Position numbers and translations under genes: made by a program. Below the pieces are notes generated by a model. The model was not told the origin of the DNA and did not search any database. It saw nothing but the letters and a program-made list of their open reading frames with translations. From the NCBI GenBank assembly GCA_021803245.1, contig JAJZLT010000042.1, positions 1-43,080 on the forward strand: a stretch of DNA of 43,080 nucleotides, given 5' to 3'. Source of the DNA: Microcaldota archaeon (GTDB lineage Archaea > Micrarchaeota > Micrarchaeia > Micrarchaeales > CABMGC01). Below, one piece after another: positions 1 through 43,080 of this stretch (within the stretch, counting starts at the first letter, position 1; every line of letters begins with the position of its first letter).

Positions 1-162
1 GTCTTAGGGTTTATTTCGATATTAACTGCGTATATCTCTGGCTTTGAGTTTCTGTTATCTGGATTTCAGAATAACCTTTTTTCTTTTACAATGAGCATAG
101 GATTTATTGTCGCACTACTTTCCTATTTTAGGCTCTATCAGTTAAGTGATAAGTTAAAGTGA
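1..162 (+). CDS. 3' end of a membrane protein (partial, starts before the window)
   Basis: Frame 1 is open from base 1: VLGFISILTAYISGFEFLLSGFQNNLFSFTMSIGFIVALLSYFRLYQLSDKLK*, stop TGA at 160-162; hydrophobic. Not in the ORF track because it has no start in the window. Confidence 0.55.
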   Translation, partial: VLGFISILTAYISGFEFLLSGFQNNLFSFTMSIGFIVALLSYFRLYQLSDKLK

Positions 163-408
163 CTATTGCAAGAACTTAGGCTCTACTCCTAATTCATGCA
201 TCTTAGACGGTGTATGATATTAGTGCAACTTAGGCATTAAAAGTGCAAGCCTCCTTTTTCGTGCAAAGCCTGTCAATGTCATTTCGTGTATTTAATGGCA
301 TGGGAGGAATGTAGTCAGGCAGTAAAGTGGCGGCGGGAATTGCAGTCTTAGGTCCAGAGTGCCAAAAATGCCCCAAAGTATTTAGTCCTTATCGTGCATT
401 TCTTTGCT

Positions 409-1497
409 ATGAGGAAGAAAAGCGCACGTAAGAATCGCAAGAAGCCCATGCGCCAGCAAGCCGCAATGGAATACCTTGTGACCTACGGTCTTGCTGTCAT
501 AATACTGGCAGTGGTCTTATACATTATATATTACTACATTACCGCCGCACCTACCCTCGCCCAGAACACATGCACCTTCTCGTCAGGAGCAACATGCGTG
601 CAGCTCGAGATAGGTTCGAACTCTAGTACTACTAACGCCATAGTCTTTATAAACAATGCCCAAGAATTTGCGCTTAAAGACCCTGTACTTACAGTAAATC
701 TCTCCGGAGGAAAAGGAACGTTTTCCAGCTCATGCTTCCCTACTTTTGTGCTGCCTGGCGGAGCCATAGTATGCAGTGTTCCTATAACGAATATCCATTT
801 CGGCCAGGGTGAGCTTGTTGCTGGCGCACTCTCGCTTGCGGCAACTAACTGTGCGAGCGTAAATTCTTACACCTGCACAAGCCCCACTTCACAGCAATAT
901 TCCGGAACCTTTACCACACACGTAAGTTCATTGACTAATCTAGGATTAAAAGTAGCGTTGGTTCCATTTTCACTCTCCGAAACCGCAAATGGAACGAGAG
1001 ATGAAATTATTGCTACAGTAACTTTTGCTTCATCCGGCAGGCCGTTTCCAGGAGCCACGGTAAACTTCACGACGCCCACGCCAGGAGTGGTTGTAACGCC
1101 AGCATATGCCACTACCAACCAGAACGGCAACGCTACAGCCTATGCTTATAGTTACACAATAGCTTCTCCGGCACAGATAACTGCTTCCTTCAATGAATAC
1201 AGTGCGTCCATACTTATATACTTCAACAACCAGCCCACAACTACAACCGTAACGACTACTATCTCAACTTCTTCAACCAGCACTACTTCAATACCTTTGC
1301 CTACCACTTCTACCTCATCAACCACCTCTTCAACTACCACCTCTTCAACATCGACTTCAACAACCAGCACATCCAGTACTTCAACATCGACCACGTCTAC
1401 CTCTACTACATCAACATCCACTTCGTCTACAAGCACATCGACTACCACCAGCCCCACTACCTCAATTACAACAACAGTGCCCCTGGGATTCGGTTAG
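409..1497 (+). CDS. Class III signal-peptide (type IV pilin-like) surface protein with Big_1/Ig-like segment and long Ser/Thr-rich C-terminal stalk
   Basis: N-terminus RQQAAMEYLVTYGLAVIILAVVLYIIYYY (QxxxEYL plus hydrophobic helix); GRPFPGATVNFTT...TNQNGNATAYAYS resembles a bacterial Ig-like domain; C-terminus is (S/T)n. TATA-like TATTTAG at about 379 favours ATG 409 over 394. Confidence 0.85.
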   Translation: MRKKSARKNRKKPMRQQAAMEYLVTYGLAVIILAVVLYIIYYYITAAPTLAQNTCTFSSGATCVQLEIGSNSSTTNAIVFINNAQEFALKDPVLTVNLSGGKGTFSSSCFPTFVLPGGAIVCSVPITNIHFGQGELVAGALSLAATNCASVNSYTCTSPTSQQYSGTFTTHVSSLTNLGLKVALVPFSLSETANGTRDEIIATVTFASSGRPFPGATVNFTTPTPGVVVTPAYATTNQNGNATAYAYSYTIASPAQITASFNEYSASILIYFNNQPTTTTVTTTISTSSTSTTSIPLPTTSTSSTTSSTTTSSTSTSTTSTSSTSTSTTSTSTTSTSTSSTSTSTTTSPTTSITTTVPLGFG

Positions 1498-1555
1498 TTT
1501 ATTCAGGCTTTTGCGCTGCTAAGCCCTTCGTTGCGCTGCTCAGAAATAACAAGGC

Positions 1556-3244
1556 TCAGGAAACATTTAGCTCCTGCATCTTTGGCGGAGTATAATTGGC
1601 AGGTACATAATACAGTGTTGTAAGATCTGGTGCTGATAATTGCAGTACCATGCTTTTGTAACTTTCAGGCGGAGAAAGCACCTTATCCCACCACCAGCAT
1701 TCCATCTGGCCACTCTGATTGATATACTTGAGCGAGCTATATTTTCCGGACGGCACCAGAACGAAGGAATTACCGGGTATAAGCTGGCACGAGGTTATCC
1801 CGCCATACCCTAATTGGAATCTGCTTAGATTATCAAAATTTGTGTATACCACAAGATCCCCATATCCGCTATCCAGATAGATGCGCGTATTATCCGGCAG
1901 GCCCATTATGTATTCTGCTGCTTTATACTGCATAAGTTTCTCCGCTTCTGCGATGCTGTGCATGTACACGATTATTTGCAATGATGTTACTGTAAGAAAT
2001 ATGACAGCCACCATGGATCCCGCAAATTTTATATGCTTCCATTTCTTTTTCGATGCCCGCACGGACCCGATTAATGCGGCAGAGATCACGATGGAGACAG
2101 GTGTTGCTATAAGAAGCAGATATCTGTCAAGCCTATGCGATAAAATATAGATAAACGGGTATAATGTTATGTGCTGTGGCCCAAATTCCAGGTATAATAT
2201 GCCAGTAACTATCCAAAAGAGCAGCAAAGCCGATCTTTTCCTATCTTTCTTCCTCAAAATTAGGTATGCTGCTGAAGGAATAAGCGCGTAGAAGTAGAAT
2301 CCGGTTGTGTTGGAGCCATATATATAGCCATTTGTAATTATGGAAACCGGATTAAAATTTTTATATGCCAATGCATTGTATAATGCTGATGTCAGATGAT
2401 ATGGAAACATAATATTCGGATAGAATGCCAGGGCCGTATTCAGCGGCTGCGGGATTAAGTCCGGCCTCCATGTCTGGCCATAGTAGTCTATATTTGCCGT
2501 GAAGGTTATGAATGCATTCTTGGAGTTGAAATAATTTACCGTCATTACCACGCACAGGGCTATCAAAAAGCCAAGTATCAGGTAAAGGGACTTCTTATTG
2601 ATCGAAAAGGAGGAGGATCTGTTTCCTATTGGCACCTTCCTGAATATCAGCCCGATAATGAGCAGGGATCCGATCATTACCCACCATATAAATCCTTCCG
2701 GGATAGTGAGGGGCGCAGCCATCAGCGCTATTCCGGCAATAAAATACCAGGATCTGGATTTATTCTTTATGGCCTTTATCAGCGCGAAAAAAGAGAGGCT
2801 GACAAAAAACATCATAGGTATGTTATCGCTCATCGTAGTCGAGTAGATGGCTGCGAGAGGAAATGTGGCAAGCAAAAACGCAGACAGCAGTCCGATTTTA
2901 TCATCGAACAATTCACGCCCGATCAAGAAGGCCAGAAGCACAGAGAGCGTAAAACACAGTATATCCCATGCTACACTTGAAAGAGCTCCTGCTCCGAAAA
3001 TATAATAGAAAAAAGCTATAGGGAAGATCTGCAATAGTCTTACCGAGAGTATGTCGCCATTGCTCTCCATAAATGTACCGGCCGTTGCATAATGCGCGAG
3101 GAACGAATAAGCAATGTCATCGCCCAGATGGGTCGGGCCTACTGCAAAGTAAATGGAATAAGTCAGCGTATAAGCAAGTATGGCTATAAGAAGAAGAGAC
3201 GTGGACTTTTTCATCGGATTCGTTGCATTTTCCTTTTTTTCCAT
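1556..3244 (-). CDS. Multi-pass membrane glycosyltransferase (PMT/ArnT-like, GT-C fold)
   Basis: 562 aa; many TM helices; early GDDIAYSFLAHY acidic motif and GRELFDDKIGLLSAFLLATFPLAAIYSTTMSDNIPMMFF typical of dolichyl-P-mannose mannosyltransferase-like proteins. Confidence 0.75.
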   Translation of the reverse strand: MEKKENATNPMKKSTSLLLIAILAYTLTYSIYFAVGPTHLGDDIAYSFLAHYATAGTFMESNGDILSVRLLQIFPIAFFYYIFGAGALSSVAWDILCFTLSVLLAFLIGRELFDDKIGLLSAFLLATFPLAAIYSTTMSDNIPMMFFVSLSFFALIKAIKNKSRSWYFIAGIALMAAPLTIPEGFIWWVMIGSLLIIGLIFRKVPIGNRSSSFSINKKSLYLILGFLIALCVVMTVNYFNSKNAFITFTANIDYYGQTWRPDLIPQPLNTALAFYPNIMFPYHLTSALYNALAYKNFNPVSIITNGYIYGSNTTGFYFYALIPSAAYLILRKKDRKRSALLLFWIVTGILYLEFGPQHITLYPFIYILSHRLDRYLLLIATPVSIVISAALIGSVRASKKKWKHIKFAGSMVAVIFLTVTSLQIIVYMHSIAEAEKLMQYKAAEYIMGLPDNTRIYLDSGYGDLVVYTNFDNLSRFQLGYGGITSCQLIPGNSFVLVPSGKYSSLKYINQSGQMECWWWDKVLSPPESYKSMVLQLSAPDLTTLYYVPANYTPPKMQELNVS

Positions 3245-3549
3245 ATATACACTGATGTTATGCGGACCAGCTTAATGGTTCCAAACCTGCTCGCGTACGC
3301 TCAAAGCATAAGCTGTTCGTAGTCTGTAATAACAATGGAACAGAATGTTAAAAAATACTCCTGAGACATTAGTTGCTGTTGCTAGAATTTTACTTTCAGT
3401 GCATCTGGCAGTTAGCGCGCCGGCTAGTTTGCATCTGCTCGGAAAAGCGATCTTTTGGATTGCCAATGTATTCTCTGTCGGTTATTGCAATTGAGAAACA
3501 GGCAATCAAGCATCTTCCGCCATATGAGAGAAAGAATTCCAGGCAAGAT

Positions 3550-4704
3550 TCATGTGGAAAATGAGGAGGAGAGCTTAAGTGACCTTGATACAATCGATTT
3601 AATCTTTATCTCCTTTGAGATATCCGCAACGATTCTGGCATCTGCTTTTATCTTCGGATTCCTTGCATTTATAGAGCAGACATCTTTATACGGAAGTATG
3701 GAATAGCTATAAGTACCTATCCTCCTTGCCACGCTTATTATTTCTTCCTTATCGAAACCAATGAGCGGCCTGAGAACCGGAATCCGCACCATGTGCTCCT
3801 CTGCAGCTAGATTTTCAGGGGTCTGCGAAGCAACCTGACCCAGGCTCTCCCCAGTAAATACAACTGAACATTTCTGATTCACTGCTATTCTTTCAGCAAG
3901 CAGGAGCATGAAAACCTTCATCATTATTAGTTCATATCTGCCTGTTCTAATCGCCCCTACCTGGAATATGTGGGATGGAACATAATAAATTTTATAATGC
4001 TGATGGTAGGAGGCCAGCAAAGCTACAATTTCCTTCAGCTTGGAGTTTGATGCCTCTTCATTGCTGGAGAAGCCATGCACATGCACATATATCGGCTCCA
4101 TCCCTCTTTTCATCGCATACCAGGCCGCTACTGGAGAATCTATGCCACCTGAAAGCAGTATCACGGCTTTTCCTCCGGATCCTACAGGCAGGCCTCCAAG
4201 GCCTTTGACCTTCTCTATGGAGACGTAGCCGGAATCTTCCGTAGCATTAAGCACCAATTCCTTGTCATAGCCTCTGGGCGCCATTGAATACCCCATACGC
4301 CTAAGCATCCCAGATGCCTTTTCATAGAGCTCTGCCGAATCAAATGGAAGTTGCTTATACGAGCGATGCGCATTTATCTTAAATATTGTCTTCTTATCAT
4401 ATCTGCTTGCCAGAGATCTTGCGAGCTTAAGCATTTCTTCAAGTTGCGGTTTGGTGACATATGAGACCTGGTAGCCGCTTATTCCAAATACCCTGTCCAA
4501 TCCGGATTTTATCGGTTCGATGTTGGCATCTTTTCCCGGCCTTATTATTATCCTGTCATGCTCCAATTCAAGGCTATACTTTTCACTCCCTAGTTGCTCG
4601 CGTATGTTGCTAACAAGCTTTTTTATGTATGTGCCCCTGTTTTTCGATTTAAGCCAGAGCTCTCCGAAACGCACAAGAATTATCCTTTCGTATCTGCCTT
4701 CCAT
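3550..4704 (-). CDS. thiI: tRNA 4-thiouridine sulfurtransferase ThiI (THUMP + PP-loop)
   Basis: MEGRYERIILVRFGELWLKSKNRGTYIKKL start; PP-loop AVILLSGGIDSPVAAWYAMKRG; FTGESLGQVASQTPENL. Internal ATG at 4704 preferred over 4743. Confidence 0.93.
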   Translation of the reverse strand: MEGRYERIILVRFGELWLKSKNRGTYIKKLVSNIREQLGSEKYSLELEHDRIIIRPGKDANIEPIKSGLDRVFGISGYQVSYVTKPQLEEMLKLARSLASRYDKKTIFKINAHRSYKQLPFDSAELYEKASGMLRRMGYSMAPRGYDKELVLNATEDSGYVSIEKVKGLGGLPVGSGGKAVILLSGGIDSPVAAWYAMKRGMEPIYVHVHGFSSNEEASNSKLKEIVALLASYHQHYKIYYVPSHIFQVGAIRTGRYELIMMKVFMLLLAERIAVNQKCSVVFTGESLGQVASQTPENLAAEEHMVRIPVLRPLIGFDKEEIISVARRIGTYSYSILPYKDVCSINARNPKIKADARIVADISKEIKIKSIVSRSLKLSSSFST

Positions 4705-4732
4705 TGCCAATACCATTAAAATCAGGCTTTCC

Positions 4733-5290
4733 CTATGAAACATTCAGCCTCAAGATAGATAAAGAAGTGCCATTCTCCATAGTGAAATTTTGCGAAGTTT
4801 CCAGCACCATGCCGTCGGGAAGCCCATGAACATTACTCGGCCAGCATTTGCTGTAAGTTGATAATGGATGGCCTAAAAATCGCTGAGCAATTGTCCCGTT
4901 CTCGAAGAACCAATACTGTTCCAGTGGAAAGTACGTATTAACCATCCAGAAACACTCGCTAGAAGCAGCCGGATAGGAAGAATATTGCGTGGAATTGAGC
5001 CCATAGAAGAGCATGCCCAGGCACGGTGAATGGCCGTTGCAATAGCCTATCCCGCTTACATTCATGTATCCTTTCTCCCATTGGCTGAGATTTCCTGCCA
5101 GATACACGTAGTATAAGCTGGAGGCGTTGCCTTCGGAGATGGATACTTCACCCACATTAAATCCGCTCGGAGCACCTTTAAGCGTGGCAGTGCCCTGTCC
5201 ATTTAGATGGAAGTATGCAAATGATACGATTGAAAAAGCCAGCAGCAGGATTACTAGAAATGATGTCTTTGCTTTGATAAATACACCCAC
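4733..5290 (-). CDS. Hypothetical membrane-anchored/secreted protein
   Basis: 185 aa with one N-terminal hydrophobic segment (FLVILLLAFSIVSFAYF), then a Ser/Tyr/Asn-rich ectodomain. Confidence 0.6.
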   Translation of the reverse strand: MGVFIKAKTSFLVILLLAFSIVSFAYFHLNGQGTATLKGAPSGFNVGEVSISEGNASSLYYVYLAGNLSQWEKGYMNVSGIGYCNGHSPCLGMLFYGLNSTQYSSYPAASSECFWMVNTYFPLEQYWFFENGTIAQRFLGHPLSTYSKCWPSNVHGLPDGMVLETSQNFTMENGTSLSILRLNVS

Positions 5291-5371
5291 ATGCGGGCTT
5301 TTATTTTTGTAACACGGATGGGCTTGCGGCTATAAGGTAAAAATGGCCGAAATGAGAAGGCAGTGGGCAGG

Positions 5372-5539
5372 CTATGCTCCTGTCCTCTCCCCTATTTCCT
5401 TTTTGTTTGGTTTCCTCTTGTGCTTCTCGTTAAGTTTATAACATCTTCTCGAACAGTAATATCTTATTACTCCTGTACGCCTTACAAATGCGAAGCCCGT
5501 CCCTTTTTCTATCTCTGCAGTACAGTATGTGCATTTCAT
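5372..5539 (-). CDS. rpl24e: Ribosomal protein L24e (eL24), 55 aa
   Basis: Translated by hand: MKCTYCTAEIEKGTGFAFVRRTGVIRYYCSRRCYKLNEKHKRKPNKKEIGERTGA*; C-x2-C...C-x3-C zinc ribbon. Below the ORF-track size cutoff. Confidence 0.93.
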   Translation of the reverse strand: MKCTYCTAEIEKGTGFAFVRRTGVIRYYCSRRCYKLNEKHKRKPNKKEIGERTGA

Positions 5540-5544
5540 GATGC

Positions 5545-5838
5545 TTACCTCGCCACTATGCTCCTGTCTTCCCTGCTGGTATCTGGTAGCCGGATCATGT
5601 CACCAACCTTTATCCTGCCAGCAACATTCCTTCTTATGACCCTGCCTTTATCCTTACCTTCCAGAACCTTGCACATGGCTTGCTTTATCTCCCCGTATAT
5701 GCCTGTGCGTACCGGTGCAAGATCGACGACCTGTGCAAGATAGCCTTCGTATTTCTTCTGTTCAGCAGGTTGCTGTTGCTGCTTTTCCGGCTTGTCGGTA
5801 GTCTCGGTTTTATTCTTCTTGCCCTCAGATTCTGCCAT
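5545..5838 (-). CDS. rps28e: Ribosomal protein S28e with charged N-terminal extension
   Basis: EGYLAQVVDLAPVRTGIYGEIKQAMCKVLEGKDKGRVIRRNVAGRIKVGDMIRL matches the S28e core. Confidence 0.92.
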   Translation of the reverse strand: MAESEGKKNKTETTDKPEKQQQQPAEQKKYEGYLAQVVDLAPVRTGIYGEIKQAMCKVLEGKDKGRVIRRNVAGRIKVGDMIRLPDTSREDRSIVAR

Positions 5839-5850
5839 TTAGCATCACTT

Positions 5851-6336
5851 TTAATTCTCCGGGGCTTTGGCAGGTTCTGACGCCTGCTGCTCCTTCTTGG
5901 GCTTTGGCTCCTTTTTCTGCTGCGGCCTTGACTCCTTCTTCTCCTGTGTTTTTTGGCTTTCTCCTGAAGCGGAAGACTTTCCGGTAATTCTTGCGACCAC
6001 GTCCTTTACAGCCGCATCTGCGCTTCCCGTTTTCTCTACTGCCACGCTGGAGCATGCAACATTCATTCCGATGGCCTTTCCAAGTTCAAGCTTGCTAGGC
6101 ACAAAAACATATGCTATATTCTTCTGCTTGCAAAGGGTAGGTATATGCATGACTACTTCTTCTGGTTCAACATCAGCAGCAATCACAACAAGAGATGCAA
6201 GACCGCGTTCGACACTCTTAGTCACCTCGTTTACTCCCTTCCTGACATTGCCCCCCTGCCTTGCAAGCCTGAGCGCGTCAAGAGTCTTATCCTGCACTTC
6301 CTTAGAAACCTCGAAATCTATGTAAGATTTAGCCAT
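5851..6336 (-). CDS. rpl7ae: Ribosomal protein L7Ae with charged C-terminal extension
   Basis: GNVRKGVNEVTKSVERGLASLVVIAADVEPEEVVMHIPTLCKQKNIAYVFVPSKLELG. Confidence 0.95.
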   Translation of the reverse strand: MAKSYIDFEVSKEVQDKTLDALRLARQGGNVRKGVNEVTKSVERGLASLVVIAADVEPEEVVMHIPTLCKQKNIAYVFVPSKLELGKAIGMNVACSSVAVEKTGSADAAVKDVVARITGKSSASGESQKTQEKKESRPQQKKEPKPKKEQQASEPAKAPEN

Positions 6337-6404
6337 TTTATTACCTCATCTCATTGGTTTTAGTATTATATATCATTCACGGTTGATATAAAGCTTTCTG
6401 TTTC

Positions 6405-8597
6405 TCAGTCCATGAACTGCTGCGGCTTAGGCGGCTCCGGATCCTGTCCTTTCCTCTTTCTTATCTCCCTGACTACTTTGTCCTGGAGCTCTTTCGGGAG
6501 CCTCTCGTAGCCGGCATACTCAGGGTACCAAATGGCCCTTCCTTGCGTCAGGCCGCGCATGTCATTTGAGAAACCTTTTATTACTTCAGCTACAGGCATC
6601 TTGGCAATAAGCGTAGCCTGCTCTGCTTCCTGCTGTATATCAATTATCTGCCCTCTCTTCGAGTTTAGGAAGCTTATGACATCTGAAAGATACTCCTGCG
6701 GTATGTTTATCGTGAATTTCTGCTTCGGCTCCAGAAGCACAACGCCGGCAGTTAGCATTCCCGCGTAGATCGGCCTTCTCATAGCAGGTATTATCTGCGC
6801 AGGACCCCTGTGGACAGGATCCTCGTGTATTGTCGCATCCGTTATGAGCACTTTTATTCCTGTGCACTTTTCCCTCGCCAGAGGACCGTCTTTCATTGCC
6901 TCCTCAAATCCCTCTATAAGCAATTCCATCACTTCGTCAAGGTACTGCACGCCGTGCGTCGCATCTATGAGAATGCTGTTGTTAGCTATATCTACTACGC
7001 CCTTCGCTTCATCTCTCTGCATGCCCGCCTTTATGAGTAGGTCTATATGTGTTTTGCCCTTTGGTTTGCCGTCTTTAAGCGCGCCGCTGTCGAGAAGATC
7101 CAGTACTCCCTGCTCCAGAGGCATGACAGTAATATAGAAGCGTGAATGCCTGTTGGGCGTCTTGCCTTCTATGTCCTTTGCCTCTTTTTCGATAGTTTCC
7201 TTGTAAACGACAATTGGCTCGCTTGTGGTAATTGGCACGTGAAATTCATCTCTTACTTTTGTTTCTATGACTTCAAGATGCAATTCACCCATTCCGCTTA
7301 TCAGGTGCTCGCCTGTTTCCTGGTTAAGCTCCACCTGAAGAGTCTGATCCTCTTTCGAGAGTTCCCTTAGCGCCTCTATAAGCTTCATTAAGTCTCTTGT
7401 GTCCTTTGCCTCTATGGCCTTGGTAACTACCGGCTTTGAATAGTGCTTTATCTGCTCGAATGGCTCTATTCCATTCTCGCTCGCAGTGTCGCCTATTGAA
7501 ATATTCTTCAATCCTACAATGCCCGCGATGTTGCCCGCTGAGATCGAATCTACCAAGACACGCTCCGGGCCCATAAAAAGGCTGACCTGCTGAATGCGTT
7601 GCTTGTCAGGATCTCCTGAAATATAAACCTCGCTGCCTTTCCTTACAGTGCCAGAGAAGACCCTTCCTATCGCTACTTCGCCGCTGTGCTGATCGTAAGT
7701 TACTCCGAAGATAACCATGTTTATCTTCGCGTTTGGATCAACAGTGGTCATCGCCTTTCCATCCTCACTGCCCAGATCCCCATGCCATAGACGCGGTATC
7801 CTGTATGGCTGCGCCTGCGCCGGATTGGGCAGGTGCTCTATCATCATTGTAAGTGTGGCCTCGTCTATAGGCGCAACTTCCTGCAGCTTCTTCTCATCGT
7901 TTGCTGCAGTTAGTTCGAAGATCTGCTTGAACGTTACCTTGTATTTTTCCATTATCCTTGCAGATATTGCCCATTTCTTGTATGCTGATCCAAAGCAGAC
8001 TGCGCCAGACTCTACGCTTAGCTGCCATTTCTCTGCAAACTCTTCCGGCGCATAGCTTCTGATCATCTTGTTTATGTCATTTATAAGCTTGAGCAATCTC
8101 TCGAATGTCTGTTCCTGTGTAAGCTTGAGTTCATTAAGAAGCCTGTCTACCTTGTTCACGAAAAGAACCGGCTTTGCCCTCTCCTGCAGGGCCTGTCTCA
8201 GGACTGTTTCCGTCTGAGGCATGATTCCCTCCACAGGATCGACCACAAGAACTACCCCGTCAACTGCCCTCATTGACCTTGTTACATGGCCGCCGAAATC
8301 AACGTGCCCGGGCGTGTCTATAAGATTTATTATGTAATCTGCACCTTTGTAATTGAAGGCTAGCGAGATATCTGCCGATTTAATTGTCATTCTCCTGTCT
8401 TTTTCTATTGCTTCGTAATTAGTGTAAAGCGCTTCTCCTGCCACATTCTTGGATATTATGCCTGCGCGGGCGAGCAGTGAATCTGTCAGCGTGGTTTTGC
8501 CATGATGAACATGCGCTATTATGGCGACGTTCCTTATCTGTGCGATATCCTTCATCAATCGCGCTACTTCCTCAGCAACGAACTCTTTCCTTACCAT
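6405..8597 (-). CDS. fusA: Translation elongation factor 2 (aEF-2)
   Basis: 730 aa; DTPGHVDFGGHVTRSMRAVDG, VNKVDRL, TGEHLISGMGELHLEV, diphthamide motif HEDPVHRGPAQIIPAMR. Confidence 0.98.
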   Translation of the reverse strand: MVRKEFVAEEVARLMKDIAQIRNVAIIAHVHHGKTTLTDSLLARAGIISKNVAGEALYTNYEAIEKDRRMTIKSADISLAFNYKGADYIINLIDTPGHVDFGGHVTRSMRAVDGVVLVVDPVEGIMPQTETVLRQALQERAKPVLFVNKVDRLLNELKLTQEQTFERLLKLINDINKMIRSYAPEEFAEKWQLSVESGAVCFGSAYKKWAISARIMEKYKVTFKQIFELTAANDEKKLQEVAPIDEATLTMMIEHLPNPAQAQPYRIPRLWHGDLGSEDGKAMTTVDPNAKINMVIFGVTYDQHSGEVAIGRVFSGTVRKGSEVYISGDPDKQRIQQVSLFMGPERVLVDSISAGNIAGIVGLKNISIGDTASENGIEPFEQIKHYSKPVVTKAIEAKDTRDLMKLIEALRELSKEDQTLQVELNQETGEHLISGMGELHLEVIETKVRDEFHVPITTSEPIVVYKETIEKEAKDIEGKTPNRHSRFYITVMPLEQGVLDLLDSGALKDGKPKGKTHIDLLIKAGMQRDEAKGVVDIANNSILIDATHGVQYLDEVMELLIEGFEEAMKDGPLAREKCTGIKVLITDATIHEDPVHRGPAQIIPAMRRPIYAGMLTAGVVLLEPKQKFTINIPQEYLSDVISFLNSKRGQIIDIQQEAEQATLIAKMPVAEVIKGFSNDMRGLTQGRAIWYPEYAGYERLPKELQDKVVREIRKRKGQDPEPPKPQQFMD

Positions 8598-8602
8598 TAT
8601 TA

Positions 8603-9397
8603 TTACCTTGCCCTCTTTGCTATTCTCTCAACATCAGTTCTCTTTTTGATAGCATAGCTTTCTGAGGAGTTTGTTGCAGCAAGTATAAGTTCATCTGCAA
8701 GCGCATCGGCAACGCTTTTCCTCTTGTTAAACGAACCGATTATTGCAGAGAGTGCTATATTTTTTAGCGCAACATCTACGCGCCTCTGCGCGCTTATGCC
8801 AACCGCTACGTTATATGAAATGCCCCCATATCTGACCCTTGTCGTGTCTTCTATAGGTGCGGCATGCTCGATTGCATCAACAAAGACCTGAACAGGATTC
8901 TTCCCTGTCTTCTTGCTTATCTTCTCAAATGAGTCTTCAACTATATGCATTACCTTGAGCTTCTTCCCCTGGAGCCTGCCTTCCGTCCTTATTACTTTGC
9001 CGCCTATCTTCTTCCCTGTGCCGCCGCGCATCAGCTTATTCATTAGCCTCTCTATTATGCTTATATGCGCATTATAATAAGACTGGAATTTCCTGCGCCC
9101 GAAAATGTTTGGATATTCGTAGTTTCCGAATCGTATGTAGCTGGATATGCTCTGATCCTCCACTTTTACATCATTGAGCGGATATTTCCCAAAGAGAAGC
9201 ACATTGCCCCCATGGACTACATCCGGTTCACTCTTGGACTTGGATGCAGCATCCTGCACGGCATAAGGCGATGCATCCTGCGGACCGGATGCTTGCTGTT
9301 TTTGAGGTGCCCGGCGCCTCCGCTGCAATTTCTCTGCTGACTCTGCAGCAACAGTTTCCTCTTTTTGCTCCTCTGACTTTACCTCTTCAACTGCCAC
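8603..9397 (-). CDS. rps7: Ribosomal protein S7 with about 70-aa N-terminal extension
   Basis: NPVQVFVDAIEHAAPIEDTTRVRYGGISYNVAVGISAQRRVDVALKNIA...ADELILAATNSSESYAIKKRTDVERIAKRAR. Confidence 0.96.
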   Translation of the reverse strand: MAVEEVKSEEQKEETVAAESAEKLQRRRRAPQKQQASGPQDASPYAVQDAASKSKSEPDVVHGGNVLLFGKYPLNDVKVEDQSISSYIRFGNYEYPNIFGRRKFQSYYNAHISIIERLMNKLMRGGTGKKIGGKVIRTEGRLQGKKLKVMHIVEDSFEKISKKTGKNPVQVFVDAIEHAAPIEDTTRVRYGGISYNVAVGISAQRRVDVALKNIALSAIIGSFNKRKSVADALADELILAATNSSESYAIKKRTDVERIAKRAR

Positions 9398-9401
9398 TCA
9401 A

Positions 9402-9830
9402 TTACCTCTTTGGTTTCTCTTTCTTACCCTTTACTACTTCGAAAAGGTCTGCGCCGTTAACTGCTATTACTCTGTATTTAAGACCAGGTATGCTGCCCAT
9501 CTGCCCTCTCTGCGAGCCGCCCATTCCCTGTATGGTAACCTCATCGTGCTCCTCGATCATATTTATTGAACCGTCATAAGGCACGTAGGCACCTACTACC
9601 TTGCCATTCTTTACCAACTGCACCCTGACGCATTTTATAAGGCCAGAGTGTGGCTGCTTCTGCTGAAGGACAAATTTCTGAAGCACCAGGGCGCGAGCCA
9701 TTGGAACTGTACCTACAGGATCGTACTTCTTCTTCAGCTTAAAGTATCTCCGCTTCCAGGCCTTATTAAGCATCCTCTGCTTCTTTCTCTTTTTTACAAG
9801 CTCCTTGGCTGCAAATTCTCCGTTTGGCAA
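9402..9830 (-). CDS. rps12: Ribosomal protein S12
   Basis: YDPVGTVPMARALVLQKFVLQQKQPHSGLIKCVRVQLVKNGKVVGAYVPYDGSINMIEEHDEVTIQGMGG...GSIPGLKYRVIAVNG. Confidence 0.96.
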   Translation of the reverse strand: MPNGEFAAKELVKKRKKQRMLNKAWKRRYFKLKKKYDPVGTVPMARALVLQKFVLQQKQPHSGLIKCVRVQLVKNGKVVGAYVPYDGSINMIEEHDEVTIQGMGGSQRGQMGSIPGLKYRVIAVNGADLFEVVKGKKEKPKR

Positions 9831-9840
9831 GCATATACAC

Positions 9841-10143
9841 CTAATAATTAACTATCCCTGAATTTCCGGGTTCTATCACTGCAAGAGCGTTGATTGAGAA
9901 TGGCTTCCCGCATAGCGCTCCGAGCTCAACCGAGTTTCCGCTGAACCTTATCAACTTTACATTCGCAATATTGCACATATGTATGAGATCATCCACATAT
10001 TCTTTCTTTCCTTTTTCTGCAACTACAATCGCCAGTGCCTTGGCATCGCTGATTGACTTGATGGAACTGCGTAGCCCGAACTCTACCTTACCGGTATCTA
10101 CCGCTAATCTAATCTCGTTGTTTAAGTCTGCCATTAAAATCAT
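9841..10143 (-). CDS. rpl30e: Ribosomal protein L30e
   Basis: IRLAVDTGKVEFGLRSSIKSI...FSGNSVELGALCGKPFSINALAVIEPGNSGI. Confidence 0.93.
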   Translation of the reverse strand: MILMADLNNEIRLAVDTGKVEFGLRSSIKSISDAKALAIVVAEKGKKEYVDDLIHMCNIANVKLIRFSGNSVELGALCGKPFSINALAVIEPGNSGIVNY

Positions 10144-10206
10144 GTCTCAGGAATCCTAGAATGCGAAGCATCTGGAAGCATGAAGCAGATATATTCTACA
10201 CAAAAA

Positions 10207-10219
10207 GATATTTAAAGCT
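10207..10219 (-). promoter_or_regulatory. TATA-box promoter candidate for the L30e-S12-S7-EF2 operon
   Basis: Minus strand reads GCTTTAAATATCTT in the AT-rich region upstream of L30e. Confidence 0.5.
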
Positions 10220-10306
10220 TCATTAAGAAAAGATGTGGAAAAATCAGAACGGCAATTCCAGCTAACTGCGGAGATTGAGCCTTAAATCTCTATAGGCAGG
10301 ATATTT

Positions 10307-10774
10307 TCAATGAAGCTGTGAGACATTAACTGGCATAGACTGATCAGTAATTGAAATCGGTACGCTGTACCTGAAAATTTCTATGAGCGGTCTTTTGTAT
10401 TGCTTCTTTGCAGGTTCTCCGTTGACGTATAATTTACCGTCAATCCAGAGATACTCTCCCGGCCCTGCAGCTTCGATGGTCCTGGCCTTCGCAGAGAGCC
10501 ATCTTGCCATGATTTTATCACTGTCTTCAGCTACCATAAAGCCTTTCCCATTTGCCATAACCCTTGCAGAGCTGGCTAAAAGGTGTATGCTGTACGTACC
10601 GAACGGGTAATAGTAGTTATTCTTTACCAAAAGCAGAGCATTCCGAGGATCACTACCAGATACAATGCCATGCTCTACATCAGGATTGAATGGGGCAGCC
10701 ATATTGCTTCGCGCAATATAGAAAAAAATCTCTTTTGGATTATCGCTGAGTCTGGATTTTAATGAACTTCCCAT
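10307..10774 (-). CDS. Hypothetical soluble protein
   Basis: 155 aa; TATA-like GATATAAATAG upstream on the minus strand (about 10812-10822); no family recognised. Confidence 0.6.
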   Translation of the reverse strand: MGSSLKSRLSDNPKEIFFYIARSNMAAPFNPDVEHGIVSGSDPRNALLLVKNNYYYPFGTYSIHLLASSARVMANGKGFMVAEDSDKIMARWLSAKARTIEAAGPGEYLWIDGKLYVNGEPAKKQYKRPLIEIFRYSVPISITDQSMPVNVSQLH

Positions 10775-10879
10775 TTTAACACACCATGCAGGTAATCACA
10801 CTCATTCCGCCTGATATAAATAGCTAACAGCAAATAGCGCAAGTTTTTTAAATCCAGCATGCAATGCAGCCTTATCAAG

Positions 10880-10892
10880 GAATCTTTAAATA
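10880..10892 (+). promoter_or_regulatory. TATA-box promoter candidate for the 621-aa orphan gene
   Basis: aatctttaaatatc about 30-40 nt upstream of ATG 10925. Confidence 0.5.
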
Positions 10893-10924
10893 TCATGCCG
10901 TGCACTGATTAATAAGGCGACATC

Positions 10925-12790
10925 ATGCCATTCAGGGACCCAGTAAAAAAACAGATGAAATTCGGATACACCACAATAGAAACAAACAATATGCTGCGTG
11001 ATTTTGCGGGAAATGCAACAGGCCCCTATAGAGGAAAGATGGGCTTGATAGTGACTCATCTTGAAGACTTATCTATGGGCGTCAGTGATAGATTGCGCTT
11101 GAACAGGGATGCAGTACGTGCGATAAGCGAAGCATATAATCCAATAATCGATACCGTAAGAGGGTATAAGAATCCGAATGAGCAGAATGAGGAAATAAAC
11201 AGGCTTAGAAAGATGTCTGTAAACCATATGCTAACCGTTATTTCAGGCTATGCTGCCAGGGTAACGCCCGCATATGCGATAGACAGGGCGCGCATAAGCA
11301 TAGCAGATAATCCAAGAGGCGTGCCTGGCTTTGCTCCGGTGCATGCAGATCCGCAGATGTACTTGGCTGATGAGATTAAAACTCAACGTGCTCAGGTAAG
11401 CGCATTTAAAAATGATGTGATGGATAGGATAAACCCAATAGCGGATAGCCTGAGCGATTATCTTGTAGCAAATGAAAATGCCAACAGGAAGGGCAGGGTA
11501 ACCATGGGGACACGACGGAATATTGAATATAACAGGGGCCTGTTCCTGGAACGTGTGGCCAAGCAGATACATTCGGACTTGATAGGGAATAAAGAGAAGG
11601 CAGCGGAGCGGATGCGCCAGACAGCCGACATTGTCTTCGGCCGCGCAATTGGAGCTTTGGATGCAGGCTTAATACTTGACATGATTAACATAATGGAAAA
11701 CCCCAAGAATGCGACACCCAAGCAGAAGATAGATGCAGGTTTAGAATTCATAAGGAAATTTGCAAATAATATAAACGAAGACGTATCGGCAACGAGACCA
11801 GTATCCAGGCTAGAGCAGGGAGCATTGATTATTACTGGAAGCGGTGCAGGATTAACTGCACCTGTGCAGCCCGGCGCCAGGGCAATCGGCATGGCAGATG
11901 CAGGCCAAATGGCTAAACAGCTCCCGCAACACACACAGCCCGGCAATTCAATAGAAGCATGGATCATAGAAGCAAAGGGAGCTATGGAGAGCTCTCGGTT
12001 AGAGCATATGCAGATTTCTTCAGCTGAAGTAGCAGCAAGAAAGAAGGCACTTGAAGACAAGATAAAGAGCACTATGGACAAAAATCTGAATAGACTCTCG
12101 GAGATAGACAAATCCATAAACCCTGGAGGCAGAATAGACAACGAAACTGCACGTGAAGCCAGCATTCTCAATTTGCTTATACATATAGACGCAAGACTAA
12201 TGGTTGCTGCAGGGATTGCCGGAAGGGAAGAAGTTAGTGGAACAGTGGACAGCCTCGCAGGTAAGGTGCTAGCAGCAAATAGCCGTATACAGAGTATAGC
12301 AAAGAAAAGTATTGATATTTCAGTGAAGGAGGTGCATATAGATTTCGCTCCTGCCTTCAGGAACGGGGAGGATATCCTTAATGCGCTTTCAGAGTGGACA
12401 GCAGAGAGGCGGACAGGTACCGATACCGCGGCACATATGAAATTATCAGACATATTTGACGAATATTCAAGGATGGCGTATTCAAGCATGTCAGGAGCTG
12501 TCGTGAAGCTGCCCAATCCCGAGAGGCACATGGAAGCTATCCGCAAGCATATAGACGATTTCGGAAAGGAGCTTCTTGGCGTCAGGGAAGTTAGCTGGGA
12601 TGCAGCACCGAGCAAACGCGACAAGATAGACATACGCTATTTCACAATGTTGGTTGGATCGCCATTGGAATTGTCCAGGGAAAAGCCAAAAAACAGCAGC
12701 GACAGTCAATTAGCCGCGACTGTTACCCCAACCGCGAGAAAGCCAGCTGAAGAGCTTAAGAATGAAGAAGCCCTGTATATGGGGCTATAG
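10925..12790 (+). CDS. Large alpha-helical hypothetical protein (orphan)
   Basis: 621 aa with soluble, protein-like composition and an upstream TATA box; no recognised domain. Confidence 0.75.
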   Translation: MPFRDPVKKQMKFGYTTIETNNMLRDFAGNATGPYRGKMGLIVTHLEDLSMGVSDRLRLNRDAVRAISEAYNPIIDTVRGYKNPNEQNEEINRLRKMSVNHMLTVISGYAARVTPAYAIDRARISIADNPRGVPGFAPVHADPQMYLADEIKTQRAQVSAFKNDVMDRINPIADSLSDYLVANENANRKGRVTMGTRRNIEYNRGLFLERVAKQIHSDLIGNKEKAAERMRQTADIVFGRAIGALDAGLILDMINIMENPKNATPKQKIDAGLEFIRKFANNINEDVSATRPVSRLEQGALIITGSGAGLTAPVQPGARAIGMADAGQMAKQLPQHTQPGNSIEAWIIEAKGAMESSRLEHMQISSAEVAARKKALEDKIKSTMDKNLNRLSEIDKSINPGGRIDNETAREASILNLLIHIDARLMVAAGIAGREEVSGTVDSLAGKVLAANSRIQSIAKKSIDISVKEVHIDFAPAFRNGEDILNALSEWTAERRTGTDTAAHMKLSDIFDEYSRMAYSSMSGAVVKLPNPERHMEAIRKHIDDFGKELLGVREVSWDAAPSKRDKIDIRYFTMLVGSPLELSREKPKNSSDSQLAATVTPTARKPAEELKNEEALYMGL

Positions 12791-12886
12791 CTGTTCGCCA
12801 GATCCTTTTGCTGCTTTGATGGTTTCCGGCTTGAGCTAAAGCATCTCTGGCCTTTATTTATACTTTTGTCTTTACAATCCTAATCT

Positions 12887-13738
12887 ATGGGCAAGATAAG
12901 CGCAGTACTTAGGCTTACAAGAATAGAGCATAGCATGATGTTGGTATTTGCTGTTCTGGCTGCTGAACTTATCACGAAGGGACTGCCATCTGCCAACTAT
13001 CTTGCACTAAGTTTTATCACACCCATATTCATAAGCATGGGCTCATTTGCGATAAACGATTATTTTGACGTGGAAGTAGACAAAGCAAATAAGAAAATGA
13101 GGCCATTAGTAACTGGAGAGCTCAGCAGGAGTTCAGCCCTCTATCTTACTTTCGTATTTATGGCCATCGGGATAATATCAAGCGCCCTGATAAATTTCTA
13201 TTGCTTCGTAATAGCAATCATATTTGCAGCATTTTCTTTAATGTATAGCTATAGGATAAAGGAGCTGCCGCTTGCAGGCAATTCTTATATAGCATTCTCC
13301 ATGGCAATACCATTTATCTTCGGCAGTTACGTTGTAAGCGGCGATCTCAGACTAAGCATAATACTGGTCTTTATAATGATCTTCCTGAGCGGCACCGCAC
13401 GCGAGATTCATGGAACTATAAGAGATTACGAAGGCGATGTCAAGATGAGAAAGGCGAAGACGCTGCCAGGAGTGATAGGCAAGAAAAACTCCGCAACCTT
13501 CTCCTTTTTGCTATACATGGTTGCCATTTTTATAAGCTTCTATCTTTTTGCCTATATCGCGCCGTTCAGGTCAAACTACGTATATCTTGCAATTATAATG
13601 ATTTCAGATATTCTTCTTTTCTATGTCTCGTATGGCTGCCTCGAAGTACGCAACATGAAGTTCTATGAAAAAGCCAGGAATATCTCGCTCATGTCCATGG
13701 CCCTTGCTCTAATTGCCCTTATCCTCGCTCCACTCTAG
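12887..13738 (+). CDS. UbiA-family prenyltransferase, probably digeranylgeranylglyceryl phosphate synthase
   Basis: NDYFDVEVDKANKKMRPLVTGELS (NDxxDxxxD), REIHGTIRDYEGDVKMRKAKTLP; multi-TM; TATA tttatttatac near 12854. Confidence 0.87.
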   Translation: MGKISAVLRLTRIEHSMMLVFAVLAAELITKGLPSANYLALSFITPIFISMGSFAINDYFDVEVDKANKKMRPLVTGELSRSSALYLTFVFMAIGIISSALINFYCFVIAIIFAAFSLMYSYRIKELPLAGNSYIAFSMAIPFIFGSYVVSGDLRLSIILVFIMIFLSGTAREIHGTIRDYEGDVKMRKAKTLPGVIGKKNSATFSFLLYMVAIFISFYLFAYIAPFRSNYVYLAIIMISDILLFYVSYGCLEVRNMKFYEKARNISLMSMALALIALILAPL

Positions 13739-14170
13739 CTCGCTGCGCAGCATCTGCACATTTTTCTGCATTTCCTCCATGCTTATCTTTTTTGACCTTT
13801 CTATCTGATAATATATATCACTGCCTGAGCTTTGGAAAATATCATCCTTGTTGCGCGGTATGAAGTGGAGGTGGAGATGTCTTATGCTCATGCCCGAGTA
13901 TGGCCCTATTTGAGCAGTGAGACTGTATGACTCATCGCTCGCATTGTAGAGCCTTAGCAGGGCAGGCGCTATTTTCTTTATTACCTCAAACATATCAAGC
14001 ATCTCAGCCTCTCCAAGCTGCCTTATATCCAGCACATGTCTTATTGGCATTACAAGGCAGTGGCCCGGCAGTACAGGCGCTATATCGTAGACTGCACGCG
14101 TATGCTTTGTCATGTAAAACGTGTGTCTGATTATTTCTTTGCTGCAAAACGGATCATCATTTTCGTGCAA
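13709..14170 (-). CDS. HIT-family hydrolase
   Basis: PGHCLVMPIRHV and IRHLHLHFIPR (HxHxHxx). 3' end overlaps the convergent UbiA gene by 30 nt. Confidence 0.9.
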   Translation of the reverse strand: MHENDDPFCSKEIIRHTFYMTKHTRAVYDIAPVLPGHCLVMPIRHVLDIRQLGEAEMLDMFEVIKKIAPALLRLYNASDESYSLTAQIGPYSGMSIRHLHLHFIPRNKDDIFQSSGSDIYYQIERSKKISMEEMQKNVQMLRSELEWSEDKGN

Positions 14171-14174
14171 CTAC

Positions 14175-16040
14175 TCATCTTCTGCTGCGCCTGCCTGAAT
14201 CCGTCTTGACTTTCGCATTTCTCATTTCAATTTTTCGCTCGAGCGCATTAAGCTTCATGATGGTGACTATCAGCATTGTTATCAAGAAGGCGGCTATGAT
14301 CACAACTAGCCCCAGGACCACTTCTAACAGATTAATCTCTGACTGCAAGCTGCTCGTTGAAGTTGCGCCTGGCTGTGATTGCGCAGGAATAGTAGTAGAG
14401 GGATTCTGTACTACTGAAACAGGAACCATCTCGGCAGCTATGACCTGGCTATTGGCCGCGGAGAGGCTATCTGCCAGCACAGCCAATGAGAAAGCGGAGG
14501 TTATGTTTGCTGCCTCAGCTCCGCCGTGAAGCTTGGCTTCATCTGCGTAGAAGATTGCGGAGTTTGCAAATTGCACCGGCCACTCCCCGAAGGTTGCATT
14601 TACAGCATTTTTGTATGTTATATTTAGTATCGTACCGCTGCTAAGACCGGATGTAAGCTGGGAGTTGCCAATTGTAGAAGAGTAAATGGAGCTATATATC
14701 GATGCGCCGTATTCACCGCTGTTATAGGCATTCTCCGCTGCGATAGTATATATGCTCTGAGTGCTGTACTGCTTTGCCGTGTTAAGGTATTGCAATGCCT
14801 TATTCTTTATACTTGACGAGAATTGGGTTGCATTTCCCCCTATTGAAGCAGCTATATCAAACATCTTGGATGCTGAAACGCACCACGCATACGACTCAGA
14901 TGCATCCTGCATCTCTATTATTATGGCGTCTGTCGAATCGGTGATATTTGAATTATTGAGCTCTGCTGAGACCGTTGCTATATTGCTCTCGCCCCAGTCC
15001 TGCCTTACTTGACCGCTTATGAGGTATTCGTAGTTGAGGTTCGTCATCTGTGGCTGGGTTAGCGACGAGCAGTATGATGAAACATTGGAGACAAAACTCT
15101 CTGCAGGCACCAGTCCGAAGTCGCCTTGGTTTGCAAGGTCAAATGCATTGATATACTCGAGAAATGAGAGGTCAGCAGCTGTGTATAAGTAACCTTTTTT
15201 CGATATGTTCTCATAACTATACAATTGCTCCAGCAGAGCTGGCTTTAGGCTGGAATAATTTCCGCTTATGCTCTCTATCTCGCTCCTGGTTAGATTGAAG
15301 GTAAAATTGTCAAGCTGCGAGAAGTAGCTCGCATTGCATTCAGAGCATGTTACATTGGCATTAGGCAGGGAATTTATCAGGTAGTTGACACTTGGAAAGG
15401 AGTAGGTTACCCTGTTACTCTCAGCAAGCTGGCTCTGGTCGCTATTTACATAGATAAGCGCCTGTGAGACATTCTTAACTTCTACCACAGGTATGTTGTA
15501 TGCCTGCTGTGAAAGATAATATAGGAAGTTTTCTTCAGAACCGTTTGGAGCGTATGGCACTACTATGTATTTCATGCCGTTCTGAGCCGCAGCGCCGGCC
15601 TTGTCGTATATGCCGCCTATCAGCCCAACCGTGCCATTTGCATTTATGGTGCCGGTAAGCGTGAACTCGTTGTACGGTTGCCTGTTGTTTAATCCGTCTA
15701 TTGCCAGCACAGTAAATGCTAAACCTGCGCTAGGTCCAGATACATCCGTATTTATTCCTTCTATAGTATAAGTAAAATTGTATCTTTTCGCACTTATGCC
15801 AAGGTACTGGGTAGCGTAGTTTGCCGCTTGCTGTGCGGAGAGTTGCGTGCTTTCCGAGACGTTAAGCGGTCCTGTGATCGAAACATGGCCATCCCCCTGA
15901 GTCACATTAAGGCTTATTACTGTCAAGATTCCCTTATACTCATTGGAAAGAACGGCAGGAGCGTGTATGGATACTACATATGCATTTGAAATGGAAAAAA
16001 AAGAAAGACCTAGCACTATAAATAAAATATTCATTTTCAT
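14175..16040 (-). CDS. Secreted/membrane-anchored ATP-independent Lon-like serine protease (S16 fold, COG1750-type)
   Basis: Signal peptide; INTDVSGPSAGLAFTVLAIDG (catalytic Ser) and GTVGLIGGIYDKAGAAAQNGMKYIVVP (catalytic Lys); C-terminal TM helix; no AAA+ domain. Confidence 0.83.
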   Translation of the reverse strand: MKMNILFIVLGLSFFSISNAYVVSIHAPAVLSNEYKGILTVISLNVTQGDGHVSITGPLNVSESTQLSAQQAANYATQYLGISAKRYNFTYTIEGINTDVSGPSAGLAFTVLAIDGLNNRQPYNEFTLTGTINANGTVGLIGGIYDKAGAAAQNGMKYIVVPYAPNGSEENFLYYLSQQAYNIPVVEVKNVSQALIYVNSDQSQLAESNRVTYSFPSVNYLINSLPNANVTCSECNASYFSQLDNFTFNLTRSEIESISGNYSSLKPALLEQLYSYENISKKGYLYTAADLSFLEYINAFDLANQGDFGLVPAESFVSNVSSYCSSLTQPQMTNLNYEYLISGQVRQDWGESNIATVSAELNNSNITDSTDAIIIEMQDASESYAWCVSASKMFDIAASIGGNATQFSSSIKNKALQYLNTAKQYSTQSIYTIAAENAYNSGEYGASIYSSIYSSTIGNSQLTSGLSSGTILNITYKNAVNATFGEWPVQFANSAIFYADEAKLHGGAEAANITSAFSLAVLADSLSAANSQVIAAEMVPVSVVQNPSTTIPAQSQPGATSTSSLQSEINLLEVVLGLVVIIAAFLITMLIVTIMKLNALERKIEMRNAKVKTDSGRRSRR

Positions 16041-16202
16041 AAATCTGATTTTGTATTAAATATTTAAATATGTTACTCTGAATGTGGGATATTTTTCGCA
16101 GTAGACGATAGTCAACCCTTTGAGAAGGGAGTATATATGTGTGATGCAGTGCAATTTCCAGTAACAAGCATTATATATCAAAAATGACGATATAAATAGT
16201 AG

Positions 16203-16622
16203 GTGATTAGGATGCAGAAAATAGTTTTAAATAAGACAGACGGAGCTGGATTGGAAAAGGCGCTAATGAAAGGTGCTCGAAGAAACGATATCGTTGAGCA
16301 GCATGGAACTATCAGGGGCGCCAGAGGCAGGCCTATGGGCAGATTCAGCGAACTCGCCAGAAGAATGGCCGGGGAATTCGAGGTAATTGGTTTGAATCCG
16401 GTGACTGGGCAGGAGGAGCGCGTCGGTGCCGGTAAAAATGGCGACTGGATTGTTGCCAGGGCAAGTGTGAACTATAGGGTAAACATGGGAAGCGAGATAG
16501 GGAATGGTCCTTTCGGCCTCAATGTGTCAGGTCCTTCTGTAAGCGTAAAGGTACTTTCTAAGGAGAAGTCTCCTGAAAGGGTGCAGCAGCTAGAAGAGAT
16601 ACGCAGAAAGACATCAGGTTAG
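16203..16622 (+). CDS. Hypothetical protein (GTG 16203 or ATG 16212 start)
   Basis: 139 aa; TATA-like gatataaatag just upstream; no family recognised. Confidence 0.55.
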   Translation: MIRMQKIVLNKTDGAGLEKALMKGARRNDIVEQHGTIRGARGRPMGRFSELARRMAGEFEVIGLNPVTGQEERVGAGKNGDWIVARASVNYRVNMGSEIGNGPFGLNVSGPSVSVKVLSKEKSPERVQQLEEIRRKTSG

Positions 16623-16641
16623 CTGCACGTCAGCTAAGGGC

Positions 16642-16966
16642 AGGTGCTTGGGCGAAATCTGAGGAAAGCGGTGCATCGAACTTTTAGGCAGAGATAAGGG
16701 ATGCACGGATGACAAGTCTTTCCCAAATTTTGCCTAGCGCAAGAAACAGTTATTTTCGTTTTCTTACAATCTCCAGTGAAGCGGCCCGAGGCATGAATTA
16801 CGGTTATTTCTGCAAATCCCTGTTTTCTAGTTTTGTGCCCCTGCAGTTGATTTTTGGTCACCCATGACTTGCTTATAAATTTGGTCAGGCTTCTGCACTT
16901 ATAGAAAAAGCCATAGCCAGAAAGGCGATACCTCAACAGAAGACCGCTACGCTTGGAGAGGCACTT
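16642..16966 (+). ncRNA. Candidate structured noncoding RNA (identity uncertain; weak RNase P RNA-like motifs)
   Basis: Nested long-range helices AGGTGCTT(16642-16649)/AGGCACTT(16959-16966) and AGCGGT(16667-16672)/ACCGCT(16943-16948); local helix GTGCATC/GATGCAC; GAGGAAAG at 16661 and ACAGAA at 16936; no convincing protein in the convergent 440-nt gap. Confidence 0.25.
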
Positions 16967-17064
16967 ACAAGAACACGGCTCTGGAAAGCCAGTCAGAGAT
17001 AATCTGCACAATAGATCCAATTGCCAAGAAGCTTTGCATGAACTAACGCCCTCGAGAGTTTGAT

Positions 17065-17475
17065 TTATTTTTCCTTGTCTCTAAGCATCTCCTTTAGCTC
17101 GAAGAGGCCCTCCTTGAGCTCCTGAAGTTTTTTCTGCTCTCCGGCTCCAAGGCCCATCACGCCCTCGCCTACGTGCTCTTCTATTGCATCAAGGAACTCC
17201 AGCCACTCGCTAACGTCCTTGCTCATCAGATCGAATGCATTTTTATCGTCTTTGAGCAGATCTATCAGCTTAAGAAGCTTCTCGTTGTCTGCTTTCTCTT
17301 CGCCTGCATCCAGCCTCGCCCTAATGTGTTCGCGAAGCTCATCCAGGTCCTTGTTCTGCAGCTCCCCATTCCTTTGTATTATCTTGCCTAGCCCCCTGCT
17401 GAATGAACTAATCAGATCGTGCAATGAAGTTATTAATTCATTTAGCGAAAGCTTCTTCAGCGTGTTTAGTGCCAT
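17065..17475 (-). CDS. Hypothetical acidic helical protein
   Basis: 136 aa, Leu/Glu/Lys-rich amphipathic helices; no family recognised. Confidence 0.6.
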   Translation of the reverse strand: MALNTLKKLSLNELITSLHDLISSFSRGLGKIIQRNGELQNKDLDELREHIRARLDAGEEKADNEKLLKLIDLLKDDKNAFDLMSKDVSEWLEFLDAIEEHVGEGVMGLGAGEQKKLQELKEGLFELKEMLRDKEK

Positions 17476-17593
17476 CTGAGCACCGTTTAATTATGCAAAA
17501 CAAGCTTTTAAATTCATCTGTGTATCACCCCTGGCCGATTGCTTTCTCTTAGTAAAATTAATAAAAGCTATCATCTCGTATATACTGAAACAT

Positions 17594-19090
17594 ATGAAAG
17601 AACAATCGCGCTTCAGGCTTCAGAGTGCAATGGAGTACCTTATGACATATGGCTGGGCCATAGTCATAATTGTGCTGGTAATAGTAGTGTTTTATGCCCT
17701 TGGCTTCCTAAACGCCAATACATATGCCACGCAATCGTGCACGTTGCAGGCAGGCTTCGGCTGCATAGGCAGCGTGCTTTCCCAATCAGGCGTACTTGTT
17801 CTTAACCTGGAACAAGGTACCCAGGACCCAATAAACGTGACTGGCGTATCATGCAATGAACAGCAGGACGCAACGGCCTTGCAGGCCCCAATAAATCCCC
17901 CATCCAACCAGGTAGAAGTCTTGGCAGGCGCAAACGCAACAATATATCTGGAATGTTATGACCAGAACAACCTTTTCTCAGGACCTATTGGCACTCCATT
18001 CCGCGGATATCTTACTATATACTACAAAAATAACGTAAATGGCTTCACAGGAGTAATTAAGGGCCAGCTATCTACTGTTGTGTCTTCAAACATCAGTCTG
18101 CCCACATCTGGCAATCAGCTATCAGCTACGTATTATGTCCCAATTACAATAACTAATTCTCAGGACGCAGGCACACCCGACCCGTTCCAGCAAGAACTCA
18201 CGATAGACAGCGCAGCTTATGGGAATTATATAAGCTCAGGATGGAGCAATGTGGAATTCTCCACAGATGTGCCTGGCACTCTTGGTAATACTTATCTAAA
18301 TGCATGGGTGGAGAGCGGCGCGAGCAATACTGCGACAAACACGGTCGTGTGGGTAAACTTGCCGAATGGCATAGGAGCGGGCAATTCCATTACAATATAC
18401 ATGGATTTCGTGACGAATAATGTGCTTAGCATTGCCGGACCTACTGGCGAAGCGCCTACGCTAAGCACATTTTACGGCCAGTATGACGATGGAGCGCAGG
18501 TATTCAATTATTATACCAATTTCAAAGGAACGTCTCTTCCGGCGAATTGGGAAGCAGTGCCTTCCACTGCGGTAGTTATAAACGATGGCATGACCGTAGA
18601 AAATTATCCTAATACATACAACTGGGACATGGCCATTTACGTGGACAGCTACAATCCGGAAACTGAGATCGTGGATTTCTATGGGGATATTTCTGCTGCA
18701 GGTGCTCTTAACCAGCAGTTTATAGGCCCAACCAGGTACATACCGCCAAGCACCTCTGTTTTCCAGACTATCTCGCAGGCATCAGGAAGCTACTCATTGT
18801 ATAACCTCGATCCAAGCGGCGCGTCAAATGTGAATCTTGGTGTAAGTTCCTTCAACGCGCCTGAGCTCTTTAGCGTCTGGGCCGGCGCGACAGGAAGTAT
18901 GGCCATGGTGAATTACGGTCCGCAGATTTCAAACACTAACGATTTCAAAGTTGAGCCTACAGAATATCTTGACTTCTACAACATAGAGAACGGCCCCACT
19001 ACATTCGTGCAATGGCTCAGGATAAGAGCGATGCCTCCGGGCGGCATTATGCCTTCGTTTACCCCAGGCGCATTGAGCAAGGCAGGGTAA
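17594..19090 (+). CDS. Class III signal-peptide surface protein with DUF2341-like domain
   Basis: LQSAMEYLMTYGWAIVIIVLVIVVFYALG; LNAWVESGASNTATNTVVWVNLPNGIGAGNSITIYMDF. Confidence 0.87.
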   Translation: MKEQSRFRLQSAMEYLMTYGWAIVIIVLVIVVFYALGFLNANTYATQSCTLQAGFGCIGSVLSQSGVLVLNLEQGTQDPINVTGVSCNEQQDATALQAPINPPSNQVEVLAGANATIYLECYDQNNLFSGPIGTPFRGYLTIYYKNNVNGFTGVIKGQLSTVVSSNISLPTSGNQLSATYYVPITITNSQDAGTPDPFQQELTIDSAAYGNYISSGWSNVEFSTDVPGTLGNTYLNAWVESGASNTATNTVVWVNLPNGIGAGNSITIYMDFVTNNVLSIAGPTGEAPTLSTFYGQYDDGAQVFNYYTNFKGTSLPANWEAVPSTAVVINDGMTVENYPNTYNWDMAIYVDSYNPETEIVDFYGDISAAGALNQQFIGPTRYIPPSTSVFQTISQASGSYSLYNLDPSGASNVNLGVSSFNAPELFSVWAGATGSMAMVNYGPQISNTNDFKVEPTEYLDFYNIENGPTTFVQWLRIRAMPPGGIMPSFTPGALSKAG

Positions 19091-19094
19091 GAGA

Positions 19095-20549
19095 ATGAGA
19101 AAACTACAGAGTGCAGTGGAATATCTGACAACGTATGGATGGATGATTCTGATAGTTACGGTAGTTCTCGTTGCATTCTATTATTTTGGGGTGGCAAATC
19201 CCAGCTCCCTGCAGCATCCCAAGTGCCTTATTGCACAGAGCAGCCTCTCGTGCATAAGCTTTGTGATGGCTAATTCAGGGGTCTTATACCTGAATTTAGG
19301 CAACTATGCACAGGAGCCCATAAACATAACTGGAATAGGATGCGGCACGTCCAATACAATAGACACGATGCAGGCTCCGGTCAATCCTCCTTCAAACCAA
19401 GTAGAACTTGCAGACAACTCCAATTATACATTCGAAGTGCAATGTTATAATGACGCATTGCCTTTTTCAGGCAAAATAGGATCTTTCTTTACAGGCACGG
19501 TAGTTGTGAACTATACTAATGACGCCACAGGCCTTTCAGGTCTTATTTACGGAAGCCTGGAAGTGCCCGTATCGACTATATCGACATTAACTACAAATTC
19601 GATTAACGCAAATGCAATCAAGTATGTGCCGCTAAGCCTGACGAATCTGGAGCCTATAAGCACATCTGCGCCGTTCGAGCAGAAGATAATTATAGACAGC
19701 GCCGAGTTTTCCAATGTAATAAGCCCTAACTGGAATAATATAGAATTCAGCACAGGACCAATGGGCACAGGCTCTACCTTGGAGGCATGGGTGGAGAGCG
19801 GCGCGAGCAATACTGCGACAGACACAGTCGTGTGGGTAAATGTTCCTTCTGGCATACCTGCAGGTAAGACAGTACAGATATACATGAACTTTATGCCCAC
19901 TAATGTCATGTCTGCAAATGGACCTACAGGTGAAGCGCCTACGCTAAGCCCGTCATATGGCCAGTACGATAACGGGGCTCTGGTTTTTGATTATTATACC
20001 GATTTTGCCGGCACCACGGTGCCAAGCGGCTGGGACATACAGCCATCTAGTGCAGGAGGAATTGATGATGGCATAACACTCTCTCCGACATCAGGATCAG
20101 AAATTGCAACATACGTGAATGGATTCAATCCGCAGACCGAAACGCTTGACGCCTACGGGCAGATAAACTCTGGTCCAGGAAATAATGGCGATTACGTAGG
20201 TTGGCTTGTCAGCATACCTTATTCGAGGTATGCTATTACCTCAGAGAACAATGCATATTACTTAGTCAACAACAATTCGATATCAAGCAGTTATAGCATA
20301 CCGACCGGATACGCTACAGGTGTAACTAACCTGATCAGCATATCCGCTACAGCTTCGAACAGCAGCGCGTCTGTAAACTATGGCGCTACCTACACAAACT
20401 CGAACTCTTTTGAGCCTACCCTGGTAGATTTTATAACAGTAGGAGCAAGCAGCGGAAACCCTGCAGTTTTCATCCAGTGGCTGCGTGTAAGATCAACGCC
20501 ACCGAATGGAGTAATGCCTACGGCCACTATCTCCACAACAGTAAAATGA
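19095..20549 (+). CDS. Class III signal-peptide surface protein with DUF2341-like domain, paralog of the preceding gene
   Basis: LQSAVEYLTTYGWMILIVTVVLVAFYYFG; LEAWVESGASNTATDTVVWVNVPSGIPAGKTVQIYMNF. Confidence 0.87.
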   Translation: MRKLQSAVEYLTTYGWMILIVTVVLVAFYYFGVANPSSLQHPKCLIAQSSLSCISFVMANSGVLYLNLGNYAQEPINITGIGCGTSNTIDTMQAPVNPPSNQVELADNSNYTFEVQCYNDALPFSGKIGSFFTGTVVVNYTNDATGLSGLIYGSLEVPVSTISTLTTNSINANAIKYVPLSLTNLEPISTSAPFEQKIIIDSAEFSNVISPNWNNIEFSTGPMGTGSTLEAWVESGASNTATDTVVWVNVPSGIPAGKTVQIYMNFMPTNVMSANGPTGEAPTLSPSYGQYDNGALVFDYYTDFAGTTVPSGWDIQPSSAGGIDDGITLSPTSGSEIATYVNGFNPQTETLDAYGQINSGPGNNGDYVGWLVSIPYSRYAITSENNAYYLVNNNSISSSYSIPTGYATGVTNLISISATASNSSASVNYGATYTNSNSFEPTLVDFITVGASSGNPAVFIQWLRVRSTPPNGVMPTATISTTVK

Positions 20550-20567
20550 TTGAACATGCAGTTTGCG

Positions 20568-21113
20568 CTATTGCCTGGCAATGCTCCCTGCATTTTTCTT
20601 GATGGGAATAGGCTTGCAGACATCACCTTCTCCATAAGGATAAACCACTCCCCCTGCCGACTGCACTACTCTCTCCAGGCCATTTTCTTTCATAGCCTCC
20701 ACTACCTCGTCTTTTGCTGCACCAGTTATGCCCTTGAGCTCCCCTTTCTCTACCTGGCTTATTGTGTACATTGTACCTCCGCGATAAATCCAACCTTTTT
20801 CCTCATTTCTGATTACGCTTACCGTGCCATTCTCTTTTCGCGCCTCCTCGGTGACAAGCTTTGCCCGTGCCGCCCCGACTGGCCAGTTTTTTATAACTTC
20901 GTCTGCATTATTGCTGCTTATCTCTTTTTCCACAATAAGCGGGGACCTATTCGTTGGTTTCCTGATCATCTCATCAAGATGCCTACCTACAGGAAATTCG
21001 AACCTGACAAGCGTACGATGAGAAATATCCTGCCTCTCGGACTGCGGGCTTCTGTCTCTTGCTGCCTTTCGTAGCGCAGATTCATCACCTTGACTGAACT
21101 GAATAGCCGGCAT
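20568..21113 (-). CDS. Hypothetical soluble protein
   Basis: 181 aa; minus-strand TATA GTTTAAATATG upstream (about 21146-21156); no family recognised. Confidence 0.6.
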   Translation of the reverse strand: MPAIQFSQGDESALRKAARDRSPQSERQDISHRTLVRFEFPVGRHLDEMIRKPTNRSPLIVEKEISSNNADEVIKNWPVGAARAKLVTEEARKENGTVSVIRNEEKGWIYRGGTMYTISQVEKGELKGITGAAKDEVVEAMKENGLERVVQSAGGVVYPYGEGDVCKPIPIKKNAGSIARQ

Positions 21114-21234
21114 GGTACCAGTAGAAGATTTTTAATACGGTCCACATATTTAAACATTGCTGCGTCTATCCGGATTTTAGATAAACAATTATGGCTTAAC
21201 GGCTTTGTCCGAACTAAAGGGCCGGCGCTGCCAT

Positions 21235-22533
21235 TTATTTTCCGATATAATCGGACATGCTCTGCTGGCCGCTGCCTTTTGGCACATACGGCCTTTCGCG
21301 GAATATGTCGATCTGCCCGAAGACGCCGTCATATCCTGGAATTACGTTCACATGCCCGCTTCTGACATTTTCTATGGCCTTGCCTAAGCCACGGAACGTT
21401 TCCTCTATTTCCACTGCATCTGCATGAAGGAGTACATTGAACTCTGTTCCAAACCTCTTAACAAGGAGGTTATATGCATTATTGACATAATCCGTGCCTA
21501 TCCCTTTTTTTGTTACGTGTGCTATTATCTCAAGAAGCGGAACCATATGTACAAAGCCAGGCCTATCTGACGGCTTGTAACCCTCAGACCTGTCTGCGAG
21601 CTCCTCCACCCGATGAAGTACGCCTACAGTTAATTTCTTTCTGCAGACAGGGCAGATGTTATTGTATTTTTTGGCTTGAGACGGCGTAAAGGAGATCTTG
21701 CACTTCCGGTGGCCGTCATAATGGTACTTGCCCTCTTCTGGATAAAAATCAACTGTCTTCTTTATTTTTTGGCCCTTCATAGCTGCAACCAGAGAGTCAT
21801 AGGAAAGCTTGTTGCTGATGTCAAAGATTGTTGCCTTTCGTCCCATTTTCTGCAGTGAATGTGCATCGCTGGTTCCGAGCAGGGTATACCTGTCAAGTTT
21901 TGACACCCTCCAGTTCATCGGCGGATCGCTGCTAAGCCCCATATCAACAGCAAATATGTGCCTGGCCTGATCCTCGTATGCTTCCTCTATTGAATTTAAA
22001 CCGGAGAAGGCCCCCAAAACCCCAAACCACGGAGTCCATAGATGTGCTGGAAAAACGACGTTGCGGCTATTTATGCCCATTACCCTTTCGACTAGCTCGC
22101 TTGCACTCATTTTCAGTATAGGCCTGCCGTCCATTGCGACGTCCCCGTAACGTGCAAGTTCTTTGCATACCTGCTCTGCTGTTTCCAGATCAGGTGCAAG
22201 CATTACATGATGTATCTTCTTCACGCTCCCATCTGTACTAAACATGCCCATTTTCTGTGATTGGCTGCCCGCATCTCTATATATTGTGCATACTTCTGCG
22301 CCGATGACAAACTTCGTATCTGGCCCGCCTCCTTTTATAGTGTATATCCCAGCCTCTCCTTCGAGGGTAGATTTTATCTCCTTGAGCCAGAGAGGGTGGG
22401 TGAAATCTCCAGTAGCTATCAATCCAATGCCTTTTGCCTGCGCAGTTTGAGCCATTGCGCTTAGTACAAGACGTTCGCTGCAGGCTCCGGCATACTTGGA
22501 ATGCAGGTGAAGATCCGCTATAAGCTCCATCAT
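21235..22533 (-). CDS. PHP-domain phosphoesterase with zinc ribbon (COG1379-like)
   Basis: MMELIADLHLHSKYAGACSERL (HxH); GTSDAHSLQKMG; CKISFTPSQAKKYNNICPVCRKKLTVGVLHRVEELADR. Confidence 0.87.
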   Translation of the reverse strand: MMELIADLHLHSKYAGACSERLVLSAMAQTAQAKGIGLIATGDFTHPLWLKEIKSTLEGEAGIYTIKGGGPDTKFVIGAEVCTIYRDAGSQSQKMGMFSTDGSVKKIHHVMLAPDLETAEQVCKELARYGDVAMDGRPILKMSASELVERVMGINSRNVVFPAHLWTPWFGVLGAFSGLNSIEEAYEDQARHIFAVDMGLSSDPPMNWRVSKLDRYTLLGTSDAHSLQKMGRKATIFDISNKLSYDSLVAAMKGQKIKKTVDFYPEEGKYHYDGHRKCKISFTPSQAKKYNNICPVCRKKLTVGVLHRVEELADRSEGYKPSDRPGFVHMVPLLEIIAHVTKKGIGTDYVNNAYNLLVKRFGTEFNVLLHADAVEIEETFRGLGKAIENVRSGHVNVIPGYDGVFGQIDIFRERPYVPKGSGQQSMSDYIGK

Positions 22534-22534
22534 T

Positions 22535-23191
22535 TCACTTTGATTTCGCAACACCGTTTCTCATGCATATGTCATTTATTATGCACTTGCTGCAGATTGG
22601 TATTCTGGACTGACAGACGTTATGGCCGTGCGCCTTGAAGACATACGCGATATTGTGCCAGTGGCTTTTGTCTACGAGCTTCATCAGGTCATTCTCAATA
22701 AGCTCGGGATCCTCGCTACTCGTGATTCCTATCCTTCCGGGAACTCTTATTACCCACGTATCCACAGGTATTCCCTCTACTACCCCAAATGCATTTATGA
22801 GTATAGTATTTGCTGTCTTCCTGCCTATTCCTGGAAGTGCAACGAGGCTACCCATATCCTTTGGTATGTTTCCTCCGTGTTTTTCCAGCACTAACCTGCA
22901 TGCCTTTATTATGTTCCTCGCCTTGTTCTGCGGAAATGCAACTCTGCTTATGTCTTTAGCCAGTTCGCCTTCATCTGCATTGGAATAGGCTTCAGGTGTC
23001 TTATACTTCTTGAAAAGCTGCGGGGTAACTGAATTCACCACCGCATCTTTTGTCTGCGCAGAGATTATGGCTGCAACCATAAGTTCCAGAGGTGTGCTGA
23101 AGTTTAGATAGTACTTTGCATCAGGATATTCCTTTATCAGCCGGGCTATTGCCTCCTTTGCCTTGGCCTCTCCAAGAACAGCGTCTCCCAT
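22535..23191 (-). CDS. nth: Endonuclease III (HhH-GPD, Fe-S)
   Basis: LPGIGRKTANTILINAFGVVEGIPVDTWVIRVPGRIG; Cys cluster CQSRIPICSKCIINDIC. Confidence 0.93.
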   Translation of the reverse strand: MGDAVLGEAKAKEAIARLIKEYPDAKYYLNFSTPLELMVAAIISAQTKDAVVNSVTPQLFKKYKTPEAYSNADEGELAKDISRVAFPQNKARNIIKACRLVLEKHGGNIPKDMGSLVALPGIGRKTANTILINAFGVVEGIPVDTWVIRVPGRIGITSSEDPELIENDLMKLVDKSHWHNIAYVFKAHGHNVCQSRIPICSKCIINDICMRNGVAKSK

Positions 23192-23195
23192 ATAA

Positions 23196-23681
23196 TCACA
23201 TTTTGTATCCGAGCTCCCTTAAAAATTTCTTCCGCTTCAACCTTTCTTCGTCTGATTCAGTGCCTTTCGGCGGGAAGCCATCTGTTATCCCAAGTATGCT
23301 TCTGCCCTGCCCAGTCTGGCCGACAATTACTTCGACACTGTTTGCCGTGGAGCAATAGATGCTTACGACTTCAGGAACGCTTTTGACAGCGTTGTTAACA
23401 TTTATCGGGTAGGCACTCTTGAATATTACCACAAACGTATGGCCCGCACCTATTGCAAGCGCATTTCGCTCGGCTAATTCTTTCAGCTTGTTATCATTTC
23501 CCTCGCTTCTCACAAGGCAAGGGCCGCTCGCCTCGGAAAATGCGAGGCCGAACCTTATGCCAGGTACGCTGCCTACAATCGCTTCGTATATGTCTTCCAC
23601 TGTCTTTATGAATCCTGCGTGGCCTATCATGATCTGCATTTCTTCCTCTTTTTCTATCTTTACTGATTTTACTTCCACCAT
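23196..23681 (-). CDS. Adenosine-specific kinase family protein (COG1839-like)
   Basis: GIRFGLAFSEASGPCLVRSEGND...NALAIGAGHTFVVIFKSAYPINVNNAVKSVPEVVSIYCSTAN. Start MVEVKS at 23681 avoids overlap with aspS. Confidence 0.85.
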   Translation of the reverse strand: MVEVKSVKIEKEEEMQIMIGHAGFIKTVEDIYEAIVGSVPGIRFGLAFSEASGPCLVRSEGNDNKLKELAERNALAIGAGHTFVVIFKSAYPINVNNAVKSVPEVVSIYCSTANSVEVIVGQTGQGRSILGITDGFPPKGTESDEERLKRKKFLRELGYKM

Positions 23682-23685
23682 ACAA

Positions 23686-24981
23686 TCACGGCGTAAGCCT
23701 GTTCCTGTCTCTTGGAAATGGAGAGCATTCACGTATGTTGCTGCTGCCTGTTATCTTCATCGTAAAGCGTTCAAGGCCTATGCTCCAGCCGGCATGGGGA
23801 GGTGCACCGCATCTGAACGCATCTATGTAGAATTTAAAGTCGTCAGGATTTAATCCGCGGCTCTTTATTGATTCCACCAATGTGTCTGGGTCGTGTATCC
23901 TCTGCGCTCCGCTCGATATCTCTATCCCTTTGTAGATGAAGTCATAGCTACTGCAAAGCTCAGGGTCGGCGGGCTTGGGCATGCTGTAGAATGCCCTGAG
24001 GGAGGTCGGGTAATCTTTTATTATCAGCATATCGCCGTAAATAGATCCGAGCATGCTCTCGTGTTCCCTATTGAAATCGTCTCCGAACTGGATCTTTGCG
24101 CCATTTGCAGCAAGCTTGTCAAGAGCCTGCTTGTACGTTACTATTTTTACCTTAGATTCTTTGATCTCGGCCTTAAGCGTAGCGAGGTCCGCTCCGTTCT
24201 TGCTGGACACAGTTTTAAGTATCGAGCTGACTGTTTTCTTTAGCATCTTTATTGCATCATTCTGGTCTGCAAAACCCATCTCTATGTCCATTTGTGTGCT
24301 CTCATTGAGGTGAAAGACAGTATTGTGCTTCTCAGCCCTGAAGGCAGATGCAATCATAAATACACGGTCCATGCCACCAAGCACTGCAAGTTGTTTGTAA
24401 AGCTGCGGCGATTGCGCCAGGTATGCTTTTTTCTCAAAATACGCTACTTGGAAGAGGTCTGCTCCTCCTTCAGTTGCTGCCTCTACAAGATTAGTGGGGC
24501 GCAGCTCCTGGAAGCCTTCCCTGATTACCGCATTTCTGAAACCATTCAGCACAGATGCCTCGATGTTAAATATTGAAGTCGTTTCAAGCCTTCTGAAGTC
24601 TATGTACCTGTAGTCAAGCCGCACATCTATATCTGCAGGCACCTTGCCGGTAACTTCGAAGGGTATCTTGGCAGTAATGGGATTCAGGTTTGTTACCGTC
24701 AGTGGTATTATTTCGAAACCTTTGCTTGCCATTGCACTCTTTGCTATCTTCCCTTTTACCATTATCACGCTTTCTTTAGGAAGCACAAGGCTCTTCTTTA
24801 TGGCTTCTTCAACAATTCCGTCCTTTCCTGTTATCTGGATTATGCCTGTATGATCCCGAAGAAGCAGGAATACAAGCTTGCCTAGATCCCTTACCTCGTG
24901 CACCCATCCGGCGAGTATTACCTCCTCGCCTTCCATACCTGCGCTTAGTTGCGAGACATAATGCGATCTATAGGCTATCAT
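23686..24981 (-). CDS. aspS: Aspartyl-tRNA synthetase (archaeal type)
   Basis: AGWVHEVRDLGKLVFLLLRD; AATEGGADLF; FRAEKHNTVFHLNE; GLERFTMKITGSSNIRECSPFPRDRNRLTP. Confidence 0.96.
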   Translation of the reverse strand: MIAYRSHYVSQLSAGMEGEEVILAGWVHEVRDLGKLVFLLLRDHTGIIQITGKDGIVEEAIKKSLVLPKESVIMVKGKIAKSAMASKGFEIIPLTVTNLNPITAKIPFEVTGKVPADIDVRLDYRYIDFRRLETTSIFNIEASVLNGFRNAVIREGFQELRPTNLVEAATEGGADLFQVAYFEKKAYLAQSPQLYKQLAVLGGMDRVFMIASAFRAEKHNTVFHLNESTQMDIEMGFADQNDAIKMLKKTVSSILKTVSSKNGADLATLKAEIKESKVKIVTYKQALDKLAANGAKIQFGDDFNREHESMLGSIYGDMLIIKDYPTSLRAFYSMPKPADPELCSSYDFIYKGIEISSGAQRIHDPDTLVESIKSRGLNPDDFKFYIDAFRCGAPPHAGWSIGLERFTMKITGSSNIRECSPFPRDRNRLTP

Positions 24982-25049
24982 AACAATTCCTATATTCAGA
25001 TACGAAGAAAAGAAATAAAGCTCTTGTCAGGCAAGATATTGTGGATGGA

Positions 25050-25424
25050 ATGGTGGTTCAGGTAAAAGATGTCATGAGCAGGCATCTAGTTGCTGTCTCT
25101 CTCGAATCCGGGCTGGAAAATGCGCTGAAGATGATGAGCATAGCGAAAGTAGGCGTTGCGCCTGTGCTGAACAACGGCAAGCTTGTGGGTATCTTGAAAA
25201 GGCGCGAAGCGGAGGCTCTGCAAGGAAATGGGTTTAAGGTAAAGGAAGTGATGCATAAGCCCGCCTATTCATTTGGAACAGAAAGCATTCATGAAGCTGG
25301 AAGAAAGCTTGTAGAGAATGGAATAACAAGGCTGCCCGTAGTGGACAATGAAAATGATATGACTTGCATAGGCATAATAACTTCCACAGAGATCGCAAAT
25401 GAGATGAAGAAGGAAAAGAAATGA
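25050..25424 (+). CDS. CBS-domain pair protein
   Basis: VKDVMSRHLVAVSLESGLENALKMM...VGVAPVLNNGKLVGILKRRE...GITRLPVVDNE. Confidence 0.88.
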   Translation: MVVQVKDVMSRHLVAVSLESGLENALKMMSIAKVGVAPVLNNGKLVGILKRREAEALQGNGFKVKEVMHKPAYSFGTESIHEAGRKLVENGITRLPVVDNENDMTCIGIITSTEIANEMKKEKK

Positions 25425-25473
25425 ATGGAAAGAGATGCAATTTCCTCTTTCCAAACAACCGATTCTTATGTTT

Positions 25474-25770
25474 TTATTTTGCGAGAATTATTTCTATCGC
25501 GCTTACCTTTGATTTTGTGCCATCTTCGTTGGCTATCTCTTCAGAGCTTATGTCAATCTGATTCACTTTCACATCAGTAACGAATCTGTTTCTCGCTATT
25601 TCGGCTACATCCACGGCGCGGGATATCGCATTTCCTCTCGCTCTGACCTTGACGCTCTTGGCCCCGTTGTTGAACTGCGTTACTACTGCAAGAACATAGT
25701 TCATTGCTGGCTTCTTCCCTATCAAGACCACATTTTCCGGTATCGAACTCGTTGTTGTTTCTTCCTCCAT
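25474..25770 (-). CDS. albA: Alba chromatin/RNA-binding protein
   Basis: [50 protein letters not shown]; minus-strand TATA GGTTTAAATATC near 25831-25843. Confidence 0.95.
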
Positions 25771-25973
25771 ATTTCCACCATGTGTTAAGCATGACCTCTG
25801 GCTGGATTGCTTAGATAAAATTAAGTCTGCAGATATTTAAACCTTCGTGAAAACTTTTGCAGAATAAACTAGCAGCCAGATTGTCTGCCGTATTTCTGCA
25901 TACACTGTTGAAAGCCGCCTTGAGTCATGAAACCTGAAGTCAGCAGGGCATTGGCATTGTTATTAACATTGCG

Positions 25974-26552
25974 TTAATCTTGCTTTCTTGCAAATGTAAG
26001 ATATGCCGTATGCCATATTCCCTTGGTGGTGGGCCTTATTCCTTCCTCGCGCACCAGCATATCTCTTACAATTACCTCCACGGTGTAAATGTCAGCGAAG
26101 CCCAGCCTTGAAAGAGTTGTGGAGAATTTCTTCACTTGTTCCATGTGCGGAAGATATCCTACCACGCATCCGCCATCTTTTAGCGCCTTCTTTGCATTCC
26201 TGAGTGCTTTCTCCGAGTCGGGAAGGTCTAAGGTAAATAGGTCTGCACCTGTCTCGTCCACTTTCTTTGATACGTCTTTGTTCTTTAACGTGACGTTGTC
26301 AAGGCCAAGAAATGCCCTGTTTCTTTCGGCTATGCTTATGAAATCCTCCCGAACGTCATACGAATATACATGCTTGCATATCCTGGCAAGGCTCAGAGCA
26401 AGCCAGCCACTCCCGGTGCCCGCATCTATGCATATGCTATTCTTGTCTATTCCGGAATACGAGATTATTATGCCTATGTCTTTTGGCAGTATGACCTGTG
26501 GCCCTCTCTTTAGCTTTCGGTATATCTTCGGATAGATAAACATGTGGCTCAT
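25974..26552 (-). CDS. TrmI-like tRNA (adenine-N1)-methyltransferase
   Basis: KLKRGPQVILPKDIGIIISYSGIDKNSICIDAGTGSGWLALSLARI; FTLDLPDSEKAL. Confidence 0.85.
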   Translation of the reverse strand: MSHMFIYPKIYRKLKRGPQVILPKDIGIIISYSGIDKNSICIDAGTGSGWLALSLARICKHVYSYDVREDFISIAERNRAFLGLDNVTLKNKDVSKKVDETGADLFTLDLPDSEKALRNAKKALKDGGCVVGYLPHMEQVKKFSTTLSRLGFADIYTVEVIVRDMLVREEGIRPTTKGIWHTAYLTFARKQD

Positions 26553-28798
26553 CTCTTCTCTTCGCCTGTTTTTTGCTTCCTGCTTCTCTGCTTTGTATTT
26601 TTCCTCTTTGTCATTGTAGCTTTGTTCTTTTTCCTGGTTTTTGCAGCCGTCGCACTTCCCGGCTCTGCCTGCATATTTACTACGCCGGCTGCTTTCACCT
26701 CTTCTTTTTCTCCGGGTGCCGCATTGTCTCCGGCTTCGCCGCCTTTTGGCTTGGGCTTGCCCCAGTCCTTCTTGCTAGCGCAATTCGGATCAAGGTCCAT
26801 CTCAAATACTTTGCCTTTCATGAAGACCTTTACTTTAGGAGTATGGCAGAGCTCGCATATTTTTCCAGTAGGCACTATCCTGGCATATTGCGGCAATGGA
26901 TAAGAATTGCTGCAATTGGGCCAGTTGCTGCAGCCTACAAACTGCTTGTTGTTCCTCGATCTTTTTATTACAAGATTGCCGCCGCATTTAAGGCATGCGC
27001 CCAAAGCGCCTGACTTTTCGCTTTCGGCAAGCCCCTGCTGCAAGCCTTTTCCTATCTCGGAATTCTTGGCATTGAACTTTTTAATTATGGCAGTTATCAT
27101 TTCCTTGCCCTCCTTTATGACCTCCTCTTCCGTTATCTTTCCTCCTGCAATATTGTCCATATCCTTCTCTAGCTTTGCAGTCATCTCCTCATTGAGGATT
27201 TCTTCACTGTATTTCGAGAGGGTCTCATATACGCTCATCCCGAATTCCGTTACTTCTATCTTTGAATTCCTTATGTAATTTCTTTTGAACAAAGTATCTA
27301 TTATGGCAGCCCTGGTGGCCTTGGTTCCCAGATTTTTCTTCTCCAGGAGGCCTATAAGCGATGCCTTGGTATACCTTCTTGGAGGCTCGGTTTCGCCTTC
27401 CTTTAGCACACTCCTCTCGATCTCTGCAGCCTCTCCCTGCGAGAACTTCGGAATCTGTTTCTCATCGACTTTGTAGTATGGGGCATAGAAATCGATCCAT
27501 CCGGCAAATCCGACTATATTACCTGACGAGAAGAAGACCTCTCCTCCCGCAACTGCGGTGATTTTTGTACTCTTTATCCTGGCCCATTCTGCAAAGCACG
27601 CAAGGAACCTTTTTGCTATAAGATCGTAAACCTTCTCTTCCTCTGCTGTCAGCTTTTTGGGCATTTCGCCTGTGGGAAAGATTGCGGGGTGCGCCTCATC
27701 CTCCTTAGAACCTTCTCTGGGCTTAAGCCTCCCTGCAGAGATGAGGCTCGCTGCCTTCTCCGTGTATCGCTCGATTTTTGCAAGGCTCTCTATTATTCTC
27801 CTGTGATTTATGGTGGGCGGAAGCTTCTGCGACGAAGTTCTTGGGTATGAGATATATGACCGCTCATATAGCGTCTGCGCTATGGCAAGGGTCTTTGAAG
27901 GATCCATCCCGAATACACGGCTTGCTTCAAGCTGTAGTGAGGTCAGGTCAAATGGCGGGAATGGGCCCTTCGGCTCCTCCTTTTCCTCGACCTTCTCTAT
28001 AATGGCTTTGCCTGCTTTAGCTGCATCAAGCGCCTTTTCGGCTTCACTCTTATCGAATATCTGCCCTCTTGCATTCTCAAACTGTATGCCGCGGAGGGTG
28101 ATCTCAAGCTTCCAGAAAGGCTCCGGTTTGAAGTCTTTTATCTCCTTCTCGCGCTTGGCAAGTATCGCTAGCGTTGGACCTTGCACCCGGCCGATGCTCA
28201 GTATCTTCCTCTGGCCGCTGTTGGATACTGCATTCATGAGAGCCCTGCTCAGGTTTATGCCCCACATCCAGTCAAGCATATGTCTTGCCTCTCCCGCATG
28301 CATGTTATTGAAATCGAAATTAGAGGGATTCTCGTAGGCCGCTGCAAGGTCTGCAGTAGTTGTCGTTGAGAACTTCATTCTTGATACGTGCTCGCCCGCG
28401 ATGCGCGAATTTGCATCGTTGTTTATTATGTACTTTATTATATTCGAGCCTATTACAGTGCCCTCTATGTCATAATCGCATGCGTTTATGAAAGAGCTGC
28501 ATTTTGAGCCTACACTCTTTATAACGTCAAGGTACTTCTTTGTGAAGTAAGCTGCTTTATTCACCATATACGCAGGAACCCACTCTATGTCAAAGACAGG
28601 TATTTCTGATGAGCGGTTCTTCTGATGCAACGTGAAGAGGTGGCCTGCTGCCGCTACCACATAGAGAAACTCGCCGTTTCTCATGCCTTCGTAATATGAA
28701 ACGCCATCGATATACTTGCGCGTTGGTTTCCCCTCGCAGAGCGAGAGGGCTATCCTAATCGCTACGCTAGGCTTCTCTGCTATTATGAGCTTTGTCAT
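26549..28798 (-). CDS. topA: DNA topoisomerase I (type IA)
   Basis: TKLIIAEKPSVAIRIA Toprim start; YERSYISYPRTSSQKLP active-site Tyr; C-terminal zinc ribbons and Lys/Arg-rich tail. 4-nt overlap with the downstream methyltransferase gene. Confidence 0.97.
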   Translation of the reverse strand: MTKLIIAEKPSVAIRIALSLCEGKPTRKYIDGVSYYEGMRNGEFLYVVAAAGHLFTLHQKNRSSEIPVFDIEWVPAYMVNKAAYFTKKYLDVIKSVGSKCSSFINACDYDIEGTVIGSNIIKYIINNDANSRIAGEHVSRMKFSTTTTADLAAAYENPSNFDFNNMHAGEARHMLDWMWGINLSRALMNAVSNSGQRKILSIGRVQGPTLAILAKREKEIKDFKPEPFWKLEITLRGIQFENARGQIFDKSEAEKALDAAKAGKAIIEKVEEKEEPKGPFPPFDLTSLQLEASRVFGMDPSKTLAIAQTLYERSYISYPRTSSQKLPPTINHRRIIESLAKIERYTEKAASLISAGRLKPREGSKEDEAHPAIFPTGEMPKKLTAEEEKVYDLIAKRFLACFAEWARIKSTKITAVAGGEVFFSSGNIVGFAGWIDFYAPYYKVDEKQIPKFSQGEAAEIERSVLKEGETEPPRRYTKASLIGLLEKKNLGTKATRAAIIDTLFKRNYIRNSKIEVTEFGMSVYETLSKYSEEILNEEMTAKLEKDMDNIAGGKITEEEVIKEGKEMITAIIKKFNAKNSEIGKGLQQGLAESEKSGALGACLKCGGNLVIKRSRNNKQFVGCSNWPNCSNSYPLPQYARIVPTGKICELCHTPKVKVFMKGKVFEMDLDPNCASKKDWGKPKPKGGEAGDNAAPGEKEEVKAAGVVNMQAEPGSATAAKTRKKNKATMTKRKNTKQRSRKQKTGEEKR

Positions 28799-29043
28799 CT
28801 ACCCATCCTGCTGCTCTTGCTGTTCTTCTGCTTCTGTTCTGGCTTGACCGCACTTTTTCCATTCGGCTCCTTTGAGATCCTGTAGGCCATGTAGAAGCCT
28901 GCTGCCAGGGCAATTATCGCAAAAACATAGAAGAGAATGATTATGCCTGTGAAGAATGAGGCTATTGCTACTATGCTCAGTGCAACTACCCCAAAAGCGA
29001 ACGCCATTGAAGTCTGCTCATTTTCAAAAGATAGATCCATCAT
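28795..29043 (-). CDS. Small two-TM membrane protein with basic tail
   Basis: 82 aa; hydrophobic pair then KQKNSKSSRMGR; ATGA overlap with topA. Confidence 0.65.
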   Translation of the reverse strand: MMDLSFENEQTSMAFAFGVVALSIVAIASFFTGIIILFYVFAIIALAAGFYMAYRISKEPNGKSAVKPEQKQKNSKSSRMGR

Positions 29044-29123
29044 ATAACTAATTTATGCGTAAGGTTAAAAAACTTTCGCTGAGAGAGATTCTAATCTTGC
29101 GCTTCTTTTGTAATAGTGGTTGA

Positions 29124-29483
29124 ATGCTTGATGAGATAGAGATAATAGCAATAACCTTTGCCTCCGCGTTTATCTCATCGGTTTCGCAGTACTTTTTCAA
29201 GAGAGGGTTGCCTAGGATAAACCTGGATCTTGCTTCGATGAAGCTGCTGCTTAAGTCTAGAGTAATGATCCTCGGGGCGGCACTTTACTTAGTAAGCCTT
29301 GTCTTTTACCTTGAGGCTCTGAGAATGGGACAGCTCTCATTTGTATATCCGACTTTTGCGAGCGTCTTCGTCTTCGTGCTCATTTTCTCCAAGTTCCTGC
29401 TTCACGAAGAGATTTCTTGGAAGCGGGCAGGCGGCGTATTGCTTATAATGCTCGGTATAGTGCTCATAGCCTTTAGTTACTAG
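29124..29483 (+). CDS. 4-TM EamA/SMR-like transporter subunit
   Basis: SSVSQYFFKRGL...YLVSLVFYLEALRMGQLSFVYPTFASVFVFVLIFSKFLLHEEISWKRAGGVLLIMLGIVLI. Confidence 0.75.
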   Translation: MLDEIEIIAITFASAFISSVSQYFFKRGLPRINLDLASMKLLLKSRVMILGAALYLVSLVFYLEALRMGQLSFVYPTFASVFVFVLIFSKFLLHEEISWKRAGGVLLIMLGIVLIAFSY

Positions 29484-29490
29484 TGGTTGT

Positions 29491-29823
29491 ATGGATGGCA
29501 AGAAATTATTTGTACTGATTCTTATACTTAGCACATCCTTAGGAGCAGTGGGCCAGCTTATCTTCAAGCTTGGCCTTGATAGTTCCGGCGTGCCATTGGT
29601 TGAGCTCGTCGGGCTCGGCGTAGTTCTTTACGCCGTTTCTACAATGCTGTATTTCTATGTCCTTGGCAGGTCGCACTTAAGCTGGGCATATAGCTTTGTG
29701 GGCCTTAGCTATTCGATAGCCAGCATCCTGGCGTTTCTAGTGCTCGGTGAGCCTGTGACACCCCTGCGCGTGGCCGGCATAGCAGTAATACAGCTTGGCA
29801 TAATATTTATAGGCCTTAGCTGA
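29491..29823 (+). CDS. 4-TM EamA/SMR-like transporter subunit (second of pair)
   Basis: GAVGQLIFKLGLDSSG...MLYFYVLGRSHLSWAYSFVGLSYSIASILAFLVLGEPVTPLRVAGIAVIQLGIIFIG. Confidence 0.75.
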   Translation: MDGKKLFVLILILSTSLGAVGQLIFKLGLDSSGVPLVELVGLGVVLYAVSTMLYFYVLGRSHLSWAYSFVGLSYSIASILAFLVLGEPVTPLRVAGIAVIQLGIIFIGLS

Positions 29824-29858
29824 TTTGGTACAAGAACCGGAAGCACGCCTTGCTCTGC

Positions 29859-30641
29859 TCATGCGGTTATAAAGCGCTCCTTATCAAAGAGCTTTATCCC
29901 TAGAGCAAGCACTATTGCAGATGTTGCCGCGAGAATCATGAGCAGCTCGATAAAGAAAAGCGTTGTCAGCACTGCTATCCCGAAGGTAGAGATAAATGGT
30001 ATTACAAGTATCGGTAGCACAAGGAGCGTGCTTACCTGCTGCGCCTCCTTTACGCCCTTGGCGCGGAGCGAGACAAGTACCACAAGGCCTATAGTGGTCA
30101 GTGCCAGGAAAGGTGATGTCAGAAGCATAAGGAACCAGCCGGTATTCGGGAGGAGGGTAAAGTCAAAGTATTTTCCTGAAGAATAATTTGCAACGCCGGC
30201 ATATACAAAGAAAATTATTACAGTCATAGCGACTGCAGGCAAGAAAGATGAAAGTATCTTGCCAAGCAGTACCTCCTTGTTAGTTATAGGAGTCGAGAGG
30301 AGCGATTCTGCAGTCTTTCGCTCTTTCTCTCCGGCAAAGCTGTCCGCTGCAATTACCGACGCAGTTATTATGGGCATTGTCATGAATATGGGGCCGAGGA
30401 CATTGGTCAGGAAGAACTGCATGAAGAAGACCTCGCTTGTAGACGAGCCCAATGGCACACTTGTCTTTAGCAGCCTCTCTGCCAGTGCCGGGCCCGCAAA
30501 CTTGGAAACGTAGACCGTGAAAGCAGGCAGGGCGATGGCAAAGAGAAGAGGTATCGCTATCATTGGCAGATAGATGCCCGGGCTAGAGAACACTTCCTTG
30601 AGGTCTTTCTGCGAAACGGCATATACGTGCATTATGTCCAT
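29859..30641 (-). CDS. ABC-2 type transporter permease
   Basis: Multi-TM; DSFAGEKERKTAESLLSTPITNKEVLLGKILSSF. Confidence 0.87.
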   Translation of the reverse strand: MDIMHVYAVSQKDLKEVFSSPGIYLPMIAIPLLFAIALPAFTVYVSKFAGPALAERLLKTSVPLGSSTSEVFFMQFFLTNVLGPIFMTMPIITASVIAADSFAGEKERKTAESLLSTPITNKEVLLGKILSSFLPAVAMTVIIFFVYAGVANYSSGKYFDFTLLPNTGWFLMLLTSPFLALTTIGLVVLVSLRAKGVKEAQQVSTLLVLPILVIPFISTFGIAVLTTLFFIELLMILAATSAIVLALGIKLFDKERFITA

Positions 30642-31541
30642 CTATCCGACCCTCTTTATTATCTCGCTTATATTATTCTTCACGGAATTCACATTTATCA
30701 CGTCTCCGCCGAGCTTGCTTATGGATGCTATCACTTTAGGCACTTCGGAGAGCCTCTTTACATTTGCACTTATCGTGTTTGCAGAAAGCCGCCTTACGTT
30801 ATACCTAAAAAGTTTTTCTAGTACACTGTCCTGTAGATAATTGATGGTAGTTATCTCAACGCTTATTTTTGTAAGCCGGGATATTACATCCTTAAGTTCA
30901 CCGAATTTGACTGCCTTGCCCCTGTTAAGCAGCAACACTTTCCTGCTTATCCTATAGAGCTCCTCAAGCCGTTGTGTCGCATAAAGTATAGTGCATCCGT
31001 TGTCCGCAAGTTCCGAGAGATTCCTGTGCAGTATCTCTGTTATCCTTGGATCGAGGAAGGCTGAAGGCTCGTCAAGTACAAGCACCTTCGGCTCATTTAT
31101 CAGAGCCCTGCAGATTGCTATCTTCTGCTTTGTACCCCTGCTCAGCTGCGAGATCTTCCGGTCCATAAATTCAGAAGCCTCAAACCTATTTGCCAGATCA
31201 AGTGCCTTCGCTTCGAAGTCCTTCACATCGTAAAGCATTGAGAAAAACTTCATGTTCTGATAGCTTGTGAGATTGTCGTACAGTGAATAGTTTTCCCCAA
31301 GAAAAGAGATGCGTCTCTTCAAATCACTGCTTATTTTATTTATCTCGCTCCCGAATATCTTCACTGTGCCTGACGTTGGCCTGTATAATCCCGCAACTAT
31401 CTTCAGCAATGTGCTCTTCCCTGCGCCATTAGGCCCTATTATTACCAGGAATTCGCCCTCCTCTGCCTCAAAGGTTATATTGCTGAGTGCGTTGACTTCG
31501 GGGAATCTTTTAGACAATTTATGGATCTCTATAGCCTGCAT
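30642..31541 (-). CDS. ABC transporter ATP-binding protein
   Basis: Walker A GPNGAGKST, signature LSRGTKQK, Walker B VLVLDEPSAFLDP. Confidence 0.95.
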   Translation of the reverse strand: MQAIEIHKLSKRFPEVNALSNITFEAEEGEFLVIIGPNGAGKSTLLKIVAGLYRPTSGTVKIFGSEINKISSDLKRRISFLGENYSLYDNLTSYQNMKFFSMLYDVKDFEAKALDLANRFEASEFMDRKISQLSRGTKQKIAICRALINEPKVLVLDEPSAFLDPRITEILHRNLSELADNGCTILYATQRLEELYRISRKVLLLNRGKAVKFGELKDVISRLTKISVEITTINYLQDSVLEKLFRYNVRRLSANTISANVKRLSEVPKVIASISKLGGDVINVNSVKNNISEIIKRVG

Positions 31542-31549
31542 GCTATTGC

Positions 31550-32440
31550 CTATGTCTTTGCCGTCATCCTATTCTTTTTCTCTATTATTTCGGTAAAGAT
31601 GTCTGTTCTAAGGATTCGCCTGTTCACCCCTTCTTTTACATGCAAATGAAGAGTAATAACGTAGAGCTGCGAATGAAGATACTCTATATGCATCTCGTAG
31701 CTAATTACTCTAGCATCTTTCCTGAGCAGTTCATCGATTACCTTCTTCATCTTTTCAAAGGAAACCGAATAATCCATATCGAACTGTATCTTTGCCAATT
31801 CTTCGGAATTCTTTATGTTCCTGGTCCTCCTGTAGTTTATTACCATTGCCTGCACGACTATGCTGTTAGGCACGAGTATAGGCACATTCTCTTCATTCCG
31901 CAAGGTAGTGTAAAGCAATCCTATATTTTCTATTATGCCGCTAAAACCTGGCACGAATTTATCATGAGGATAGCTCTGTGGCTGCATCCCATATTGCCAC
32001 GTATTTATCGTCACCTGGTCATCCGGCTCAAACGCCTTGCTTGAAAGCAGGTACACGCCTGCTATGAAATTGGACAGCGTTGTCTGCGCTGCAAGGCCGA
32101 CTACTATGCCCAGAAACCCTGCACTCGCGAGCAAGCCGGTTATGGATATGTTGAGAGTATAAAGTATGTAGAGCAGAAGTATAACATATGATAATATTCT
32201 AAACAGGTCTCTCAGGGTTTTAGCTTCAAGTACATTGATGTTCTTGGAAAGGTAATATACAAGTAGCAGCCCCAGCCCTTCTATTATCAGTATGCCTAGC
32301 AGCAGCTCTACAAGCAGTAGCTCTGAAAAGGATCTGGAAAAATCGTAATGCCTAAGCATGAAGTATGCTATGACTATAAAAGCAAGTATGACCAGCAACT
32401 TGGGCAAAATTTTACCGAAGCCTATTTTATTTTTGGCCAT
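31550..32440 (-). CDS. MscS-family mechanosensitive channel
   Basis: ASAGFLGIVVGLAAQTTLSNFIAGVYLLSSKAFEPDDQVTI. Upstream TATA lies too close to ATG 32470, so the start is probably 32446 or 32440. Confidence 0.88.
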   Translation of the reverse strand: MAKNKIGFGKILPKLLVILAFIVIAYFMLRHYDFSRSFSELLLVELLLGILIIEGLGLLLVYYLSKNINVLEAKTLRDLFRILSYVILLLYILYTLNISITGLLASAGFLGIVVGLAAQTTLSNFIAGVYLLSSKAFEPDDQVTINTWQYGMQPQSYPHDKFVPGFSGIIENIGLLYTTLRNEENVPILVPNSIVVQAMVINYRRTRNIKNSEELAKIQFDMDYSVSFEKMKKVIDELLRKDARVISYEMHIEYLHSQLYVITLHLHVKEGVNRRILRTDIFTEIIEKKNRMTAKT

Positions 32441-32584
32441 AAGCATGTTCCACCAGCAATAGTATTTCATAGTGCATATTTATTAAAACCTGCCTGGCAA
32501 TATTAACTGATTTTGCAGTTATGCCAGGGAGGGTGCACTTATTCGTAAATATGCTTAAATACTTATTGTGGCAAAAATGATTAT

Positions 32585-34570
32585 ATGAAAAGCTTTAAAA
32601 CTACCGACGAAATTAAGATTCCGGAAAAGCTTATAGACCAGGTAATCGGGCAGGACAAAGCAGTTGAGATAACTAAAAAAGCAGCGAAACAACACCGCAA
32701 TGTTTTACTAATTGGCGACCCGGGCACAGGAAAAACCATGATCGCACAGGGAATGGCGGAACTGCTTACCAATGCAGACCTTGAAGATGTGCTCGTTTAC
32801 AAGAATGCAAATGACGAGAATAAGCCAATTGTAAAAATCGTGAAGACTTACCCACAGCCAATAGATGAATCTAAACCTCTTCCTGACGGGCAGGGCAGGC
32901 AGATAGTGCAGAAAGAAAAGATGAAAGGCAGAGTTGATCCAGCGAAGGGCAGGAGCAGCATAGTTCCGATAGTGGTAATAATAGTGGTCTTCCTGGTAGT
33001 GATATCTTTCATGAACTTCATACATGGATATGAAGTGATACTTCTATCAGCACTGATACTTGGAGTACTTATCTTCGGAGCAATAGCCCTCTTTGTTAGC
33101 AGCTTCAGGAAAGTAGGCGGGCTTCTCCCAGGTGTCTTTGACACTTCAGAGCCCAAGCTCATTGTAGACAATACCGGAATGAGGCACGCCCCTTTCATAG
33201 ATGCGACAGGATCGAAGGCAGGCTCGCTCTTTGGCGATGTGAAGCATGATCCGCTCCAGTCAGGAGGGCTTGGCACGCCTCCCCATTTGAGGGTGGAAAG
33301 CGGCGCGATCCACAAGGCAAACAAGGGAGTGCTCTTCATAGATGAAGTGGCAGATTTGGATCCAAAATCGCAGCAGGAGCTTCTTACGGCGCTTCAGGAA
33401 AGGAAATACTCCATCACGGGGCAGAGCGACCTGAGCTCAGGGGCTCTTGTCAGAACCGAGCCTGTGCCTGCAGATTTCCTTCTGGTTGCAGCAGGCAACC
33501 TGCAGGATATACAGAAGATGCATCCCGCATTGAGGTCAAGAATACGCGGATACGGATATGAAGTGTACATGGAATCTTCCATGCCCGATACCGATTCAAA
33601 CAGGGAGCGAATAATAAAATTTATAGCGCAGGAGATAAAGAAGGATGGAAAGATTCCACCGTTCAGCTACGATGCGTGCATGGAGCTCATTGAAGAAGCC
33701 AAGAGGAGGAGCGGCAGAAAGGGCAGGCTCACGCTTATACTCAGGGACTTTGGAGGCCTGATAAGAGCGGCCGGAGACATCGCAGTCGAGCACAACAAGA
33801 AAGTCGTTACAAAGGACGACATAATAGCTGCAATGGATCTTGCCAAGCCGATAGAGGCGCAGTACGTGGCACAGACTATTGAATACAGGAAGGATTACAA
33901 AATCTTCAAGACAAGCGGCTTTGCGATAGGGCGCGTAAACGGCCTCGCGATAGTTGGTTCATCTTATTTGTCTGCAGGCATTATACTGCCCATTGTCGCA
34001 GAAGTGACCCCTGCAAGCTCAAGGACTGAGGGCAAGCTTATACCTACCGGAAAACTGGGCAAAATAGCAAAGGAGGCAGTAAAGAACATAAGCGCTATCA
34101 TAAAACGCCACATAGGCCGCGACATAACCGCTTATGATATCCATGTACAGTTCCTTCAAACTTACGAGGGAGTGGAAGGGGACAGTGCAAGCATTTCAGT
34201 GGCTGTCGCAGTTATTTCAGCATTGGAGGGGATACCTGTTGACCAGCAGGTCGCAATGACAGGCTCGCTTTCTGTGAGGGGAGAGGTCTTGCCCGTAGGA
34301 GGCATAACTTACAAGGTTCTTGCAGCAATAGAAGCCGGAATGAAGCAGGTAATAATACCGGAGAACAACCTAAAGGACATCAACATAGATAAGAAAACAC
34401 TCTCCAAGATAAAAGTGATAGCTGCGAAGAATATTGCTGATGTACTTGAAGCTGGGCTGAAGGACAGTGCGAGGAAAGACGCAATGGTCAAAAAGCTAAG
34501 GAGCTACATTACCGGGGATTCCAGGGAGAGGCTGCCGCTCCTTGAGCCCAATGCCAGCGTAGAGAAATAG
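32585..34570 (+). CDS. lonB: Archaeal membrane-anchored Lon protease (LonB)
   Basis: [18 protein letters not shown]; two TM helices inside the AAA+ module; [51 protein letters not shown]. Confidence 0.96.
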
Positions 34571-34616
34571 TTCAGTGATTGCAAGTGCAGATAGGCAATT
34601 ACACCGGGTGAGCAAG

Positions 34617-35729
34617 ATGGCTAAGCAGAATTCCATAGAGAAGAAACCGAATGAGGCCATAGAAGACCTTGGCAAGTCCATAATAAATGACATAGATTCT
34701 GGGCGGAATCCTAAATTCACGACGCTAGCGAGGACACGGTCCAACATACTTTATGATCAGAAAAACAGGTATCTGAAGTTGGGAAGCGCTTCAGAAGAGA
34801 GGAGCTTCATAAATGTGGCGCAGTCGAAGAAGTTTATGCAGACAATAGCAATCGCGGCAAAATGCCATAAATTCATAAAGGAGAATCTGCACACTACAAT
34901 AAGGGGACTTTACTACCAACTGAAATTCTCGCTTGGCGAGGATGTTGATGAGAACATCTTCAGCGAACAGGCCGAATCAAATCCGCTCATAGAGGATCTG
35001 GAAGTGGCGCTGGGGCTCAAGAGAGAAGAACTAAATCTGAATGCAAACCGGAAAGGAGTGCTCGCCGGCAATCTGAAGATAATTGACACGTTCGGCAATG
35101 AGAAGATAGAGATTGACTGCACAAAACAGGGGAGGAGCGGTTGGGCCATACCCAGCGATGTCGACAATGATATTGAATTTGTAGACGTAAAGGCAAAATA
35201 TGTGCTTGTTGTTGAAAAAGACGCCTTATGGCAGAGGCTGAACGAAGACTTGTTCTGGAAGAAAGAGAATGCGATAATAATGACTCCGCAGGGTCAGGCT
35301 GCCAGGGGCACGCGGAGATTGATAAAAAAGCTCTCTGAAAAGGGCCTGCCGGTATACGTCTTCACTGACTCTGATGCATGGGGATGGTACATATACTGGA
35401 CCATAAAGACAGGCAGCATAAATCTTGCATATATTGGCGGCGATGTTGCTACGCCTGATGCAAAATTCATCGGAGTGACCATGAGCGACCTCGACAAATA
35501 CGAGTTTCTTAACAAGCTTACAATAAACGCCAGCGAAGTGGACCTGAAAAGGGCCCAAGAGATGATAAGCTATGAATGGATTAAGAAGTACAAGGAATGG
35601 GAGGTAGAGCTGGCCCGGATGATAAAGTCAAAGAAGAAGCTGGAGCAGGACGCGCTGCAAGGGCCAAGGCTAACCTTCGTTGACGAATACATTAAGGAAA
35701 AAATAAAGAACAGGGACTTCTTGCCATAG
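34617..35729 (+). CDS. top6A: DNA topoisomerase VI subunit A (Spo11-like)
   Basis: HTTIRGLYYQLKFSLG (active-site Tyr motif); Toprim-like VFTDSDAWGWYIYWTIKTGS. Confidence 0.92.
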   Translation: MAKQNSIEKKPNEAIEDLGKSIINDIDSGRNPKFTTLARTRSNILYDQKNRYLKLGSASEERSFINVAQSKKFMQTIAIAAKCHKFIKENLHTTIRGLYYQLKFSLGEDVDENIFSEQAESNPLIEDLEVALGLKREELNLNANRKGVLAGNLKIIDTFGNEKIEIDCTKQGRSGWAIPSDVDNDIEFVDVKAKYVLVVEKDALWQRLNEDLFWKKENAIIMTPQGQAARGTRRLIKKLSEKGLPVYVFTDSDAWGWYIYWTIKTGSINLAYIGGDVATPDAKFIGVTMSDLDKYEFLNKLTINASEVDLKRAQEMISYEWIKKYKEWEVELARMIKSKKKLEQDALQGPRLTFVDEYIKEKIKNRDFLP

Positions 35730-35739
35730 CTTTTCATGG

Positions 35740-36198
35740 CTAGGAACGCCTTAGCTTTTTAGTGGATTCATGGCCATAAGGCCCCGGGTTCAGGCCCTGT
35801 CTTTCAAGCTCTGCATCCAGGCTTTGCTCTTTAAGCTCAGAATCTATGTGACTCACTTCAGATATGTGGCCCTTTATCTTGCCTCCGGCATCCCTGAATG
35901 CGCTTATGAAGTTAGGCGTGCCTGCAGCAGCTTCAGATAAAAACTCGCGCGCCTGCCCGAGTAAGGCAGATAATGCGGCTCTCGCGCCTAAACGGCCTCT
36001 CTTGGATATATCCTGCGCATCTTTATATGACATGAACGCAAACAGGTGCTCGCCGGACATTGATTGCCTCTGCGCGTCAGTTACTGCTTTTCTAAACAGC
36101 GCCTTGGCATCCTGCCTGTTTCTGTGCGCTTCGATCGGATGCCTTAACATATAAGAAGGCGGCATTTCACGAATATCTTCTTTCTGCTTTAAAACCAT
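35740..36198 (-). CDS. Hypothetical soluble protein
   Basis: 152 aa; upstream purine-rich SD-like GGGAGAGGAAAG before ATG; no family recognised. Confidence 0.55.
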   Translation of the reverse strand: MVLKQKEDIREMPPSYMLRHPIEAHRNRQDAKALFRKAVTDAQRQSMSGEHLFAFMSYKDAQDISKRGRLGARAALSALLGQAREFLSEAAAGTPNFISAFRDAGGKIKGHISEVSHIDSELKEQSLDAELERQGLNPGPYGHESTKKLRRS

Positions 36199-36341
36199 CT
36201 TTCCTCTCCCAGCAGTAATATGACCCGTGTAAAACTATTTATTTCTAATGTACGATATCAGGAGAGGTTTTAATTTCAGTATTTTCTGATTAGTAAAAAT
36301 TCCAATGTTATAGTTAATCTGGAGGCTGACCTATGAAATTA

Positions 36342-37292
36342 TTATGGGGATATCGCCATCTCAGCAAGCAGCGCTTCCAATTGTATCCTGTCGTTTGCGC
36401 CCTGCACGATCCTGAAATTGCAGTCGCCTATCCTGCTGATCAGCTTCAGCTTCGCATGCTGGTCAACAGGCAGGTTAAGAGCTTCCCTGTAGCATTGCAG
36501 GAGTATGTCTTCTCCGCTCATGCCGTAAACCATTAGCAATGTGTTAAGCTCATTTCTTGCCTTGACAAAATCTCCGCTTATCGCATATCTTAGCATTGCG
36601 CTGACTTCCTTGGGCCTGGCTTTAGAGGCTATATCATAAATGTGCTCTTCAGTTATGGACTCGCCCCTGCCAACAGCACCCTGAAGTATATTTGTTAGTT
36701 TTCTCAGATCGCCCTCGCTTACATAAAGCAGCGCCTCTATGGCCTTGTCATCTATCTTAAGCGATTCTCCTTTGACTATCCGGTTTATGTAATCACGCAT
36801 TTCCTCTTCTTTAAGCGGCTTGAAACGGAAGACCACGCACCGGCTCTGTATCGGTTCAATTATCTTGCTCGAATAGTTTGCACTAAGTATAAATCTGGTT
36901 GTTGCCGAATATCGCTCCATTGTCCGCCTTAGCGCATGCTGCGCTTCTGGAGTAAGGGCATCGGCTTCGTCCAGGAATATTATTTTCACAAGGCCTGAAG
37001 AAAGCCCGATTGTCCTTGCGAATTCCTTGACTCTGCCCCTTATCACGTCGATGCCGCGTGAATCAGATGCATTAAGCTCGAGAAACGCCTCGCTTATATG
37101 ATCACCGTATAACTCTTTTGCCATAGCTATGGCAGAAGTGGTTTTGCCTACACCTGCAGGGCCCGAGAAGATCATACTGGGAAAGTTACTTGCCTTTACA
37201 AAGCTCTTAAGCCTATTCACTATAGGCCCCTGGCCTATTATCTCGTCAAGTTTGGATGGCCTGTATTTTTCTGTCCAAGATAAGTTCTCCAT
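36342..37292 (-). CDS. rfcS: Replication factor C small subunit
   Basis: SWTEKYRPSKLDEIIGQ; GPAGVGKTT; IIFLDEADALT; SRC motif PIQSRCVVFRFKPL. Confidence 0.96.
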   Translation of the reverse strand: MENLSWTEKYRPSKLDEIIGQGPIVNRLKSFVKASNFPSMIFSGPAGVGKTTSAIAMAKELYGDHISEAFLELNASDSRGIDVIRGRVKEFARTIGLSSGLVKIIFLDEADALTPEAQHALRRTMERYSATTRFILSANYSSKIIEPIQSRCVVFRFKPLKEEEMRDYINRIVKGESLKIDDKAIEALLYVSEGDLRKLTNILQGAVGRGESITEEHIYDIASKARPKEVSAMLRYAISGDFVKARNELNTLLMVYGMSGEDILLQCYREALNLPVDQHAKLKLISRIGDCNFRIVQGANDRIQLEALLAEMAISP

Positions 37293-37305
37293 AAGAGTGA
37301 CACCC

Positions 37306-37326
37306 CCAACGACTAAAAGTCGTTGG
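37306..37326 (-). repeat. Right-end/omegaRNA-like hairpin of the TnpB remnant
   Basis: CCAACGAC-TTTTA-GTCGTTGG on the minus strand: perfect 8-bp stem with a 5-nt loop. Confidence 0.8.
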
Positions 37327-37627
37327 CTTCCCCTGCATTTGCAGGGTATGTTCTCAGTTCCTCGAGAACCGCCTCACTTTGAGGTCTTACACTCTCTCCC
37401 TGAGCGCGACTTCCCCTCTGTCCGAGGGTAGCTCTGCCGAGTATGTTTATTGATGCGTTTATGTCCATCTGCATGCCGCATCTATTGCAGAGGCATATTC
37501 TTTCCGAGAGTGGCAACTCCTGAACGTTGCCACAATTACTGCATTCCCTCGCAAGAGAAATCTGCCTATTAGGTATTTCTTTCCGCTTTTTTGAAGGATA
37601 GACGCCATATTTATACGCAGTTTTCAT
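37313..37627 (-). pseudogene. Internally deleted TnpB: N-terminal about 25 aa joined to the C-terminal zinc ribbon, RuvC core absent
   Basis: MKTAYKYGVYPSKKRKEIPNRQISLARE | CSNCGNVQELPLSERICLCNRCGMQMDINASINILGRATLGQRGSRAQGESVRPQSEAVLEELRTYPANAGEANDF, compared with the full-length copy at 37854. Confidence 0.8.
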
Positions 37628-37644
37628 ACGACCACTTTATTTGC

Positions 37645-37656
37645 ACCTTTGATATT
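37645..37656 (-). promoter_or_regulatory. TATA-box candidate for the TnpB remnant (and possibly rfcS) transcript
   Basis: Minus strand CGTATAAATATC about 25 nt upstream of ATG 37627. Confidence 0.5.
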
Positions 37657-37787
37657 TATACGCCTTTTGTTGCATTTAACTTTCATCTCGCATCTGAATA
37701 ATAGAAGTTTCGGCTATGAATTTATAATTTTTATAGTTGCGAGAGGAATGGAAGCGGCCAATGCTATTTATCAATCGTGGCGTAAAA

Positions 37788-37809
37788 CCCACGCCCTTTA
37801 TGGGTGGGA
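37788..37809 (+). repeat. Left-end imperfect palindrome of the full-length TnpB element
   Basis: cccacgccctttatgggtggga, similar to the right-end palindrome cccacgccgttcacgggtggga at 39078. Confidence 0.65.
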
Positions 37810-37853
37810 TATAAGCCACTGCAATGTATATAAGTCCTAATGGCGTAATAACT

Positions 37854-39053
37854 ATGGTCATCTTGAAACAGGCATACAAATTCAGGGCATATCCTTCAAA
37901 GGAGCAAAAGGCTGTCCTTAATCGGCAGATGCTTCTCTGTAAAGAACTCTACAATAATCTCCTTGAAAAGGCAAAAGAGCATTTCAAGGATACTGGAAAG
38001 ACATTCACCAAATATGATATGATTAAATGGGTCACACGATTCAAGAAGGAACATCCAGAATACAATGAAGTCTATTCACAGGCCTTGCAGAACGTTCCTG
38101 ACAGGCTCTCAAAGGCATACAAAAACTTCTTCAGGAGGGCAAAGGAAAAACGTGGAGGAAAGAAAGTAAAAGTCGGATTCCCGCGTTTCAGGACTTTCGT
38201 ATCGTCATTGACATATCCTCAGTCAGGGTTCAAGATAGAAAAGAAGAGCATCATGCTATCAAAAGTAGGCAGGATAAACTTCGTGAACCACAGGGACATT
38301 GAAGGTTCTGTAAAGACATTTTCAGTAAAAAAGACAAAATCTGGAGAATGGTATGTCACAATTGCGGTTGAAAAAGATGAAGTGATTCCATTTACAAACG
38401 GGAAGGAAATAGCCGGAATAGACTTGGGAATCAAGAACTATGCAACTCTCTCAGACGGTTCTGTGTTTCAGAACAGAAATATATCAAAGGCAGAAAGCAA
38501 CAGGCTGAAACGATTGCAGAAAAGAATATCACGAAGAGAAAAAGGTTCATCGAAAAGAAAGAAGGCAATAAGGAGATTTTCAAAATACTCGGAACACATA
38601 TCACGAATCAGGGAAGACTATCTGCATAAACTTTCATACAGCCTTGTCCATTCATACTCATTCATTGCATACGAGGAACTCAAAATCGCAAACATGGTGA
38701 GGAATCATCATCTTGCAAAGTCCATTAGTGAATCCTCATGGAGAAACTTCATCCATATGCTGCAATACAAGGCTGAAAGTGCTGGTTGCGTGGCAGTTGG
38801 AGTGAACCCTCAGAATACGTCAAAGATGTGCAGTGGATGTGGAAACATTCAGGAAATGCCTTTGTCAGAAAGGACATTCAACTGTGGGAAATGCGGATTG
38901 AATATTGACAGGGATTTGAATGCAAGCATAAACATACTCAAAAGAGCTACCTCTGGACAAGGGGAAAGTCACGCCTCTGGAGATATCGTAAGACCTTCAG
39001 CAATGAAGGCAGATGTCGCTGAACGAGGAACTATACTTGGTGCTTCAAGATGA
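37854..39053 (+). CDS. tnpB: TnpB (IS200/IS605 OrfB family, RuvC-like RNA-guided nuclease), full length
   Basis: YKFRAYPSKEQKAVLNRQ; RuvC motifs AGIDLGIKNYATL, SFIAYEELKIANM, DRDLNASINI; zinc ribbon CSGCGN...CGKCG. TATA tatataag at 37827 supports ATG 37854. Confidence 0.93.
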   Translation: MVILKQAYKFRAYPSKEQKAVLNRQMLLCKELYNNLLEKAKEHFKDTGKTFTKYDMIKWVTRFKKEHPEYNEVYSQALQNVPDRLSKAYKNFFRRAKEKRGGKKVKVGFPRFRTFVSSLTYPQSGFKIEKKSIMLSKVGRINFVNHRDIEGSVKTFSVKKTKSGEWYVTIAVEKDEVIPFTNGKEIAGIDLGIKNYATLSDGSVFQNRNISKAESNRLKRLQKRISRREKGSSKRKKAIRRFSKYSEHISRIREDYLHKLSYSLVHSYSFIAYEELKIANMVRNHHLAKSISESSWRNFIHMLQYKAESAGCVAVGVNPQNTSKMCSGCGNIQEMPLSERTFNCGKCGLNIDRDLNASINILKRATSGQGESHASGDIVRPSAMKADVAERGTILGASR

Positions 39054-39072
39054 CCAATCAAAGAACACCATT

Positions 39073-39108
39073 GGAAGCCCACGCCGTTCACGGGTGGGAG
39101 GATGTCAC
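39073..39108 (+). ncRNA. Candidate 3' end of the TnpB omegaRNA / element right end
   Basis: GGAAGCCCACGCCGTTCACGGGTGGGAGGATGTCAC; hairpin CCCAC-(G)-CCG-TTCA-CGG-GTGGG immediately downstream of tnpB. Confidence 0.65.
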
Positions 39109-39145
39109 ATATTTACAGCTATCACGAATTAATCTGAATGGTTGA

Positions 39146-39520
39146 ATGGCAGCATATAAGCCCGGAGCATGCAACATAGGCAAGAATGAGATAATAAAAC
39201 GGTATGCGTTAGGCGCCGTAGGCATTGTAGCCGCTATGGCAATAATATCGTTGTATGTGGCATTCTCTCTTCCTAGATTGGTACTGCTGGTTTGCTTTAT
39301 ACCCCTCTTTCTGGGATTTGAGGGGATATATCAGGGCTATTTCAAATTCTGTGCAGGTTTTGCAGCGAGAGGGATATACGATTTAACAGGCTCGGGAGGC
39401 AAAAGAGGCGCAGTAAGGAACAGCAATGCCCACAGAGAAGACATGAGAAAAGCCATGAGCATAAATTTTTATTCTTTGATTACTGCAGTATTATTAACAT
39501 TCCTGATTTACCTTTTATAG
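39146..39520 (+). CDS. Small membrane protein with conserved-looking CNIG and FCAGFA motifs
   Basis: 124 aa: YKPGACNIGKNEIIKRYALG...YFKFCAGFAARGIYDLTGSGGKRG; three hydrophobic segments. Confidence 0.7.
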   Translation: MAAYKPGACNIGKNEIIKRYALGAVGIVAAMAIISLYVAFSLPRLVLLVCFIPLFLGFEGIYQGYFKFCAGFAARGIYDLTGSGGKRGAVRNSNAHREDMRKAMSINFYSLITAVLLTFLIYLL

Positions 39521-39610
39521 GATAGAAGTATACCATGCGGTATTCTTCATCTTAATAGAATTGAAATAGTCAATGAATTTTAATGTATCATGAATTAGAA
39601 CTGTGATGAA

Positions 39611-40420
39611 ATGCAGATTAAAAGTAAGAGCATAAAATATGACACCAATGGTAACTCGATCTCAGCGTATCTTGCGCAGCCTGACGATTCCGAAAAACAT
39701 GGAGGTATAATCTTAATACATGCAATTTTTGGACTTGATGATCACATAAAAGATGTTGCGAATAGGCTTGCCTCAGAAGGTTATATTGTACTTGCTCCGG
39801 ACCTCTTCTCAAGTAAAAAGCTCTCTCCTGTACTAACGAAAGAGAACATCCGCGAAGCCATGAAATTTATGATGTCTATACCTTCAGAGAAGCAGCGTGA
39901 TTCAGAATTTAGGGCGAAGGAATTGGAAAAATCGGGGGATAATTCAAGAAAAGCAGTAGTGGAGGTAAATGATGTCCTTTTCGCAAACAGGCCAATAGAC
40001 CTTTTTGTTCAGTATCTGTCTTCAGGAATAGATTATATTGCCTCTTTGAAGAATTTGAATGGAAAGGTAGGCAGCATGGGCTTCTGCTTTGGAGGCGGGC
40101 TTTCAATAAGCCTTGCTTGCAGAGGACGAACTGATGCAACAGTAATATTCTATGGCGAGAATCCGAAGCCTATAGAACAAATAAAGGGAGTGAAAGGGGC
40201 AGTGATGGGACTGTATGGGGGTGAAGACGTCAGGATAAATATTCACCTGCACGAGCTTGTCAAGGAGCTTGCAGAAAATAAGATACCGTTTACTGTGAAG
40301 ACTTATCCTGGAGCCAGGCACGCATTCTTTGACGATACAAGCGCACAGACATATAATAAAGATGCTGCGGAAGACTCATGGCAGATGGTGCGTGACTTTT
40401 TCAGGAAGCACATTAAATGA
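39611..40420 (+). CDS. Dienelactone hydrolase family protein
   Basis: HGGIILIHAIFGLDDHIKDVANRLASEGYIVLAPDLF; nucleophile elbow GFCFGGG; ARHAFFDD. Confidence 0.9.
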   Translation: MQIKSKSIKYDTNGNSISAYLAQPDDSEKHGGIILIHAIFGLDDHIKDVANRLASEGYIVLAPDLFSSKKLSPVLTKENIREAMKFMMSIPSEKQRDSEFRAKELEKSGDNSRKAVVEVNDVLFANRPIDLFVQYLSSGIDYIASLKNLNGKVGSMGFCFGGGLSISLACRGRTDATVIFYGENPKPIEQIKGVKGAVMGLYGGEDVRINIHLHELVKELAENKIPFTVKTYPGARHAFFDDTSAQTYNKDAAEDSWQMVRDFFRKHIK

Positions 40421-40498
40421 CAATACAGTATCTCGGAATTTTTGTAGAGCAGGGCTCAGGGCTTATTTTCTCAGAGATGACACTGCAGAGAGAAAACC

Positions 40499-42022
40499 TC
40501 AGAAGTCGTTGAGCACAGCTTTCGGTACATTGTTTGTTATCTTCATTGCATTTGCTATCAGTGTGCCCGCCACTACTATGATTATGTTTATTGCAAGCGC
40601 AAGCATCCCTATGAATACAGGTCCGAATCCTGTCGCTATAAGCGTAGTAGACCACGTGGCGTAATTGTTGGCAGCCAGCATCATGTAGACACCGCTGATC
40701 ACTCCCGCAAGGAGTCCCAAGAACAATGCTCTCCTGTTGAGGTTCTTTGTTATCAGGCCAAACACAAAAGCAGGAAGTATTTGAAGTATCAGTATGCCGC
40801 CGAAAAGCTGCAGTTGTATGGCAAAGGTGGCAGGTATTATGAAGACAAAGCCAAGTGCGAGGAATTTGAACACAACAGCAAAGACCTGGGCCACTCTTGT
40901 CTCGCCCGAAGGAGTCATCTTCGGTTTTATTTCCTTTGCTATATTCCTAGTAAAGAGGTTGGCCGCAGCTATAGCCATGATCGCCGCAGGCACAAGGCCT
41001 CCGATAAATATGCCGAGGAGGGCGGCTCCGGCCAGCCACGATGGGAGCAGCGTGAGTATTAGGCCAGGAACTACTTGTGTTCCCTGAACAGATACAGGAA
41101 ATGACTTAACATAGCTCATTGCTGCAGGTACTCCGTATATCATGAATCCAAACATTGCCAGCAATCCAAGGCCTATGCTGTAGAGAGGAAGCAGCGAGGC
41201 TGTTCTTCTCACTGATTTAGGGTTCTTCTGAGCCAGCGAGCCATTTACTACATGCGGATAAAGATAGAGAGCAAGTGCGCTGAAGACGAAGAGGCTCCAA
41301 TAAGCATTGTATAAGCTTGACGGAAGCTGGAAGTAGTGTATGGATGATGCTGAAGCCTTTGCATATGCCGTCTGGAAACCGCCTATTGAAAGAACAGCCA
41401 CGACCACGGCCACCACGCTTACCAGTATGAGCGCATCCTTTAGGATCGCGCCCAGAGTTGCACCCCTGAGACCGCTGGTCCAGGTAAACGCTGCCAGTAT
41501 TATGAACGAAACTATAAGCGAGAGTTCGATTATGACTGCTGTAGCGCCTATTCCACTCAGCAGGGCTATTAATACTGCCTGCATGCCCACTATCTGCAGG
41601 GCGATGTATGGAAGCTCGGCTACTATGCCAACGAGTGCTACCGAGATTGCAAGCAGCCTGCTGTTGAATATCTCTTTAACGAAGTCAGCAACAGTTATGT
41701 ATCCGTGCTTGTTTGCTATTCTCCAAAACTTAGGCATCGCCCACATCGCGAACGCGTATGTTATTATAACGTATGGAGCTGCAAAAAAGTATATTGAGCC
41801 TTTTGCAAAGAGCGAGGATGGCACTGCTATAAAGGTATATGCCGTATAGATGTCTGCGCCGAGTAGGAACCAGCCTAGAGAAGTGCCGAGCCTGCTTCCG
41901 GCCAGCCCCCATTCTTTCAGCTTTCTCAAATCCCCTTTTCTCCATCTGCTTCCGTAAAATCCCAGTGCAACAAAGATTATGAATAAGAGTACGAAAACTA
42001 TCTGAGATATCAAGTTAATCAT
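40499..42022 (-). CDS. Sodium:solute symporter (SSS/SSF family)
   Basis: 507 aa, about 13 TM; SRLGTSLGWFLLGADIYTAYTFIAVPSSLFAKG; PSWLAGAALLGIFIGGLVPAAIMAIAAANLFTRNI. Confidence 0.88.
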   Translation of the reverse strand: MINLISQIVFVLLFIIFVALGFYGSRWRKGDLRKLKEWGLAGSRLGTSLGWFLLGADIYTAYTFIAVPSSLFAKGSIYFFAAPYVIITYAFAMWAMPKFWRIANKHGYITVADFVKEIFNSRLLAISVALVGIVAELPYIALQIVGMQAVLIALLSGIGATAVIIELSLIVSFIILAAFTWTSGLRGATLGAILKDALILVSVVAVVVAVLSIGGFQTAYAKASASSIHYFQLPSSLYNAYWSLFVFSALALYLYPHVVNGSLAQKNPKSVRRTASLLPLYSIGLGLLAMFGFMIYGVPAAMSYVKSFPVSVQGTQVVPGLILTLLPSWLAGAALLGIFIGGLVPAAIMAIAAANLFTRNIAKEIKPKMTPSGETRVAQVFAVVFKFLALGFVFIIPATFAIQLQLFGGILILQILPAFVFGLITKNLNRRALFLGLLAGVISGVYMMLAANNYATWSTTLIATGFGPVFIGMLALAINIIIVVAGTLIANAMKITNNVPKAVLNDF

Positions 42023-42023
42023 A

Positions 42024-42275
42024 TTATTTCCTCTTCACGCGGCTGCGCCTTTGCTTCGCATTTGCCACAGGTTCATCTTTTTCAAGATTGTTCCATAGGA
42101 CAGATGCGATGTAATACAAAATTGCCGCTATCGGCATCCAGAGCAACTGATACCAGTAAAAGAACGAAATGCCTCCGAGCGAGGGTTTAACGCTGTTGTA
42201 TGAGGGTATGTCAAGCAGTGCTATCAGGGGTATCAGAAGAAGTATCGCTATTACTATATGAACAGGTTTTACCAT
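42024..42275 (-). CDS. Small DUF3311-like membrane protein paired with the symporter
   Basis: MVKPVHIVIAILLLIPLIALLDIPSYNSVKPSLGGISFFYWYQLLWMPIAAILYYIA. The longer ORF start at 42389 lies inside tRNA-Gln, so 42275 is preferred. Confidence 0.75.
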   Translation of the reverse strand: MVKPVHIVIAILLLIPLIALLDIPSYNSVKPSLGGISFFYWYQLLWMPIAAILYYIASVLWNNLEKDEPVANAKQRRSRVKRK

Positions 42276-42380
42276 AATACCAGAAATCCCAAAAGTATAA
42301 AAATAATAAAGAATATAAACTTTTCGCTTGCGGTGAACAGAACTTGTTGCCGCAACGCATATCCTGATTGCAAAGAAATT

Positions 42381-42453
42381 TAGTCCCACCCAGATTCGAA
42401 CTGGGGTTTCCAGGTTCAGAGCCTGGCGTGCTTGACCACTACACTATGGGACT
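42381..42453 (-). tRNA. tRNA-Gln (anticodon CUG)
   Basis: AGTCCCATAGTGTAGTGGTCAAGCACGCCAGGCTCTGAACCTGGAAACCCCAGTTCGAATCTGGGTGGGACTA folds as a full cloverleaf; no intron; CCA not encoded. Confidence 0.96.
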
Positions 42454-42576
42454 TTGGATATTGTGACTGCTGGAGAGGTAGGCTTTTAGCTGCTTCGTAA
42501 ACTATACATTAGATATAATTAAATCTTTTTGCAAACGAGATATTTATATTAGAAAGCTAAAAATAACACTGGTAGT

Positions 42577-43080
42577 ATGGCTTTTTACAGGAAGAATATC
42601 AACCTCACTGGAGAAATCGAGGATCTGCTTATCGCTGATGCGGCCCTTACAATAGCCTTCGCAGTGCTGCTCAGCGGCGCGTTGAGAGGCAATGGTCCGG
42701 GAGGCTTCCTTTATTACCTGCCAATAGCCTTTATTGCTGCTTCCCTGTCGTTCATACTCCATGAATACATGCACAAGATTGTAGCACAGCGGTTCGGTGC
42801 AATAGCCGGCTTCAGGCGCTCTGATCTGGGAATAATAATAACACTCTTCTCAAGCCTTGTAGGCTTCCTAATAGGCCTGCCAGGCGCAACGATGATATAT
42901 ACGAACTCATTCACAAAGAAAGAGAATGGCTACGTCTCGCTTGCAGGGCCTCTCACGAATCTCGCCATATTCGCAGTCTTCTTCATCGTAGGATCCTTAC
43001 TTCCGATAGGCGCAAATCGTTACGCAGGCGCGGCAATCTCGGTCACTTTATTTATAAGCCTCTGGCTTGCTTTCTTCAAC
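42577..43080 (+). CDS. Site-2-protease-like (M50) membrane metallopeptidase, partial at window end
   Basis: Hand translation MAFYRKNINLTGEIEDLL...FILHEYMHKIVAQRFGA...GYVSLAGPLTNLAIF: HExxH motif plus a later AGPLTN segment; TATA atatttatatt at 42538-42550; runs off the window. Confidence 0.85.
   Translation, partial: MAFYRKNINLTGEIEDLLIADAALTIAFAVLLSGALRGNGPGGFLYYLPIAFIAASLSFILHEYMHKIVAQRFGAIAGFRRSDLGIIITLFSSLVGFLIGLPGATMIYTNSFTKKENGYVSLAGPLTNLAIFAVFFIVGSLLPIGANRYAGAAISVTLFISLWLAFFN

Follow-up and report, generated by a model that had tools for sequence, protein, structure and literature searches.

The EF-2 encoded in the window (the whole 43,080-nucleotide stretch of DNA that was analysed) carries His31, Asn60 and Arg69 at three positions of its GTP site that are Asp, Asp and Gly in ordinary archaeal EF-2, and comparison of archaeal EF-2 proteins showed that, in several lineages of archaea, these three positions have changed together as one block. 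With moderate confidence, we regard the protein as a working micrarchaeal EF-2 whose GTP site appears to have been rebuilt as a unit, and in which the need for a monovalent cation would be relaxed or absent. A further-reaching reading is put forward only tentatively, namely that it is one of several independently evolved ribosomal translocases that would need no cation; the His of the P-loop, when protonated, would do the job of Asp and K+ together as a built-in histidine finger, tuned by pH and not by K+. The predicted metal site of archaeal EF-2 is subject to lineage-recurrent rewiring, a kind of loss that is already known in other factors. No prior report of a rewired metal site in archaeal EF-2 was found in a limited literature search, which does not prove absence.

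The gene was identified as archaeal EF-2 by its match to TIGR00490 (971 bits against a cut-off of 738.45, over residues 9-721 of 730), and its product has the five-domain EF-G/EF-2 architecture (GTP_EFTU, D2, EFG_III, EFG_IV and EFG_C in Pfam). It is the third gene of an rps12-rps7-EF2 cluster, and the L7Ae and S28e genes come next (Table 1). Re-reading of the codons reproduced exactly the P-loop AHVHHGKT, with its CAT codon for His at 8505-8507, and the switch I motif RRMT at 8385-8396 (R68-R69-M70-T71) that had been named in the original prediction; the Mg2+-coordinating Thr that it described as retained is present as Thr71. Its description of the rest of the protein as normal was borne out for the other G-domain motifs, in which K34, T35, T71, D94-TPGH98 and N148-K-V-D151 are kept, and for the predicted diphthamide target loop of domain IV (HEDPVHRGPAQ, residues 591-601, H591 to H596), which is invariant among relatives. 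That description overlooked a third co-changed residue, Asn60. The AlphaFold model of the protein had a pLDDT below 50 over residues 45-75, so that side chains in switch I cannot be placed from it.

Table 1. Position of the EF-2 gene, its neighbours and its GTP-site motifs in the window.
Feature	Position	Strand	Basis or remark
EF-2 gene	6405..8597	-	730-aa intact ORF; TIGR00490; single full-length match in assembly
Ribosomal protein S7 gene (rps7)	8603..9397	-	PF00177; operon context
Ribosomal protein S12 gene (rps12)	9402..9830	-	PF00164; operon context
P-loop (G1) AHVHHGKT, residues 28-35	8493..8516	-	ORF translation
His31 codon CAT, replacing Asp	8505..8507	-	Codon read; conserved order-wide
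Asn60 codon AAT, replacing switch I Asp	8418..8420	-	Total co-variation with His31
Switch I RRMT, residues 68-71; Arg69 replaces Gly	8385..8396	-	Codons read and comparison
Switch II DTPGH, residues 94-98, canonical catalytic His98	8304..8318	-	ORF translation, relatives

The role of cation ligand that the original prediction gave for the P-loop Asp was found in two related factors. In aIF2gamma, a second Mg2+ has D19 (by its side chain) and G44 (by its carbonyl) as its two apical ligands; the Arg finger of RasGAP superposes on this ion, and the D19A substitution slows GTP hydrolysis 8.5-fold (PMC4357699). In eIF5B, D533 and G555 bind K+/Na+ (PMC4509514). Residues 31 and 69 of the window EF-2 are the counterparts of these two pairs. 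In EF-2s with Asp in the P-loop (D-types, as opposed to the H-types with His), residue 60 is also Asp; it belongs to an 'LDF' stretch of switch I and lies 11 residues before the Mg2+-binding Thr71. The same spacing separates Asp51 from Thr62 in EF-Tu, where both residues touch the phosphates/Mg2+ when GTP is bound (PMC4329189), and residue 60 was taken as the counterpart of Asp51. A survey of translational GTPases reported cation-site losses in eIF2gamma, EFGII, Ria1, Snu114, eEF2 and aIF5B, the Gly counterpart of residue 69 being among those lost in eEF2 and aIF5B; archaeal EF-2 is not listed there (PMC4342817). Measured against the cation-assisted translational GTPases of the Kuhle and Ficner type, the window EF-2 keeps the catalytic and Mg2+ residues (His98, Thr35 and Thr71) but has His31 for the P-loop Asp and Arg69 for the switch I Gly. 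These replacements also differ from the Ala and Asn of the GAP-dependent, eIF2gamma-like type.

The change had been presented as a possible one-off, for which an alignment with relatives was proposed; it proved instead to be order-wide and to recur in other phyla. When 301 genomes of the phylum were scanned for the motif, the His P-loop was present in 147 of the 164 genomes of the order (70/79 in the window's family and 77/85 in its sister), whereas all 137 genomes from other families lacked it. The nine genomes of the window's family that lacked the His motif comprised three with Asp (G006, G020 and G021) and six without any match. Except in three genomes, every EF-2 read from the order combined His with RRMT, RKMT, RRLT or RRIT in switch I, while relatives outside the order had Asp, nearly always with RGIT. 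His31 is encoded by both CAC and CAT in these 147 genomes and is retained across order-wide divergence, so that it is due neither to chance nor to the sequencing error that the original prediction had allowed for.

The His-motif scan with one genome per species returned at least 117 stretches, and all 117 among the matches listed were archaeal EF-2. They came from Micrarchaeota, Thermoplasmata, Nanopusillus/Nanobsidianus/Nanoclepta, an Aenigmatarchaeota and other DPANN records. Archaeal EF-2s were sampled from four phyla, and the H-type clades outside Micrarchaeota fell in Thermoplasmatota, Nanopusillaceae and their relatives, Aenigmatarchaeota and another DPANN group. In both Thermoplasmatota and Nanoarchaeota, most EF-2s do not have the His form, and neither His nor RRMT is common in EF-2 at large. 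Many of the H-type records apparently come from acidic habitats. Acidophily is unlikely to be the sole cause, since some H-types are groundwater DPANN (L062 and L089) and the EF-2 of an acidophilic Sulfolobus (8hl1) has Asp with RGIT.

Residues 31, 60 and 69 were the only columns that differed fully between H-type and D-type proteins in all six sister-group comparisons. Over 274 EF-2s, the blocks at 31-60-69 were D-D-G (101), D-D-S (1), D-D-Q (1), H-N-nonG (159) and H-W-nonG (12); some of these loci represent the same genome reached by two routes, and the counts for distinct segments only were 100 D-D-G, 2 D-D-nonG, 132 H-N-nonG and 10 H-W-nonG. No mixed block was found, and His31 was never combined with Gly69 (0/274). 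Sites 31 and 69 had been named beforehand, in the original prediction and the structural literature; the match at site 60, although total, is post hoc, as it emerged from a scan of all columns. The proposal of altered cation coordination is well supported at the level of sequence: both residues that it named are second-cation ligands and changed together in several lineages.

The three sites differ in their freedom. Residue 31 was His in every H-type EF-2 sampled. At residue 60, the H-types of Micrarchaeota and Thermoplasmatota had Asn, and those of the Nanopusillus, Aenigmatarchaeota and DPANN lineages had Trp. Residue 69 was Arg, Lys, Leu, Glu or Cys among H-types and Arg or Lys in all of those from Micrarchaeota. 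Two D-type EF-2s, L184 (RSMT) and L225 (RQMT), have lost the Gly and kept Asp31 and Asp60. They are possible intermediates toward the H-type block, and they suggest that the Gly was lost first and the Asp second.

The history of the block was followed on a tree of 86 EF-2s from which residues 25-76 were left out. The H-type groups sat inside their own phyla, and the D/H character required six changes, each of them together with a change at residue 69. Five independent pairs on well supported branches agreed and none was opposite (sign test, p = 0.06, the minimum for five pairs); when eight changes were placed at random by branch length, not one of 200,000 draws hit five or more of the six branches. 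A single origin of the three Trp60 lineages, the Nanopusillus group included, was rejected (AU test, p = 0.0018), but one for the Aenigmatarchaeota and DPANN pair was not (p = 0.36). These results point to four or five coupled gains of the H block.

The Trp60 lineages (L038, L062, L089 and L252) also resemble one another in the nearby sequence of switch I, with M-F/L-T-W and, following the Thr, YGA; convergence or the exchange of a short G-domain segment could account for this. The three Asp genomes of the window's family, G006, G020 and G021 (L028, L188 and L023), have the full D-D-G block together with neighbouring ancestral residues (GKST and EQARGITIKA). They were nested in the H clade on the EF-2 tree, and a tree with them outside was not rejected (p = 0.44). 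Their state may be explained by coupled reversion, by a segment regained through recombination, or by two gains of the block within the order.

A canonical second EF-2, which the original prediction had named as a way in which it could fail, was found neither in the window's assembly (about 80% complete), which gave one full-length match, nor in 16 H-type genomes of other phyla. Each of these 16, including the finished genome of Nanopusillus acidilobi, had exactly one EF-2, and the near-complete relatives G003, G029, G042, G048 and G058 had one full-length EF-2 each. The presence of one EF-2 per tested H-type genome indicates that the H-type protein is the working translocase. In eight H-type genomes in which the other translational GTPases were read, these mostly retained the Asp, indicating that the change is specific to EF-2. 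The sarcin-ricin core AGTACGAGAGGAAC was the same in H-type and D-type genomes, among those where it was found, and a compensating change in the sarcin-ricin loop was rejected for this reason.

Several other factors showed variation of their own. The aIF2gamma proteins of the window's genome, genus and family (L291, L293, L294 and L300) keep the P-loop Asp and have RSMT in switch I, so that Ser replaces a Gly described as strictly conserved in this factor among archaea (PMC4357699). The aIF5B of Nanopusillus acidilobi (L295), a genome with an H-type EF-2, has lost both cation-site residues, with GHVGAGKT and EAGEMTQ as against GHVDHGKT and EAGGITQ. An aIF2gamma from Aenigmatarchaeota (L290) has the P-loop GHVEHGKT, with Asp changed to Glu, and keeps the switch I Gly (RGLT).

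A mechanism can be proposed from these observations. The P-loop Asp of ordinary EF-2, through its side chain, and the switch I Gly, through its carbonyl, keep a second cation (K+/Na+, or Mg2+ in the case of aIF2gamma) beside the beta and gamma phosphates, and the switch I Asp equivalent to Asp51 of EF-Tu contacts Mg2+/phosphates. In the window EF-2, this trio is His31, Arg69 and Asn60, and Thr35, Thr71, Lys34 and His98 are unchanged. The Asp-Gly cage would thus be gone and the cation no longer held. The imidazole of His31, protonated or as a hydrogen-bond donor, may replace both the Asp and the cation at the gamma phosphate, at the sarcin-ricin loop or at both, and the loss of two carboxylates (31 and 60) may balance the charge of the site once the cation is gone. 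The outcome would be a translocase that is independent of the monovalent cation or far less tuned by it. An active role of His31 is favoured because the His is invariant in H-types, through both of its codons, while residue 69 varies freely.

Relaxed constraint is the alternative to which we give most weight, although we consider it unlikely. If the second cation were dispensable on the ribosome, the Gly could have been lost first in some lineages, Asp31 and Asp60 could have drifted, and His31 would be passive. The loss of the Gly from L184 and L225 with both Asp residues intact fits this explanation, as do the micrarchaeal aIF2gamma proteins that lack the Gly and keep the Asp. Because the Gly was lost without His in L184, L225, eEF2 and aIF5B, tolerated drift may account for some of the change. 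In addition, EF-Tu work cited in PMC4509514 and PMC5311926 reported that the cation itself contributes little to catalysis on the ribosome; its loss might then cost nothing, which counts against the proposed mechanism. Drift would be expected to scatter residues, however, and only His is found at position 31 across at least four lineages, although Asp codons are one step from Asn, Tyr, Ala, Gly, Val and Glu as well; residue 60 of H-types is likewise solely Asn or Trp. Less probable again is activation in trans, with a positive charge supplied by a ribosomal protein, by rRNA or, in Micrarchaeota, by the protein's own Arg/Lys69. The precedent is eIF2gamma with eIF5, for which modelling put an Arg finger where the second cation sits in aIF2gamma (PMC4357699), and Arg or Lys69 is present in all micrarchaeal H-types. 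The unchanged sarcin-ricin core stands against it, and a general arginine finger at residue 69 was rejected as the common solution, since the other H lineages have Leu, Glu or Cys at this position.

A switch to a different metal, with His29, His31 and His32 (HVHH) forming a soft-metal or second divalent site and a transition metal in place of the cation, appears very improbable. Three His within four P-loop residues are suggestive, and a divalent ion occupies the same place in aIF2gamma (PMC4357699), but His29 and His32 already occur in ordinary D-type EF-2, no further metal ligand was seen in the sequence, and the residues at positions 69 (Arg/Lys/Leu/Glu/Cys) and 60 (Asn/Trp) are not metal-binding as a set. 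We give almost no credence to an assembly error, a pseudogene or a non-essential EF-2 beside a canonical copy. A second copy could be missing from an assembly of this completeness, but the 730-aa frame is intact and lies inside the rps12-rps7 cluster, the state is common to 147 genomes of the order, and a single EF-2 was found in the 16 H-type genomes and the five near-complete relatives. The reading we favour remains a working EF-2 with a GTP site rebuilt as a unit.

It is disputed whether translational GTPases truly use the monovalent cation as a cofactor. In several archaeal lineages the entire cation site of the sole translocase has been replaced, and some relatives within one order have the ancestral site, either kept or regained. 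The contrast between H-types and D-types is a natural swap experiment, through which the part played by the cation can be tested directly by comparing matched wild-type pairs and by exchanging the three residues. A ribosomal motor that runs without its customary helper cation may thus already exist in nature.

The archaeal EF-2 structures 5h7j and 8hl1, the latter from Sulfolobus acidocaldarius, were among the best structural matches to the window EF-2. They resemble it in domain plan, catalytic His, Mg2+ Thr pair and diphthamide loop, and differ in having Asp31 with RGIT (8hl1 reads AHVDHGKT ... RGITV) where the window protein has His31, Asn60 and Arg69. Eukaryotic eIF2gamma has lost the same Asp/Gly cation pair (PMC4357699, PMC4342817); however, it is a different factor, in which the replacements are Ala and Asn, so that Asp became Ala and not His, and it uses the GAP eIF5 (PMC4357699) and has its site of action outside the ribosomal GTPase centre. 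Human Snu114/EFTUD2, the spliceosomal eEF2 paralogue, has His at the same P-loop position as H-type EF-2 (GHLHHGKT), but it keeps the switch I Gly (ERGVGIK, a motif without the Mg2+ Thr) and is not a translocase. In yeast, Snu114 hydrolyses GTP only very weakly (PMC7192624); the P-loop His of the human protein is therefore as compatible with lost activation as with replacement, which counts against the proposed mechanism. Bacterial EFGII shares the double loss with H-type EF-2, since its P-loop Asp is reported to be replaced by Gly and its cation residue in switch I not to be conserved (PMC4342817); it differs in being a bacterial paralogue and in its substitution, which is Gly and not His.
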